This document shows positions 1-64,000 of a DNA stretch of 64,000 nucleotides, one piece after another. This stretch comes from Tridacna crocea (lineage: Eukaryota > Mollusca > Bivalvia > Cardiida > Cardiidae), in the NCBI GenBank assembly GCA_943736015.1, contig OX031065.1, positions 16,273,427-16,337,426 on the forward strand. Reading direction: 5' to 3'. Every line of letters begins with the position of its first letter. Position 1 is the first letter of the stretch. Made by a program: the position numbers and the translations under genes. The notes beneath the pieces are model-generated. The model was not told the DNA's origin. It was given only the letters and a program-made list of their open reading frames with translations, and did no database searches.

Positions 1-410
1 AGTTCTGGTCCTGTTTTGCTTACTGGTGAAAGCATAGGGTTTGTAATCTTGAAGCCAGTGTCCCTCACTAAAGGCACTCAAATCTTTGTGGGAGTACTTT
101 GTGGGCGCAGTACAATTCAGAGCCCTAACCCAGAATGGTGAATCCCAGAACTCCTGTGTATCAACAAACCATTGCAGAGATATGGCTGAAATATTGTTGA
201 AAACTGCATAGAACCCTTATTGAGCAAACAATAAAATTGAACATTGAATGGCAGAAAAGTTCTCTTTAACAAGTAGAAATGTGAAATGTGATCCATCATG
301 AGTATACAAGTATATTAGTGAACTGTCAGCTACACAAATGCCTCGGAAATTTATGACTCATTACTTGCAAGATTCGAGATATAAGCAAGAAACATTTATA
401 TAAGATGGGG
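1..410. other. No recognisable feature
   Basis: AT-rich DNA. I see no gene, repeat boundary or RNA here. The only open frames are short and have no recognisable motif. Confidence 0.5.
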
Positions 411-560
411 TAGGAAAACATTATGTAAAAAGAAGAAAATGCTGTTCAACTATATTTTCTCTTTTTCCCTAAAACTTTTCTACCCTTTCAAAGACAGATT
501 TTGTCAAATGAGCCACATTTTTGTTTGTCATCAGCACAGATTAGTTTGAACTTCTGTCAT
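411..560 (+). mobile_element. T1 MITE fragment
   Basis: A degenerate T1 piece: the left-arm end, a weakened hairpin core and the start of the right arm are recognisable. Terminal repeats are missing. Confidence 0.5.
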
Positions 561-671
561 GTTTTAATCCTTTACCAAACAATCCCTGGCTTTTATGACC
601 CTGAGATGGAAGCCTTTTGAAAACATTGATGGAAAAGAAGAAAATGGTGGTAACCAGCATTTTCTCCTTTT

Positions 672-1908
672 TATACGCCCGTCGAAGACGGGACGTATTA
701 TGGGATCACCCGTGGCGGGCGTGCGGGCGGGCGGCGTCCAGTTCTTTGTCCAGAGCATATCTCCAAAACTGTACAAGCTAGGGTTATGAAATTTCATGGG
801 TGGATAGATCTCATCGAGGGGGAGTGCAGTGCACAGGAATCATAACTCTTGCTCGCTTAATTTTTGAGTTATTGCCCTTTGTTGTTTTTTATACTTGAAT
901 TTTGTCTGGAGCATATCTCGAAAACCATACTAGCTACGGTTATGAAATTTCATGGGTGGATAGATCTCATCGATGGGGAGTGTAGTGCACAAGAATCATA
1001 ACTCTTGCTTGCTTAATTTTTGAGTTATTGCCCATTGTTGTTTTTCATACTTGAATTTTGTCTAGAGCATATCTCCAAAAGTATACTAGCTAGGGTTATG
1101 AAATTTCATGGATGGATAGATCTCATTGAGGGGGAGTGCAGTGCACAGGAATCATAACTCTTGCTTGCTTAATTTTTGAGTTATTGCCCTTTGTTGTATT
1201 TCATACTTGAATTTTGTCCGGAGCATATCTCGAAAACTATACTAGCTACGGTTATGAAATTTTATGGGTGGATAGATCTTATCGAGGGAGAGTGCAGTGC
1301 ATAATAATTATAACTCTTGCTCGCTTAATTTTTGAGTTCTTGCCCATTGTTGTTTTTCATACTTGAATTTTGTCCGGAGCATATCCTCAGAACTATAGTA
1401 GCTAGGGTTATGAAATTTCATGGGTGGATAGATCTCACTGAGGGGGAGTGCAGTGCACAAGAATCATAACTCTTGCTTGAATAATTTTTGAGTTTTTGCC
1501 CTTTGTCCTTTTTTATACTTGAATTTTGTCCGGTGAATATCTCCAAAAGTATACTAGCTAGGGTTATGAAATTTCATGGGTGGATAGATCTCACCGAGGG
1601 GGAGTGCAGTGCACAGGAATCATAACTCTTGTTTGCTTAATTTTTGAGTTATTGCCCTTCGTCGTTTTTCATACTTGATTTTTGTCTGAAGCATATCTCC
1701 AAAACTATACTAGCTAGGGTTATGAAATTTCATGGGTGGATAGATCTCATCGATGGGGAGTGCAGTGCACAAGAATCACAACTCTTGCTTGCTTAATTTT
1801 TGAGTTATTGCCCTTTGTTGTTTTTCATACTTAAATTTTGTCCGGTGCATGCCCCAGCTTTACAACTTGAGGTAAGACGGGCATATCTTGCGACAATTAC
1901 CGCTCTTG
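672..1908. mobile_element. Pearl/Helentron-like element with 156-bp tandem core
   Basis: A left flank with the hairpin GCCCGTCGAAGACGGG (677-692), a tandem core of seven units, and a right flank containing GACGGGCATAT, which is the inverted counterpart of the left ATACGCCCGTC. A flank, tandem core, flank layout with subterminal inverted repeats resembles the pearl elements of oysters, which are thought to be non-autonomous Helentrons; that assignment is an inference. The insertion lies between T residues inside a T1 copy. No transposase or helicase coding is present. Confidence 0.6.
753..1844. repeat. 156-bp tandem repeat, seven units
   Basis: The phrase GAGCATATCTC or a close variant recurs at 753, 909, 1065, 1221, 1377, 1533 and 1689, exactly 156 bp apart, and a decayed start is seen at 1845. 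Units differ at scattered bases. They contain the palindromic AGTGCAGTGCAC and the phrase GGATAGATCTCA. Confidence 0.92.
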
Positions 1909-2040
1909 TTCCACAATGTTTTCTACCCTGCTGGAAACAAATTTCAATGTTTGAGTTGCAATTATTTTGTTGTCTGCAAGTGCTTTCAATTTGGACCAGT
2001 CTAGAATATAGTTGCTTGGTAAAGGGTTTGGTAAAGGGTT

Positions 2041-2160
2041 TGCCCTGTACAAGTTTTTTGAGAGTTTTGATATTCCTGTGAAAGAAATCTTTTGAAAATG
2101 TAGGAAAAGGAAAAATTGCTTGTAACCAGCATTTTCTCATATTTTCTTACTGTTCTCAGT
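2041..2160 (+). mobile_element. T1 MITE fragment
   Basis: Left-arm remnant with AAAGAAATCTTTTG and a decayed hairpin core followed by AACCAGCATTTTCTCA. It directly abuts the preceding T1 copy. Confidence 0.5.
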
Positions 2161-2446
2161 CTATTCAAGGACAAATATATTGAAGTTGTCTGTCACTTAC
2201 TTTAACATAGACACATCTAATGTTTTGCTGTGAAATGTGTGTGTGTTTTTTTGGCCAAGACTTGTTATTTTTTTAGATTCACTTGTTAATAATCATCTGT
2301 ATATTAATCATTTATGGTAGGTAAATATTGCTACAAATTAAGTAAAATGTGTGCTTTTGTGCTTTGAATGTAGTGAAACTCAAATCTCTTCTCTTCCTGT
2401 TATGTTACGTCCTTACTTGCTGCAAGTGATTTTTTAGCATGGCTGT

Positions 2447-2676
2447 TTAACCCTTTATCACACTATCCCGACTTTTGACGATTTTGAGAAAGAAGCCTTT
2501 TGAAAACATTGTGGGAAAAAGAGAAAATGCTGGTAACCAGCATTTTTTTCCTTTTTCAAAAATCTTTTCTATCCTTGCAAAAACAAATTTCCATTTTTTA
2601 GTCACATTTATTTTGTCATCTGCAAATGCTTTCAATTGCGACCAGGCTAAAATCTTGTCATTTGGTAATGAGTTAA
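2447..2676 (+). mobile_element. T1 MITE, full length
   Basis: TTAA at both ends (2447-2450, 2673-2676), left arm first, hairpin centre GGTAACC, right arm with TTGCGACCAGGCTAAAAT. A typical 230-bp copy. Confidence 0.9.
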
Positions 2677-2959
2677 CTATCAGAATGTCTGGAAAAAGGT
2701 TAAACATGCTCAAAATGACTGGCAGCTTGTTGCAGGCCTGATTATTTTTCTATAAAGATGCCTGATTGTAGAATGTGTTGGATGACAAAAGGACACAAGA
2801 GTAGATAGCCTGTGTGCTATAAGATAGCTGAATAAGTGTTTAAAGGAGCATAAAATCATAAGTAGTGAAATTCTGTATGTATGGTTGAACTGATTTACTA
2901 GTTATTACTTGTATTACCCGGTACTTACCAATATTCAACTTATATATTCAACTTCCTGA

Positions 2960-3102
2960 AAGGTATAGTAACCAGCATTTTCTCCATTTCCCATAATGTT
3001 TTCTACCCTGCTAGAAACAAATTTCTATTTCTGTTTATTTTGTTGTCTGCAAGAGCTTTCAATATGGACCAGTCTAAAATTTTGTCTTTTGGTAAAGAGT
3101 GC
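2960..3102 (+). mobile_element. T1 MITE, right half
   Basis: Begins inside the hairpin (GTAACCAGCATTTTCTCC) and continues through the right arm to GGTAAAGAGTGCAA. The left arm is absent and the final TTAA is lost. Confidence 0.75.
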
Positions 3103-3284
3103 AATGTTCAAAACAGTTGTCTGCTGTAGGATGAAAAAAAAATCGGCTATAGAAGCTACTTTGATAGTATATAGAGCTGTTGGTGTGAGCAATTAGTGCT
3201 TTTGATTTCATGTCTTATTTTCTTATTAGATATAGTGAGATTTTTTAGCTAGTTTTTTAAAATGTTTGCATTGTTAATTCACTA

Positions 3285-3512
3285 ACCTCTACCAAACAAA
3301 TAATCCCATGTGTTTTTACGGCTCTGGTAAAAAAGATTGTGAAAACCTGGTGGGCAAAGAAGAAAATGCTGGGGATACCAGCATTTTCTCCTTTTTCCAC
3401 AGTCTTTTCTACGGTTTCATTGATTATTCCAATTGTTTTAGGACACATCTGATGTCATTATGCATATTTATACATTTTATTTGGACAAGCCTAAATTGTT
3501 TTTTGTCTCTTT
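3285..3512 (+). mobile_element. T1 MITE, diverged
   Basis: TACCAAACAA start, decayed left arm, hairpin with GGGGATACC centre, shortened right arm ending near TTGGACAAGCC. It abuts the next copy. Confidence 0.65.
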
Positions 3513-3715
3513 AACCAAGCCCTGGTTTTTACATCCCAGATTTAGAAGCCTTCAGAAAACCTTGTGGAAAGAGGAGAAAATACTGGTAACCAGCATTTTC
3601 TCCCTTTCCCACAATGTTGTCTACTCTTGCGAAGTCAAGTTTCAATTTTTGAGTCACATTTTATTTTGTTGTCTGCAAGTGCTTTCAATTTGGACTAGTC
3701 TAAAATTTAGAGTTA
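3510..3715 (+). mobile_element. T1 MITE
   Basis: Starts at TTTAACCAAGCCCTGG, has the hairpin centre GGTAACC at about 3587 and a right arm up to TAGTCTAAAATTTAG. The terminal GGTAAAG box is lost. Confidence 0.8.
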
Positions 3716-4587
3716 GAATTAAGAGTTAATCAATTCCTATACAGTCTACTTTTAGACTTAGACTACTACTATACTCTTATTTGCAGACAGGCCATTTTTA
3801 GACTTCCCACAAACAAAAATATGAGGCAAAGCATAAATATTTGAGAGAAAGAAAAGTGTATTTTTTGTCACAACTTTAGGAAAAGAGACTGTTTGCTAGT
3901 GAAATAGGCATTTATTTGTAACTTGGAAGCCTTGAAAATGTAGAAAATGTAAGATGTAGAAACTGAAAATCTGTACCAGAACGCAGAATTATGGACTTTT
4001 TCACAATGAAAGGATTTGCAGATAGCAAACTGAATACGGCGTAAAAACCTGGAATTAGTTTTTTTTGAAAGCTAAGGGTAGAAAAGTGAGTAAAGGGGAA
4101 ATTGTTGGCCACCAGCATTTTCTTCTTTCTTGTTTTTCTCCATTTTCCTAGCATCACTTCTTGTGTGAATTCAATTGAGTACTGAATAAGACTTTATCAC
4201 ATACTTTTGGGACTACTTTTTGGGCCCAGCCAGATTAATGGTTCATTGAATATAGCTTTGACATACCTTGACCAATCATACTTGTTGCTATTTATAGATA
4301 TTTTGTAACAGCATCTTTAATGTGTGATCGTTATATAGTGCCTACAATTACATGTATATTGTTACATAGAGTTTTAAAACTTATTTTGTTTTTGTGTCAT
4401 GTTTTTGCTTTAGTTTGTGAAGGAAATGTTGTTTTTGCAGACTGATTGTGAATGATATCGCTTGTCATCAGTCGGTAATTAATCCAGTGAAATCTTTCAG
4501 CCTGTCAATAAGTATTATATTTCCAATAAAACTGTTGTACTAGTTTGAAATATGTACTTCTTATCTTTTTCGACTTTGAAAAGTTGC

Positions 4588-4660
4588 GCCTCATAGCTCA
4601 CAATATGGTTTATTGAATAATAAACCATGATAGAAAGAGGATTATTTCTATTCTAACATG
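4588..4660 (+). repeat. Dispersed repeat with ATAAACCAT hairpin
   Basis: Contains the hairpin ATGGTTTATT/AATAAACCAT (4605-4628) followed by GATAGAAAGAGGATTATTTC. The same arrangement recurs at 56190-56240, so this is a dispersed family. Confidence 0.5.
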
Positions 4661-4739
4661 ACCAACTCTTAGTCAAAGGAAAACAAGTTTATACTTTATG
4701 CGAAAACACGGATGCATGTAATATTCCATTGAATAACTT

Positions 4740-5240
4740 ACATTATACAGAATGACGTCACTCTAAATAGAATGATGTTTCTTTACATAGAATATTATTA
4801 TACTGCAAAGAAATTTCTCGTGATCTGATTGGTTAACAGGCCGGGAACATATATCATGTTCCCTGGCAAAAGCCACGTAGAGCCAGTTTCCCTTTTGAGT
4901 GCCCCATAAACATCACTACACATGCAACAAAACATCCAAAATGGCAGTGTCGATCGATCACCAGACTGCACATTTATGCACCAAACTGCACATTTTAGTG
5001 ACGTCAGTTTCCAGTGATGTCAGTTTTCATTGAATTGGGGGACTCAGAAGGGAATTTCTATTTCGGTAAAAATTTGCAATATGATAAATTTGTTGTACGG
5101 TCAGGTGGCAGGGTACTTGGAAACTTGTTCACGGCTGTGTCAAATCATGTCGCCACCTCGCCTTCGGCTCGGGACGACATGATTCACCACAGCTGTGAAC
5201 AAGTTTCCAAGTCCCCTGCCACCTGACCGCACAAATGATA
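4740..5240 (+). mobile_element. Fold-back (FB) element
   Basis: The body contains TGATTGGTTAAC, GATCGATCACCAGACTGCA and two GTCAGTTTCC-type boxes. It ends in a long hairpin at about 5095-5232: one arm reads GGTCAGGTGGCAGGG, the other CCCCTGCCACCTGACC, with CTCGCCTTCGGCTCG in the loop. Further copies are at 34.4-34.9 kb and 42.7-44.9 kb. Confidence 0.75.
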
Positions 5241-5492
5241 ATGTACCATGCTTTCGATGCACTTTGTTTATAGAGCCAAATTCATGTGTCATGTTAGAAT
5301 ATTAAGTAAACCTTTATATGATTTTGAAATTCAAAGTAACGCTTGTTGTTTTGAAAAAGTAGTCTGGTTCTGTGCCAAGAATGCCCAAATTAGGTAGATG
5401 TGTATTTGTAGAATGCCATCTAGCAGGACATAATGGATGTAATGTTGAAAGCACTTACCAGTGTAAAATTCCATTCAATCATTCAGTTAAAG

Positions 5493-5721
5493 TTAACTCT
5501 TTACCAAATGACAAATTTTAGACTGGTCCAAATTGAAAGCACTTGCAGGCAACAAAATAAATGTAACGGAAAATTGAAATTTGATTTGAGCAGGATAGAA
5601 ATCAATGTCAAAAAAGGAGAAAATTTTAGTTACCGGTATTTTTCTCCTTTTACCATATTGTTTTCAGAAGGCTTCTTTCTCAGGGTCATGAAAAACCAGG
5701 GATTGTTTGGTAAAGGTTTAA
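5493..5721 (-). mobile_element. T1 MITE, full length
   Basis: TTAA at both ends, right arm first (AGACTGGTCCAAATTG), hairpin centre GTTACCGG, left arm last. Its right-hand TTAA is also the start of the next copy. Confidence 0.88.
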
Positions 5722-5952
5722 CCTATTACCACACCATCCCTAGTTTTGACGACCCTGAGAAAGAAGCCTTTAAAAAACATTGTGGGAAAAGGAGAAAATG
5801 CTGGTAACTAGCATTTTCTCCTTTTCCCACAAAGTTTTTCTACTTTTCATAAAACAAATTTAAATTTTCAGTCTCTTTTATTTTCTTGTCTCCAAAACTA
5901 ATGCTTTTGATTTGGACAAGCCTAAAATATTGTCGTTTGGTAAAGTTTTAGA
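5718..5952 (+). mobile_element. T1 MITE, full length
   Basis: Shares TTAA 5718-5721 with the preceding copy and runs in the opposite orientation. Hairpin centre GGTAACT. The right terminus TTTGGTAAAGTTTTA has lost its TTAA. Confidence 0.85.
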
Positions 5953-6072
5953 TACGGCAGGGAAACTGAGAGCACATAGCTATGTCAGCACATTTTTGAC
6001 ATAAACATTGTCACCCAGGATTCAAAACAGACTTAAAGCCTTTATTTGTTATAGCCTCTCAAGTGGATTATT

Positions 6073-6301
6073 TTAACTCTTTACCAAACAACAGTATTTT
6101 AGACTGGTCCAAATTTAAAGCATGTGCAGACAACAAAATAAACATAACTCGTATATTGAAATTTGCATCCAGCAGGGTAGAAAACATTGCGGGAAAAGGA
6201 GAAAAGGCTGGTTACCAGCATTTTCTCCTTTTCCCACAATGTTTTCCAAAGGTTTCTATCTCGGGGTCATAAAAACCATGGATTGTTTTGTATAGTGTTA
6301 A
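6073..6301 (-). mobile_element. T1 MITE, full length
   Basis: TTAA at 6073-6076 and 6298-6301, right arm first, hairpin centre GGTTACC, left arm with TCGGGGTCATAAAAACC. Confidence 0.9.
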
Positions 6302-6334
6302 ACTGTGTTCTAAATTCTGTGTGTAATTTAATAC

Positions 6335-6568
6335 TTAACCCTCTATCAAACAATGCCTGATTTTTAGGACCCTGAGATAGAAGCCTTTTGAAAACATTGT
6401 GGGTAAAGAAGAAAATGCTGGTAACCAGCATTTTCTCCTTTTCCCACAATGTTTTCTACCCTGCTGGAAACAAATTTCATTCAATTTTTGAGTTATTTTA
6501 TTTTGTTGTCTGCAAGACTTAGTGCTTTAAATTTGGACCAGTCTAAAATTTTGTCTTTTGAAAAAGGG
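6335..6568 (+). mobile_element. T1 MITE
   Basis: TTAA at 6335-6338, left arm first, hairpin centre GGTAACC. The right arm is complete to GACCAGTCTAAAATTTTG but the terminal repeat is altered. Confidence 0.85.
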
Positions 6569-6787
6569 CAATATTTTAGGCTATACCAAATTTAAAGAAC
6601 TTTACATGTAAAATTACAAGTAAAATTACAAGTTGCTCAATAAATCATATTTGTCTTAGAAAAAATAGGAAACATTGTGCGAAAAGGAGAAAGTTTTGGT
6701 TTGGTTACCAGGATTTGCTGTATTGATACAAGATTTTCTGTAGCCTTTTTCCCAGGTTTGTTCAAAATGGGATTTTTGGGTTATGGA

Positions 6788-6952
6788 TTAATCCTTCACC
6801 ACACAATGCCGACTTTTTACAACCTTGACAAAAAAGACTTTCAAAAACATTGTGGGAAAGGGAGAAAATGCATTTTCTCCTTTTCAAACCATGTTTTCAA
6901 AAGGCTTCTTTCTCAGGGTTGTTAAAAGTTGGGATTGTGTGGTAAAGAGTTA
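6788..6952. mobile_element. T1 derivative made of two left arms
   Basis: TTAA at both ends, but both halves are the left arm: CCTTCACCACACAATGCC at the start is mirrored by TTGGGATTGTGTGGTAAAG at the end. The whole 165 bp is therefore one long imperfect palindrome around GAAAATGCATTTTC. It lacks the right arm found in normal copies. Confidence 0.8.
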
Positions 6953-7400
6953 ACTCTTTACCAGCGACAAATTTTTTGACAGGACCAAAATGAAAGCATC
7001 TGCAGACAACAAATTAAAGATTGGAAATATGATGATTTCTGACTTCAATAGTGTAGAAAATATTGTGGAAAAAGAAGAAATTCCTGACTTTATGTAATTT
7101 CTACAATTTTGTGATTCTATTCTAAACCATTACCAACTAGTCATAGGTTTTAACAACCCCAATGCAAAAATTACGAAAAGGTTAATTGAAAAAGAGAAAA
7201 TGCTGGTAGCAAGCTATTTCACATTTTGCCACAATGTTTTGTACCCTATTCAACTCTTTGCCAAACAATAAAATTTCGGACAGCTCTAAATTAAAAGCAG
7301 TTGCAGACAAAAAATGAAATTTATCTGAAATGTTTGAGTTTGTTATTGAAAGAGAAGAAACAATTTAGGGATATGGAGAAAATACTGGTTAGTCAGTAAA
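6949..7400. mobile_element. Degenerate T1 cluster
   Basis: Starts at the TTAA shared with the preceding copy, with a right arm (GACAAATTTTTTGACAGG). Decayed cores and arms follow to about 7400, including GAGAAAATGCTGGTAGC and TTTGCCAAACAATAAAAT. Individual copy boundaries cannot be drawn. Confidence 0.5.
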
Positions 7401-7560
7401 ATTAATCCCAATGGATATCAAACCGCTCCCGTTACAAACCCATAGAGCGCCAAATAAACAAGAGAGAACTTCAGTCTAAAAAAGGCTATCCAAACAAATA
7501 TAAACTAAGATTTTAAAGTCGCATTGTACATTGTACAGAAAGTCTGAGGAAAGTGGACGG

Positions 7561-7617
7561 TGTAGATCAAAGATCAGACTGCACGTTCTTTGCAGTCAGA
7601 TCATGATCTACACAGAC
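7561..7617. mobile_element. T4 hairpin core
   Basis: TGTAGATCAAAGATCAGACT is mirrored by AGTCAGATCATGATCTACA. This is the core of the T4 family seen complete at 59990-60203; the outer ends are not clear here. Confidence 0.6.
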
Positions 7618-7755
7618 TGTAAAGGCAACTTTAATTATATATGGCACTTTGAAGTTTTCGTTTTTACGCGCCTTAGACATCAAACCTCTGTCGACGATTT
7701 GAACAGTGTACCAGAACTATATCTATCTGATAAAGATTTTAACTCTATCCAAATA

Positions 7756-7870
7756 GGCTTAACCCTTTCGGCGCCATAGGCGAAAGCAGAGACTTTTGCG
7801 GACGGCATAAATCAAGATCAGACTGCACAGAACGTGCAGTCTGATCTTTGATCTATGTCATCTGCTGGTG
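7756..7870 (+). mobile_element. T4 element, partial
   Basis: A TTAACCC-like start (7759) is followed by the hairpin ATCAAGATCAGACTGCAC and its mirror GTGCAGTCTGATCTTTGAT (7810-7855). The 3' half is not recognisable. Confidence 0.55.
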
Positions 7871-8602
7871 TAGTCAAACCTATACAAACAAAATCTTTGT
7901 AAGTTTCAACAGAATGTGTTTAGAGTCGTCCGCTGGTATTTGAATTTATTTATTTTGCACTGAAAGTTTTAAGAAACAAGTAAACCGTGTAGACTCGGAA
8001 TCAGATCGTACATTTTGTGAAGCGTCATTTTAAACTATGCCGTCTGCAAACCTCATACCTTTGCAAATGGCGATTTTCAAAGATTAAAACCCTTCTCGGT
8101 GATCCCAATCGAATTTCAATTAGAAAAAGCAGGAAATTATCTTATTTAAAACTTAGATTCTAGTGTTTTGTATTAAAATCAATATCAATGACACTCTTTT
8201 GTTAAAATTAATTGAAATCTTCATCAAAAACAGATTAAAACGTTACATGCACGTCACCTTTTTCCTAGTGTTGTGTTTAGTACTTTGATCCGTCAAGCGT
8301 CTAGGAGAAATGATGAAGGGTAGATCATTAAGGGAGACTACTCTTGCTTTACTCTTTTTCTTAGACAGTACGAGTTTTTTCCCCTAGACCATAATTTTTT
8401 TTAAAAAATCCCAGCCGCAATAGTTTTGCAGTACGAGTCTATGGGCATCATTTATTGGGTTGATTGATAAAAGATATAATTCGACATTGTAATTAAACTG
8501 TATCTAATTGAGAAAAATGGCTATTTATCTATTTTTTTCATCATATATGAATCAAGGAAAATCATATCTGCACATGATTATGTAGACTACACCGTAGCTT
8601 AT
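7871..8602. other. No recognisable gene
   Basis: AT-rich sequence with scattered AGACTGCAC-like words but no exon, repeat boundary or RNA gene that I can support. Confidence 0.4.
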
Positions 8603-9150
8603 TTAAAGGTGGCCCTTCAGAATTTGCTACGAAAATTTTATAAGAATACAAAAATATCATCCTTATACTCTCAAAGCCTTACAATTATCATTCATAAACC
8701 TCCAGTAGTCGAAAACCATCCGTGAACAAGAGAAATTAAAGATTTACTACAGCCCAGGTCGACATCGACAGGAAACACATTCTATTTATGCATGTGCAAC
8801 TTGCTCAAATACATACCGGAAATACACAGATGAAGCTTCAAAGATAGCGTCCGAGGAAGATATTATGAAAAATAATTACATGTTTGTAATGTAATGGAAT
8901 TTAAGTGTCATTAGTCCCATTCCAGTCACATAACATTCCCACAATGCTTATTTTCATTTTTGGTGCGAAATCTAAAAATAGCTTAAGAGGCTACGTAGCC
9001 TTTTAAGGGAATACCATAATTTTTTTTTTTTTTTTGTAATTTTACGATTCTTAATTATTGATGATTTGTATTGTTCTTTCATATAAATTTCAGTGATATG
9101 TATTTTTTTTGATTTGGTGTGATGTGAAAATTCTAAATACCCACCTTTAA
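8603..9150 (+). mobile_element. T2 MITE, full length, with empty T1 site
   Basis: TTAA at both ends. The terminal inverted repeat is AGGTGGCCCTTCAGAATTT at the left, with AAATTCTAAATACCCACCT at the right. It carries an internal palindrome GGCTACGTAGCC near 8990. The TTAA at 8901-8904 in GGAATTTAAGTGTCATTAG is unoccupied; a T1 copy fills the same site in the second T2 copy. Confidence 0.85.
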
Positions 9151-9230
9151 ATCAATGAAAAATTTTGTCAAACAGTATGCTTGTATATGACTCTTTCTTA
9201 TACATTTTAATCAAATAATTATCGTGCAAT

Positions 9231-9420
9231 TTAACCCTTTACAAGACAGTCCCGATAATTAGGGACACTGTTTAGGCTTTTGGAAAACATGATGAGAATC
9301 TTGAGGAAAACTGCTTGTTACATGTTATTTTCCTTTTGCCACAGTAATTTCATATCCTTCACAAAGTCCTTCTTTTGAGAAACTTTTGATCAAACACTAT
9401 CTGTAAATGTTATTAATACT
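9231..9420 (+). mobile_element. T1 MITE, degenerate
   Basis: TTAACCCTTTACAAGACA start, decayed left arm and core (GCTTGTTACATG), and a right arm that fades out. Confidence 0.5.
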
Positions 9421-9466
9421 AAATTGTACAGAACTTTTATAGTCTAGTCGATTTGTTTGTTTAAAA

Positions 9467-9685
9467 TTCAACCCTTATCCTACTAAGTAACTGAGATGAA
9501 AAATTCAAACTGATAGTAAAAACCAAAATTTGGCTATTTCAAAGGTTTTTTTTTTTTTCAGGATTAGACATGCTCTTATTGGACAGTGTTGATCAAAGAT
9601 CAGACTACATGTTCTGTGCAATCTGACCTTGATCAACATTGTCTGCAAAAGGTCCTTGAGTTGCACTTAATAGCCTAAGAGTTGA
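9467..9685 (-). mobile_element. T4 MITE
   Basis: Reverse orientation: starts TTCAACCCTTATCCTACTAA and contains the hairpin GTTGATCAAAGATCAGAC / TGACCTTGATCAAC at 9586-9645. It ends near TAGCCTAAGAGTTGA, the counterpart of TTAACCCTTAGGCTGCTAA. Confidence 0.65.
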
Positions 9686-9964
9686 TACTATTCAAATATT
9701 TTCAATGATATCACAGCTGCAACCACTTCACCTATACATTTTCTCCCAGGTTTTTTTTTTTCCAGCACTTCTCACTATGGTGTTCCTAAGTCATTGGCTG
9801 CTTTCCCAGATAACCATCTAGGGCATCATACACAGGTTATTCAGAAGCAAGATAGGAATGAATCCTGTTGCAATGACTATTATAAATTCTCTGAGAGAAA
9901 TTGGCAAGCTGGAATTTTGTACCAGCCACATGCTCACTCAAATGTTGTTACCAGCTGAGCTACA

Positions 9965-10135
9965 GAGAATTTTCATCTTTTCCCACAATGCATTTCAAAA
10001 GCTGTCTTTTTCTCAGAAGACTTCTCCTTTTCTGGTCACAAGCATTTTCTTCTTTTCCAACAATGTTTTCAAAAGCCATCTCTTTCTTCTGGTCACCAGC
10101 ATTTTCTTCTTTTCCCACAATGTTTCCAAAAATTT
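9965..10135. repeat. Tandem T1 half-arm repeats
   Basis: Three successive copies of a T1 half arm. Each reads AGCATTTTCTTCTTTTCC or similar, then ACAATGTTTTCAAAAGC and TTTCTTCTGGTCA. This is local tandem duplication of one hairpin arm. Confidence 0.65.
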
Positions 10136-10145
10136 CCAATATTTT

Positions 10146-10372
10146 GACTCTTTACCAGACGACAAAGTTTTGACCTTGCCCAACTTGAAAGTATTTGCAG
10201 ACAACAGTTTAAATGTGACTCAAATAATGAAATCTAATCCTGATAGGGTAGAAAACACTGTTGGAAAAAGAGAAAATACTGCTTACCATTATTTTCTCCT
10301 TTTCCCACAGTGCTTTCAAAAGGCTTCTTCCTCAAGCGTGTTAAAAGTCATTATTGGGTTGTAAAAGGTTAA
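10146..10372 (-). mobile_element. T1 MITE
   Basis: Right arm first (CTCTTTACCAGACGACAAAG), hairpin centre TGCTTACCA, left arm, terminal TTAA at 10369-10372. A further decayed left-arm fragment follows to about 10515. Confidence 0.8.
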
Positions 10373-10637
10373 AAAAACCTTCTTTTTCTTCAAAGACATC
10401 CTGTCTAGTTACCAACGTTTTTTTTTTTCCTACAATGTTTAAGAAAGCCTACAGTGTTTTCAAAAGCCTTCTCTATTTGGGGTTGTTAAAACTCAGGATT
10501 GTGTGGAATGGGGTAAAAGGAATGACAAGATAAAAAGATAGAAATTCATCAAATAAACCTTATTTATTTCACAATGCAGTTCTGCGCATAAATATATATA
10601 TGCATGTATTTTACAAAAATATTTTGACTGTAATTGC

Positions 10638-10866
10638 TGAACTCTGTACCAACGACAAAATTTTTAGACTGGTCCAAATTGAAAGCACTTGCAGATGACA
10701 ATATAACTGTAACTAGAAATTTAAACATTATTTCCAGCAGGGTAGAAAACATCGTGGGAAAAGGAGAAAATGCTGGTTATCAGCATTTTCTCCTTTTTCC
10801 ACAATGTTTTCAAAAGGCTTCTCCCTCAGGGTCATAAAAACAAGGGATTGTACAGTAAAGGGTTAA
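10638..10866 (-). mobile_element. T1 MITE
   Basis: Right arm first with the usual AGACTGGTCCAAATTG, hairpin centre GGTTATCAGC, left arm, TTAA at 10863-10866. The left TTAA has become TGAA. Confidence 0.87.
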
Positions 10867-10875
10867 GAATTATCA

Positions 10876-11636
10876 TTAAAGGTGGCCCTCCAGATTTTGA
10901 GACGAAAATTTTACAAAACTGCAAAAAAATCATCTTTATACTCCCAAAGCCTTTCAATTTGCGTTCATAAAACCTCGGTAATCAAAAACCATCCGACAAC
11001 ACGAGAAATTAGAGATTAACAACAGCCCAGGGAGACACGTTCTATTTTTAGATCATTAATTCTCTCATTTACATTCAGGAATACACAGACGAAGTTTCAA
11101 ACATAGCGTCCGAAGAAGACATTATGGAAAATAATCATTACATTTTGTTATGTAATGGAATTTAACTCTTTACCAAATGACAAAATTGTAGACTGGTCCA
11201 AATTGAAAGCACTTGCAGACAACCAATTATATATAACTCAAAAATTGAAATTTGTTTCCAGTAGGATAGAAAACATTGTGGAAAAAGGAGAATATGCTGG
11301 TTACCAGCATTTTCTCCTTTTCCCACAATGTTTTCAAAAGGTTTCTATCTCGAGGTCGTTAAAAGTCGGGATTGTGTGGTAAAGAGTTAAGCGTTATTAG
11401 TCATGTGTCAGTCACTTGACACTCCCACAATGCTTCATTGAATTTTGGCGCGAAATATAAAAATACCTTAAGAGCCTACATAGCCTTTTAAGGGAACACC
11501 ATCAAAAATAAAAAAATAAATTCTATTATTCTTAATTATTGATGATTTGTATTATTTTTTCATATAAATTTTAGTGATATATATATATTTTTTTTTAATT
11601 TGGTGAGATGTACAAATTCTAAATACCCAACTTTAA
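10876..11636 (+). mobile_element. T2 MITE containing a nested T1
   Basis: TTAA at both ends and AGGTGGCCCTCCAGATTTT / AAATACCCAACT termini. Without the T1 insert it is about 536 bp, matching the 548-bp copy at 8603. The sequences align throughout, including GTAATGGAATTTAA and GAAATATAAAAATACCTTAAG. Confidence 0.85.
11162..11390 (-). mobile_element. T1 MITE nested in T2
   Basis: TTAA at 11162-11165 and 11387-11390, right arm first, centre GGTTACC. Its flanks join to give the intact sequence seen in the other T2 copy, so the insertion was precise and duplicated only TTAA. Confidence 0.93.
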
Positions 11637-11669
11637 AACAAAGTGAAGTCAGTAAACTCATATTCCTGT

Positions 11670-11897
11670 TTAAACCTTTACCATAAAATCCCAACTTTTA
11701 ACAACCCTATGAAAGGAGCAGTTTGAAAACATTATGGGAAAAGAAGAAAATGCTGATAACCAGCATTTTCTCTTTTTCCCACAATGTTTGCTACCCTGCT
11801 GAAAACAAATTTCAATTTTTGAGTTACATTTATTTTCTTGTCTGCAAAAGCTTTCAACTTGGACAAGTATAAAATTATGTAGTTTGGTAAAGATTTG
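11670..11897 (+). mobile_element. T1 MITE
   Basis: TTAA 11670-11673, left arm, centre GATAACC, right arm, end at TTTGGTAAAGATTTG. Confidence 0.85.
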
Positions 11898-11959
11898 AAA
11901 ATTTAAATCAGTGTTTACATTCTCACTTCTCACTATTTCATGTACCTGAAGCTAATACT

Positions 11960-12120
11960 TTAACAAACAATACTGAAAGCATTTGCAACTGACAAATATA
12001 GGTCAAGGGATGGTTACTGTTTTGAGTTGTTAAAAAAAAAAACTTGGGGAAAAACAACATGTAGGTCATCTACATTTTCCTCTTTTCCCATAATCTTTTC
12101 AAAAGCTTTATACCTCCAAT
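11960..12120. mobile_element. T1 MITE, degenerate
   Basis: Scattered T1 words (AACAAACAATACTG, AAAGCATTTGCA, CTCTTTTCCCATAATC, TTTTCAAAAGC) in the right order. Confidence 0.4.
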
Positions 12121-12124
12121 TCTC

Positions 12125-12388
12125 ATGACTGATTGATTGATTGACTGAATTGGATTTAATTGCCATTCTAACAACTGAGGTCATATCTTAGCAGTCAGTG
12201 CTCCTATGCATGTATTTCCTGGCTTTCTCACACCTGTACTGACATAACTTTCTTTCAGGATCACTCACTACATTCTCACATGCATCAGCCATAAGAAGCA
12301 GGAAAGAAAGTTTGCCTCCATGGGTATCAAACTCACCACAGACAGGTCACAAGTTTGCTGACCACTGAGCTGCCCAGGTGAGCTAATC
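12125..12388 (-). mobile_element. tRNA-derived SINE
   Basis: On the - strand, 12388 to about 12320 reads like a tRNA: an A-box region GGGCAGCTCAGTGGTCAGCA and a B-box region GTGAGTTTGATACCC. The body runs to a simple-sequence tail of TCAA repeats at 12127-12145. Degenerate stems and a long body argue for a SINE rather than a tRNA gene. Confidence 0.6.
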
Positions 12389-12557
12389 CCCTAGAAAAAC
12401 AGAACTACAAAAAAAGACTGAAAAAAGGAAAAAATGCAAATATACAACACTTCTCCTTCTCCTGCAATGTTTTTTCACCTTTGTCTGTAAATGCTTTTGG
12501 TTCAAGTCTAAAAGGTTTTCATCTTGTAAAAAATCAACAGGATTTTGGTTGAAATAA

Positions 12558-12704
12558 AGAGTTAACTCATTACTAAACGACAATATTTTAGGTCTGTCGA
12601 AATCAAAAGCATTTGCAGATGACAAAATAATGGTGACTAAAAATTTGAAATTTGTTTTGTAAAGAGTACAAAACAGTGTGAGAAAAGGAGAAATTGCTGG
12701 TGAA
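12558..12704 (-). mobile_element. T1 MITE, right arm only
   Basis: TTAACTCATTACTAAACGAC, then AAAAGCATTTGCAGATGAC, and GAGAAATTGCTGGTG at the truncated core. The other half is missing. Confidence 0.65.
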
Positions 12705-12800
12705 AAAAAAGTCAACAGGAATTTGGTCGAGATAAAGAATTAAAACTGGTAAAAACTTGGGTTGGACTTGAAAAACACTCTTACATTTAGGCTTGAATGC

Positions 12801-13190
12801 TCACGATATACTATGGTATTTCTTAAATCTGGCCGGCCATCCATTGGAATAAGATAAATCCTGAATCCCCAGCTCACAGCCAAGTTTCTTTGCCTTTTTG
12901 ACAAGCATATTACCACTTACAACAATATTTCTTGAACTTAAGTCTGAGTACCAACGATAAAGGCTCTCATCCAGGTTCATGTGTTTTGGTGTGCTAGTCT
13001 GAACCCTGTAATCTCCCAAACCACTGGTCCATTTCTCTTTGTTTTTTTTAAAAAAAACTTTGAGTGTGGATGGTGGTAGACTCTTGCCCCACTTTTTCGT
13101 TAAATACTTCACAACTTCTTCCCGAAAAAATATTATGGTTTTTGATTTCTCTCTTCTCCAACTAGGTAAACAAGTTTCTGCGTTTTGCAC
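12801..13190 (-). mobile_element. Tigger/pogo-type transposase fragment (CENP-B HTH)
   Basis: A 129-residue open frame. Residues about 74-126 match the CENPB/Tc5-type helix-turn-helix: LDESLYRWYSDL, then the spacing VSGNMLVKKAKKLG, then SNGWPARFKKYHSIS. The preceding ~70 residues are basic and would correspond to the first HTH of the DNA-binding region. No DDE domain follows: a stop comes right after the second HTH, and the downstream - strand shows no homology that I recognise. Either a decayed 5' piece of a Tigger-like DNA transposon, or less likely an exon of a domesticated gene. Confidence 0.7.
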
Positions 13191-13239
13191 CTCCCTTCCA
13201 TATTTACACTACAAAGATGGAAAGAAAAGTTCATTAACC

Positions 13240-13330
13240 CTTGATTACCTCCAGGAAAATGTATTTTGAAAATAATGTGGAAATGAGAAAATATTGGGAA
13301 CAAGCGTTTTCTCCTTTTCCAACAAATAAT
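13240..13330 (-). mobile_element. T1 MITE core fragment
   Basis: AAAATAATGTGGAAATGAG, then TTTTCTCCTTTTCCAACA: both sides of a decayed hairpin with little else. Confidence 0.45.
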
Positions 13331-13769
13331 TTTTTGTATCAAACACTTTAAAACCTATTTTTGAACAACATTCCCAATATGTTTTTGACTGTCAAAGACA
13401 AATCTCATTGCTTGAACTACATTGCATTTGTTGTCTGCAATTCCTTTTTATTTCAGCAAGTTGAACTAGAGCTGTGACTTAATGTGACTTAATACCCCTG
13501 CCAGCCCTTTGACAGAAAAAAAAGTGTCAAATTCAAGGGGAGATAATTCTCCAACTAGGAAGAGTTGACACTTGAAAAGTGTGTCTTGCAAATCTTCGAT
13601 ATAATTATGATTAATATATGTGCAAAGTTTCAATACAGTTGAAGGAAAACTGTAGGAAGAGTTTGCGACACAAAAATACTGGTATTTTGTACACAGATGG
13701 ACGTACACACAGACAGATACACAGACAAAGCGGATGATTCAAGTACAACCCTGAAAACATTCATTTTGT

Positions 13770-13792
13770 GGGGGGGGGGGGGGGGGGGGGGG
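13770..13792 (+). repeat. Poly-G run (23 G)
   Basis: An uninterrupted G homopolymer, able in principle to form G-quadruplexes. The exact length may be a sequencing artefact. Confidence 0.85.
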
Positions 13793-13839
13793 TTACAAAA
13801 AATTCTCATTTTTTGGGTTGTTTATATAGAAGTAGTTTG

Positions 13840-13934
13840 TAGTTACCAGAATTTTCTCCTTTTCCCAAAATGTTTTCAAAATGCTTCTTTTTCAGGGTTG
13901 TTAAAAGTTGGGATTGTGAGGTAAAGGGTTTAAG
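13840..13934 (-). mobile_element. T1 MITE, left half
   Basis: From GTTACCAGAATTTTCTCC through TTTCAGGGTTGTTAAAAG to GTGAGGTAAAGGGTTTAA. The other half is lost. Confidence 0.7.
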
Positions 13935-14624
13935 AAGAACTCAATTATTAATCAAACATTCTTTAACTTACCATTTGCCTTGTGGTCCAAATGGCTCACA
14001 AAGTCTGCATTGCGGTTTGCTCTTATTAAAAACTCTCACTGACACAATGCTTGCAAAGGTTACTCACTGCATGACAAAAAAACTCCGCTGTGCTGGATGT
14101 AAAAGGGTTTCTGTAAATTACAGATTCGATAAAATGGATGTACTGTATCATGTGTATGTAGATACATTTTTATCTCGAATGTGTAAAGGATATATGTTTT
14201 CTTAATCTTTTTTTAGGTGGTCTAGTCTGGGCATTTGTTATATTTTGTAGGATTTTCATTAATTATGATTTATTCCGATCGATAAAAATGTTATGTCAAA
14301 CACAGTTAAAGACAGGTGAAGGTGTGATGAATATTATACTGCATACTAATCTCTTTAGTAAGAAGGCTGAGTAGAATACATAAAATTGTACAAATATACC
14401 CATACTCGGAGTATAATTCCCCTTGAATAAAGTTATTTAAAAACATGTTCTGGTCACACACCAACACAAAATTACACTGATAGATCTATGACATCTTTAA
14501 AAGAAATTAAAGTAACTCGATAATAAAAAGTCGATTTTAAAAAGTGCTCTAAAAAATAAGAAGTCGATATGACCAAAGTTTGCAAACATTTTTCCACCGG
14601 GGATTGAAATGACGAAAATGTGTC

Positions 14625-15142
14625 GAAATGACTGGGTGTCGAAATGATTTACGGATGTTTCGGTAACAGACGAGTTCGGTAACATAGACTTATACAGTAA
14701 ATCGATTGGATGTTTCGGTAACAAAGCAATCATACAGTGTTAATGTATCGTGATGTTCTTTACACCCAACGCATGGCTAAATTTCGTTATTTAAAACTTT
14801 AATTTGTAATTTCCACTATATTTCATAAATATTTTTGGGTTATGTACCTCATCCCATGCTGTATGTATTGACCATGTGGATTGTCTATCTTTCAAGCGAA
14901 AGAGGGTGGAAAGTGAAAAAAAAAAAAAAAAAAAAATTATCAAGGGATAACTGGGTGAAAAGTGCAGAAATAAAAGGTTTGAACATAACAAATCCATATA
15001 TTGGGTGTCACAGGACATAAACACAATATAATTGCTTTGTTACCGAAACATCCAATCGATTTACTTTTAAGTCTATCATACCGAACTCGTCTGTTACCGA
15101 AACATCTGTCACGCGTCGAAATTACCGGGTGCTCAAATGACT
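14625..15142. mobile_element. Long inverted-repeat element of unknown class
   Basis: Arms of about 110 bp (14625-14733 and 15029-15142) are inverted copies: GATGTTTCGGTAACAGACG in one is mirrored by CGTCTGTTACCGAAACATC in the other, and ATCGATTGGATGTTTCGG by its complement. The ~295-bp spacer has an 18-nt A run and no convincing protein. The outer ends carry GTCGAAATGAC and its complement. It could be a MITE with long TIRs. Confidence 0.7.
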
Positions 15143-15149
15143 GCCATTC

Positions 15150-16490
15150 GATAGAAACAAGTTTTTACAACTGTATTTAGACTAGTTAACCTCTCTCAGT
15201 TATGCTATTTTCTTTATTTTGTTTGCAACTAACGTAAAATGTTGTATTGAATAAATTTCAAATTTTTCTCACAATTCAAACTTTTATCCGAATATATCTA
15301 CAATCCGGATACTGAACAGATGAATCTCGTTCATGTTTACTGTTTTATTGCCTTTGAGTTTGATATGGTTCATATGCAAAGATATACATGTGTTTACTTT
15401 AAAAAAAGAAACATGCGACTAACAACCATCAGCACCCGTAGAATAGTAAAGAAACATGGAACTAGTGTCCTATCTTCTCTATGAAGTTTATTTGCTATTT
15501 CCGGTTTGTTCCTTTCGCATCAATTTTTGTTTGTAACACCAATTTACATTGCTTTTTCTCCTCAGTTTGTTTAATTTGTTGCTACTATCGCTTATTTTCG
15601 TCCATTTTATCTGCGCTGTTGCTTTGCTTTTTATTCCGGGCTGATATTCATTCAAAATATATGGGTCTTGCAAGAGAATGATGAACGACTAATGGTCAAA
15701 GGGAAACAACTCGTACAAAATTTTGTAATTAGTAATGCTACAGTTGCCTCCCTTATTGGAGAGGAAAAGGCTTATTTCTGACTGCTTCGCGTTGTGAGTA
15801 CGTGCATACCATTGAATGGTACGCCTACAAAACAAAGACTCCTCCCAAAACCTCGCTTTGGCTACTTCCGGAGGTGCTAAATTACTGCGGCTCTAGTACG
15901 TGCTCCTCTTCCTGTCTCTGGTCCTTATATGCCTGTGCACCTTACCAAAAATGCCAGCCAAGGCCAAGCATAAAACCGAGGACGAATAAACACGGTAACG
16001 TTTGCAGAGACGATCCGTTGGACAAACGATAAATTTTCATCTAGGTCTAGCAAACTCGCAAAATGCAAGTGGAAAATTGATTTTGCGAGTTGATTTTACG
16101 ACCACTAGCATTTTTTTGGGAGTAGAAATGAAAATTTGTTTGCACGGTCCAAAAAAAAAAAAACAGAACCCAAAAACACTCGTATAAATTTACGAGTAAG
16201 AAATGGATGATGACGAGTGAAAATTCTGCCATACTAGTCCGGTAGGACGAGTGGTGAATAGGAGATAGTAAAACAAGTTAAGTTTTTCAGACGAATATTT
16301 AACTTACACAAAACAAAACGGCCATTCAGTTATTGAATAAGCAAATCAAGGGTATTTAGGAAATCAAATTTTGAAACCGAACATAAAACGTGCTGGTCTC
16401 GCCCCCCCCCCCCCCCCCCCCCTCCCCCCATGAAGACCGGTTTCAAGTTAGACTGGTCACCGCCCCTGATACTATTACGTGTTTTTTATG
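15150..16490. other. No supported gene; possible CpG-containing promoter-like stretch
   Basis: Mostly unremarkable. Around 15790-16020 the base composition becomes more balanced, with an ETS-like ACTTCCGG at 15864, a pyrimidine-rich stretch at 15900-15925 and a short ATG frame (MPAKAKHKTEDE) at 15951. This could be a promoter and first exon, but nothing downstream confirms it. A 21-C run lies at 16402-16422. Confidence 0.3.
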
Positions 16491-16499
16491 TGTATATGA

Positions 16500-16640
16500 T
16501 GTCTTTTGATAGCATAGAAAACATTGTGACAAAAGGTGAAATTGCGCGTCATGTGCAATTTCACCTTTTGCCACAATGTTTCCAAAGGTTCCTACAAGCA
16601 ATGCGTAGAAATGAGTATCTATGGAATAAAGGGTTAAACA
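16500..16640 (+). mobile_element. T1 MITE, subfamily B, partial
   Basis: Core GGTGAAATTGCGCGTCATG with its mirror CAATTTCACCTTTTGCC, then the subfamily-B arm CCTACAAGCAATGCGTAGAA and GGGTTAA. One arm only. Confidence 0.75.
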
Positions 16641-16803
16641 AGGTTGGAACTGATGTTAAGAACCGTGCAAATGAAAAAATCACCTAAAACTTGCTGGAAC
16701 TTAAACTTGCTCTTGCATACATGGATATGTATAAAGTATTGCATTTCATAATAATTACATTCATAATCACTTTGCCAAAATACTCTATCATGTTTTATCT
16801 CAA

Positions 16804-17034
16804 TTAACCCCTTACCACACAATCCGGACTTTTATCAACCCTGAGAATAAAGCGTTTTTAAAACATTGTGGTAAAAGGAGAAATGCTGGTATCCAGCTTT
16901 TGCTCCTTTTCCAACAATGTTTTTACTCTTCCCATAACAATTTTAGTTTTTCAGGCACATTTTTTTTTATCATCTGCAAAAGCTTTTAATTTGGACTGAT
17001 CTTCAATTTTGTCCTTTGGTAACGATCGAGTTAA
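16804..17034 (+). mobile_element. T1 MITE, full length
   Basis: TTAA at both ends; left arm, core centre GGTATCC, right arm with TTTGGACTGATC. Its right TTAA also opens the next copy. Confidence 0.87.
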
Positions 17035-17255
17035 CCCTTGACCAAACTTTAGATTTGTCTAAATTGAAATAATTTAGCAGATGACACAGTATAACAGTTG
17101 CTTGACTGATGATATTTGTCTATGAAAAGGATGGAAAACATTGCTGGAAATGGAAGAAATTCTTGTATCCAGGATTTTCTCCTCCTCCCAAAATGTTTAT
17201 ATAGCCTTCTTCCTTTAGGTTTGCTATAACTTTGGCTTGTTGGGTAAAGTGTCAA
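17031..17255 (-). mobile_element. T1 MITE
   Basis: Shares TTAA 17031-17034; right arm first but diverged, centre TGTATCCA, ends TTGGGTAAAGTGTCAA. A SINE is inserted immediately beyond it. Confidence 0.75.
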
Positions 17256-17265
17256 TCATTTACCT

Positions 17266-17481
17266 GTGGTGTCCGTGGTCGGGAGGAAGAACGTCGGCCT
17301 CATAACCTAAAGGTCCTGGATTCGATACCTGGGAGCGTGTGTCAAGTTTGGGAGTTTTCATTGGGCCACACATTCAGCGCGAGTACTGGTGTAGTTCCCA
17401 GGAAGCAGAATCGAGAGATTAGTATAAGTTGTAAGAACTTGTTTATTAATCGATGTAAAATAAATATGTTTAAACTAAACA
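17266..17481 (+). mobile_element. tRNA-derived SINE A, full length
   Basis: The head resembles a tRNA: GTCCGTGGTCGGGAGG as the A-box region, CCTCATAACC as the anticodon arm, GGATTCGATACC as the B box. The 3' part ends AATAAATATG...AAACTAAAC. It is flanked by an imperfect 12-bp target duplication, AATCATTTACCT at 17254 and AATCATCTACCT at 17482, the mark of target-primed insertion. Confidence 0.78.
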
Positions 17482-17632
17482 AATCATCTACCTAATTTAA
17501 ATTCCATTGTGTTAAAAACCTTCATGATTAATGAAAATGTAAAAAATCATTCCAGAAAAAGAGGCACCATGTAAGCACCATCATATGCCCCAGAATGTTT
17601 TCTATCTATTCTATCTGACTTGGCAAATGTTT

Positions 17633-17868
17633 TTAACCCTTTACCACACTATGCCAACCCTTAACAACACAGTGAGGATGAAGCCTTTTGAAAACATTGT
17701 GGGAAAAGGAGAAAATGCTGGTTACCAGCATTTTCCCCTTTTTTTCCACAATGTTTTGTAACCCTATCAAGCGAAATTGCATCATTTCGTTGAGCCACAT
17801 TGAAATTGGCGTCTGCAAATGATTTTAATTTGGACAAGTCTACATTTTTGTTGTGTGGTAAAGAGTTA
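17633..17868 (+). mobile_element. T1 MITE
   Basis: TTAA 17633-17636, left arm first, but the hairpin centre is GGTTACC, the base usually seen in the opposite orientation. Right arm to TGTGGTAAAGAGTTAT. Confidence 0.87.
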
Positions 17869-18158
17869 TCTAATTCAGCCACGTAGGAAGCATTTCAAGA
17901 TTGGGGGGCTAACTTCAAAATACTAAGACTTTTTGCATGGTAGTTGCATTGCGCTAAAAACTCATATTTTAGTTACTATGATTTTCAAAATTATTGCCCC
18001 CCCCCCCCTTTCTTACGGGCCTGTAAATAAAGTCTAAAATATTGTCATCTTGTAAAGATCTAGTTCAAATATTATTTGAAAAATACTTGGTCTTACATTT
18101 TATATAAATGAGGCATGGTTTTTACAAGTACTCTAATATTGTCTTCGACAGAAAAGAT

Positions 18159-18394
18159 TTAACCCATTTATACCACACAATCCCTACTTTTGAAAACCCT
18201 GAGAAAAATGCCTCTAGAAAACATTATGGGAACAGGAGAAAATGATGGTAACCAGCATTTTCTCCTTTTCCCACATTGTTTTCTATGAACCCTCCCAGAC
18301 CAAATTTTATTTTTTCAGTTACATTTATTTTGTCATCTGCAAATGCTTTGAATTTGGAAAAGTCTAAAAGTTTCATGTATGGTAAAGAGGTAAC
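18159..18394 (+). mobile_element. T1 MITE
   Basis: TTAACCCATTTATACCACAC start, centre GGTAACC, right arm, end at ATGGTAAAGAGGTAAC. It abuts the next copy. Confidence 0.85.
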
Positions 18395-18711
18395 CTTCTG
18401 GCACACAATCCCAAATTTTTACAATTCAGAGGGAGAAGCACGCATTCGGCGTGAGTACTGGTGTAGTCCCCAGGATGCAGAATCGAGAGAGATTAATTAG
18501 TATAAGTTGTAAGAACTTGTTTCTCGATCGATGTACAATAAATATGTTTAAACTAAACTAAGCCTTTTGATAACAGTGTGTGAAAAGTAAAATATGCAGG
18601 TAACATGATCCAAAATAAATACTTGTATTAAGTTTTGACTCACATTCATTGTGTTGTCCGAAATGCTTTGATTTTGGACCAGTCTAAAGTTTCGGTATTT
18701 GACAAAGGATT
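18391..18711 (+). mobile_element. T1 MITE interrupted by SINE A
   Basis: The left arm TTCTGGCACACAATCCC is broken at GAGGGAGAAGC and resumes at AAGCCTTTTGATAAC after the SINE. The core is decayed; the right arm TTTTGGACCAGTCTAAAG ends near 18711. Confidence 0.7.
18439..18559 (+). mobile_element. SINE A, 5'-truncated
   Basis: Matches the last ~120 bp of the SINE at 17266 (CGAGTACTGGTGTAG-type start, GTAAGAACTTGTTTC, AATATGTTTAAACTAAAC) and sits inside a T1 arm. AAGC occurs on both sides as a possible short target duplication. Confidence 0.75.
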
Positions 18712-18847
18712 GACTAAAAAAGCCAATTAATGTTTATGAATCTTTTTAACACATTGTGGGACAGGAAAATGCTGGATAATTTTCTACCCTACCAAAAGCA
18801 AGCCTCATTTCTTATACAGTCTGCAGCATACAAAAAGGGGCTTTCGA

Positions 18848-19041
18848 ACATTTGCGTAAAGTGTCATCCCAGATCAGCCTGCACAGCCTGTGCAGGCTAA
18901 TCCGAGACAGAACTTTACAACTACCTTATATTTTGTACTACATTAGAGATGGTATGTTATGACTACATTAACTTTTTGTCCTACAATGACTGGAAAGTGT
19001 AATCTGGCAGGCTGATCCAGGATGACACTTTATGCAAATGT
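18848..19041. mobile_element. T3 MITE (GCGTAAAGTGTC family)
   Basis: Terminal inverted repeats ACATTTGCGTAAAGTGTCAT and ATGACACTTTATGCAAATGT, with the internal hairpin GCCTGCACAGCCTGTGCAGGC next to the left end. Another copy is at 50206-50399. The family looks like one common in bivalves. Confidence 0.72.
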
Positions 19042-19170
19042 CCAAATGCACCTATTCCCATTTTGAAGGCCATATACATGATGATGTAATAGATTATATG
19101 TTGCATGTAAATCAAATGAATAATTGTAAGAATTAAGCAGTCTAGTAAAAAGTGTATCCTATAACTCTTT

Positions 19171-19586
19171 AGCATATAGTACCGACTTTTAAAGGTGGGT
19201 ATTTAGAATTTTCCCATCGCACCAAATTAAACAATAAACATGTCACTGAAATTTATATGAAAAAACAATACAAATCATCAGTAATAAAGAATAATAAGAT
19301 TACAAAAAAACATTTTTTGGAGGTATTCCCTTAAAAGGCTACGTAGCCTCTTAAGCTATGTTTAGATTTCCCGCCAAAAGCACCTTTAACACCAGTAAGA
19401 AAGGAAGCCTTTGAAAGCATTGTGAGAAAAGGAGAAAATGCTGGAAACCAGCATTTTCTCCTTTTCCCACAATGTTTTCTACCCTGTCCAACTTAATTTC
19501 AATTTTTGATTCACATTGTATTTTGTTGTCTGCAAATGCTTTCCATTTGGACTAGTCCAAAGTTTTGTTGTTTGGTAAAGGGTTAA
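19171..19586 (+). mobile_element. T1 MITE interrupted by a T2 copy
   Basis: The left arm (AACTCTTTAGCATATAGT, CCGACTTTTAA) stops at 19192 and resumes at 19386 with TTAACACCAGTAAG. Core centre GGAAACC, right arm, TTAA at 19583-19586. The insert is a short T2, so nesting occurs in both directions in this window. Confidence 0.82.
19189..19389 (-). mobile_element. T2 MITE, internally deleted, nested in T1
   Basis: TTAA at both ends, AGGTGGGTATTTAGAATTT at the left, and GGCTACGTAGCC inside. Compared with the 548-bp copy it keeps the right-hand third and a few terminal bases of the left end. Confidence 0.8.
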
Positions 19587-19888
19587 CAGAAAATCCCATG
19601 TTTTGATAACCTTGACGAAGGGGCCATTGGAGACATTATGGGAATTCACTAATAAGTTTACTAATCAACATTTATATTTATCTGAACATCTCTTTCATTA
19701 ATAATGATCACCATTCAAATGAAAGGATTGCCGTCATTTTTGTTCGTTTTTAGGAGACGACAACGATGTCGTTCTTAAAGTTCATTCTGGTAATGTATAA
19801 CAAATATGGCCGCGCTCATGTCGGTTTGAGATTCGCACAAACACTGTTGAAAAATTTTTATTCGAGCTCTTTCAGTTACCTTTTAACC

Positions 19889-20066
19889 ATGTCATCAGAT
19901 GCTTGGAACGAAATTCAAGCCCTTAAATCTAAGCAAAGCAACCTTCGAGCTAAACTTGCTGCCAGACGAAAAGAACGAGAAGGAATTGTTGCTGAAATAA
20001 CGAAAGCTGGGACTCAAAGCTCAAACGTCCCCTCTCCTGGTCGTACTGCAAGTGAAACTACAGAGG
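19889..20066 (+). CDS. METTL3: METTL3 exon 1
   Basis: Starts at ATG 19889 because MSSDAW aligns with human MSDTW. It encodes the leader helix and a Ser/Thr-rich linker. Donor GAGG|GTAAGG, phase 1. A possible acceptor TTTTTAG at 19754 suggests that a separate 5' UTR exon may precede it. Confidence 0.93.
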
Positions 20067-23000
20067 GTAAGGCGGATCAGACTTCAAGTATCTCAGTCAG
20101 ACCTGGCATTAATGAAATTAAGGGCCAAATTAAGAACCATTTACATATTTAGCGAATGGTGATAGCCAGCACTTTCATAAAGGTCTAGAGATAAATCGGC
20201 CCAAAACACTCTCATCTTACCTTCGTCTTAACCTTTTACCAAACGACAAACTTTTGGACTAGACCAAATTGAAAGCATTTGCAGATGACAATTAAACTCT
20301 TGCTGAAACATAGCCAACTTTCACGGACATGCCTTATCAGCAGTCTCGCATATCAACAAATCGATGAAAAAAAAATCGATATCATACGTAAAGGTCCGGG
20401 AGTTTCCGGAGTTTGGCGAACTTACATCGTGTATACAAATAATCGTTATTCAATAGCCTGCAGCGATAAAAGATAAGAGAAACGTAACATTACGTAACAG
20501 TGGCCTGCTTCAAATTCACAATCTTTGCCTAGACGGTATATCTGTCCTGGCATTTTTTTTTCCCTGATTTTAACCTAAACCCTTTGTCTGGTACAGTACA
20601 GTGTGGCTCTTGAATATCAGTACCAGACTGCACAAAATGCGCACCCTTATTAGACTCAACAGCATATTGGAACAACACCTCCTGATAAAGCGAGATTTTT
20701 CTTGAGAAAAGAAAATTGAAATTGTTATGTTTCAGCATTATTTGTCGGTTTGTAATTCATTTATCCTCGGATTAAGGGTTAACTTTTGATTCTCTGAGAC
20801 ATAAACTGATCGGTCCTAAAACTGCTCTCGACAAATGCACTTTTTGTAGTCTGATCCTGAAATCTAATCCGTTCAAATGCACTTTTACTGACATTGTAGA
20901 TTTGATAACAGGCTGCACAAAACAAGCTGTCTGATCTTGGACCTGATCGATTCTATATGTCGAAAATTATTTTGGTTAGAAAAAAAATCTTTGATATTCA
21001 TAGCAAAATCAACAAGTTGAATTCAGCAGAAAATTCGGCGTTTTGAGAATACCAGTTTCACACTAAAGCAATCTAACGGACCTGAGAAAAATGGCTTTTG
21101 TAAACTTTGCCGGAGAGGGAGAAAATTTTCTCCTGTTCCTAAAATGTTCTACCTTTTCAAAGACAGACATTATCATTTTGTATATGTTTTTCACTTGGTG
21201 CTGTCCAAAATTTCGTCATTCGGTTTTTTTTTATGAGAAGATTTGTTTTATGTGGCAGTTACATGACCTATCCGACCCTGAGAAAGAAAGACCAATCCGA
21301 CCCTGAAAAAGCAAGCACGGACAGGAGAAAATACTTGTGGTGGACAATTTCTCATTTTTCCTAGGGATCGTATATAACATGTTTTCTACGATTACCACAG
21401 TGTTTTCTACCCTTTCGAAAGGGTATTTTTCGTCTGTAAGTTCTTTCAACTTGAAAAAAACAAAACAAAACAGAATCATAATATATTTTGTCGTTTAGTA
21501 AATAGCTAATGGTTATATCTTGATTGGGTAAACTTTGTCTTTTGTGTGCATGTGTGGTTTGATGGTTTTGATTTTTATAATTTCTGCTTTCTACGATTTT
21601 TAAAAGAAAAAAAGGTTGGGAAGGCGGAGAAATAAAACTGTTATAGCACATAAAATAATTTCACCGGCTGCTCAGAACCATTAGAGTAAATTTTCATGGT
21701 TTTACACAGACGAAAAGTTACAGATTCGGCATATAAAAAAGCATTCATTCAAAGTTGGTTTTCATCGAACAAATAAAAGAAAATGGTACTGTGTTGCGCC
21801 GATTTGTATTTTGGCTTAATGAGGGATGTTGCATTTGCTTACAATGTCTACTACTATCAATTAATGTATTAAATGTATTAAGATGTTTCCATTTTGAGTG
21901 AGTCTAAAAGCTGTTTAAGTATAAGTATTTCGGAACAACTTGGGTCTATCTATGCACTAAACTACATTTTTATACATAAAAGTAGGTCCAAGCTATTACC
22001 GGTATTATCACACAAGTTTAAAAACCTGCAGATGTATTATATATACTTAAGATTCTTTTTATTGCATCCGAAATGGGGCAAAAATGTGCTCGAGACTCAA
22101 CAGAAAGTTACTAAAAGGTTCCTGTTGAAAGTAACAGATCAGAACTTGTGAACTGATCCGATGGTACACTCTAGCGCCGCTTACAGGCATGATAAAGATA
22201 AAAAGGTATTTCTTCCTCTAAAAAAGTTATGTACGGTGTCATTTCAACTAAGCATCAGTAGAATTCACCAGCAAGCTGTGTTAAAAACTGGTTTCAAACC
22301 AAGATACATGTAGATCATTCTTAATGCAAGGTTGATTGAGTACTATCTCTTGAAATAATAAATAATGATTATGCAGCAGGTAACTTTTTCAGTTACTGGT
22401 AAAGGAGAAGTAGCTTGTATTATTCCCATTTCCGTGTACATGCATGGTCTATGTCATTTTTTTTTCCATCTTTTATTCGCTCATAGCGGTTATGCTTTTT
22501 GCAGGTTGCATCGTTTTAAAGATGGAAGAACCTCAATGTTTAGGCTAATTCTTCCAATGAACAATTAAAATATTAAAGATGTTAAAGGGGGAGACATTTG
22601 AAAGAAGGGAGAAAATATTTGATTTATGTTAAAGAAAAGTTGTCAATTTTGATCTAGTGTTGTCATTCTTTGAATGGTAAATACTCTTTGCAGGAGAAAC
22701 CGATTACGTGATGTAGACAATATTGTTTGAAAAGTAGAAGATAACTTGTAAAAAGATAATGCGCCTGTTTCCATATTTTATCCTAAACAATCAACAGCAG
22801 GGTCGTTAGATGCCGTATTTATACAGTAACAGGTTAAGCTTGTTATTTGAATCTTAACCAAAAGACAAAATTTCAGACTTGTTCACAATGAAGTAATTTT
22901 CTTAAGACAAATAAAGCATGGAAAAAGTGGAACTTATCTTTTATTGAGTTAAAAATAGCGTAAGAAAATGAGAAAATATTGGCAACCAGCTTTAAAATCT

Positions 23001-26000
23001 TTTTCTTCAATGTTTTCAAGGCCTTCTATGTGATACGACAGATTAAAGACCTATGTGAAAAAAGCAAGGAAACATGAGTTTGTGAGCTGTCGCCAGAAAA
23101 AAAAATTATAAGGCATTAATTTCTAAAAAGCTGAAAAGTTGAAAAAATCATCAAACGTACATTTCATATGTCAATCTTAATCATTGTAAAAGGAAATAAT
23201 GTCATAAGTATTAAATTCTGGTCTTTTAGATAAATAGGATACATAATAAAACATCTTAAGGATTCTGTCAGGATCAAACGGTATTCGATCTGAAAACAAC
23301 CCGGATATAAATTCCAGTGTATAATCATGTGGATACATGTATATCATAAACATAGCAGGGGGTCCGTTTGTCAATGAAACATTACATAACACAATAAAGA
23401 TACCCGGCTGGCTTATCTAACAGAAAGACTCGGCCATTATCGGCGAAGTCCGGCATAATCCGAACGTTCACGGAAAAAGAAAAAAATAGGATAGTGGCAT
23501 TAAAAAACTGTAAAAAGGACCAAAAGTTTATTTTTTTAAATGACTCAAAATTATACCATTTGAAAGAGAAATGAATAAAGTAACTCACTCCACTTGAGAT
23601 AATTTTGACTTTTCAACACAAAGAAAGAAAATTAAACAAATATTACAGTTTTTGACCTCGGAAAATGCGTTTTTCCTCTTTATTCTATATAAACCATACC
23701 TACAATTTTTAAGTTAAAAAAGGACCAAAAGTTTCCTTTTAGAATTTTTTCAAACTAAGTTCATTTGAAAGAGAATAAATTGACTTTTCTTACCTCACTT
23801 GAGATAATTTTCAATTCTGAAAATTGATGAAGTTATAAGCGTTTATTTACCTAGGCCCTTCATAATTCTATATAAGAAAGTGCAGGTAAAATTGGCCGAT
23901 ATCGTTTTTTCCATGTCCGCGAAAGTTGGCTATGGATGATTTCTGTCAATGAGAGGGTAAAAACATTGTGGGAAAAGGAGAAAATGCTGGTTACCAGCAT
24001 TTTCTTCTTTTCCCACAATGTTTTCAAAAGGCTACTATTCCAGACCCGTAAAAAGCAGGGATTGTTTGGGAAAGGGTTAAGGGGAGTTGCAATGTTATTT
24101 TTTTTTTTCATTGTTTTTCCACCCAATCACAAAAATGACATCAGAGCACCCATCAGACTGAATGGGCTCTCTTCTTTGACAATAAAGTCTACCCTCAGTC
24201 TTAAGGTCTGCTCCATTGCTTTTTTTGTTACTGGTCTTCGCATACAGGTCTTCACATCAAGCCTCTTTAAAGACATTTGGAGTTGATAGGATTTTACCCA
24301 CATCTCTTCAAATGGCTCTATGTGACAAAATTTCCAATGACAGCAAATAAAGTGAGAATGGATCATTAGATAAATGATTAGTCTTAAATGTCACACAAAC
24401 TCTGCTGCAAATTACTAATTAAATCAATGGAAATGTACCTTTTTGCCCAACATGAATAAATTCAGTGTAATTTATGAACAACTTACCTGGCAACTACCAA
24501 TAAACAGACATGCACACTCCACGGAATTTGAATTTTGTACAGTCTGGTTCTATATCCATCACAGCCATTTTCGTACAAGATGCCTTTGTCAACAGCGGAA
24601 TTCCCAACTAAACGGTACTGTAGCGTGTTAGAGATACTGTGATATCTGCAGAGACATGCATATTGATGATATCACCATGTTTTGATTTCTGGTGCATTCC
24701 TTGTGTTTCTTTATTATATAGGGGAGTATTTTTTTCTTACATATTTCATCATACATTTTTATTATAGAATGTCATATTCCTGTGATGGTGACTGAACTCT
24801 TTACCAAATGACAAAATTTTGGAATAGTCCAAATTGAAAGCATTTGCAGACGACAACAAAAATTTGAACCAAACATTAAAAATGAATTTGGAAAGGGAAG
24901 AAAACATTGTAGGAAAAGGAGAAAATGCTGGTTACCAGCATTTTCTCCTTTACCCACAGTGTTTTCAAAGGCTGTCTGTCTCGGGGTCATTAAAAGTCGG
25001 GATTTTGAAGTAAAGAGTTAATGCTTGGAATATGCATTATGGAGATGCATGAAACCTCATTTTGCCAGAGCATACTGGTACTCATGTTTATTTACATTTT
25101 TTTTCCCTTTTTTGTAAGGTACCCAGGGAGATTTATCAAAGATCCAAAGTTCTAGTGTAACAAGTAAAGCATCTCCAGTTGTCATCCAGCCACAGCCAAT
25201 TAAACATGACCCGGAGGTGGAACATCATCTCTTACAAGTTCTCGATGAAGTTGACTTAGAAATTCCCTGTAGTTCAGACAGTGTTGCTGATAAAACATCC
25301 AAGTCCCTCGGCAGACCTGCTGACATCAGCATGGTAGAAAACCTTCTTCAGAAATTTGCAGCACAACAGATCATTGTGTTAGTGAGATTTTCTAATTATA
25401 TGTTAACACTTACAAAATTGTATATTTTTCAGTTTCAAAGAATTTACAGACAATATAGTAAATGTGGCTCAAATTATGGAACTTGCCTTTTATGGGGAAA
25501 AAAATATCATGGAAAAGGATAAATGTTATTTGTCAATAGAGTGTGATAGAGGGTTAAAGGAGCCATTTCAGATTTTTGTAATAAAGACGTCTTTTAACCT
25601 TAACCACACAATCCATGGTTTTACCGACCCCGAGAAGTTGGCCCTTTGAAAACACGTTTGGAAAAGGAGAAAAAATGGTAACCAGCACTTTTTCCTTTTC
25701 ACACAATGTTTTCTAGACTATCTGATTCAAATCTCATAATATATGTATTGTTCTGTGCATGTGCTTTCAACTTGGACCCGTCTAAAATATTTTCTTTGGG
25801 AAAGCATTAAATTGTTTAGAGTGGCAATTGTTGATTAAACATCACTGAATAGGTTAGAGAAGTATAAGGAGAAAAAGACTGGCGGTACATCCTCAATGGG
25901 ACATGTAGCTGTACAACTCTCTACATTTAGAGTAAATTTTAGACTCATTCAATTTCCATGTACTTGTGGACATTGATTAGATGTGGCTAAATTGATGAGT

Positions 26001-29000
26001 TTTCTCTGAGAGGGTCCTGATAGAAAAAGGAGAAAATGATGGTCAGCAGCATTTTCTACTTTTTCCACAATGATTTTAAAGCCATCTCCAGCTGGGCTGT
26101 GAAAACTTAAGGTTGTGTGGTAGAAGATTTTAGATATGTATAGATTTAATGGAGATTTATGCAGTTTATTTGTTAAAACTTTCTATCTTTCAATCCTAAA
26201 TTTTGTCTTGTGGCAAAGAGTTGATAAAAGATGGACCTTTGAAAATATTTCAGGATCACGGATGATGACAAGAAATCAAGGAAAGGACAGCTTATCATTC
26301 AGTCTATTGACCTGTCAAAGGTAATAGTAATTTTGCTGTTTTGTTGTATACATGTACATTTTTAATGCTTTACCTGGTTTTCTTCCTAACACTTGAAAAC
26401 TATGGGAAATGGAGAAAAATGATACTTACTAAGACTCCTTTTTGGCAAAGTCCCCAAAAGTCATGTCCCTGATGGTTTCATATGTGGTTAGTCCTTCTCG
26501 GACAGAAATTTCAGACTTGTTGGAACTGAAGGCATATGCAGGTAAAAAATTGATAAGGCTCAGGCAATTAGATTTATCATTGAAAGAGTTGAAATATTTT
26601 GGGAAAAGGAAAGAATGTTGTTCCTGGCACTTGTTCCTTCTCCCTAAGTTCTAAAGAAAAGTTCTCTTCAGCAGGGTTGCTTTACCCTTTACCAAACAAC
26701 AAAGTTTTACACAAGTCCAAATTGAAAGCACTTGCAGATGACAAAATTAGAATACCTCAAAAATTGAAATTTGTTTTAAGAAGGGTAGAAAACATAAGAA
26801 AAAGAAAAAATACTGGTTACCAGCTTTTTCTGCTCTTCCCACAATGCTTTCATAAGATTTCTGTCTCAGGGTCATAAAAATGAAGGGTTGTTTGGTAAAG
26901 ACTGAAACAGGTGATTGTTGAATAGAGGGTTGAAAATGTATAGATTGGAGATTTTTTTTTTTTAACTTTTGAAGAGTATTATAATAATGATAATTGTAAG
27001 TTTATCAATAAAACCTACATGTATGTTGTGGGTACTCACTGTGGACACTCACCAGAAATGTCTTGATAACTGGCTAGTAGCTTCCCATGAATGCTATGTG
27101 AAGGACTGGTGAAAGATTCTGTGGAAAGCATAGATAGGTGTACTGACCCCTGCAGTACAACTGAAATAATGTTTGAAATGGTGTTGAGCTTTCAACAAAT
27201 GATAAAAATGTAGACTGGTCCAACTTTACCTCTTTCCCAAATAAGCCCTGGTTTTTACATGTCTGGAGTACAAGCCATTAGAAAACACTGTTGGAAAAGG
27301 AGAAATTGCTCGTAACGAGCAATTTCTCCTTTCCTACAGTGTTTTCTACCCTTTTGGAGAACTTTCTGCCATTTTTATCTAATTTAGAATTGTTGTCTGC
27401 AAACTCTGTAAATTTGGAAGAGTCTTAAATTTATCGTTTTGTAAAGGGTTAAAGCATTTGCAGAGGACAAGTTAAATGTGGCTCAATTGGTGGAACTTGC
27501 CTTTGATAAGGTAGAAAACATTATGGGAAATGGTTACTAGCATCTTCTCCTTTTCCCATAATGGTTTTGGAAAGCTTCCTCCTCAGGTTGGTTAAAATTT
27601 ATGACTTTGTTGGAAAGGGTTAAACACCAAACAAACAAAACACTAGAGTAATGAATCAATACTTGTTCATTCTGTAGCTCTCAGCTATGATAGAGGATAG
27701 AAAAGAAGATGGTGGGCCAGATACAAAGAAAAGGAAAAGAGAAGAGTAAGTTCATGAAATCTTTTGCTAAAATCCTTTTTTTCTTCAACCCTAGACCTAC
27801 CACATCTTAACCCACCACCACACAATCCCTACTTTTGACGCCTCTGAGAAAGAAACCTTTAGAAAACATTGTGGGAAAAGGAGAAAATGCTGGTAACCAG
27901 CATTTTCTCCTTTTCCCACAATGTTTTCTACCCTTCACAAAACAAATCTCAAATTTTCAGTCACTTTTATTTTTTCGTCAGACGTCTGCAAATGCTTTCA
28001 ATTTGGACAAGCCTAAAATATTGTTGATTGGTAATGAGTTAATTGTTGGCAATAACAAAAGTAATCTTTGTCATCTTTTATGCATGAAGTGTACATAACC
28101 AAGACTGCAAATCAAGCATCAGAGAGTGTAAACTGGATCAGTCTAAATGTATGAAATCACGGCTTTACCACACAATCCAGACTTGACGACCCAGAGAAAG
28201 AAGCCTTTTGAAAAAGGAGAAAATGCTGGTATCCAGCATCCTTTTCCCACAATGTTTTCTACCCTTCACAAAACAGATTTCAAATTTTCAGTCACTTTTA
28301 TTTTGTTGTCTATGCAAATGCTTTTGATTTGGAAAAACCTAAAATTTTGTCTTTTGGGTATGAATTAAAGACATTTTGATAAGAAAAAATTACAGTGGTA
28401 AACAGAAAATAAGTGTCATTTTTCACTTTTCTCCCAACATCTTGATAGCCAATATACATACCTTCACTGCTTTTTTCGAGTTTGATTCACAGGTACCAAG
28501 CCTTTATGTTTAGCAGTGAGAAATGAATGTGTACTGTTGAAATGACTATTATTAATCCTTGGAGACAATTTTGCAGAGTTTGAAGTAAAACCAGGGACCC
28601 CAAGGTTTGGAGCCTTCTACATACACAAAATTTACTGAAAACTGTAAATGTAGTTGACAAATATCTGGAGTGATGAAGATCAAACTTTTGGCATGGTTCA
28701 GGTGTAGTTCCTCTGTGTTTTCAGCACTTATAGGTCGGGGTTCATGTGCAATTATCTAAATTATTGTCTTTTATTGATCTAGTCCAGAGGAAACCGATTC
28801 CACCCAGCCTTCAAACAAACAGTCCAAACTCTCAAATATACCAGATGGCAGTTTAAATTTGGAGGTAATATTTAATAGGCTTGATGCATTTTTGTTAAAC
28901 TTAACTTCATATATACCATAATTGTATCTCACTTGTTCATGTACCTCTTGGCTTTTATAAGCGCAGGAGTAGGGCTTTGAAGTGTAATACCTACTATTGA

Positions 29001-32000
29001 CGACCCTGGGAAAGAAGTCTTTAGAAACATTGTGGGAAAAGGAGGAAATGCTGGTAACCAGCATTTTCTCCTTTTTCCACAATATTTTCTGCCCTTCACG
29101 AAACAAATTTCTAATTTTCAGTCACTTTTATTTTGTTGTTTGCGAATGCTTTTGATTTGGACAAACCTAAGATATTGTTGTTTGGTAATGAGTTAAATTT
29201 GTATGCAGATGGAGTTGAAGCCTACAGGTTTTGAATCCTACACTGTAGCACTAAGCCTTGCAGGACCCTTTAAGTTGCTTAACCCTTTACCAAACAACAA
29301 AATTTTAGACTGGTCCAAATTGAAAGCATTTGCAGATGTCAATGTAAAAATGACTGAAAATTTGAAATTTTACATGCAGTGTATTTGCTTCTTTGATAGC
29401 AAAAGAAATATGAAAAAAAATACTTATATAATAATAATAATTTTCCCAAAATGTATTCAAAAGCTGTCTTATTAACGGTCTAGTTTAGAAACCGAATGAT
29501 TAATGTTTATAGAGTCTTTTGGCTGCCCAGACATCGAAGGAAAGAGAGAGCAAGAAGATGACTGAAGAGATTTTACAGTTATTAAGTATACCTACAGCAA
29601 AGGAACAAAGTTTGTTAGAAAGGTTTAAATCTCAAGGAGGTAGGTTTTTATTTGTATTGTTCTTTAACCCTTCACCACACAATCCAAGTTTTAACAACCC
29701 CTGTGGGAATAAACTGTTAAAAAATAGTGGGAAAAGGGTGAAATGCTGTTAACCTTTTCCCACAATGATTTCTAATCCATCATGGAAAATCCCACCATGT
29801 AAGCCACATTTCATTATTTATGTTGTCTGCAAATAGGTTTGCAGACAATTTATACAGGTCTAAAGATTTTTCTTTTGAGTACTTTAATCTTGAAATAAAC
29901 CATGTAGTCAAAAAAAGAATGGTCTTGATCTGAAATTGACATACTGTTGTTGATATAGATTTAGGAAAGCTGCATCACTGATTTCACACCGTTATTTAAT
30001 TTGGGTGTCGTTTGGAATAAAATTGCATCATTGACGCAGGTTTTGTGCATCATGGAAATCCCAGGGAAAGTATTACAGAAAAAGAAGCCATTTCTTGTAG
30101 TTCTATTCAATACCTGGAATTTTTTGTGTACATCAGTTTTTATGCTTCAATTTTCTTCCTTGTGCCAAGGAAACTAAACAGTTAATTACTGTGTCTATAA
30201 TATTTGACATTTTAGAACAGAAAATGCTATAAGATTGTACAGGTAACAACTATTTTACTGCATTTCTACCTTTCTTTCAGTGTAAGGTAGCCACTACTAA
30301 TTTGCTTATTTTTTACAAATGTTTGAGAAGCAAATGGTAGTATGTTTTGTCAAAACAATGTAATTATACACCATATTTCTAAAGCATTGCTGACGTAGAT
30401 TTCCCTTTGAAGTTGACTGTCATAATTGATGATCACAGCAATTATGTTTGGAACTATGGTTTTCTGTTATCTACACTCCTGTCAAGGAAATTTCATGCAA
30501 ATTTCAGTAAACATATACATGAGGAGACCTATGTTTATGCGCATCATGAACAAAAATTCTACAAATACAGTTCTGAATTGAAAGGAATTTGACATTTGTT
30601 GGCTATCAGGGTACATGTAATATTTTAGTAAACTTGTCAGCATTGAAAAAAGGATTGATAAATACCCATTCTCTCTAGACTTGATTCATAAAATTTTATC
30701 TCAAATACCAATGCATGTCAGATCTGCTAAATCTTAACTTGTCTTATTTTTATTTATTTCTAGGCGCACAGCTACAGGAGTTTTGTCCATTTGGTACAAA
30801 GGAAGAATGTGTGAAAGTTGGACAGACAACAAGTCCATGTAAAAAACTCCATTTCAGAAAAATTATACACAAACATACAGATGGTAAGTTACAGTTTACT
30901 GGATTTTTTGTGATGAATATTAAACCTGCTTTACCCATTCAACCTGCTTTACCCTTTACCAAACAATCTTGTGTTTAAACCCTTTACCAAACAATCTCTG
31001 GTTTTACAACCCAGAGGAAGAAGCCTTCTGAAAACATTGTAGGGAAAGGTAAAATGCTGGTAACCAGCATTTTCTCCTTTTCCCACAATGTTTTGTACTC
31101 TTCTTAAGTTTCAAATTGTCAATCACATTAATTTTGTCGTCTCCATATCCTTTCTATTTGGACAAGTCTAAAATTTTGTTGTTTGGTAAAGAGTTAATGA
31201 CCTAGAGCTGAACCAAGTAGTGCAGTCAATAGCATACTGGAATTAAAACAAGAGTGTTGCTGATTCAAATCCCCAGCTCAACCAATAGCTTTACTAGGAT
31301 TGATGATAGGCATTGTGACAAGATTCATTCCTTGCTTTCAACAAATCATTGTGTTGATAATCTTTCATGGAAAGCAGCCAGTAGCTTGGGAAGAAAATTG
31401 TGCATAAACCTGGAAAACGAAACTCAGTTAAGTATAGATATATATGCACTGCCTGCCACAATATTATGGAAATAACACTGAAAATAGCCTGAACACAAAC
31501 TTGAATTGATAAAGAAAACTTTTGGAAGAATTATTGAAATGAGAGATTTTTATCTTTCTATGAGATGACAGAATTTTGAACTTTTCCAGATGCATACTAT
31601 TGGCTGGCATCAAACTTGATGTGCCTCAAATTCTTTAATTTGTCTTGAAGGGGTAGAAAACACTGTGGGAAAAAGAGAAAATGCTGGTTACCAGCATTTT
31701 CTCTTTTTATCACATGTTTTCTAAAGACTTCTTCTACTGGGTCGTTATGACTCGGGAAAGATTAACTGAATGAACATTACGAATAGTGAACAGAAAGTGA
31801 TCATGGATTATCCCTTTACCATGCAATCAAGGGTTTAAGACTAGAGAAGGAAGACTTTTGAAAACATTGTGGGAAAAGGAGAAAATGCTGGTAACCAGCA
31901 TTTTCTCCCTTTCCCACAATGTTTTCTACCCTATCAGAGGGAAAAAAATGATAATTTGAGCCATTTTCATGTTGTAGTTTGCTACTAATTTCAGTTGAGG

Positions 32001-35000
32001 AAAGTGTAAATTTTTGTTGTCTGGTAGATAACCAATAAAAAGTGTCATAAAGGGCGATAATTTTGATAACTTGCTATCTTTTCTTTCTGTACTTTCTTTC
32101 AGAATCTCTTGGAGATTGTTCCTTTTTAAACACATGTTTCCATATGGATACCTGTAAAGTAAGTGGGCTTAAATAATATGAAAATCTTTCAATTGAAGGT
32201 CCAATAGCAGCCAACAGTAAACAACGTGGGTGTAAAAATGTCCTAGAGTTTGAATGATACTATTTAGAAATTTTGATATATACGAGATGACAATCTGGTA
32301 TTGTATGGTCAGTCGAAGTCTTAGTTGCTAGCAGAAAAATGAGATTAAATCCAGGTGACAAGTAAACCTAATTTTAACTTTTTTTTTGTCTGCCAGCCAC
32401 TAACTATTGGACTGACTATATAACAACAGTTTGTCATCTTCGCAATTCCCATACTTCTCATTGGTATACTTTAAATGTAAATGCATTTTAAACTGGCTCG
32501 GTTTATTTTTGGTCACTATTGGGCTTTTAAGTTTTTACTAAATGACAAAATTTTTGATTGTTCCAAATTAATAACTTATTTGCAGATGTCAAGTAAGATA
32601 TTGCTCAAGTGAAAGCATATGTCATGGAAAAGATCAAGAACATTATGGACAAATGGGAAAATGCTGTTCCAGCATTCTCTACTTTGCCCACGATGTTTCT
32701 ATAGCTCTTTATCATTATGGTTGAAATGAGGGAATGAGCAGGAAAGAGTTATTGACCTTTTGATTGTAAAATGAGAGAAATAGAACTATTCAGTCACTTT
32801 ACCCAACAATCCTGGTTTCTACAACTCTGAGATACAAGCCTTTTGAAAACATTGCGGGTAAAGGAGAAATGCTTGTTTGCCAGCATTTTCTCTTTTTCCC
32901 ACAGTGTTTTCTACCATTCTGGAAACAAATACCACCTTTTTGAGCTACAATTATTTTGTTTTCTGCTAGTGCTTCCGATTTGGACCGGTCCAAAATTATG
33001 TTGTTTGGTAAAGAGTTAAATTCCTTTTGCAAGAGCATGGCACATAATTCATCACTGGATTGTTTCTGTTTGCAGTATGTGCATTACCAAATAGACTATC
33101 CAGAGGACGCACCTAAAACACAGGTAGCCAAAAAAGATGCCATGTCTACAGTCCCAAAATCTAGTGACTCTTCAGAGCAAGTGAACATGTTTCCTCCACA
33201 AGTATGTAGAACTAAAAACTTTCATGCCAAGCTAGGTTATACAGTCAGTAGGGAACATGACTTGAGAACAGGGAGTTGGCGAATGACATCTCCAGCCTGG
33301 CTAATATCTCTCCAAGGATTGATGATGATCATTTGTTCCTCTCTTACCACTGATTATTGTTTTGGCAATTGCTATATGGGAATTAAAGCAGGGATGTTTT
33401 TCTAAAGGCTATTTTGCCAATTCCGCTAGGGGAGAATATTGTGCAAATTTCTACGAACAGAAAATCCAGTGAAGGTGCAATTGGCACCACAATATAATTG
33501 AATTGATGTTAAAAATGACATTAACCCATTACCACACAATCCCTACTTTTGACGCCCCTGAGAAAGAATCCTTTTGAAAACACTGTAGGAAAAGGAGAAA
33601 ATGCTGGTAACCAGGATTTTCTCCTTTTCCCACAGTGTTTTCTACCCCTCCCAGAACAAATTTCAATTTTTCAGTCACCTGTATTTTGTCGTCTGCAAAT
33701 GCTTTCAATTTGGACCAGTCTAAAATTTTGTTGTGTGGTAAAGAGTTAAGGTAGTTCCCTCGTCATGGAAAACAGTCATTACGACAAATAATATTATCCT
33801 ACATAATTTGCTATTATTAAAGATGAGTACTATTGTACTACTTTAACTGAGCTACTTTTTCCTTTTTTTCTGTCTTTTAATCATTATTTATAAATCTAAA
33901 ACCCCTATGGTTACTCTCATTATATAGGGAGATAACAATTACCTCCCTTCTTACGAAACTAAAGTATCAACAAATAATTTCAAGATAGACATCAACAGAA
34001 ATGTAGGTTTCCAGCATTTATTCTCTGACATGGTTTTCAAAGACTGCTTTCTTAAAGAATGGAACTGTTTGGCACATTCTGATTTTTGTTTACCTACGAC
34101 GATGTTTTTTCATGTTTTTGCTAGTGGATCCAGTGTGATATCAGATTTATAGATATGACTGTACTGGGTAAATGTGCTGTGATAATGGCTGATCCTCCCT
34201 GGGATATCCATATGGAGCTTCCGTACGGGACCATGAGTGATGATGAGATGAGACAGATGCCTGTCCCGCTTCTACAAGATGAGGGCTTTATTTTCCTGTG
34301 GGTCACAGGAAGGTGCGTATACCTCATGTTCTACCTTGACATTGTTAATTGTATGGGAAGGAGGCAGGGTACTTGGAAACTTGTTCAAAGCTTTGGAATA
34401 TTGCCTTGAGCTGAAGACAAGGGGACAACTTAACCCAGCACAGCCATGAAAAATGTCTTTAATGAACTGCTAAGAAATTTCTTATGATCTGATTGGTTAA
34501 CATGCTGGGAACATTATATATCATTTACCCTGGCAAAAGCCACATTTAAAGCCACTTTCCCTTTTGAGTGTCCAGGAAACAACACTACACTTGCAACACA
34601 ACATCCAAAATGGTGGCATCAATCGATCACCAGACTGCAAATTAATGCACCAAACTGCATATTTTAGTGACATCACTTCCCAATGATGTCAGTTTTCATT
34701 GAATATGGGCATTCAGAAGTGAATTCATGAGATTGTAAAACAGGAAAATTTTGCTTAACAAACTTTGAAAGGGAAAAACTTTGCAGTATAATAAATTTGT
34801 TGTAATGGCAGGTGGCAGGGCACTTGGAAACTTTTTCATGGCTGTGGTTAATCATGTCGCCCCGAGCTGAAGGCAAGGTGATGACATGATTCACCACAGC
34901 TGTGAACAAGTTTCCAAGTCCTCTGCCTCCTGATTGTACAACTAATAATGTTCCCTAGAGCTTGCCAGTGGACAGCAACATACATCTAGAACATATTATG

Positions 35001-38000
35001 TAGTTCTATTTGGAGAATTACTTTTCACTTTAATACCAATAATAACAATTTTAGCTCTGACAGCTGCTTTCAAAGAAAGCAACAAAATATTTGCTTAATT
35101 CTTTGGCAGATAGTGAGTAAATGTCTTGATTTTCCACAAACCTTAACTTTTATTAAACTGTTGTTAGAAGACCTTCTTTCAATAAATTCATTTTATTAAT
35201 CTTCTTTGATATTTCAGAGCTATGGAACTGGGACGAGAATGTTTAGATCTGTGGGGGTATGTATATCAGTATGTGCAGCTTAAATCTTTACCTGACAATC
35301 CGAATTTTTACAATCAGAGGAAAAGGGCTGTTGAAAACATTATGGAAAAAAGAGAGAATACCGAGAACAAGCATTTCCTTCTTTCCCACATAAGTTTCTA
35401 CCTGTTCAGTGACCAATGATTTGGTTGACATTTAATTTGTCATGTGCTAATGAAATGTGACAAAATTTTACCACTACGAAGGTAAAGACAATTTTAACAA
35501 GTAGTAAAATCAAACATTACCCTCTCTTCAGTTATGACAGAAAAATTCCTGCTTGTAAATAATGATCAGCTGTAATGCCTGAACACTTTACAGATGAATG
35601 CCATTAACTCATTACCAAATGACAATATTTTAGGCTTGTCCAAATGGAAAGCATTTGCAGACGACAAAATAAAAGTGACTGAAAATTTTAAATTTGTTTT
35701 GTGAAGGGTAGAAAACATTGTGGGAAAAGGAGAAAATGCTGGTAACCAGCATTTTCTCCTTTTCCCACAGTGTTTTTTATTTAAAGGCTTCTTTTTCAGG
35801 AGTGTCAAAAGTAGGGATTGTGTGGTAATGGGTTAACCCTTTACCACACAATCCCAACTTTTAACAACCATGATAAAGAAAGCTTTTGAAAACATTGTGA
35901 GAAAAGGAAAAAATCCTGGTAACCAGCATTTTCTCCTTTCCCTTCAATGTTTTCTACCATGCTTGAAACAAATTTCAATTTTTGACTTGCGTTTATTTTG
36001 TTTTCTTCTGCAAGTGCTTTCAATTTGGACCAGTCTTAAATTGTGTTGTTTGGTAAAGAGTTAAGATTTAGATGCATCTATAGGTTTTTCAATAAGTCTC
36101 AGATATCACAGTTCCTTTGAGCCAATCCCTTGATGAGAAGGATCAACTTTTGCAGCTACCCATCTACCAATGCAAGTACTGGTCAGGTTTCTAAGAACAG
36201 GGCTTGAACATTTTTTCAAGACCAAACTCACCCTGTTAGACAAGAGAATTCAAATATTGGCCTATCCGTCATTAGAGAAGAAGCAGGCAACACTTTTTCA
36301 TAAGTTATAGTGATTTCAATTAGACGATAAGAAGAATAAGGAAAACTACCATGCAAATTTCTGACTTGCTTTACTGATTAGTGTCTCATGTTCCAGAATT
36401 AATTAAATATCTTACAACTAAAGAATAAACTCTTTTATTTTGATGCAGGTATAAAAGAATAGATGAGATAATCTGGGTAAAGACTAACCAGTTACAGAGA
36501 ATAATCAGGACTGGTCGGACAGGCCATTGGCTGAATCACGGCAAAGAGCACTGTTTGGTAAGTCTGGGCTTTAACCCTCTACTCCATAGATACTCATTTC
36601 TATGCATTGCTTGTAGGAGCCTTTGGAAAACATTATCATTATGGCAAAAGGTGAAATTGCTCGTGATGAGCAATTTCACCTTTTGCCACAATGTTTTCTA
36701 CACTATCAAACAGTGTCATACACACATAAGAAACGGCTTCATCCTTGCTGTTATTTAGGGTCAATTAGATATACCATAGAAATGCTTTATAGGGTAAAGG
36801 GTTAAATGTGGACTTCCTTGAAATTTTATTGTGCCTTATATAGGTGAATGAGTTTGAAATAGATAGTTTAGAATAAAATATAATAACAAATTTTTTAACC
36901 CTTTACCAAACAATGCTGAGCTTTGACGGTTCCAAGGATAAAGGGCTTTTCAAAATATTGTGGGAAAAGGAAAAGTGCTTGTAATCTGTATTTTTCTGGT
37001 TTTCTAAAATGCTTTTTACCCTGTAAGAGACAAATACCATCATTTAGGTCAGATATTTGTTTGTGGTGTGTGGATGTCATTAATATGGACAAATCTAAAA
37101 TTTTCTTGTCTGGTAAGGGGTTATCAAAATTTTAGACGGATCCCAACTGAAAGCACTTGCAGACGACCAAATAAACTTTACTAAAAAATCGAAATTTGTT
37201 TAGTGAAGGGTAGAAAACATTGTTGGAAAAGGAAAAAATGCTGGTTACCAGCATTTTATCCTTTTCTCACAATGTTTTCAAAAGGCCTCTATCTTAGGGT
37301 CGTAAAATCCAGGGATTGTTTGGTAAAGGGTTAAACAATATTTTACAGGTTGGGGTTAAGGGGAACCCTAAAGGTGTCAATAAGGGATTAGACTGTGATG
37401 TCATTGTGGCAGAAGTCAGAGCTACCAGTCATAAACCAGATGAGATATATGGAATAATAGAGCGACTGTCACCGGGCACTAGAAAAGTGGAGCTGTTTGG
37501 ACGTCCTCATAATGTTCAGCCTAATTGGTCAGTGTTCCTTTGATATTTTCTTTATGTTGTCAAGTTTAACCCTTTACCACACAATCCCAACTTTTAAGTG
37601 AAAGAAGCCTTTTGAAAACATTGTGGGAAAAGGAGAAAATGCTGGTAACCAGCATTTTCTCCTTTTCCCACGATGTTTTCTTCCCTTCCTAAAACAAATT
37701 TCAATTCTGTAGTCACATATATTTTGTTGTCTGCACATGCTATCAATTTGGACCAATCTAAAATTTTGTCGTTTGGTAAAGAGTTATCCTTGCATCAAAC
37801 AAGAACATTTTAGATTGGTCTAAATTCAAAGTATTTGAAGAAAAACTTTTAGTGCAACTCTAATGAATGGATTTATAACAGAAGGGGTTGACAACATTGC
37901 AGGAAAAGAAAAAAATGCTGGTTATCAGCATTATCTTCGTTTCTCACAATGTTGTTGAGAATCGTCTTTCATAGGGTTGTAAAACTTAGTATTGTGTGGT

Positions 38001-39739
38001 AAGCAGTTAATTTTGTTTGGTAAGCTGTACAAAAGAAAAATATTTGTTTGCTCTCCTATTTTCAAAAAGAAGCTGATTACAGAATTTCCAACCTCAAAAT
38101 GAAATTAAAGGGGCATTGAACCTGTTGTTGACCGAAAAAGTATTTGCACGTAGTAAATTGATATTTTGTGTGAATAAAATCATTAGAACTTGACTGTTTA
38201 CCTTCACTTGAAGAAAAAACGTTAACAAAAACGATGGATTATGAGCCCATAATCTACAGTGCTTAGAGCTGCCACTCTACCGCTCACCTATGGAGCTATC
38301 TGACAGTTTCCTTTGCTATCCCTTGTCGTGCAATAATGGCTATTTCTAACATGACAGGAAAATTTACTTAACTCTTTACCACACAATCCCGACTTTTAAC
38401 GACCCTGAAAAAGAAACTTTTTGAAAACATTGTTGGAAAAGGAGAAAATGCTGGTAACCAGCATTTTCTCCTTTTCCCACAATGTTTTCTTCCCTTCCTA
38501 ACTCAAATTTCAATTTTTAAATCACATTTAGTTTGTCGTCTACAAATGCTTTCAATTTTGACTACTCTTAAATTTTGTTGCTTGGTAAAGAATATAATAG
38601 AATAAAATTAAAAAAAACTTAAAATCCTTATGTTTTCTACATGTAGTTCTATCCATGTTTGGATTTTATAGCTAGTATTTTTGCACACATAGGAGAATAA
38701 GTTGCCTATGTCAGTCCTTTCTGACGAATCTGGAAAACAGAATCTGTTTTGAAGTCCCATTAAAATTTAAAGACAGTTTCATTATGGTTTAGAAGAATAG
38801 TGTAACTTTCAGGAACTGTCAAAGCCAATCAACCATTGAAGTCATATAAGTAATTGTGTGCTTAACAAAAAACACTTATTTTAACGCTTTCCCAAACGAC
38901 AAATTTTGGACTCTTCCAAACAAAAAGGGTTTGCAGACGACAATTTTAGATTTGGAGAAAATGGCAGAAAGTTCTCAAAAAGGGTAGAAAACACTGTGGG
39001 AAAAGGAGAAATTGCTTGTTACGAGCAATTTCTCCTTTTCCCACAGTGTTTTCAAATACTTTTACTGCAGACACGTAAAAACCAGGGCTTGTTTGGGAAG
39101 GGGTTAACAAAAAGTTTTCATTCTGATGTAATTCTCCTAAAATTTGTGGAACTTAAACATTTTTTCGTGTGTTATTTCACCTATAATGTTGTCCAGTTAT
39201 TGAGACAGACCAATTTTTGAGACAAGAGCTTAAGCTAGTTAGTGCTCTGTCCAAAATAACATATTGGATATATTTCCAAAATGGAAGGTAACTGCAGAGA
39301 ACAAATTTTAAATTTGGACAAATGAGCTGTTATCCTCTGATAGGGTAGAAAACATTGTGGGGATAGGAGAAAATGCTGGGTCCCAGCATTTTCTTATTTT
39401 CCTGCGATGTTTTAAAAAGCCTTATATCAGTGTAGTTAAAACTTTGGTGGATCATGCAATAAAAGGTTATAAAAGACAAAAAAAAAAGCCCTCTGTGTAT
39501 ATTCAAGCAAGCATTGCATTAAGTGAACTGATGCTGAGTAGGTTGAGACAGAGGCCTGTAATTTGCTTATAGGTAGTGCATTTACATGTATTTCTTGTAG
39601 GATAACACTTGGCAATCAACTGGAAGGGGTCCGCCTTGTTGATCCAGAAATAGTTCAGCGCTTTCGAGAAAAATACCCTGATGGGAACTGTTTGGAGCCT
39701 CCAAAAGACAAAAGTAGAGACAGGGATCCAAAAAGATGA
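19889..39739 (+). CDS. METTL3: METTL3, N6-adenosine methyltransferase catalytic subunit (whole gene, 14 exons)
   Basis: METTL3 methylates adenosine N6 in DRACH motifs of nuclear pre-mRNA using SAM, as a heterodimer with METTL14. Fourteen in-phase exons total 1737 nt, 578 residues plus stop (human 580). Seen: start [20 protein letters not shown], matching the METTL3 leader helix; basic NLS KKRKR at 185-189; CCCH finger 1 (C268, C276, C286, H290) and finger 2 (C306, C312, C318, H322); catalytic DPPW at 384-387; then the METTL14-interface region with [17 protein letters not shown]. Human SAM-contact residues D377, K513, H538, N549 and Q550 have counterparts D366, K502, H527, N538 and Q539, a constant 11-residue offset. 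The C-terminus ends in a charged tail ([11 protein letters not shown]) unlike the human one. Nothing is missing. Introns are full of T1 MITEs. An in-frame upstream ATG at 19766 could add 41 residues. Confidence 0.97.
20228..20292 (-). mobile_element. T1 MITE, right-arm fragment
   Basis: TTAACCTTTTACCAAACGAC then TTGAAAGCATTTGCAGATG; it stops after the first ~65 bp of an arm. Confidence 0.7.
21078..21500. mobile_element. Degenerate T1 cluster
   Basis: Two or three decayed copies: GAGGGAGAAAATTTTCTCC, duplicated CCGACCCTGAGAAAGAAAG / CCGACCCTGAAAAAGC, and GTTTTCTACCCTTTCG with CTGTAAGTTCTTTCAACTTG. Confidence 0.5.
23950..24081 (-). mobile_element. T1 MITE core and left half
   Basis: Intact hairpin (centre GGTTACC), then AAGGCTACTATTCCAGACCC and GGGATTGTTTGGG before AAAGGGTTAA (24078). 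The other arm is missing beyond GGGTAAAAACATTG. Confidence 0.78.
24791..25021 (-). mobile_element. T1 MITE, full length
   Basis: Right arm first, centre GGTTACC, left arm, TTAA at 25018-25021. It ends 97 nt upstream of METTL3 exon 2. Confidence 0.9.
25119..25377 (+). CDS. METTL3: METTL3 exon 2
   Basis: Acceptor TTTTTTGTAAG|GT. It ends in [13 protein letters not shown], aligning with human [12 protein letters not shown]. Donor ATTGT|GTTAGT, phase 2, was chosen over a stronger-looking GTGAGA 4 nt later because only phase 2 joins exon 3 in frame. Confidence 0.9.
25594..25810 (+). mobile_element. T1 MITE
   Basis: TTAACCTTAACCACACAATC start, centre GGTAACC with a shortened core, right arm, TTAA at 25807-25810. 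Confidence 0.8.
25925..26132. mobile_element. T1 MITE, degenerate
   Basis: GAAAAAGGAGAAAATGATGG and CAGCATTTTCTACTTTTTCC flank a decayed centre; GGTTGTGTGGTAGAAG marks the end. Confidence 0.5.
26254..26320 (+). CDS. METTL3: METTL3 exon 3
   Basis: Acceptor TATTTCAG|G. Encodes [20 protein letters not shown] then SK; donor AAAG|GTAATA, phase 0. Confidence 0.9.
26680..26903 (-). mobile_element. T1 MITE
   Basis: CCCTTTACCAAACAACAAAG start, right arm first, decayed core with centre GGTTACC, left arm to GTTGTTTGGTAAAGAC. TTAA is lost on both sides. Confidence 0.82.
27226..27452 (+). mobile_element. T1 MITE, subfamily C
   Basis: CTCTTTCCCAAATAAGCCC start; core GGAGAAATTGCTCGTAACG with mirror CGAGCAATTTCTCC; TTAA at 27449-27452. 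Confidence 0.82.
27449..27623 (-). mobile_element. T1 MITE, shortened
   Basis: Shares its left TTAA with the previous copy, starts inside the right arm (AAAGCATTTGCAGAGGACAA), has a shortened core, and ends TTAA 27620-27623. Confidence 0.75.
27678..27745 (+). CDS. METTL3: METTL3 exon 4
   Basis: Acceptor TTCTGTAG|CTC. Encodes [20 protein letters not shown] and the rest of the basic NLS; donor GAAGA|GTAAG, phase 2. Confidence 0.93.
27807..28042 (+). mobile_element. T1 MITE, full length
   Basis: TTAA at both ends, left arm with TACTTTTGACGCCTCTGAG, centre GGTAACC, right arm with a GTCAGAC insertion before GTCTGCAAATGC. It starts 61 nt after the exon 4 donor. Confidence 0.9.
28162..28367 (+). 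mobile_element. T1 MITE with shortened core
   Basis: Left arm to GAAGCCTTTTGAAAAAGGAG, where the outer part of the hairpin is deleted; centre GGTATCC; right arm; TTAA at 28364-28367. Confidence 0.82.
28783..28864 (+). CDS. METTL3: METTL3 exon 5
   Basis: Acceptor TTGATCTAG|T. Encodes [20 protein letters not shown] and DGSLNLE; the last part aligns with human SDVDLEIE. Donor GGAG|GTAATA, phase 0. Confidence 0.92.
28978..29196 (+). mobile_element. T1 MITE
   Basis: The left terminus has decayed to TGAAGTGTAATACC; arm, centre GGTAACC and right arm are intact; TTAA at 29193-29196. Confidence 0.85.
29279..29472 (-). mobile_element. T1 MITE, right arm and decayed core
   Basis: TTAACCCTTTACCAAACAAC with AGACTGGTCCAAATTG intact. 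The hairpin is replaced by A-rich sequence, then CCCAAAATGTATTCAAAAGC. Confidence 0.7.
29513..29639 (+). CDS. METTL3: METTL3 exon 6
   Basis: Acceptor TTTATAG|AGT. Encodes [20 protein letters not shown] and the [15 protein letters not shown] stretch, close to human TAKEQSIVEKFRSRG. Donor GGAG|GTAGGT, phase 1. Confidence 0.96.
29663..29887 (+). mobile_element. T1 MITE
   Basis: TTAACCCTTCACCACACAAT begins 23 nt after the exon 6 donor. The core is shortened (centre TGTTAACC), the right arm is diverged, and TTAA lies at 29884-29887. Confidence 0.75.
29888..30763 (+). other. Rest of METTL3 intron 6
   Basis: About 0.9 kb of AT-rich intron. I see no repeat boundary, exon or RNA in it. Confidence 0.6.
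30764..30883 (+). CDS. METTL3: METTL3 exon 7 (CCCH finger 1)
   Basis: Acceptor TTATTTCTAG|GC. Encodes [13 protein letters not shown] and [17 protein letters not shown], the first CCCH zinc finger of the RNA-binding ZFD; donor GATG|GTAAGT, phase 1. Confidence 0.97.
30975..31196 (+). mobile_element. T1 MITE, full length
   Basis: TTAA at both ends, centre GGTAACC, right arm slightly shortened. A 27-bp tandem repeat of its terminal repeat (CCCTTTACCAAACAATCTTG) precedes it at 30948. Confidence 0.88.
31205..31425 (+). mobile_element. Putative tRNA-derived SINE C
   Basis: An A-box-like TAGTGCAGTCAATAGCA and a B-box-like GCTGATTCAAATCCC are about 35 bp apart. The head resembles the one at 63880 (CAGTGGCACAGTTGATAGCA). 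The body contains AGGATTGATGATAGGCATTG, similar to 33317. The 3' end is not defined. Confidence 0.45.
31560..31764 (-). mobile_element. T1 MITE, partly decayed
   Basis: GACAGAATTTTGAACTTTTCC is a decayed right arm; the core with centre GGTTACC is good; the left arm ends GGGAAAGATTAA. Confidence 0.65.
31807..32032 (+). mobile_element. T1 MITE
   Basis: CCCTTTACCATGCAATCAAG start, perfect core with centre GGTAACC, diverged right arm, end TTGTCTGGTAGATAA. Confidence 0.82.
32103..32158 (+). CDS. METTL3: METTL3 exon 8 (CCCH finger 2)
   Basis: Acceptor TTCTTTCAG|AA. Encodes [19 protein letters not shown], nearly identical to human. The final His of the finger is in exon 9. Donor AAA|GTAAGT, phase 0. 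Confidence 0.97.
32528..32751 (-). mobile_element. T1 MITE, diverged
   Basis: TTTTTACTAAATGACAAAAT start, right arm first, short core around GAAAATGCTGTTCCAGC, left arm, end GGAAAGAGTTAT. Confidence 0.7.
32797..33018 (+). mobile_element. T1 MITE
   Basis: TTTACCCAACAATCCTGG start, core centre GTTTGCC, right arm, TTAA 33015-33018. It ends 57 nt upstream of exon 9. Confidence 0.83.
33076..33201 (+). CDS. METTL3: METTL3 exon 9
   Basis: Acceptor CTGTTTGCAG|TAT. Begins YVHYQID, completing CCCH finger 2, then a variable linker ending NMFPPQ (human RLFPPQ). Donor CAA|GTATGT, phase 0. Confidence 0.95.
33290..33460 (+). mobile_element. Possible SINE C body
   Basis: AAGGATTGATGATGATCATT and GGGGAGAATATTGTGCAAAT resemble words in the putative SINE at 31205. 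No tRNA-like head is visible. Confidence 0.35.
33521..33749 (+). mobile_element. T1 MITE, full length
   Basis: TTAA at both ends, left arm with CTACTTTTGACGCCCCTGAG, core centre GGTAACC, right arm with TTTGGACCAGTCTAAAAT. One of the best-preserved copies. Confidence 0.93.
34125..34312 (+). CDS. METTL3: METTL3 exon 10 (DPPW motif)
   Basis: Acceptor TTTTTGCTAG|TGG. Encodes [11 protein letters not shown], the catalytic [18 protein letters not shown], and FIFLWVTG. D366 and DPPW contact SAM and the target adenosine in the family. Donor GGAAG|GTGCGT, phase 2. Confidence 0.98.
34355..34950 (+). mobile_element. Fold-back (FB) element, diverged
   Basis: A decayed hairpin (GGCAGGGTACTTGGAAAC) near 34360, a body with CTGATTGGTTAAC and GATCACCAGACTGCA, then the second hairpin (GGTGGCAGGGCACTTGG with AACAAGTTTCCAAGTCC) at 34805-34945. 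It lies in METTL3 intron 10. Confidence 0.65.
35218..35256 (+). CDS. METTL3: METTL3 exon 11 (39 nt)
   Basis: A very short exon: acceptor GATATTTCAG|A, residues [13 protein letters not shown] (human [13 protein letters not shown]), donor TGGGG|GTATGT, phase 2 on both sides. Skipping it would remove 13 residues without a frameshift. Confidence 0.95.
35280..35420 (+). mobile_element. T1 MITE, left half
   Basis: TTAAATCTTTACCTGACAATC start, 24 nt after the exon 11 donor; decayed core AGAATACCGAGAACAAGC; right arm lost. Confidence 0.65.
35604..35836 (-). mobile_element. T1 MITE, full length
   Basis: TTAA at both ends, right arm first, yet the core centre is GGTAACC, the base normal for the other orientation. 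Its right TTAA opens the next copy. Confidence 0.9.
35833..36064 (+). mobile_element. T1 MITE, full length
   Basis: Shares TTAA 35833-35836 with the preceding, inverted copy. Left arm, centre GGTAACC, right arm, TTAA 36061-36064. Confidence 0.9.
36449..36557 (+). CDS. METTL3: METTL3 exon 12
   Basis: Acceptor TTTGATGCAG|G. Encodes [20 protein letters not shown] and [14 protein letters not shown], part of the METTL14 interface and RNA-groove region. Donor TTG|GTAAGT, phase 0. Confidence 0.98.
36571..36805 (+). mobile_element. T1 MITE, subfamily B, full length
   Basis: TTAA at both ends, starting 13 nt after the exon 12 splice donor. Arms: ACTCCATAGATACTCATTTC and GAAATGCTTTATAGGGTAAAG. Core GGTGAAATTGCTCGTGATG with mirror GAGCAATTTCACC. 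Confidence 0.9.
36895..37123 (+). mobile_element. T1 MITE
   Basis: TTAACCCTTTACCAAACAAT start, left arm and a decayed core (TGCTTGTAATCTGTA), right arm with ATGGACAAATCTAAAAT, ending GGTAAGGGGTTAT. Confidence 0.78.
37121..37334 (-). mobile_element. T1 MITE, 5' end trimmed
   Basis: Right arm first (TTTTAGACGGATCCCAACTG), centre GGTTACC, left arm, TTAA 37331-37334, which is 14 nt upstream of exon 13. Confidence 0.88.
37349..37527 (+). CDS. METTL3: METTL3 exon 13
   Basis: Acceptor ATTTTACAG|GTT. Encodes [39 protein letters not shown] and PN; K502 and H527 are the counterparts of human K513 and H538. Donor AATTG|GTCAGT, phase 2. Confidence 0.98.
37566..37796 (+). mobile_element. T1 MITE
   Basis: TTAA 37566-37569, 38 nt after the exon 13 donor; shortened left arm; perfect core with centre GGTAACC; right arm; end GGTAAAGAGTTAT. 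It abuts the next copy. Confidence 0.88.
37794..38010 (-). mobile_element. T1 MITE, diverged
   Basis: CATCAAACAAGAACATTTTAG start, right arm first, centre GGTTATC, left arm, TTAA 38007-38010. Confidence 0.78.
38240..38320 (-). mobile_element. tRNA-like SINE head, fragment
   Basis: On the - strand, ATAGCTCCATAGGTGAGCGG then TAGAGTGGCAGCTCTAAG resembles a tRNA A-box region and anticodon arm. No clear B box, so not a functional tRNA gene. Confidence 0.35.
38368..38594 (+). mobile_element. T1 MITE
   Basis: TTAACTCTTTACCACACAAT start, left arm with CCCGACTTTTAACGACCCTG, core centre GGTAACC, right arm to TTGCTTGGTAAAGAA. Confidence 0.88.
38881..39106 (-). mobile_element. T1 MITE, subfamily C, full length
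   Basis: TTAA at both ends. Termini are CGCTTTCCCAAACGAC and GTTTGGGAAGGGG rather than CTTTACC. Core GAAATTGCTTGTTACG with mirror GAGCAATTTC. Confidence 0.87.
39229..39470 (-). mobile_element. T1 MITE, decayed
   Basis: Right-arm words (AAATGGAAGGTAACTGCAGA), core centre GGGTCCC, left arm with AAAAAGCCTTATATCAG, end ATAAAAGGTTATAA. Confidence 0.65.
39601..39739 (+). CDS. METTL3: METTL3 exon 14 (last)
   Basis: Acceptor TTTCTTGTAG|G. Encodes [28 protein letters not shown] and a charged tail, stop TGA 39737-39739. N538 and Q539 match human N549 and Q550, which bind SAM. Human ends shortly after YPDGIISKPKNL; this tail is about nine residues longer. Confidence 0.97.
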
Positions 39740-39949
39740 GAAAAACCTTAGCCCATCCAGGAAAAACATCAGTATAGGGTTGTATATGCAGTACAAAGTG
39801 CAAGTCGAAAGCAGAGGCCAAGGTTGAAAATGCTTGACAGTCTAAGTCGACCTTAGTGCCAAAGTGTAAAAGAAACATTTTCAATTTGAACAGGAAAAAA
39901 AACCAAGATCTGGCAAGTGGTCACAATATGGCAGTATAAAATTGACAGA

Positions 39950-40131
39950 TAGGATCAACAATCAAACTAGACATATCAAGATCAAACTGCACAAAATGTG
40001 TAGTCTGATCTTGGATCTACTCTGTCCAATAAGGAGATATTATTCCAAAAAAGAACTTTGACATGGAAATATTTAGGTTTTTACAATCAAATTTAAATAT
40101 CATGTTAGTTATATAGCAGTATAAGGGTTAA
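39950..40131 (+). mobile_element. T4 MITE, partial
   Basis: Hairpin ATCAAGATCAAACTGCAC with mirror GTAGTCTGATCTTGGAT at 39977-40018, a body as in the 60-kb copy, end ATAGCAGTATAAGGGTTAA. The 5' end is decayed. Confidence 0.68.
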
Positions 40132-40162
40132 TAAGTCTAAAAATTTGTTATTTGATTAAGAG

Positions 40163-40390
40163 TTAACTCTTCACCAAATGATAAAATTTTAGACTGGTCC
40201 AAATTGAAAGCATTTGCAGACGACAAAATAAAAGTCAATGAAAATTTGAAATTTCTTTTTGGAAGGGAAGAAAACATTGTGGAAAAAGGAGAAAATGCTG
40301 GTTACCAGCATTTTCTCCTTTTCCCACAATGTTTTCATAAGGCTTCTTTCTCAGGGTCATTGAAAGTCGGAATTGTGTGGTAAAGAGTTG
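40163..40390 (-). mobile_element. T1 MITE supplying a poly(A) signal downstream of METTL3
   Basis: TTAA 40163-40166, right arm first, centre GGTTACC, left arm, end GTGTGGTAAAGAGTTGA. The right arm contains AATAAA at 40227-40232, the first canonical poly(A) signal I find after the METTL3 stop. Confidence 0.88.
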
Positions 40391-40472
40391 AGTGACAGTT
40401 CGTCTGGGTTAGGATAAGGGTCAGGGCTAGGGGTCATTTTTGACGAAATGTCGTAGATTCTGGTGGTAAACA

Positions 40473-40486
40473 GTTTATTTTGATCT
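40473..40486. repeat. LINE target-site duplication, left copy
   Basis: GTTTATTTTGATCT, repeated exactly at 41390-41403 after the poly(A) tail. Confidence 0.9.
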
Positions 40487-41389
40487 TACTTTTTAAAATG
40501 AAGCTGATAGATACGAATTTATGTACATTTTGTGGCACAGATGTTGAAACAATCACACATTTATTTTACGAATGTAGATACACAAAAAATTTGATAAGTA
40601 GAGTCACAGAAATTATAAAAAATTTTAATCAAACTGTGCAAATTAACAGCTCTATTTTACTTTTGGGCTCAAACACAACAAATATTAAATTAGATATACT
40701 CCTTTTGGAAATAAAAAAATATATATATTTCTGCAGAAATAAACTATATAAACCTTCAATAAATGGATTAAGGAACCACCTCACCACAAATTTAGACGTC
40801 TATAGAAATACTAAAATGTTTGAAAAAGGAGAAAATATCATGACTTTTGTTGAACATATCATACAAAACCTCCCATGAGCCGATTAAGATAGTCAATAAC
40901 CGAAGACAAAAAACAGAGAAAACACACACACAAAAAAAAAAAATCAACAATTAAGAAGTAAGATTTAAAGACACAAGACTCTTCCTTTTATCCTGGTTCA
41001 TTTTAGTGAGTAAACAAGCATAGCAGCATATCAGCCCACCAATGCACACACACATACACACACACCCACACACACACCCGCACACACTCCCCACACATAC
41101 CTGCACACTTTTGCACCACATAAAAAATTAAGCTTTGTTGTCGCAAATCAATCAGTATTTTGGCACATCAATTACATATTAGTTAACTTGAAATTTTGGA
41201 ATGGAGAAATTGTAAAATTGGAAAACATTTTAAAATCTATTACACAAGGAAACAATGATATTTGTAAATATGTACTACTAACAAAATATTTACTAACAAT
41301 GATATGTAAGGTATGTTGGGGGATGGCCACGACCCTCACATACCGATAGACGTGGCAATTAAAGCTTTAAAAAAAAAAAAAAAAAAAAA
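40487..41389 (+). mobile_element. 5'-truncated LINE, 3' end of ORF2 plus poly(A)
   Basis: An open frame to 40878 encodes the far C-terminus of a reverse-transcriptase ORF2, with a zf-RVT-type motif: LCTFCGTDVETITHLFYECR (C-x2-C-x8-H-x4-C). The 3' UTR contains a degenerate CA repeat (41045-41095), ends ATTAAAGC and carries a 20-nt A tail. A perfect 14-bp target duplication flanks it. Endonuclease and polymerase domains are absent, as expected of a dead-on-arrival copy. The open frame and perfect duplication suggest recent insertion. Confidence 0.9.
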
Positions 41390-41403
41390 GTTTATTTTGA
41401 TCT
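41390..41403. repeat. LINE target-site duplication, right copy
   Basis: Second copy of GTTTATTTTGATCT. Read on the - strand it contains AATAAA, 24 nt after the stop codon of the kringle gene. Confidence 0.9.
41392..41397 (-). terminator. Candidate poly(A) signal of the kringle gene
   Basis: AATAAA on the - strand, about 25 nt beyond the stop TAA. The same hexamer is present in the other target-duplication copy at 40475-40480, so the LINE insertion duplicated it. Confidence 0.5.
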
Positions 41404-41420
41404 CAAGGTATACAACATGC

Positions 41421-41676
41421 TTACGGTAGAATGATCCTGCTGCTTGCTTGTGTGACATTGGAAGGCACCAGTCTAGTCAAAGTATGACCATTATTCTTAT
41501 CAAAGTCGTAGTTTTCCACCTCTAATACTGCCCTCAGGTAGTTGAAATATTCCTGAATGTCAAAACCTGCATCTCTACCGTGACACACCTCACTCGGACA
41601 ACATTTCGGAAACCCTTCGTTATTGTTGTATTTTATATAACAGCCCATTTTGTCAGTAATTGGAGCTTCGGGGCAT
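41421..41676 (-). CDS. Kringle gene last exon (VWC-like module and tail)
   Basis: Acceptor TTCATTCTGACAG|A. Encodes CPEAPITDKMGCYIKYNNNE, GFPKCCPSEVC and a tail of about 52 residues with YFNYLRAVLEVENYDF. Stop TAA 41421-41423. The cysteine spacing with PxCCPxxxC is typical of single VWC domains. It needs a phase-2 donor upstream. Confidence 0.8.
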
Positions 41677-44600
41677 CTGTCAGAATGAAATTGAGACCAA
41701 ACAATCATGAGATATTGCTCCTAACAAGTTTCTAGAGTTGAGAATGTGTGACTGAGTTGATTTATCCACTGCCATATGATCACACGCCCTTACCCGCATC
41801 ATTTTCTCTGCTCTCGAGAAAGCCAGCACCTGAAACGTTCACTTTTTATCTGTTACAGCTTTGAATTTTGACAAGTCTAAAATAGGTCCGTTTGGTATAA
41901 CGGTGATAGGTGGCTCGACGTTGGAACAACAGGCGATTGATATGCTGATTTACTGTAGAGCAATCTTCTTATATGTGACCTATCACGCAAAAAGGGACTT
42001 TCTGGGAACTGCGAAAAATGTCAAACCCTGGTCAGACTGCGCGAATTGCGCAGGCTGACCAGGGTTGACACTTTTCGTTTTAATGGCATTTTCTGTATGA
42101 AAAGTGGTCATTTTACCTTGTTACACAAGCATTTTTGAATTATCAACTTAAACTGACTCGCACGATCGTTGATCTCTTTTTCATCTAATTGATGGGTCAC
42201 ATTGATTTGCAAAGTGCAAAATAATACATTCTCTTTTAATGTCCATATTTAGACATCAAGTCTATGTGTATGGGTTTGAGAATTAAATTATGTTCAAGAT
42301 TTGTCCCTCGTGATGTTGAATTTTTCCAAAAATTTATGAGCAAATATTATTCAATAAAAATAAGTACCTCATTCCTGCACAAGAGACACATAATCAAGGT
42401 TAAGTGTTGTCCGAAATAAGAGTTTTTTTTGCGTTTATTTCTTTACCAAGTAATCCCTGGTTTTAACGACCGTGAGGAAGAAGCCTTCTGAAAACATGGT
42501 TTGAAAAGGAGAAAATGCTGGTAATCAGCATTTTCTCCTTTTCCCAAAATGTTTTCTACTCTTCCAAATTCAATTTTCGATTTTTGAGTCACTTTTATTT
42601 TGTCGTCTGCCAATACTTTTAGACTAGTCTAAAATTTTATTATATGGTAAAGTGTGAAACATTGTTGGCAGTGTTCCCATCCATCATTTCCAGGAACTTC
42701 TTTTACAAGTACTTTACATTATTTGTACGGTCAGGTGGCAGGGGACTTTAAAATTTGTTCACGGCTCGCGGCTGTGGTGAATCATGTAGCCCTTAGCCGA
42801 AGGCAAAGTGGCGACATGATATGACACAGTCGTGAACAAGTTCCCAAGTCTCTTGCCACCTGACTGTACAACAAATTTATTATACAGCAAAGTTTTGCCC
42901 TTTCAAAGCATGTTAAGCGACCTTTTCCCGTTTTATAATCTCACAAATAAGAGTATGCTGACGAAATAGAAATTCTCCTCTGAGTGCCCCAAGTCAATGA
43001 AAACTGACGTCACTGGAAAATGACGTCACTAAAACGTGCAGTTTGGTGCATAATCATGCAGTCTGGTGATCGATCGATGCCGCCATTTGGGATGTGTTGC
43101 ATGTGTATTGATGTTTACGGGGCACTCAAAAGGGAAACTGGCTTTTCGTGGTTTTTGCCAGGGTACATGATATAATTATGTTCCTAGCATGTTAACCAAT
43201 CAGATCATGAGAAATTTATTTGCAGTATAATAATATTAGTTGTACGGTCAGGTGGCAGGGGACTTGGAAACTTGTTCACGGCTGTGGTTAATCATGTCGC
43301 CCCGAGCCGAAGGCGAGGTGGCGACATGATTCACCACAGCCGTGAACAAGTTTCCAAGGCTGTGGTTAATCATGTCGCCCCGAGCCGAAGGCGAAGTGGC
43401 GACATGATTCACCACAGCCGTGAACAAGTTTCCAAGTCCCCTGCCACCTGACCGTACAACCAATTTATTATACTGCAAAGTTTTACCCTTTCAAAGCGCG
43501 TTAAGCGAAATTTTCCTGTTTTATAATTTCACGAATCGAGTATGCTGACGAAATAGTAATTCCCTTCTGTGTGCCCCAATTCAATGAAAACTGACGTCAC
43601 TGGAAACTGACGTCACTAAATCGTGCAGTTTGGTGAATAAATGTGCAGTCTGGTGATCGATCGACGCCACCAATTTGGATGATGTATTGCACGTGTAGTG
43701 ATGTTTACGGGGCACTCAAAAGGGAAACTGGTTTTTGCCAGGGAACATGATATTATGTTCCCGGCATGTTAACCAATCAGATCACGAGAAATTTCTTTGC
43801 AGTATAATAATATTAGCTGTACGGTCAGGTGGCAGGGCACTTGGAAACTTGTTCACGGCTGTGGTGAATCATGTCGCCCCGAGCCGAAGGCGAGGTTGTG
43901 ACATGTTCGACACAGCCGTGAACAAGTTTCCAAGTGCCCTGCCACCTGACCGTACAACAAATTTATCATACAGCAATGTTTTACCCTTTCAAAGCGCGTT
44001 AAGCGAGATTTTCCTGATTTATAATCTCACGAATTGAGTATGCTGACGAAATAGAAATTTCCTTCTGAGTGCCCCAATTCAATGAAAACTGACGTCATTG
44101 GAAACTGACGTCACTAAAACGTGCAATTTTAGTGCATAAACGTACTCACTCTGATGCACTACGGATCATTCCCATTCACGTCTATAGTTGCCTTAGAAAG
44201 TAGTCCGTCATTATGTGATACTTTCATCACATGACCATAGGTAAAAATGGCGACACAAACGCCGGTGAAAGAAAGACCAATATCGATTGTTTTGTGTGCT
44301 GTTAAAACAGCATACGGCCAATTAGACTTCGTGGTGGGAAATATGAAAAAGGGATTTTCTGAAAAGCTTATATGTCTTTTAAAGGACGATAACTTGTTTT
44401 TTAATCTTACAAACTTGGATCCATCGGTGTGTCAAAATTGTCATCATTCATGGGCGCAGACTATTTTTGTTACCATTGGCGTAAGATTTTGGCCAGTAAA
44501 GAAGCTCGAAAAATAGTTCCATTGTAATACAGGTAAATTCATCAGTTTGAATGGACCTATAAGGTATTCAGAATCCTATTTCCTCTATCTACTTTATAAT

Positions 44601-47600
44601 GTTACACATGAAACAGTTAAACAGTAACACATTTTTCCTCGGTTTGACAAGATTCTTGATATTTAGCCCATTGCAGAGATGTATGTTGAGAGTTGAGAGT
44701 AACGGACGACAACTCTTCTCGGAGATTGAAACGTGCAGTCTGGTGATTGATCGACGCCGCCATTTTGGATGTTGTGTTGCAAGCGTATTGATGTTTACGG
44801 GGCACTCAAAAGGGAAACTGGCTTTACGTGGTTTTTGCCAGGGTACATGATATATATGTTCCCGGCATGTTAACCAATCAGATCACGAGAAATTTCTTTG
44901 CGGTATAATACATGTAAGAAACTCTCTTTTGTGACTGAGCGCATTCAATCATAACTTACTCGAGGCATTTCAGACCGGCTGTGCCACAAATACACAACGA
45001 ACATCCATCGTGAAATCTGTCACCTTCTCTCATGCTCAAACCCCGGAATAGGCAGCCGTCTGAAATAATGTAGAGTTTACGAGAGAGGTCTCAATTTCCA
45101 TTCGAATCGTTTGGAAAACTTTATAAAGACTTGCAAACTCCATTTGGAGTCTGAGAATTTCAAAACACGAAAAAAAAAAATGAAAACACTTATACGAAAT
45201 TATTTGAAGATTACACTTTATCGTAGACGGTATGACAGATTCCAGTCAGTTATTAAAGAACAAGTCATCAAATTAAGATCTAGCCTATTATCTTTGTTGT
45301 AGCCTACGTTCTCTCTGTAAGTATGGCGACGCCAGCAATCTATACTTGCATGCAAAATAAAGTTTGCACGTTATCTCGGACGAATCCAGTCCAACCTTAT
45401 TTACCATGGTGGTAGAATGCGAGTGTTTGAAAGCAGAGGCGAGCAATGTTCTAATATCTGTGTTGTTGAAAAAAACGGTCTGATAGGGGTAGCGACGTGA
45501 TTGCGTGGGGTGGGAGAAAGGGCGCCCGCATACGGCTCGCATTACAAGACAATATCTGAATGCAAATCGTGATAAGGTCTTGCCTGGCCCGCGGTTTCCA
45601 CAGACCTAAATATCATTGCGCAAATGTGGGACCTTCTTAGTGGTAGAAAAAAAGCCTGTCTGTCTGTCTGTCTCAGAATAAGATCTATGCATCATGTAAA
45701 TAAATAATTTGCAGATGTTCGAGCATGCCCTGCAGGTTGAATGGAATAGCAAACGCCCGCACGCCGTACCTACGTCGATTCCATGGGACGCCGCAATATC
45801 CAATATCAATTCTATTTATTCATTTGTTTTCAGTACCAAAAAGTAGGACAAAAGCCAGCACATTCAGCTATGCCAAGAAACATGGTAGCTAGATATTTGA
45901 TAAATCTTTCGTGAAACTTTATCATCTAGATAATATTTCCAGGAAAGTTTGTTTTATTGCGATAATTATCACAATAGCTACTCATATCTCATGGCAAAAA
46001 TACGCGTCCATAGTTTCAAAATGTCAAAAGCCAGCACATTCAGCTATGCCAAGAAACATGGTAGCTAGATATTTGATAAATCTTTCGTGAAACTTTATCA
46101 TCTAGATAATATTTCCAGGAAAGTTTGATTTATTGCGATAATTATCACAATAGCTACTCATATCTCATGGCAAAAATACGTGTCCATAGTTTCAAAATGT
46201 CAAAAGCTAGCACATTCAGCTATGCCAAGAAACATGGTAGCTAGATATTTGATAAATCTTTCGTGAAACTTTTTCATTTAGATAATATTTCCAGGAAAGT
46301 TTGTTTTATTGCGATAATTATCACAATGCTACTCGTATCTCATGGCAAAAATATGCCTCCATAGTTTCGACCAAGATGTAGGAAATAATGTAAAATTGGT
46401 ACCAAACTTACATAGCCTACTTTTATGCATGGATCCCTTGGAAAATAGCCTAAAATTCTGTGCACAGTTAGTTTCTTTTGCGTGTAGGTGTATATTTTTA
46501 GACCAAAACTTTAATGGTAATTTCATCCATGTAGAGTATGTGTACATGTATATTGTATGATGAGACATATATTCGAACCAAAACTATTGAGAAATATCTT
46601 ACTACACACTGGTATGTCACAAAACTCCCAGGACTCATCTTCATTACCGGAAGCTGACGTATAGCACCATGGAGACGACCTAATTTCTCTGGGGTTACGA
46701 CAGAAGTTTTTGTCCAGATTGTCGTATGGATATCGACCAGTAGTGACATAATGAAGGTGACGATTCCACGGCACACACTCCCGGCCGGAGTGCGAGATGT
46801 TTGCATTTCCTCGATATGATAACCCTTTCACGGTCTTGCATAATGTAACAAGTCCCTAAAATAAAGAAAATATACTCAGTGTCTAAAGAAAATATACTCA
46901 GTGTCTAAATATAGCCATTACCTTTTAACCGTCATAAGGTTAGACTAGTTATGATATACAGGACCTGACATGAGTTGGTTTTTGAGATAAAAATTTATCA
47001 AACGAGTCTACAAAAATGTTATATTGATTAATTAAGCGAGCCTTTGGCGAGCTGAATAACATTTTTCCTGGACAAGTTTAATAATTTTTTTACTTCAAAA
47101 ACCAGCGAGTGTCAGATTCTTTTTATCACATTACTGATTAACAAGAATTATAGTCCAAAATGTGTTAAACTAGAGGCATACATGTATCATGTGTAGTGAA
47201 ATTTACATGAAGCCTGTGCACTTACTTTGACAGGTACATTTCGAATGAAAATAGTTCCGAAGAAAATTGCATAATATTGATTTTTGTTTTGAGTCTAACA
47301 GTGATTGAATTAACAACTTTATCATGACAAGAACTGTGACCGCTAATTTCCTCCAGAAACCTAGGTCAGGAATGTTTTAGAAATGAAGCGTATAATTAGA
47401 GTGTTGACCAAATACAGCACTTTTTTCTTACCTCACACGTTTGAGACAAGAAAATTCGTAATGGCTGTATCAAATTGAAATTAAGGAGAGTTATGTGATA
47501 AAGTAATCTAGCATCACGCTTTTGAGAGAGACAGAGAGCTTTCCTATGAAATACTGTACGAGTATTTATAATCGCTCGTGATAGTGGTTTCGTCACTACA

Positions 47601-50600
47601 ATTGCTTATTATTATATCATACTGAAGTAGAAATGAGACTTGCTCTGTGAAGGGTTCATAAGTCATCCGCAGAAAGTATCGAACCATGTCAGACTGCCTA
47701 CGGTCTTCACCGTCGATTGCTCATTTGGGCCCCATCACCTGAAGACTGATAGTTAGGTTACTTAGGTAACGGAGGGAGGGGGTCAGAACAAATTACGGGA
47801 CAATTATCAGTCGTAAGCTCTGCCCGGTTCTCTATCGTACTGGTATATAGAGCCATCACATGGGACCTCGTTTTTAACGTCTTTCTCGAAGGATTATATT
47901 GGGTATTTTGAATGGCCATCCGTTGGGTGCAAGCTTGCATCCTATGGCCAAGTTCTTATTGTTTACAAGTCCTATGTTCTACCACCTTAGCTATTTGGGT
48001 CTCTCTAGTCGTAGTTGAAATATCGACGCATACACCATTACTCCGAGACAGCTAGGTTATAAATTTGATCTATTATTAGGTGAAAAAAGTAGGTATACTT
48101 ACCTGTGTAGAAACACTGGCAATGCATAACCGAATAAAAAGACGAAAACACCATTATTAAAGCAAATATTTCCATAGTTGAACCTTTATCAAAACCTGAA
48201 CTTTTGTATTGCTTCTGTGGTCGGGTCTCGTATCAGACTTTCATACTGAAAGTACACCTGCCTTTGATAGCACAAAATTATCGCCCTGAAGAATGAATGA
48301 TTAAACGTTTCGTAATATTTCCTATCTTATAGTCTAGATATTTTGAAGACTATACAGTCCTTTTTCATAATAATAATAAGGAAAATATTTTATAGGATTA
48401 ATTAACATTTTGAAAAGGATGGATTTTTTTTTTATATAGATTATTGGAAACATACACTGTCTGAAAGAGAACTGACGTGTTTGAAAAAGCGACGCTGTAA
48501 ACATGGTGAAAGAATGTAGTTTCGTGATGATTGCTTTGAAATCGGTTAATTTCTATGGTCGCAACCATGAATTATCAAAGCTTATAATCCATCATTATTT
48601 TCTGATAAATTACCAAAAAAATAACCTTTTCAAAATTTCAGTAAACCATACGAGAACATGGTTTTCTCACTGTTATCCAATAGCGGAAAATGGCTCATTT
48701 GTGGACTCATTCAGCTGCACCAAGGTTTTTTGACCAGCAAAGATCAAAATTAGACTGCATAGAACGTGTAAACCATTTTAGCCTAGTATTAATATAAAAA
48801 TCAACGATAAAATAATCGTGATGATAAAAAAGAAATATGAGTTTCAGTGGAATGTAGCTTAATTACCTCATTACCAAACGGCAATATTTAAGACTGGTTC
48901 AAACTGAAAGCATTTGCAGACGACAAAATAAAAGCGACTGAACATTTGAAATTTGTTTTGTGAAGGGTAGAAAACATTGTGGGAAAAGGAGAAAATGCTG
49001 GTAACCAGCATTTTCTCCTTTTCCCACAATGTTTTCTAAAGGCTTCTTTCTCAGGCTCGTCAATAGTAGGGATTGTGTGGTAATGAGTTAAGCCGTTACA
49101 AGAAGCTGAGCTGGTAGACTTGAATTTGGCACTGAAAGGTTATGGATTTGTCATAAGAGAATCCTGGTCCGATCTCTTAAGGCGGTGCTTGTTATCTAGG
49201 AATGTCGACGGGCAAGGCACTGCGCAAAGTTCCGGCCTTGATGGTCATTCCTTGGTCTTAGGAACAAAGCCCGTAAGTAGGCGTTGGCCGGCCGGTGTAA
49301 TGCAGAAAAATGACCCCCATTACAAAATGACCCCCGGGTCATTTCTCGACGTAGAGGAATGACCCATGGGTCATTTTTCGACGTAGAAAAATGACCCGGG
49401 TCATTATTCTACGTCGAAAAATGACCCGGGGTCATTTCTCGACGTAGAGAAATGACCCATGGGTCATTATTCTACGTCGAGAAATGACCCGGGGGTCATT
49501 TTGTAATGGGGGTCATTTTTCTGCCTTACACCGGCAACATTTAAAGACAAATGCTTTTGGTCATGTGCATGTTGAGATGGGGTGTGTCTCTTTTTTTTAA
49601 TTCGGACAAAACTTACCAACCGTTCTTTTTGGTTGATGTCTACCATGTCTTTATTTACAAAAAAACTCTTATAGAAAGCAAACAAATGAATGGTATATGA
49701 ATACTTCTTTAATATAAAAGATCTTTACATTTGTCTATCTACACTGTAATTTTACAAAAAAAAAAAAAACGTTTTACTATCTATACACAGGTTTAACATT
49801 TAGCAATGATTTCCTGATGTAAGTCTAACAAATAGAAATGTTTGATATAATAATAATAACAATAATAATAATAATAAATGGTAAAAGCCTTACTACAACC
49901 AAGTAATCTATTTGTGAGGTTGTTTTGAAATGTCAAATCAATGTCAGTGTTAAGCCATTACCACACAATCCCTACTTTTGACGCCCCTGAGAAAGAAGCC
50001 TTTTGAAAACACTGAGGGAAAAGGAGAAAATGCTGGTAACCAGCATTTTCTCCTTTTCCCACAGTGTTTTCTACCCTTCCCAAAACAAATTTCTATTTTT
50101 CAGTCACCTTTATTTTGTTGTCTGCAAATGCTTTCAATTTGGACCAGTCTAAAATTTTGTCGTCTGGTAATGAGTTAATCTTTATGGCCTGCAACACGTG
50201 AAATATTTGCGTAAAGTGTCGCCTCAGATCATCCTGCGCAGTTCGTGCAGGCTAATCCGAGACTATCCTTTCCGACTGCATTATATTTGGTCTCACACTC
50301 GACTTGCGAAAAACAGAAAATTACAGAAAAACGAAAAATGTCGTTTCGGATTTGTCAGCGCGGAGTGTGTAGGCTGACCCGAGACGACACTTTACGCAAC
50401 TGTCTGCGTCTTGCAGGTCAATATTATCATGTATGTGTAATATGGAGTGTAAATGTTTCGAGGAAAAAAAAAACGTACAAGAAATGTAAAATAATATGTT
50501 AAATGTAAAACAATAAGTAGAATAAAAAAATTAAACCTGTCATTTTCAAAAGCTTTTTTTACAACCACGTTATTCCTCTAGACAAACCTTGTTATCAAAA

Positions 50601-53600
50601 TCGATAGTTTTGTCTTTGGATTGATAACGTGAAAATCTAAGCATATGTATTTACATGTTGATGTTTCTTTTGAAACTCATATGATATTTTTTCTTCAGCT
50701 GTTCTAGACAAACCTTGTTATCAAAATCAATAGTTTTGTCTTTGGCTTGATAACGTAAAAATCTAAGCATATTTATCTAAATGTTGATGTTTCGTTTGAA
50801 ACTCATAAGATTTTTTTTTCTTCAGCTGTGAATTTGTTTTGAAAAGTCTAACAAGTCACTGCTGAAAATGGAAATCGAAAACTGAAATCGAAAGAAATAG
50901 GGAAAATGTAACATTTTTACACTGAAGCATCTCTACATCACCTCCATTTACAAAATAAGACGGGTTTTAACGACCACGATGAGAGCGGGTTTTGAAAACA
51001 TTATTGGAAAAGGAGCCAATGCTGGTAACCAGTAGAATTTTCTCCTTACCCCGAAAACTTTTCTAGTTTTTAAAAGACTGGCAAAATTATCAAGGACAAA
51101 GGACTCATGTTGTTTGACGTCTGCGCATGCTTTCAATTTTTGCAAGTATTAAGTTTTGCAATCTGGTATAGAGTTAATGCAAAAGTACTTAAAAACTTGA
51201 CACACCTTTTTCATTCAACATACACGCTGTGATAACTTGCTATTTATATAACAGACTTTTGTCATGTTAACCCTTTACTCCACAGATACTCATTTCTACG
51301 CATTGCTTGTAGGAGCCTTTGGAAAACATAGTGGCAAAAGGTGAAATTGCTCGTGACGAGCAATTTCACCTTTTGTCACAATGTTTTCTATGCTATCAAA
51401 AGGTATCATATACACATGAGAAACAGCTTCATCCATGCTGTTATTTAGGGTCAATTAGAGATACCATAGAAATGCTTTATGGGGTAAAGGGTTAAGATAA
51501 GAGACTTGAGTTAAAGGCCCAGTAAAGGTCAAAATATCAGAGCAGGTGTCATAATATATTTACATCACATACATGTAAAAGTATGAAAAGTACTGAGGAG
51601 ATGACAGCTTGTTATCGTGTGTTCGGGCGATATGTTAGTCGCCACCAGAAAAAGAATTTTAGAATCAGGTAAAAAGTAAACTAAAGACACAGCTACGTGG
51701 CAGGTTTTAACCTCGTGTTGAAATTAATTCCTCTGTTAGCAACTAACACTTGGACCGAACGTACAATGATAGACTGTCATCTTCATAATAATTTCTATAC
51801 TTTTGAATGGCATGATATCGATTGAAATACATTTAAACACCCGCTTTGTTTACTTTTGAGCTTTATTGTTGCTTTGGGGTAATTTTTAAAACAAACATCG
51901 ATGATTTTTTTTAAGAAAAGAGAGACAAAGAAAAACACCGTGAAAGGGAACGGCATATGATATTACATACTACACATATTATCATATTACATACCCATAT
52001 TAACAATTAATGACTTCTAGAAATGTTTGCAACATTGTATTTTGTATGCTATTCGTTATGCTAGGCCTGTGGCCTCTATGTACATGTAATTAAAATCGAA
52101 TTGAAATGAAATCAAATTGATATTGAGTTGACATTTGACATAAAATTTCTTAGAAGAAATCCAGAAAAAAATGATTATTTAGCGAGCCTATCGCAAGCTG
52201 AATAATATTTGTCGTCGACATGTTTAATAAAATTTCACATCGAATTCCACGGAATTTCAGATTTGTTTTTATCTCATAATTGCCTCTCAAGAACTATGCT
52301 TTTTGATGTGTTAAAATACAGACCCTCATGTACATATGTAATAAAAAGTGCATAAAGCTGTTTTGCTGCTTCGCAGACTGTGTAAATCACTGGAGAAAAA
52401 AGTAGTTCCATATATAAACTTACATCAACGCTGTTTTGAATCTAAAGGTGATAAAATTTTCAACTTTGTAACGCTCATTAATTGTGGAAAACAATTTCAC
52501 AGAGAATTCTGGAATAGCACTGTTTTAGAACCGAGGCGTATGATTACATAGTTTTGATAACAAACTATTTACTTATCACACATATGGGTAAGATATCTGT
52601 ATTTTTTTTTATCAAATTACTGGAAAAGTAGTATTGATAAAAACGTAACGCTTTACATATACTCGTATATTGTTAAAATACCAAAGTAGCACAGAAGAGG
52701 TGAGTTAAATCAGCAGAGAATTTCATCGGGTATACATTTTTCACATAAATCCCCTTATTTCTAGTGTATAATACATATGGGTCTATATTACTGTGTATCA
52801 CTTAGCAGCTCAACCCTCTACCGAGCAGTTCAGAGTTGTAACTGCCCTATGGAAGAAAGTTTTAAAAAAGATTTGGGAAAAAGGAGAAAGTACTGATAAT
52901 CGCTATTTTCTCCACTTGCCAACAATACTTTCCATCCTACTTAATTGACCCTCTACCACACAATTCCTACTTTTAACGACCCTGTGAAAGAAGCCTTTTG
53001 AAAACTTTGTGGGAAAAGGAGAAAATGCTTGTAACCAGCATTTTCTCCTTTTCCCACAATGTTTTCTACTCTTCCTGAAACAAATTTCAAATTTTCAGTC
53101 ACTTTTATTTTGCCGTCTGCAAATGCTTTCAATTTGGACTAGTGTAAAATTTTGTCGTTTGTTAAAGAGTTTAAAAAACAGGTCCTTCGGAAAAGCCACA
53201 ATTATATGTCGTATCGTCTACACATACACTTTAACATTTGATGAGTCTGAATGAAATTTAGCCAAGAGGTAAATATAGTGAAGGATAAATGTTATTTTTT
53301 AACTGTAACAAATATACAATTTAACATGAAATATTCCCCAATCTCCCTTATTTTAATGAAGTAAACGCCTCTCCGACAGTTGAACCAGAAATGAACTTCT
53401 CTCTCAATGTGAAAAGTTCTCCGCCCCTGTTCCCCTGACCTTTCTGAGGGTAATACCCAACATGGTGGGTCCAGTGTACCGCTGTAACATGGTCCGCTTT
53501 TCACTGAAACGTGCTGAAATTAATAAATTTTCTATTATTCAAACACACATTTGCCAGTAACAGCTGAACGGTTAAACGGTTGGAAGACTGAATGAAAATA

Positions 53601-56600
53601 CATGTACATAACATGTTGACTTTTTTGGGAAAAATACACATTCTTTTTCTAAGACAGACAGACAGGCATACATACAGAGACAGACAGACAGACAGACAGA
53701 TTTTTATGCAACAAGAGGACCATGATGGTCCTATATCGCTCACCTGAGTATATTTGTAACTTATATGGTTTATCAAGGGCAGGCTATTAATTCTTTTCAA
53801 GTAAGGCATACCCTGGGGTTTGTCACAAAAAGATGTTTACAGATTTTCTTCTTTCTCTTTGGCCAGCGGAGCTAAAAACTGCTGCTTATCATCAGTTTTT
53901 CTCTTCATAGTGTCTTGTTCCCTTTTTGACTTGTAGTTTAACCCATTACCAGACAACAAAATTTTAGACTGGTCCAAAATGAAACAAATTGTAGACAACA
54001 TTTTAAAGTGTATTTAAAATGAAAACTAAGTGATCTATATGGTAGAAAAAGATCGTGAGAAAGGAGAAATTGCTTGTTACAAACAATTTCTCCTTTTTAG
54101 ATGGAATTGATTTTAAAAGATTTCCTTCTATGATTCTATGTGAAATAGTGTGCACCAGGGCACAGAGCCCAAATATGACCCCAGGGGGATAATTTTAATT
54201 ATTTTTATAAAGGGTCACTAGATGATGCTACATGCAAAATATAAGTGCTCCAGCCCTTATGGTTTGACACAAGTATATTTTAAAAGATTTCCTACTTTGT
54301 TTCTATGTAAAATAGGGTGCGCCCGGGCAGAGCCCAAATATGACCTCAGAGGGATAATTCTAGCAATTTTGGTAGAAGATTATCTGATTATGCTACGTAT
54401 CAAATATGAATGCTCGAGCCATTACTGTTTGTCAGAGAAAGACTTATTAAAGCTTTCCTTCTTTGTTTCTATGTAAAATAGGGTGTGCGCGGGCAAAGAC
54501 AAAATATGACCCAAGGGGAATAATTTTAACAATTTTGGTAAGGGGTCACCAAATGATGCTTCAAACAAAATATGAATGCTCTAGGCATTATGGTTTGTCA
54601 CAAGAAGATTTTTTAAAGATTTTAAAATATGGTACACCCGGGCAGAGCCCAAATACATGTATGACCGCAGAGGGATAATTTTAAAAATTTTGGTAGAGGA
54701 TAATCAGATAATGCTACATACCAAATATGAATGCTCTAGCCGTTATGATTTGTCAGAAGAAGACTTTTTATAGGGGTCACCCAATGATGCTTCAAACAAA
54801 ATATGAAGGCCCTCCACCTTATGGTTTGTCACAAGAAGATTTTTAAAGATTTTAAAATAGGTTAAAATAGGGTGCACCCGGGCAGAGCCCAAATACGACC
54901 GCAGAAGGATAATTTTAACAATTTTGGTAGAAGATTATCAAATAATGTTACATACTAAATAGGAATGTTCTAGCCATTATGGTTTGTCATCAGAAGAAGT
55001 TTTAAAGATTTCCTTCTTTGTTTCTATGTAAAATACAATGCGCCCGGGCAAAGCCCAAATATGACCCCATGGGAATGATTTTAACAATTTTGGTAAGGGG
55101 TCACCCAATGAACAAAATATGAATGCTCCCGGCCCTATGTTTTGTCACAAGAAGATTTTTAAAGATCTTAAAATAGAGTGCGCCCGGGCAGAGCCCAAAT
55201 ATGACCGCAGAGGAATAATTCTAACAATTTTGGTAGAAGATAATCAGATAATGCTACATACCAAATATGAACTCTCTAGCCATTATGGTTTGTCAGAAGA
55301 AGATTTTATAAAGATTTCCTTCTTTGTTTCTATGTAAAATAGTGTGCGCCCGGGCAAAGCCCAAATATGACCCCAGGGGAATAGTTTTAACAATTTTGGT
55401 AAAGGGTAACCCAATGATGCTTCATACAAAATATGAATGTTCCCTGCCTTGTGGTTTGTCACAAGAAGATTTTTACAGATTTTTTTTTTCCATTTTCAGC
55501 CATTTTGTTGCCATGGCAACCAGAGGTTTTGATGGAATTAAATTCTTTTGACACTTTTTGTAGAGCTTCACTCAAGGAACATTCCTGCCAAGTTTTATCA
55601 AGATTGGCCATCTGGTTTCGGAGGAGAAGATTTTTAAAGAAATTGTTAACGGACGGACGGACGGACAGATGGACGGACGGACGGACGACGGACGATGACC
55701 GATCACAATAGCTCCCCCTGAGCACGTTGTGCTCAGGTGAGCTAAAATACACACACACATACATGTAAGTACGGAATAATAGAAACTTACGGTCAGTAAA
55801 CAACCTAAACAGTTGCTCCCGACTTCGGAAAGCGCTCACAGTGACGAAGGAATCGGGTGTTAGCCAGCCATTGCGTATATTTCGCCCCACTCTCTCCACA
55901 TGTACTTTTGTCATTCTGTAGCGTTCCTGGCCGAATTTGTTCAGGTCTTGAGGCCAAGCCAGTTTTACCTTACCTGTATTATGAAAATTCACCGAGGTTA
56001 AAGATTTGTTTGTATCGTGTTGAAAACGTTGTTGCAGTGATATCATGGACGCCAATGGGCTTATATATGCTTTCCAGGAGTTTCTTCTACCAATATGTAA
56101 ATTGCTAAATGGTGAGTACTAGGGCGCAATGAATAAACCACTCGGGCTATCGCTTCATGGATTATTTATTGTGCCTCATTACTCACAGCCGTGGTTTATC
56201 GAACGATAAACCACGATAGAAAGAAGATTATTTCTGAAATAAGGGGTGACAGAGGTCTGAATGGGAGCAACCATATTGTTCAATCTGCTTCCAGCCATTT
56301 CGCAACTACGTCATTTCGTACCTAAGCTATTTCGTACCCACCTTTACTTTTTATTTTGGTCATTTTGTACTCACTTTGATAATTTCGTAATCACTTTAAT
56401 CATTTCATACCCTGTTTTAAAATCATTAATTAATGTTTTTATATCAATTCGGTAATTTAGAATCTGGTTTTAATACTATTTTCTTGTGTTGATTGTCGAA
56501 TTACAATTGTTTTGTACATAGCTCGACTACTGCTTTTGTACACAGCTCCAATTGAAATTATGTTAATTTTCGCCGAAGTCTGGTTATGACTGTGTCTTAT

Positions 56601-59600
56601 TAATATTGGTTCTTTCTTTTTAAATTTTGAATTGCATTCTACAGATTGTGTAGGAATTCTCAGTCCCATTTCTCACCGAGTTCTGCATGGTTTTACTTTG
56701 GTCAGTTTTAAAATGCTGTAATTTGCTTTATTTCAGAAACAACTGATTTGCGACGCCATTGATGTTACGCATCAATATTTTCTTGTTAGTATATTCCTGC
56801 TCGTACGAATACTAGTCACGTGTGTATTAAATTAACCAATAAAATGACATACAGATTGTAACATTTGGATGTCCACCATATTCTCTAATTAGCTGTCTGA
56901 CTGGTTCCGAGTAGTTATACAAGAAGTCACCAGGGCCTCTTTCCGAAATAGTCGGAAACTCAGACCAAAGCAAAGTTGTTTCCCTCGCTGAAAAAGCAAT
57001 TAAAATAAACCTTTAGGCTGCTAAACAGTAATCTTTCTCAAAGTGTTGATCAAAGACCAGACTGCATTTATGTACAATCTAATAATGGATTAAAAACTGT
57101 CCGAAGTAGTATGGGGGGTCAGTTTAGGACCAAACGAAGATGACGTGATTAGCGGCCATCCTGTAAGTACATTACTTATATAAAGCAGCATTTTCTCCTT
57201 TTCCAAAAAAAGTTTTCTACCCAATTAAAGAAAAATTGCAGTATTTGAGTCACACATAAATTGTCTTCTGCAAGTGCTTTCAGTTTGGACAAGGCTAAAC
57301 TTTTGTCGTCTGATAAAGGATTAAAAGCATATGATTAAGAGTCATATTTTGTTTGTTCCCTAGTGTCTCTCTTCTTTACGTTTACATTTTACCTTTAAAT
57401 GCTAGAACAAGATCTAACTGTCTTTACACATGAAATAATTGTCAGTCATTGTGGCCAGATAGATCTATCCGTACTCGCTATGGGTACAGGGTAACCAAAG
57501 ACAACAGAACCCATAAACTTCTTGATTACTGCTACAGACATATAGCAAAATTATTCGAATTTTGTACACTTGAGCTTCTGTCTGTGTTTGACTATACCCA
57601 AAAGTTTCACTAATCTAGATTGCTGTGCACAAAAGTTAAAATCTCTCCAAAATATGCTTCAAATGACCTCCTCCACGTTATATTCCAAATGACCTCCTCC
57701 ACGTTATGTTACAAATGCCCCCCTCCCTCCGTTAGAGAAAGACTTGCATCTGTCACGCAAAATTATCAATTAGGCGCACTCCTCTCTGGAGATTTCCCTC
57801 AGTTTTCCCGCAGTTTTGCAGCCTAGAGTCAACAAACTATTTGAGGTCTGTTCTGATACACATTGTCCTTTAGATACCCACACAGATAATACTTCGGGGA
57901 GTTTCAATTCCGGTAAATGATTTACCAATTCAAAGTCACACTCTCCCCTGATCAGCCTTTCCTGAAATCGCCTGCTTAGAAGGGAATGTTATGTAGCACT
58001 TCTGGACATCACTCGGATGACGCAGGGGGATTGATCAAGATGATCAGAGGTTCCAGCACGAAGGGCCGACCCCCAAAACATCAAATCACACCCCTTGACT
58101 GGCTGAGAGATTGATTTCAGGAAAGGCTGATCAGCAAGAAGTGTAACGCTGAGTAGGCACTTCATTCACCGGACTTGAACCCCCCTCTCCCAGATTTTTA
58201 TCTATAGGGCTATCTGAAAGACATTGTGTATTGATCAGAAAAATTCTCAAACAACCGGTGAACTCAAGGCTGCAAATGCAGGAAAGATCTGGAAAATCCC
58301 AGAGAGGAGTGCGTGCTAGTGATTTACAATGTTGCGCAGCGGATGTAAGTCTGTCTCCAACAACGAGGAGGTCATCTGGAACATATTTTGGAGGGATCAT
58401 AACTTTTGTGCACTGCATCCCAGATTACTGCAACATTTGGGTATAATCATACACAGAGAGAAGTTCAAGTGTAAAAAAATTAAAAAAAAAATTGCTTTAT
58501 TTTTGTATGAGTAATGAAGAAATTAATAGGATCTGTAGTTTTTGTTACCATGTACTTTCAAAAGGTCTTAATAATCCCATCTAGAATGCGAGTCTGAAAT
58601 AAACGTAAACCATTTAATTCCTACAATAGAAAATGTCATTATGTGTGTACATGTTCAAAAATACTTCAGAATAGATGTAGAAACAGCAAAGAACTTCGTA
58701 AGACACGCTGACAATGATCACGAATTTAAAAAAAGGAAGAGCACCATCTGGCAATTCGCTAATTTTGTTTTTTTCGTTCCAATTTCGACGATATCCAGAA
58801 CTTATATGGAGAGCTTCTGTGGGGCTCGGGTATTAAGTGAGTGGATTTTCGACGGAGAGATCGTACCCGGTCCTCATATGAGACCAACGTTTTCATGGAA
58901 GTATACCTGCACCTGGATACTGACGAAATCCAGAAATTTGAGTATGTGGAGTTGAGTAAATTAAGCGACTATTAAAGTTCTCTTCGAGAAAACAGGCCCA
59001 AGTTACCAATATTCTCTTTGTGCTGTTATACTTACTTTCAGGGTCAAATGGTAAAGGTTCTGGGTTTCTACCATAAGTCAACGGTACTGCAATCACTTGA
59101 AGTTTGTCGGAGCTCGGGAAGTCATGCTGCTTGAAAGGGTTGACACCCTCAAAAAACTCTTTAGCTCTCTTCGCGTGTTTGAACCAGAGGCAACAAGCTG
59201 CATAACGAGGACCAATGAACCATGAGTCTGTGTGAGCTCGGCCATCGTTACTCAAAGATGAGACTGTTATCTGTCAGAAAAATAAATTAAACCTTTAGGC
59301 CACCATTGCGACTCACAGTCCTCTTTTGCGGGCATATGTAGACTTAAATCTCACAGAATGGTCTAGAGCCAATATCAAATATCAGACTGCACTTTCTGTG
59401 TGCACTGAATGAGTACTCTGATAAAATTTAATATCCTCTCGGAGTGCCCCAACAGACTGAAAACGTAATCACTGAAACCTTGGTAAAATGTCGAGTTTGT
59501 TGCATATGAAGTTACTGCAATAGACATTCCAAGTATCTTTATTCAAACGTGGATTTAAACAACTTCAAGGTAAATAACCACTCATTTTATGACTTGTTGA

Positions 59601-62600
59601 CAAAACTTACTTCAGTTTAATGGTTTGTTGACAAAACTAACGTCAGTTTAATGGTTTGTTGGCAAAACTCAATCGACTAAGTACTAGTTTTATTTTTCAA
59701 TGTTCCGACGAATGACCTTTGCGACTTCATATAGCCCGTTTCAACCCCGTGTATTTGTTTTAAAGTGCTAGCAAATGATATTATAATTATGTTACTGTAT
59801 TCATTTATCTGTTTTTTTTTTTTTTAAAAGTGATCCATTCTTTTCGCTTTAATGACATCAATCAAAGGAAACTAGTAACAATATGGTGGACTAAGCATAT
59901 TTGTCTTGTGGACTGCTGGTTTCGACCGTCGCAGCCCTGTCGGTTTCTATGTCTAGGTCGAATACTTGTTTGTAGATTAGCCTCATTAGTTAACCCTTAG
60001 GCTGCTAAGCGCTACTCACTGACCTTTTGCGTACAGTGTAGATCAAGATCAGACTGCACAGAATGTGCAATCTGATCTTGGATCTACACTGTCCGATAGA
60101 CAGATGTTATTCCCCATAATATAAAGTTTGAAATAGCAATAATTGTTTTTTTTACAAAAAGATTGAACATTTCATTTTAGTTATTTAGCAGGATAAGGGT
60201 TAATGTTTTACTGGGCTTTTAGATCCCGACCCAACTACGACATTTGAAGAAATGACACGCCAAAGAGGACTTACATCTTGTGGCTCGGCGAACCCAATGA
60301 CGTAGCCTTCATATGATGCTGAGAGGATACCTTTAGTGCACTGGAAGGCGTTGACAACTGTCGGCAGTTCACTTCTGTTGAACCGAAGAAGTACGAGATA
60401 ACCTTTATTTTCCTGTGAAAACAAGCAATGAATAACTTCTCAAATGAATTCCTTTTGCAGTAAGAAATGCTCTGGCAGTAGGGGATTGTAACGCATCTCT
60501 GTGACGCATTCATGATACTAAGCAAGTCATTACACAGCTACGAATCCATAAAATGCATTTTGTCTAACAATCGATTGCACAATGAAGTACTATCTTGACA
60601 TGCAGAAAATTCACAAAAAGCATAAAGTTTCTACCCTTGTCGGCCTACGCGGACTGGGCAGTATGATATGAATCGATAAATTTTGCAAATACATTGTGCC
60701 CCTTTTCATAGAATAATACTCACTTTTTAACTCCATAGAATCTTGTTAAATATTCAGGTATTTTCACCCTGAATCAAAACATTTATTTCGACTGTAATTT
60801 TATTCTGGAAAGGATCATCTTAAAAATCATAATAATTGTATCGTCTCAACTGAGCCTTTTTGAGGTTTAGCCTTCATAGAATTATTATATAAAAACCTAA
60901 AATCACTATATCCACAATTAAAAGGGAGATGATTATTACCTCCCTTTACAAAAAGGTAATAGGGGTATGAACAGATTTTGTTTTTTTTTTAGATAGACAT
61001 TCAAAGAATTTCTAAGCGTTTAAAAGTATCTAGAGTTATTGAATCACTGTAAATTCTCAATAATCTAACATCAAGAGAAAAATGAAACAGCTCCAGCAAA
61101 ATTCATTTATGCACCCTAAAATTGCGTTTTTAAAGTTATTTCTTTGTCAGAAAATTGTAACTATGTTTGACAGTTTAGATAAAAAATAAGATTACATGTT
61201 CGGATAAACTATGTGATTAGTAAAGTTGACAACACTAGTTCCCTACAATGCTACTGAATTCTAGTGTACAAGGTGCATAACCCATTCTAAGCCACCAGTT
61301 TTGCAGATTTATTTAGTATTTCATAGGGAAAAAAATCTTAACATATTCTAAATGTAATCATAAAGTAGCAAAACTTGATACGAAGCTGAAGGTGTGTGAT
61401 CTTTACACTTAACTTTTCACAAAATTTTGTCAAACTTGAAAGCATCGTTTAAATTTTTGATCAATATTTAATTTTTGGACCCGCTAAAGCTAATATCGTC
61501 ACCTGTAACTGTATCACTTTCAGAGTAACGGTATAACTTTTTGTTGGGAGTTCATTTCTGTGTAAATTGAAAAGGAGGGCAACGCTATTACACGTATAAG
61601 GTTTCTCTGATCATTACCTCTTCATTTTTAATTTGAATAATTAATGAGAAAACAAGGAGCTCTCTCTTCGGGTAGCATTGTTGAAAAGAAAAAAAAAAGT
61701 GAAATGTCACACTGCGTTACACACCAAACAAGGAAACAAAGGCAAGAAAATTAAAGCTGGGGAAGCTCAGCTGTTGGAATTATTGTTGGATATGGAGAAG
61801 CTGCTCCTACTAAGAAATTTCTCCTTTTCCCACTACGTCTACTTGGCCTTCAACCTTGTTTTCTGACGAAAAAAGCACGGATTGCTGCCATCTTTATTTT
61901 TCCTAACAAGTGCGTTAGGAAGAATTCTCTTTTGCCCCGTTGTTATGGTGTTGGCCTTTCGTCCAGGCATTCTAGGTTTGAAAGCTGCTCGGTCCTTGTA
62001 TTTCTGCTATACATTTGTTCATTTGAAATTTTGTTACGGAATTTGTTCGTAAGATGGGGACTCGGCTGGGATTGGCCATTTAGCCATTTATCCCATTTGT
62101 TGTCCGAAAACGGACTTTCTGCCTAATAAAACTTTGAGTCAGCCCTGTCCGTGTATTTATGCTATGAATTTCACGGTTGATATTTTTTCCTTGATACGGA
62201 CTTTGTTCGTAAGATTGTGCAAAAATATGTGAATTTTCATTTAAAATTATGTATGTTTGTTTATTTTCCTGTAATTTTCCTGTTTAAATGACTATTAAAG
62301 ACAAGCACTTGATATTCAATATAAGCTTGATTTTGGAACTGTTTACACCTTTTAAAGGCAGATTTCTCAGAAGCGAGCACAGTGACCCACGCCCTTTTTT
62401 CAGAAACATTTGTAATATACATCGATAAATAAAATGTTTATCGCCTGTTTACTTTCCTTTATAATTTGCGACGGCGACCTACAGGTGAAGTCCCTGATTC
62501 GTCTCTAATTTTGGTCTTAACCTAAATTATTGGGAAAGAAAGTAATTTTTTTAATTCTAAATTAGAATCATTGTATGGTGGCAAATTTGCGAAAACTAAG

Positions 62601-63809
62601 GCAGATTTCGCATTATTTTTTACGATATCCTGATGATGTCTTTTTATATCATCATAATATCAGAAAGATAATGAAGTATGACGGTCTTTTCTAATATTAC
62701 TCTAAATTGTTAATATTTATTACATGCGATACACTTCGAATATCCCTCTAGACTTATTGTTTTATGTTCAGCCTTTTCAAAAAAGTTACAAACGATTCAT
62801 TCCGAACACGAAATCTGTCTGATATTATAAGATTTGGTCTGTTTCTCATTGACTTTTTAAATATTGACCAAGGATTTTCCAGATATACGTGTTCGGTGTA
62901 GCAGAATGTGCCGGGTTTTGACACAATTTTTGGTACTGGTAAAATATAATCGACTTATTTACTATACAGACCCCCTGCCTATTTGCAGGCAAATTTACGC
63001 AGTCTACCTTTTCCAAATATATTTCTATTATCTCATGGCGGTAGTTTGGGGTCCAACAGGACATAACAGTATTAAAATTATTATGATTCTATTTGAATAA
63101 CGATGTGAATAGACATAATTTTTGCAAAATCATCCATCATTAATATCAATTGAGCTTTCGTAGTTCTATTGTTTTGTTGGCAGTTTCATGCTACCATATA
63201 CTCACAAGGATTGTGAATTCGGAAATAAGCTCATTTTGGAATAAAAACGCGTGTTCATGCTATTGATAGCACAATGTTATTATTGTAAAGACCAGTAAAT
63301 CGCAACAAAGAACAAATGAGAAAAGGCAAACAAATGCAGCGAAGGTACCTACGCAAAAGCACTTAAACCAGCCAGATAGACCTAGGAATTCAAGGTCCGT
63401 ATTTAACAGCCATTCTTTAGGAGCATTATAAGTCTTATTCGCAAGAATTTTCTAATTATGAAACTAACATACCATATGATTAGCTAAACCTTTTAGAATG
63501 TGTTTTACTTTCAAAATTCACTATTTATGAAGTCTGGGCGGCCAATACGGAACCAAGACATAATTCGCAAGTTTCAGCTTCAAATGTTACATCAGTACAA
63601 GAATCCCAAAAATTATGCCCAGTCTATCTTATTTGCATTTATCAATGCAACTGATGTAACTGATGCTAGCCTAGATTAACAGTCTGAATAAAACCTGCCT
63701 CCATCATTTGTTGAACTGTCATTTCAGGTGCTGATTTGTCCATGATAGAGGTGAGGAGATCTGTAATCTTTACGTCGTATTTATTTGCTAAACCAGCAGG
63801 CTTCAGCGT
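41421..63809 (-). CDS. Kringle and VWC-like protein, C-terminal 465 residues (partial gene)
   Basis: Eight exons on the - strand, phases agreeing at all seven junctions, 1398 nt including the stop. The 5' end lies beyond the window. Order: about 300 residues that I cannot place in a family, with several aromatic-rich segments; one kringle with its six cysteines (exon 46608-46855); then a short C-P...GC...PKCCP...C module like the single-domain VWC fold; then an ~55-residue acidic tail. Kringles bind proteins or lipids outside cells in receptors and secreted proteases, so an extracellular or lysosomal location is likely, but no signal peptide or protease domain is in view. Fold-back elements, a Helitron-like element and T1/T3/T4 copies lie in its introns. 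The function is unknown. Confidence 0.8.
42012..42079. mobile_element. Short hairpin MITE remnant
   Basis: AAATGTCAAACCCTGGTCAG is mirrored by CTGACCAGGGTTGACACTTT around GACTGCGCGAATTGCGCAGG. Related in style to T3 but distinct in sequence. Confidence 0.6.
42440..42652 (+). mobile_element. T1 MITE
   Basis: TTTCTTTACCAAGTAATCCC start, left arm, centre GGTAATC, right arm, end ATATGGTAAAGTGTGAA. Confidence 0.82.
43239..43466. repeat. FB hairpin with duplicated inner stem
   Basis: The second hairpin carries its inner stem-loop twice: GCTGTGGTTAATCATGTCGC and its mirror occur at about 43281 and again at 43360, joined at GTTTCCAAG. Confidence 0.75.
44138..44732 (+). other. Non-repetitive insert in FB element with an 89-codon frame
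   Basis: About 595 bp interrupts the third FB body, with AAACG on both sides. Inside, ATG 44247 opens 89 codons beginning MATQTPVKERPISIVLCAVK and containing CQNCHHSW; a donor-like GGC|GTAAGA lies at 44480. I do not recognise the protein. It may be an exon captured by the element, or part of another transposon. Confidence 0.4.
45850..46375. repeat. 176-bp tandem repeat, three units
   Basis: AAAAGCCAGCACATTCAGC recurs at 45850, 46026 and 46202 (176 bp apart), with only a few differences per unit, such as TATGCC against TACGCG near the unit end. The kringle exon begins 230 bp further on. Confidence 0.9.
46608..46855 (-). CDS. Kringle exon
   Basis: Acceptor TTCTTTATTTTAG|GGA, phase 0. Encodes a kringle: TLCKTVKGLSYRGNANIS, GRECVPWNRHLHY, DNLDKNFCRNP, SPWCYTSASG, SWEFCDIP. 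Five cysteines lie in this exon up to the chosen donor; the sixth (V-C) is restored by the next exon. Donor CCAGT|GTGTAG (phase 2) joins the last exon in frame. The consensus-like GTAAGA 5 nt further would be phase 1 and put the last exon out of frame. Confidence 0.88.
47025..47640. repeat. Dispersed repeat (GCGAGCCT family), copy 1
   Basis: AAGCGAGCCTTTGGCGAGCT, then GAATAACATTTTTCC, and GTTTAATAATTTTTTTAC resemble 52175-52330 in the same order. The ends are not defined. Confidence 0.4.
47785..48005 (-). mobile_element. Possible degenerate tRNA-like SINE
   Basis: On the - strand, CCAAATAGCTAAGGTGGTAG and AACATAGGACTTGTAAAC look like a tRNA 5' half (A box and anticodon arm). The B box is not convincing. 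Confidence 0.35.
48859..49091 (-). mobile_element. T1 MITE
   Basis: TTAA at both ends (with four extra bases at the left), right arm first, core centre GGTAACC against its orientation, left arm with a TAGGGATTGTGTGG end. Confidence 0.87.
49092..49290 (+). mobile_element. Possible SINE fragment
   Basis: GGGCAAGGCACTGCGCAAAG and GATGGTCATTCCTTGGTC resemble the bodies of mollusc SINEs as I remember them. The head is not tRNA-like enough to be sure. Confidence 0.25.
49293..49534. mobile_element. Palindromic array element (ATGACCC repeats)
   Basis: Outer inverted ends CCGGTGTAATGCAGAAAAAT and ATTTTTCTGCCTTACACCGG enclose five or six units of 31-32 bp. Each is a self-complementary AATGACCC(AT or G)GGGTCATT box, separated by CTCGACGTAGA or its complement CTACGTCGAGA. 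The whole 240 bp can fold as one long hairpin or as a row of small ones. Confidence 0.85.
49846..49878 (+). repeat. AAT/ATA trinucleotide microsatellite
   Basis: About ten ATA/AAT units with two interruptions. Confidence 0.85.
49950..50178 (+). mobile_element. T1 MITE, full length
   Basis: TTAA at both ends, near-perfect core, centre GGTAACC. It closely resembles the copy at 33521. Confidence 0.92.
50206..50399. mobile_element. T3 MITE (GCGTAAAGTGTC family), second copy
   Basis: TTTGCGTAAAGTGTCGCCTC at the left and GAGACGACACTTTACGCAA at the right; inner GATCATCCTGCGCAGTTCG hairpin. Confidence 0.75.
50578..50829. repeat. 126-bp tandem duplication
   Basis: CTAGACAAACCTTGTTATC occurs at 50578 and 50704, and the two units match over their whole length (ATAGTTTTGTCTTTGG, TGATAACGT, AATCTAAGCATAT, TTTTTCTTCAGCTGT). 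Confidence 0.88.
50950..51177 (+). mobile_element. T1 MITE, diverged
   Basis: TAACGACCACGATGAG left arm, core with an inserted TAGA after GGTAACCAG, right arm with GACGTCTGCGCATGCTTTC, end GGTATAGAGTTAA. Confidence 0.75.
51267..51495 (+). mobile_element. T1 MITE, subfamily B, full length
   Basis: TTAA at both ends. It is nearly the same sequence as the copy at 36571, including CACAGATACTCATTTC and AGCAATTTCACCTTTTG. Confidence 0.92.
52175..52640. repeat. Dispersed repeat (GCGAGCCT family), copy 2
   Basis: GCGAGCCTATCGCAAGCTGA, AATAATATTTGTCG and GTTTAATAAAATTTCACATC correspond to the copy at 47025. Confidence 0.4.
52811..52944 (+). mobile_element. T1 MITE, left half and core
   Basis: CCCTCTACCGAGCAGTTC start, decayed arm and core (CTGATAATCGC). 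The right arm is missing and a new copy begins at the TTAA. Confidence 0.65.
52941..53173 (+). mobile_element. T1 MITE
   Basis: TTAATTGACCCTCTACCACAC start, left arm, centre TGTAACC, right arm with TTTGGACTAGTGTAAAAT, end TTTGTTAAAGAGTTTAA. Confidence 0.88.
53440..53513 (-). CDS. Kringle gene exon, 74 nt
   Basis: Acceptor TTAATTTCAG|CA, phase 1 in and phase 0 out. Encodes RFSEKRTMLQRYTGPTMLGI then TLRK; donor AGAAAG|GTCAGG. It was accepted because it is the only piece found that bridges the phase-1 exon at 55791 and the phase-0 kringle exon. Confidence 0.7.
53651..53700 (+). repeat. GACA microsatellite
   Basis: GACA repeats interrupted by GGCATACATACAGA, directly before the Helitron-like element. 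Confidence 0.85.
53937..54115 (-). mobile_element. T1 MITE nested in the Helitron-like element
   Basis: TTAACCCATTACCAGACAAC with AGACTGGTCC, then a subfamily-C core (GGAGAAATTGCTTG, mirror CAATTTCTCC). The other arm is lost and the tandem core follows directly. Confidence 0.75.
54120..55500 (+). repeat. Dimeric ~166-bp tandem repeat
   Basis: CCCAAATATGACC-type boxes at 54168, 54333, 54499, 54648, 54888, 55054, 55194 and 55360. Two unit types alternate. Type A has GGGCAGAGCC, GATAATCAGATAATGC and TTTGTCAGAAGAAG; type B has GGGCAAAGCC, GGGTCACCCAATGATGC and TTTGTCACAAGAAG. Spacing is 165-166 bp except where units are partly deleted. Confidence 0.88.
55791..55973 (-). CDS. Kringle gene exon, 183 nt
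   Basis: Acceptor TAATACAG|GT, phase 1 on both sides. Encodes KVKLAWPQDLNKFGQERYRM, a middle with HVERVGRNIRNGWLTPDSF, and SAFRSREQLFRLFTD; donor GACC|GTAAGT. No family recognised. Confidence 0.85.
56115..56250 (+). repeat. Dispersed repeat with ATAAACCAC hairpin
   Basis: GTGGTTTATCGAACGATAAACCAC (24 bp, shown as two arms GTGGTTTATCG and CGATAAACCAC, 56191-56214) followed by GATAGAAAGAAGATTATTTC, as at 4588. Confidence 0.5.
56853..56987 (-). CDS. Kringle gene exon, 135 nt
   Basis: Acceptor GCTTTTTCAG|CG, phase 1 on both sides. Encodes RETTLLWSEFPTISERGPGD, FLYNYSEPVRQLIREYG and GHPNVTI; donor ATCT|GTATGT. Confidence 0.87.
57186..57324 (+). mobile_element. T1 MITE, right half
   Basis: Starts in the core (AGCATTTTCTCCTTTTCC) and continues to TTGTCGTCTGATAAAGGATTAA. 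Confidence 0.72.
57621..58418. mobile_element. Large inverted-repeat element of unknown class
   Basis: Arms 57621-57833 and 58257-58418 are diverged inverted copies: GTGCACAAAAGTT with AACTTTTGTGCAC, and GCACTCCTCTCTGG with CAGAGAGGAGTGC. Inner stretches (CTGATCAGCCTTTCCTGAAA near 57955, TTTCAGGAAAGGCTGATCAG near 58115) are inverted too. Open frames on the two arms translate to similar peptides (CTKVKISPKY, CTKVMIPPKY). Confidence 0.65.
59036..59270 (-). CDS. Kringle gene exon, 235 nt
   Basis: Acceptor TTTTTCTGACAG|ATA, phase 0 in and phase 1 out. Encodes ITVSSLSNDGRAHTDSWFIG, PRYAACCLWFKHAKRAKEFF and LQVIAVPLTYGRNPEPLPFD; donor GAAA|GTAAGT. No family recognised. Confidence 0.88.
59596..59670 (+). 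repeat. 32-bp short tandem repeat
   Basis: GTTGACAAAACT, then CAGTTTAATGGTTTGTTG, twice plus a partial third unit. Confidence 0.75.
59990..60203 (+). mobile_element. T4 MITE, full length
   Basis: TTAA at both ends (59990-59993, 60200-60203), terminal inverted repeat TTAACCCTTAGGCTGCTAA with TTTAGCAGGATAAGGGTTAA, and the asymmetric hairpin GTGTAGATCAAGATCAGAC / CTGATCTTGGATCTACAC at 60039-60093. This is the reference copy of the family. Confidence 0.8.
60275..60412 (-). CDS. Kringle gene exon, 138 nt
   Basis: Acceptor TTGTTTTCACAG|GAA, phase 0 on both sides. Encodes ENKGYLVLLRFNRSELPTVV, NAFQCTKGILSASYEGYVIG and FAEPQD; donor GAT|GTAAGT. Confidence 0.88.
60430..63680. other. Kringle gene intron with no clear content
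   Basis: AT-rich. A partial tandem duplication (TTGTTCGTAAGAT at 62045 and 62207) is present. At 61940-61990, GGTGTTGGCCTTTCGTCCAG then TTCTAGGTTTGAAAGC looks like a tRNA-like SINE head. Neither is firm. Confidence 0.4.
63681..63809 (-). CDS. Possible kringle gene exon, 129 nt
   Basis: Acceptor TTCTATGTAG|ACG, phase 0. Encodes TLKPAGLANKYDVKITDLLT, SIMDKSAPEMTVQQMMEAGF and IQT. Donor ACT|GTTAAT is weak but gives phase 0, as the next exon needs; a stop follows in frame soon after. The composition looks coding but the donor is the reason for caution. Confidence 0.45.
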
Positions 63810-63874
63810 CTACATAGAATTAAACAACAACTATTTAAGAATAACCCATTTACCACTGAATCCATATTGTCGAT

Positions 63875-64000
63875 ACTGAACCCAGTGGCACAGTTGATAG
63901 CATATACAATATATAAGAACAAGGGGACACTGTTTCGAATTCCTAGCTTGGACAATTTCTTTCCGACATAATTAGCGTCCAAATAATGACTAGCTGTAAG
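63875..64000 (+). mobile_element. Putative tRNA-derived SINE C, cut by the window end
   Basis: CAGTGGCACAGTTGATAGCA as the A-box region and TGTTTCGAATTCC as the B box, 46 bp apart; the head resembles the one at 31205. Confidence 0.5.

Follow-up and report, generated by a model that had tools for sequence, protein, structure and literature searches.

The window analysed here, a 64-kb stretch of AT-rich eukaryotic DNA (35.5 % GC), contains two related copies of a repeat family designated T2, which lie on the same strand and are separated by about 2 kb. The copy T2a (8603-9150, plus strand) is uninterrupted; its element proper (8607-9146) is flanked by TTAA at 8603-8606 and 9147-9150, and an intact TTAA at 8901-8904, recognized in the sequence and by BLAST, lies in its interior. 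The copy T2b (10876-11636, plus strand), flanked by TTAA at 10876-10879 and 11633-11636, is divided by an element of a second family, T1, which is 221 bp long (CTCTTTACC...GGTAAAGAG, 11166-11386, plus strand) and was delineated from the sequence, BLAST and a profile search. TTAA tetranucleotides abut this T1 on its left (11162-11165) and on its right (11387-11390), as indicated by the sequence, BLAST and the T1 end counts given below. A central palindrome occupies 11269-11335 of the same element, with 33-bp arms that are 94 % complementary and separated by one base.

Elsewhere in the window, coding pieces were recognized by Pfam searches. The DNA-binding domain of a Tc5-type transposase was found in an ORF at 12801-13208 (minus strand; E 3e-10), an MT-A70 domain at 34125-34409 (plus strand) and a Kringle domain at 46523-46855 (minus strand); the latter two only point to an animal-like genome. 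Tandem arrays were composed of 156-bp units at 745-1850, 176-bp units at 45849-46368, units of ~31, 63 and 93 bp at 49324-49502 and units of ~166 bp at 54109-55482. Rfam at gathering thresholds gave no matches.

Global alignment identified T2a and T2b as paralogues with 442 of 523 ungapped columns identical, in agreement with the original prediction that two T2 copies about 2 kb apart align along their length. Identity ranged from 0.835 to 0.887 across seven gap settings and was ~81 % over 534 columns of a MAFFT alignment from which T1 had been removed. Relative to T2a, T2b displayed one additional 225-bp block, aligned to a single gap and corresponding to the 221-bp T1 plus one TTAA (221 + 4). 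This single gap was kept in three of the seven gap settings, while the other four fragmented it within T1, the largest piece then beginning after 8904 in three settings and after 8908 in one. BLAST of T2a against the window paired 8603-8904 with 10876-11165 and 8901-9155 with 11387-11641; the two pieces overlapped on T2a by exactly the TTAA at 8901-8904, and left T1 (11166-11386) between the two TTAA of T2b. Twelve smaller indels also separated the paralogues, the closest to the junction lying 18 columns upstream and 47 columns downstream.

The coordinates originally assigned to the empty TTAA and to both TTAA around T1 were right, and the insertion indeed amounted to exactly one T1 and one TTAA, as shown by the 225-bp gap and the BLAST overlap and in agreement with the ends of T1 throughout the window. 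A full T1 had been placed at 11162-11390; its location stands and its length has to be corrected, since these 229 bp count both TTAA and the element proper measures 221 bp. The pairwise alignment proposed with the original prediction displayed neither additional indels at the junction nor a boundary other than TTAA, with the reservation that some gap settings scattered letters of T1.

T1 copies were gathered over the 64-kb window by an iterated profile search starting with T1, in which matches were non-overlapping and the weakest were short fragments. Altogether 90 matches were obtained, covering 15,388 bp or 24 % of the window, and 47 of them were near full length. Exact TTAA abutted 26 of 53 left ends (control 19 of 2650) and 33 of 54 right ends (control 23 of 2700), the controls being positions shifted 10-59 bases outward. 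Among the 36 copies with both ends, ten displayed exact TTAA on both sides; allowing one mismatch over the eight letters raised this number to 24, and allowing two to 29. In the consensus, TTAA is followed by CTCTTTACCA at the left end and preceded by GGTAAAGGG at the right end; the left end reads CTCTTTACC by majority, and the terminal repeats are CTCTTTACC and GGTAAAGGG. These ends, taken from the whole family, give the same boundaries as the T2 pair, so that the latter are independently corroborated. Clustering did not separate T1 into subfamilies, 40 of the 47 copies falling into one cluster when eight clusters were formed.

The density of T1 was uneven: the first 40 kb contained the starts of 78 matches, against 12 for the last 24 kb. 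TTAA sites, in contrast, were distributed far more evenly. Thirteen pairs of neighbouring T1 matches overlapped or lay within 12 bases of each other, some of them being fragments. At 6842-7089 and 35608-36060, T1 copies adjoined across one shared TTAA, head-to-tail or tail-to-tail. At 3286-3712, two copies in direct orientation met with both facing ends missing, perhaps through a deletion between neighbouring T1 ends.

A paralogue spanning the junction was found in the window for one of the 36 two-ended T1 copies when T1 was masked, compared with 19 of 1000 random 221-bp blocks. That the window contains an empty paralogue of an occupied site is therefore unremarkable in itself, and the strength of the T2a/T2b pair is its exact fit to the ends of T1 and to TTAA. 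This pair was the only case of an empty paralogue among the 36 copies in the masked window. The search for empty paralogues of the 36 copies yielded many rows spanning a junction; apart from this site and a T1 inserted in T1 at 27230-27448, the rows inspected were attributed to self matches or to flanks that themselves consist of T1.

Two further nests were recognized in the window. At 19165-19582 (minus strand), reciprocally to the arrangement in T2b, a T1 is split at a TTAA in its interior by a short T2 with an internal deletion; the T1 parts on either side, once joined, align to the consensus of T1. This third T2, T2c (19193-19385, minus strand, ~193 bp), displayed exact TTAA on both sides (19189-19192 and 19386-19389) and had entered a TTAA within the GTTAAAAGTCGG stretch of its host; a TTAA in this stretch was present in 16 of the 47 near-full T1 copies, the host included. 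The second nest (27188-27619, plus strand; flanks TTGA and TTAA) consists of an outer T1 split by an inner T1 (27230-27448, minus strand) in opposite orientation, whose flanks are TTAC (27226-27229) and TTAA (27449-27452), one side being thus one letter off. Once rejoined, the outer T1 fitted the consensus except for 12 bp deleted elsewhere. With T1 in T2, T2 in T1 and T1 in T1, the three nests together are hard to explain other than by insertion. The mutual nesting of T1 and T2 shows TTAA to have been used by both families, whose periods of mobility overlapped, and each served as a landing site for the other. Dating the two by divergence was indecisive: the T1 at 11166 diverged 10.0 % from the T1 consensus, and T2a and T2b displayed a K2P distance of 0.22 in the MAFFT alignment.

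As judged from its ends, T2 is a second TTAA element, most likely of Kolobok type. Its ends (AGGTGG) differ from those of T1, and three copies displayed TTAA on both sides and terminal letters AG. In the accessible part of PMC6004289, Kolobok elements are described as having a TTAA target and RR terminal letters, and the Xenopus T2-MITE as displaying the motif AGGRR after TTAA. The family studied here shares with the latter the TTAA target, the AG terminal letters and the AGG start, but T2a and T2b continue with TG (AGGTG) where this motif has RR; the common name T2 is a coincidence. As a further difference, no Kolobok transposase was seen among the 20 scanned of 63 ORFs of at least 90 aa.

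T1 is, with good confidence, a short non-autonomous DNA transposon (MITE) that was moved into a TTAA of T2 by a cut-and-paste transposase specific for TTAA, which most likely belonged to the piggyBac superfamily. Its MITE character is indicated by its length of 221 bp, the terminal inverted repeats, the non-coding sequence and the 47 near-full copies among 90 matches; duplication of a TTAA target site, as in piggyBac, is indicated by the end counts against their controls and by the paired empty site. The enzyme would be a transposase of piggyBac type whose gene lies elsewhere in the genome, and T1 would have entered the TTAA of T2b equivalent to 8901-8904 by cut-and-paste, duplicating these four bp. 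According to the portion of PMC10813416 consulted, CCCTT is the most conserved end motif of piggyBac elements and TTAA their usual duplication, a few elements having variant duplications. By this yardstick, the consensus right end of T1 (CCCTTTACC) carries the terminal CCC/CCCTT motif; counting against the assignment, the left end begins with CTC by majority and not with the CCC of most piggyBac elements. Also counting against this reading of T1, no transposase of piggyBac was detected in the 20 ORFs scanned, only ten of the 36 two-ended copies kept exact TTAA on both sides, four of the seven gap settings broke the 225-bp gap, and one TTAA copy was TTAC in the nest of T1 in T1. Compared with known piggyBac MITEs and short non-autonomous piggyBac elements, T1 is alike in its TTAA duplication, short terminal inverted repeat, high copy number and lack of visible coding capacity. 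It differs from them in its left end and in its long central palindrome, a feature not found described for them in the open-access literature.

It is unlikely that T1 was moved by another superfamily targeting TTAA, such as Kolobok or Sola3. Sola3 is a TTAA-targeting superfamily. A TTAA target alone is insufficient to assign a superfamily, Kolobok using it as well (PMC6004289, in the part available), and a Pfam search covering 20 of 63 stop-to-stop ORFs (at least 90 aa) in the 64-kb window detected no transposase domain of either piggyBac or Kolobok, which leaves room for such an origin. The ends of T1 nevertheless argue for piggyBac: they are CT and CC, where the same part of PMC6004289 gives RR for Kolobok, and the CCCTT of the right end is the commonest piggyBac end in the consulted portion of PMC10813416. 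Since no transposase was found, we infer the superfamilies of both elements from these features, the ends of T1 fitting the piggyBac type and those of T2 the Kolobok type.

The original prediction held that the pair proves that T1 inserts at TTAA. This stands for the target and for the ends, while it was a little strong as to the direction of change, which the pair alone does not fix since piggyBac-type elements can excise seamlessly. If the ancestor of the T2 copies, or T2a itself, once carried T1, a precise excision restoring one TTAA might have removed it from T2a. As indicated by the title of a reference in PMC11707139, piggyBac excision can be seamless, and it would then leave identical letters at 8901-8904; T2c, which lacks the region corresponding to the T1 site in T2b, cannot decide between the two. 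Such an excision appears rather improbable, as it needs an extra event, as just one of the two T2 copies informative at this site carries T1, and as the 90 matches, widespread outside T2, characterize an independently moving family. Direct insertion is simpler given this wide spread, although a site never occupied and one precisely vacated would look alike in the pair, and the change was presumably a gain in T2b and not a loss in T2a. It is most improbable that T2a and T2b arose together by local segmental duplication and differ by a 225-bp indel of other origin. Their proximity (~2 kb) and common strand would suit a duplication, but their likeness ended at the ends of T2, each copy was flanked by its own pair of TTAA, and the additional block was exactly a T1 with the ends found in other T1 copies. 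The letters of the window themselves show the ends of T1, the duplication of four bp (TTAA) and a T2 paralogue that matches and is uninterrupted. The argument of the original prediction, in which an occupied site is set against its empty paralogue, is the standard one in related-empty-site (RESites) analysis of MITEs; the present case differs in that a single 64-kb window contains both partners and two further nests.

The central palindrome gave a side result. RNA folding of 11162-11390 yielded -75.6 kcal/mol (z = -7.08), and none of 200 shuffles folded as well. Over the 47 near-full copies, the arms were more conserved (0.90) than the remainder of T1 (0.79). At the 34 paired positions of these copies, 30 cells were altered on both sides, and 20 of them were still complementary, representing 14 types in 13 copies. 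Sliding the arms by one to three positions gave four to nine matched two-sided changes, and 1000 column shuffles, which ignore the shared ancestry of the copies, gave a mean of 7.5 and a maximum of 16. Counting against correction between the arms, another 226 cells were altered on one side only and had been left uncorrected, and five of the 20 complementary cells were of one type. The T1 at 27230-27448 displayed four and six changes in its arms and only three arm mismatches, a number equal to that of the consensus. It is possible, if doubtful, that the likeness of the T1 arms is not simply inherited but upheld, either by selection acting on the hairpin or by arm-to-arm copying through hairpin-based correction or template switching; the available part of PMC8794818 describes how hairpins are maintained by template switching. 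Arm-to-arm correction is a lead only, because the count of matched changes ignores the shared ancestry of the copies. If it is true, each T1 copy would record symmetric corrections, and the family, with its dozens of copies in 64 kb, would offer a natural record of how palindromes are corrected in a genome of animal type.

Searches beyond the window covered viral contigs, phage records and genome contigs. Exact-pattern scans of viral contigs, with chosen patterns of 21-30 bp only, gave no matches for either T1 or T2, and T1 matched no phage records. The sole match of T1 in genome contigs, in an uncultured Ruminococcus contig, was rejected as chance, the profile spanning ~27 bp only and the second palindrome arm not being seen. 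The family T1 was not found in searches of the open-access literature.

The biology encountered here is ordinary, TTAA-targeting MITEs and nested insertions being well known, and it is displayed unusually clearly at this locus. The ends and the target of an extremely dense repeat family could be fixed from one window, and both are needed for its annotation and for a search for its transposase.
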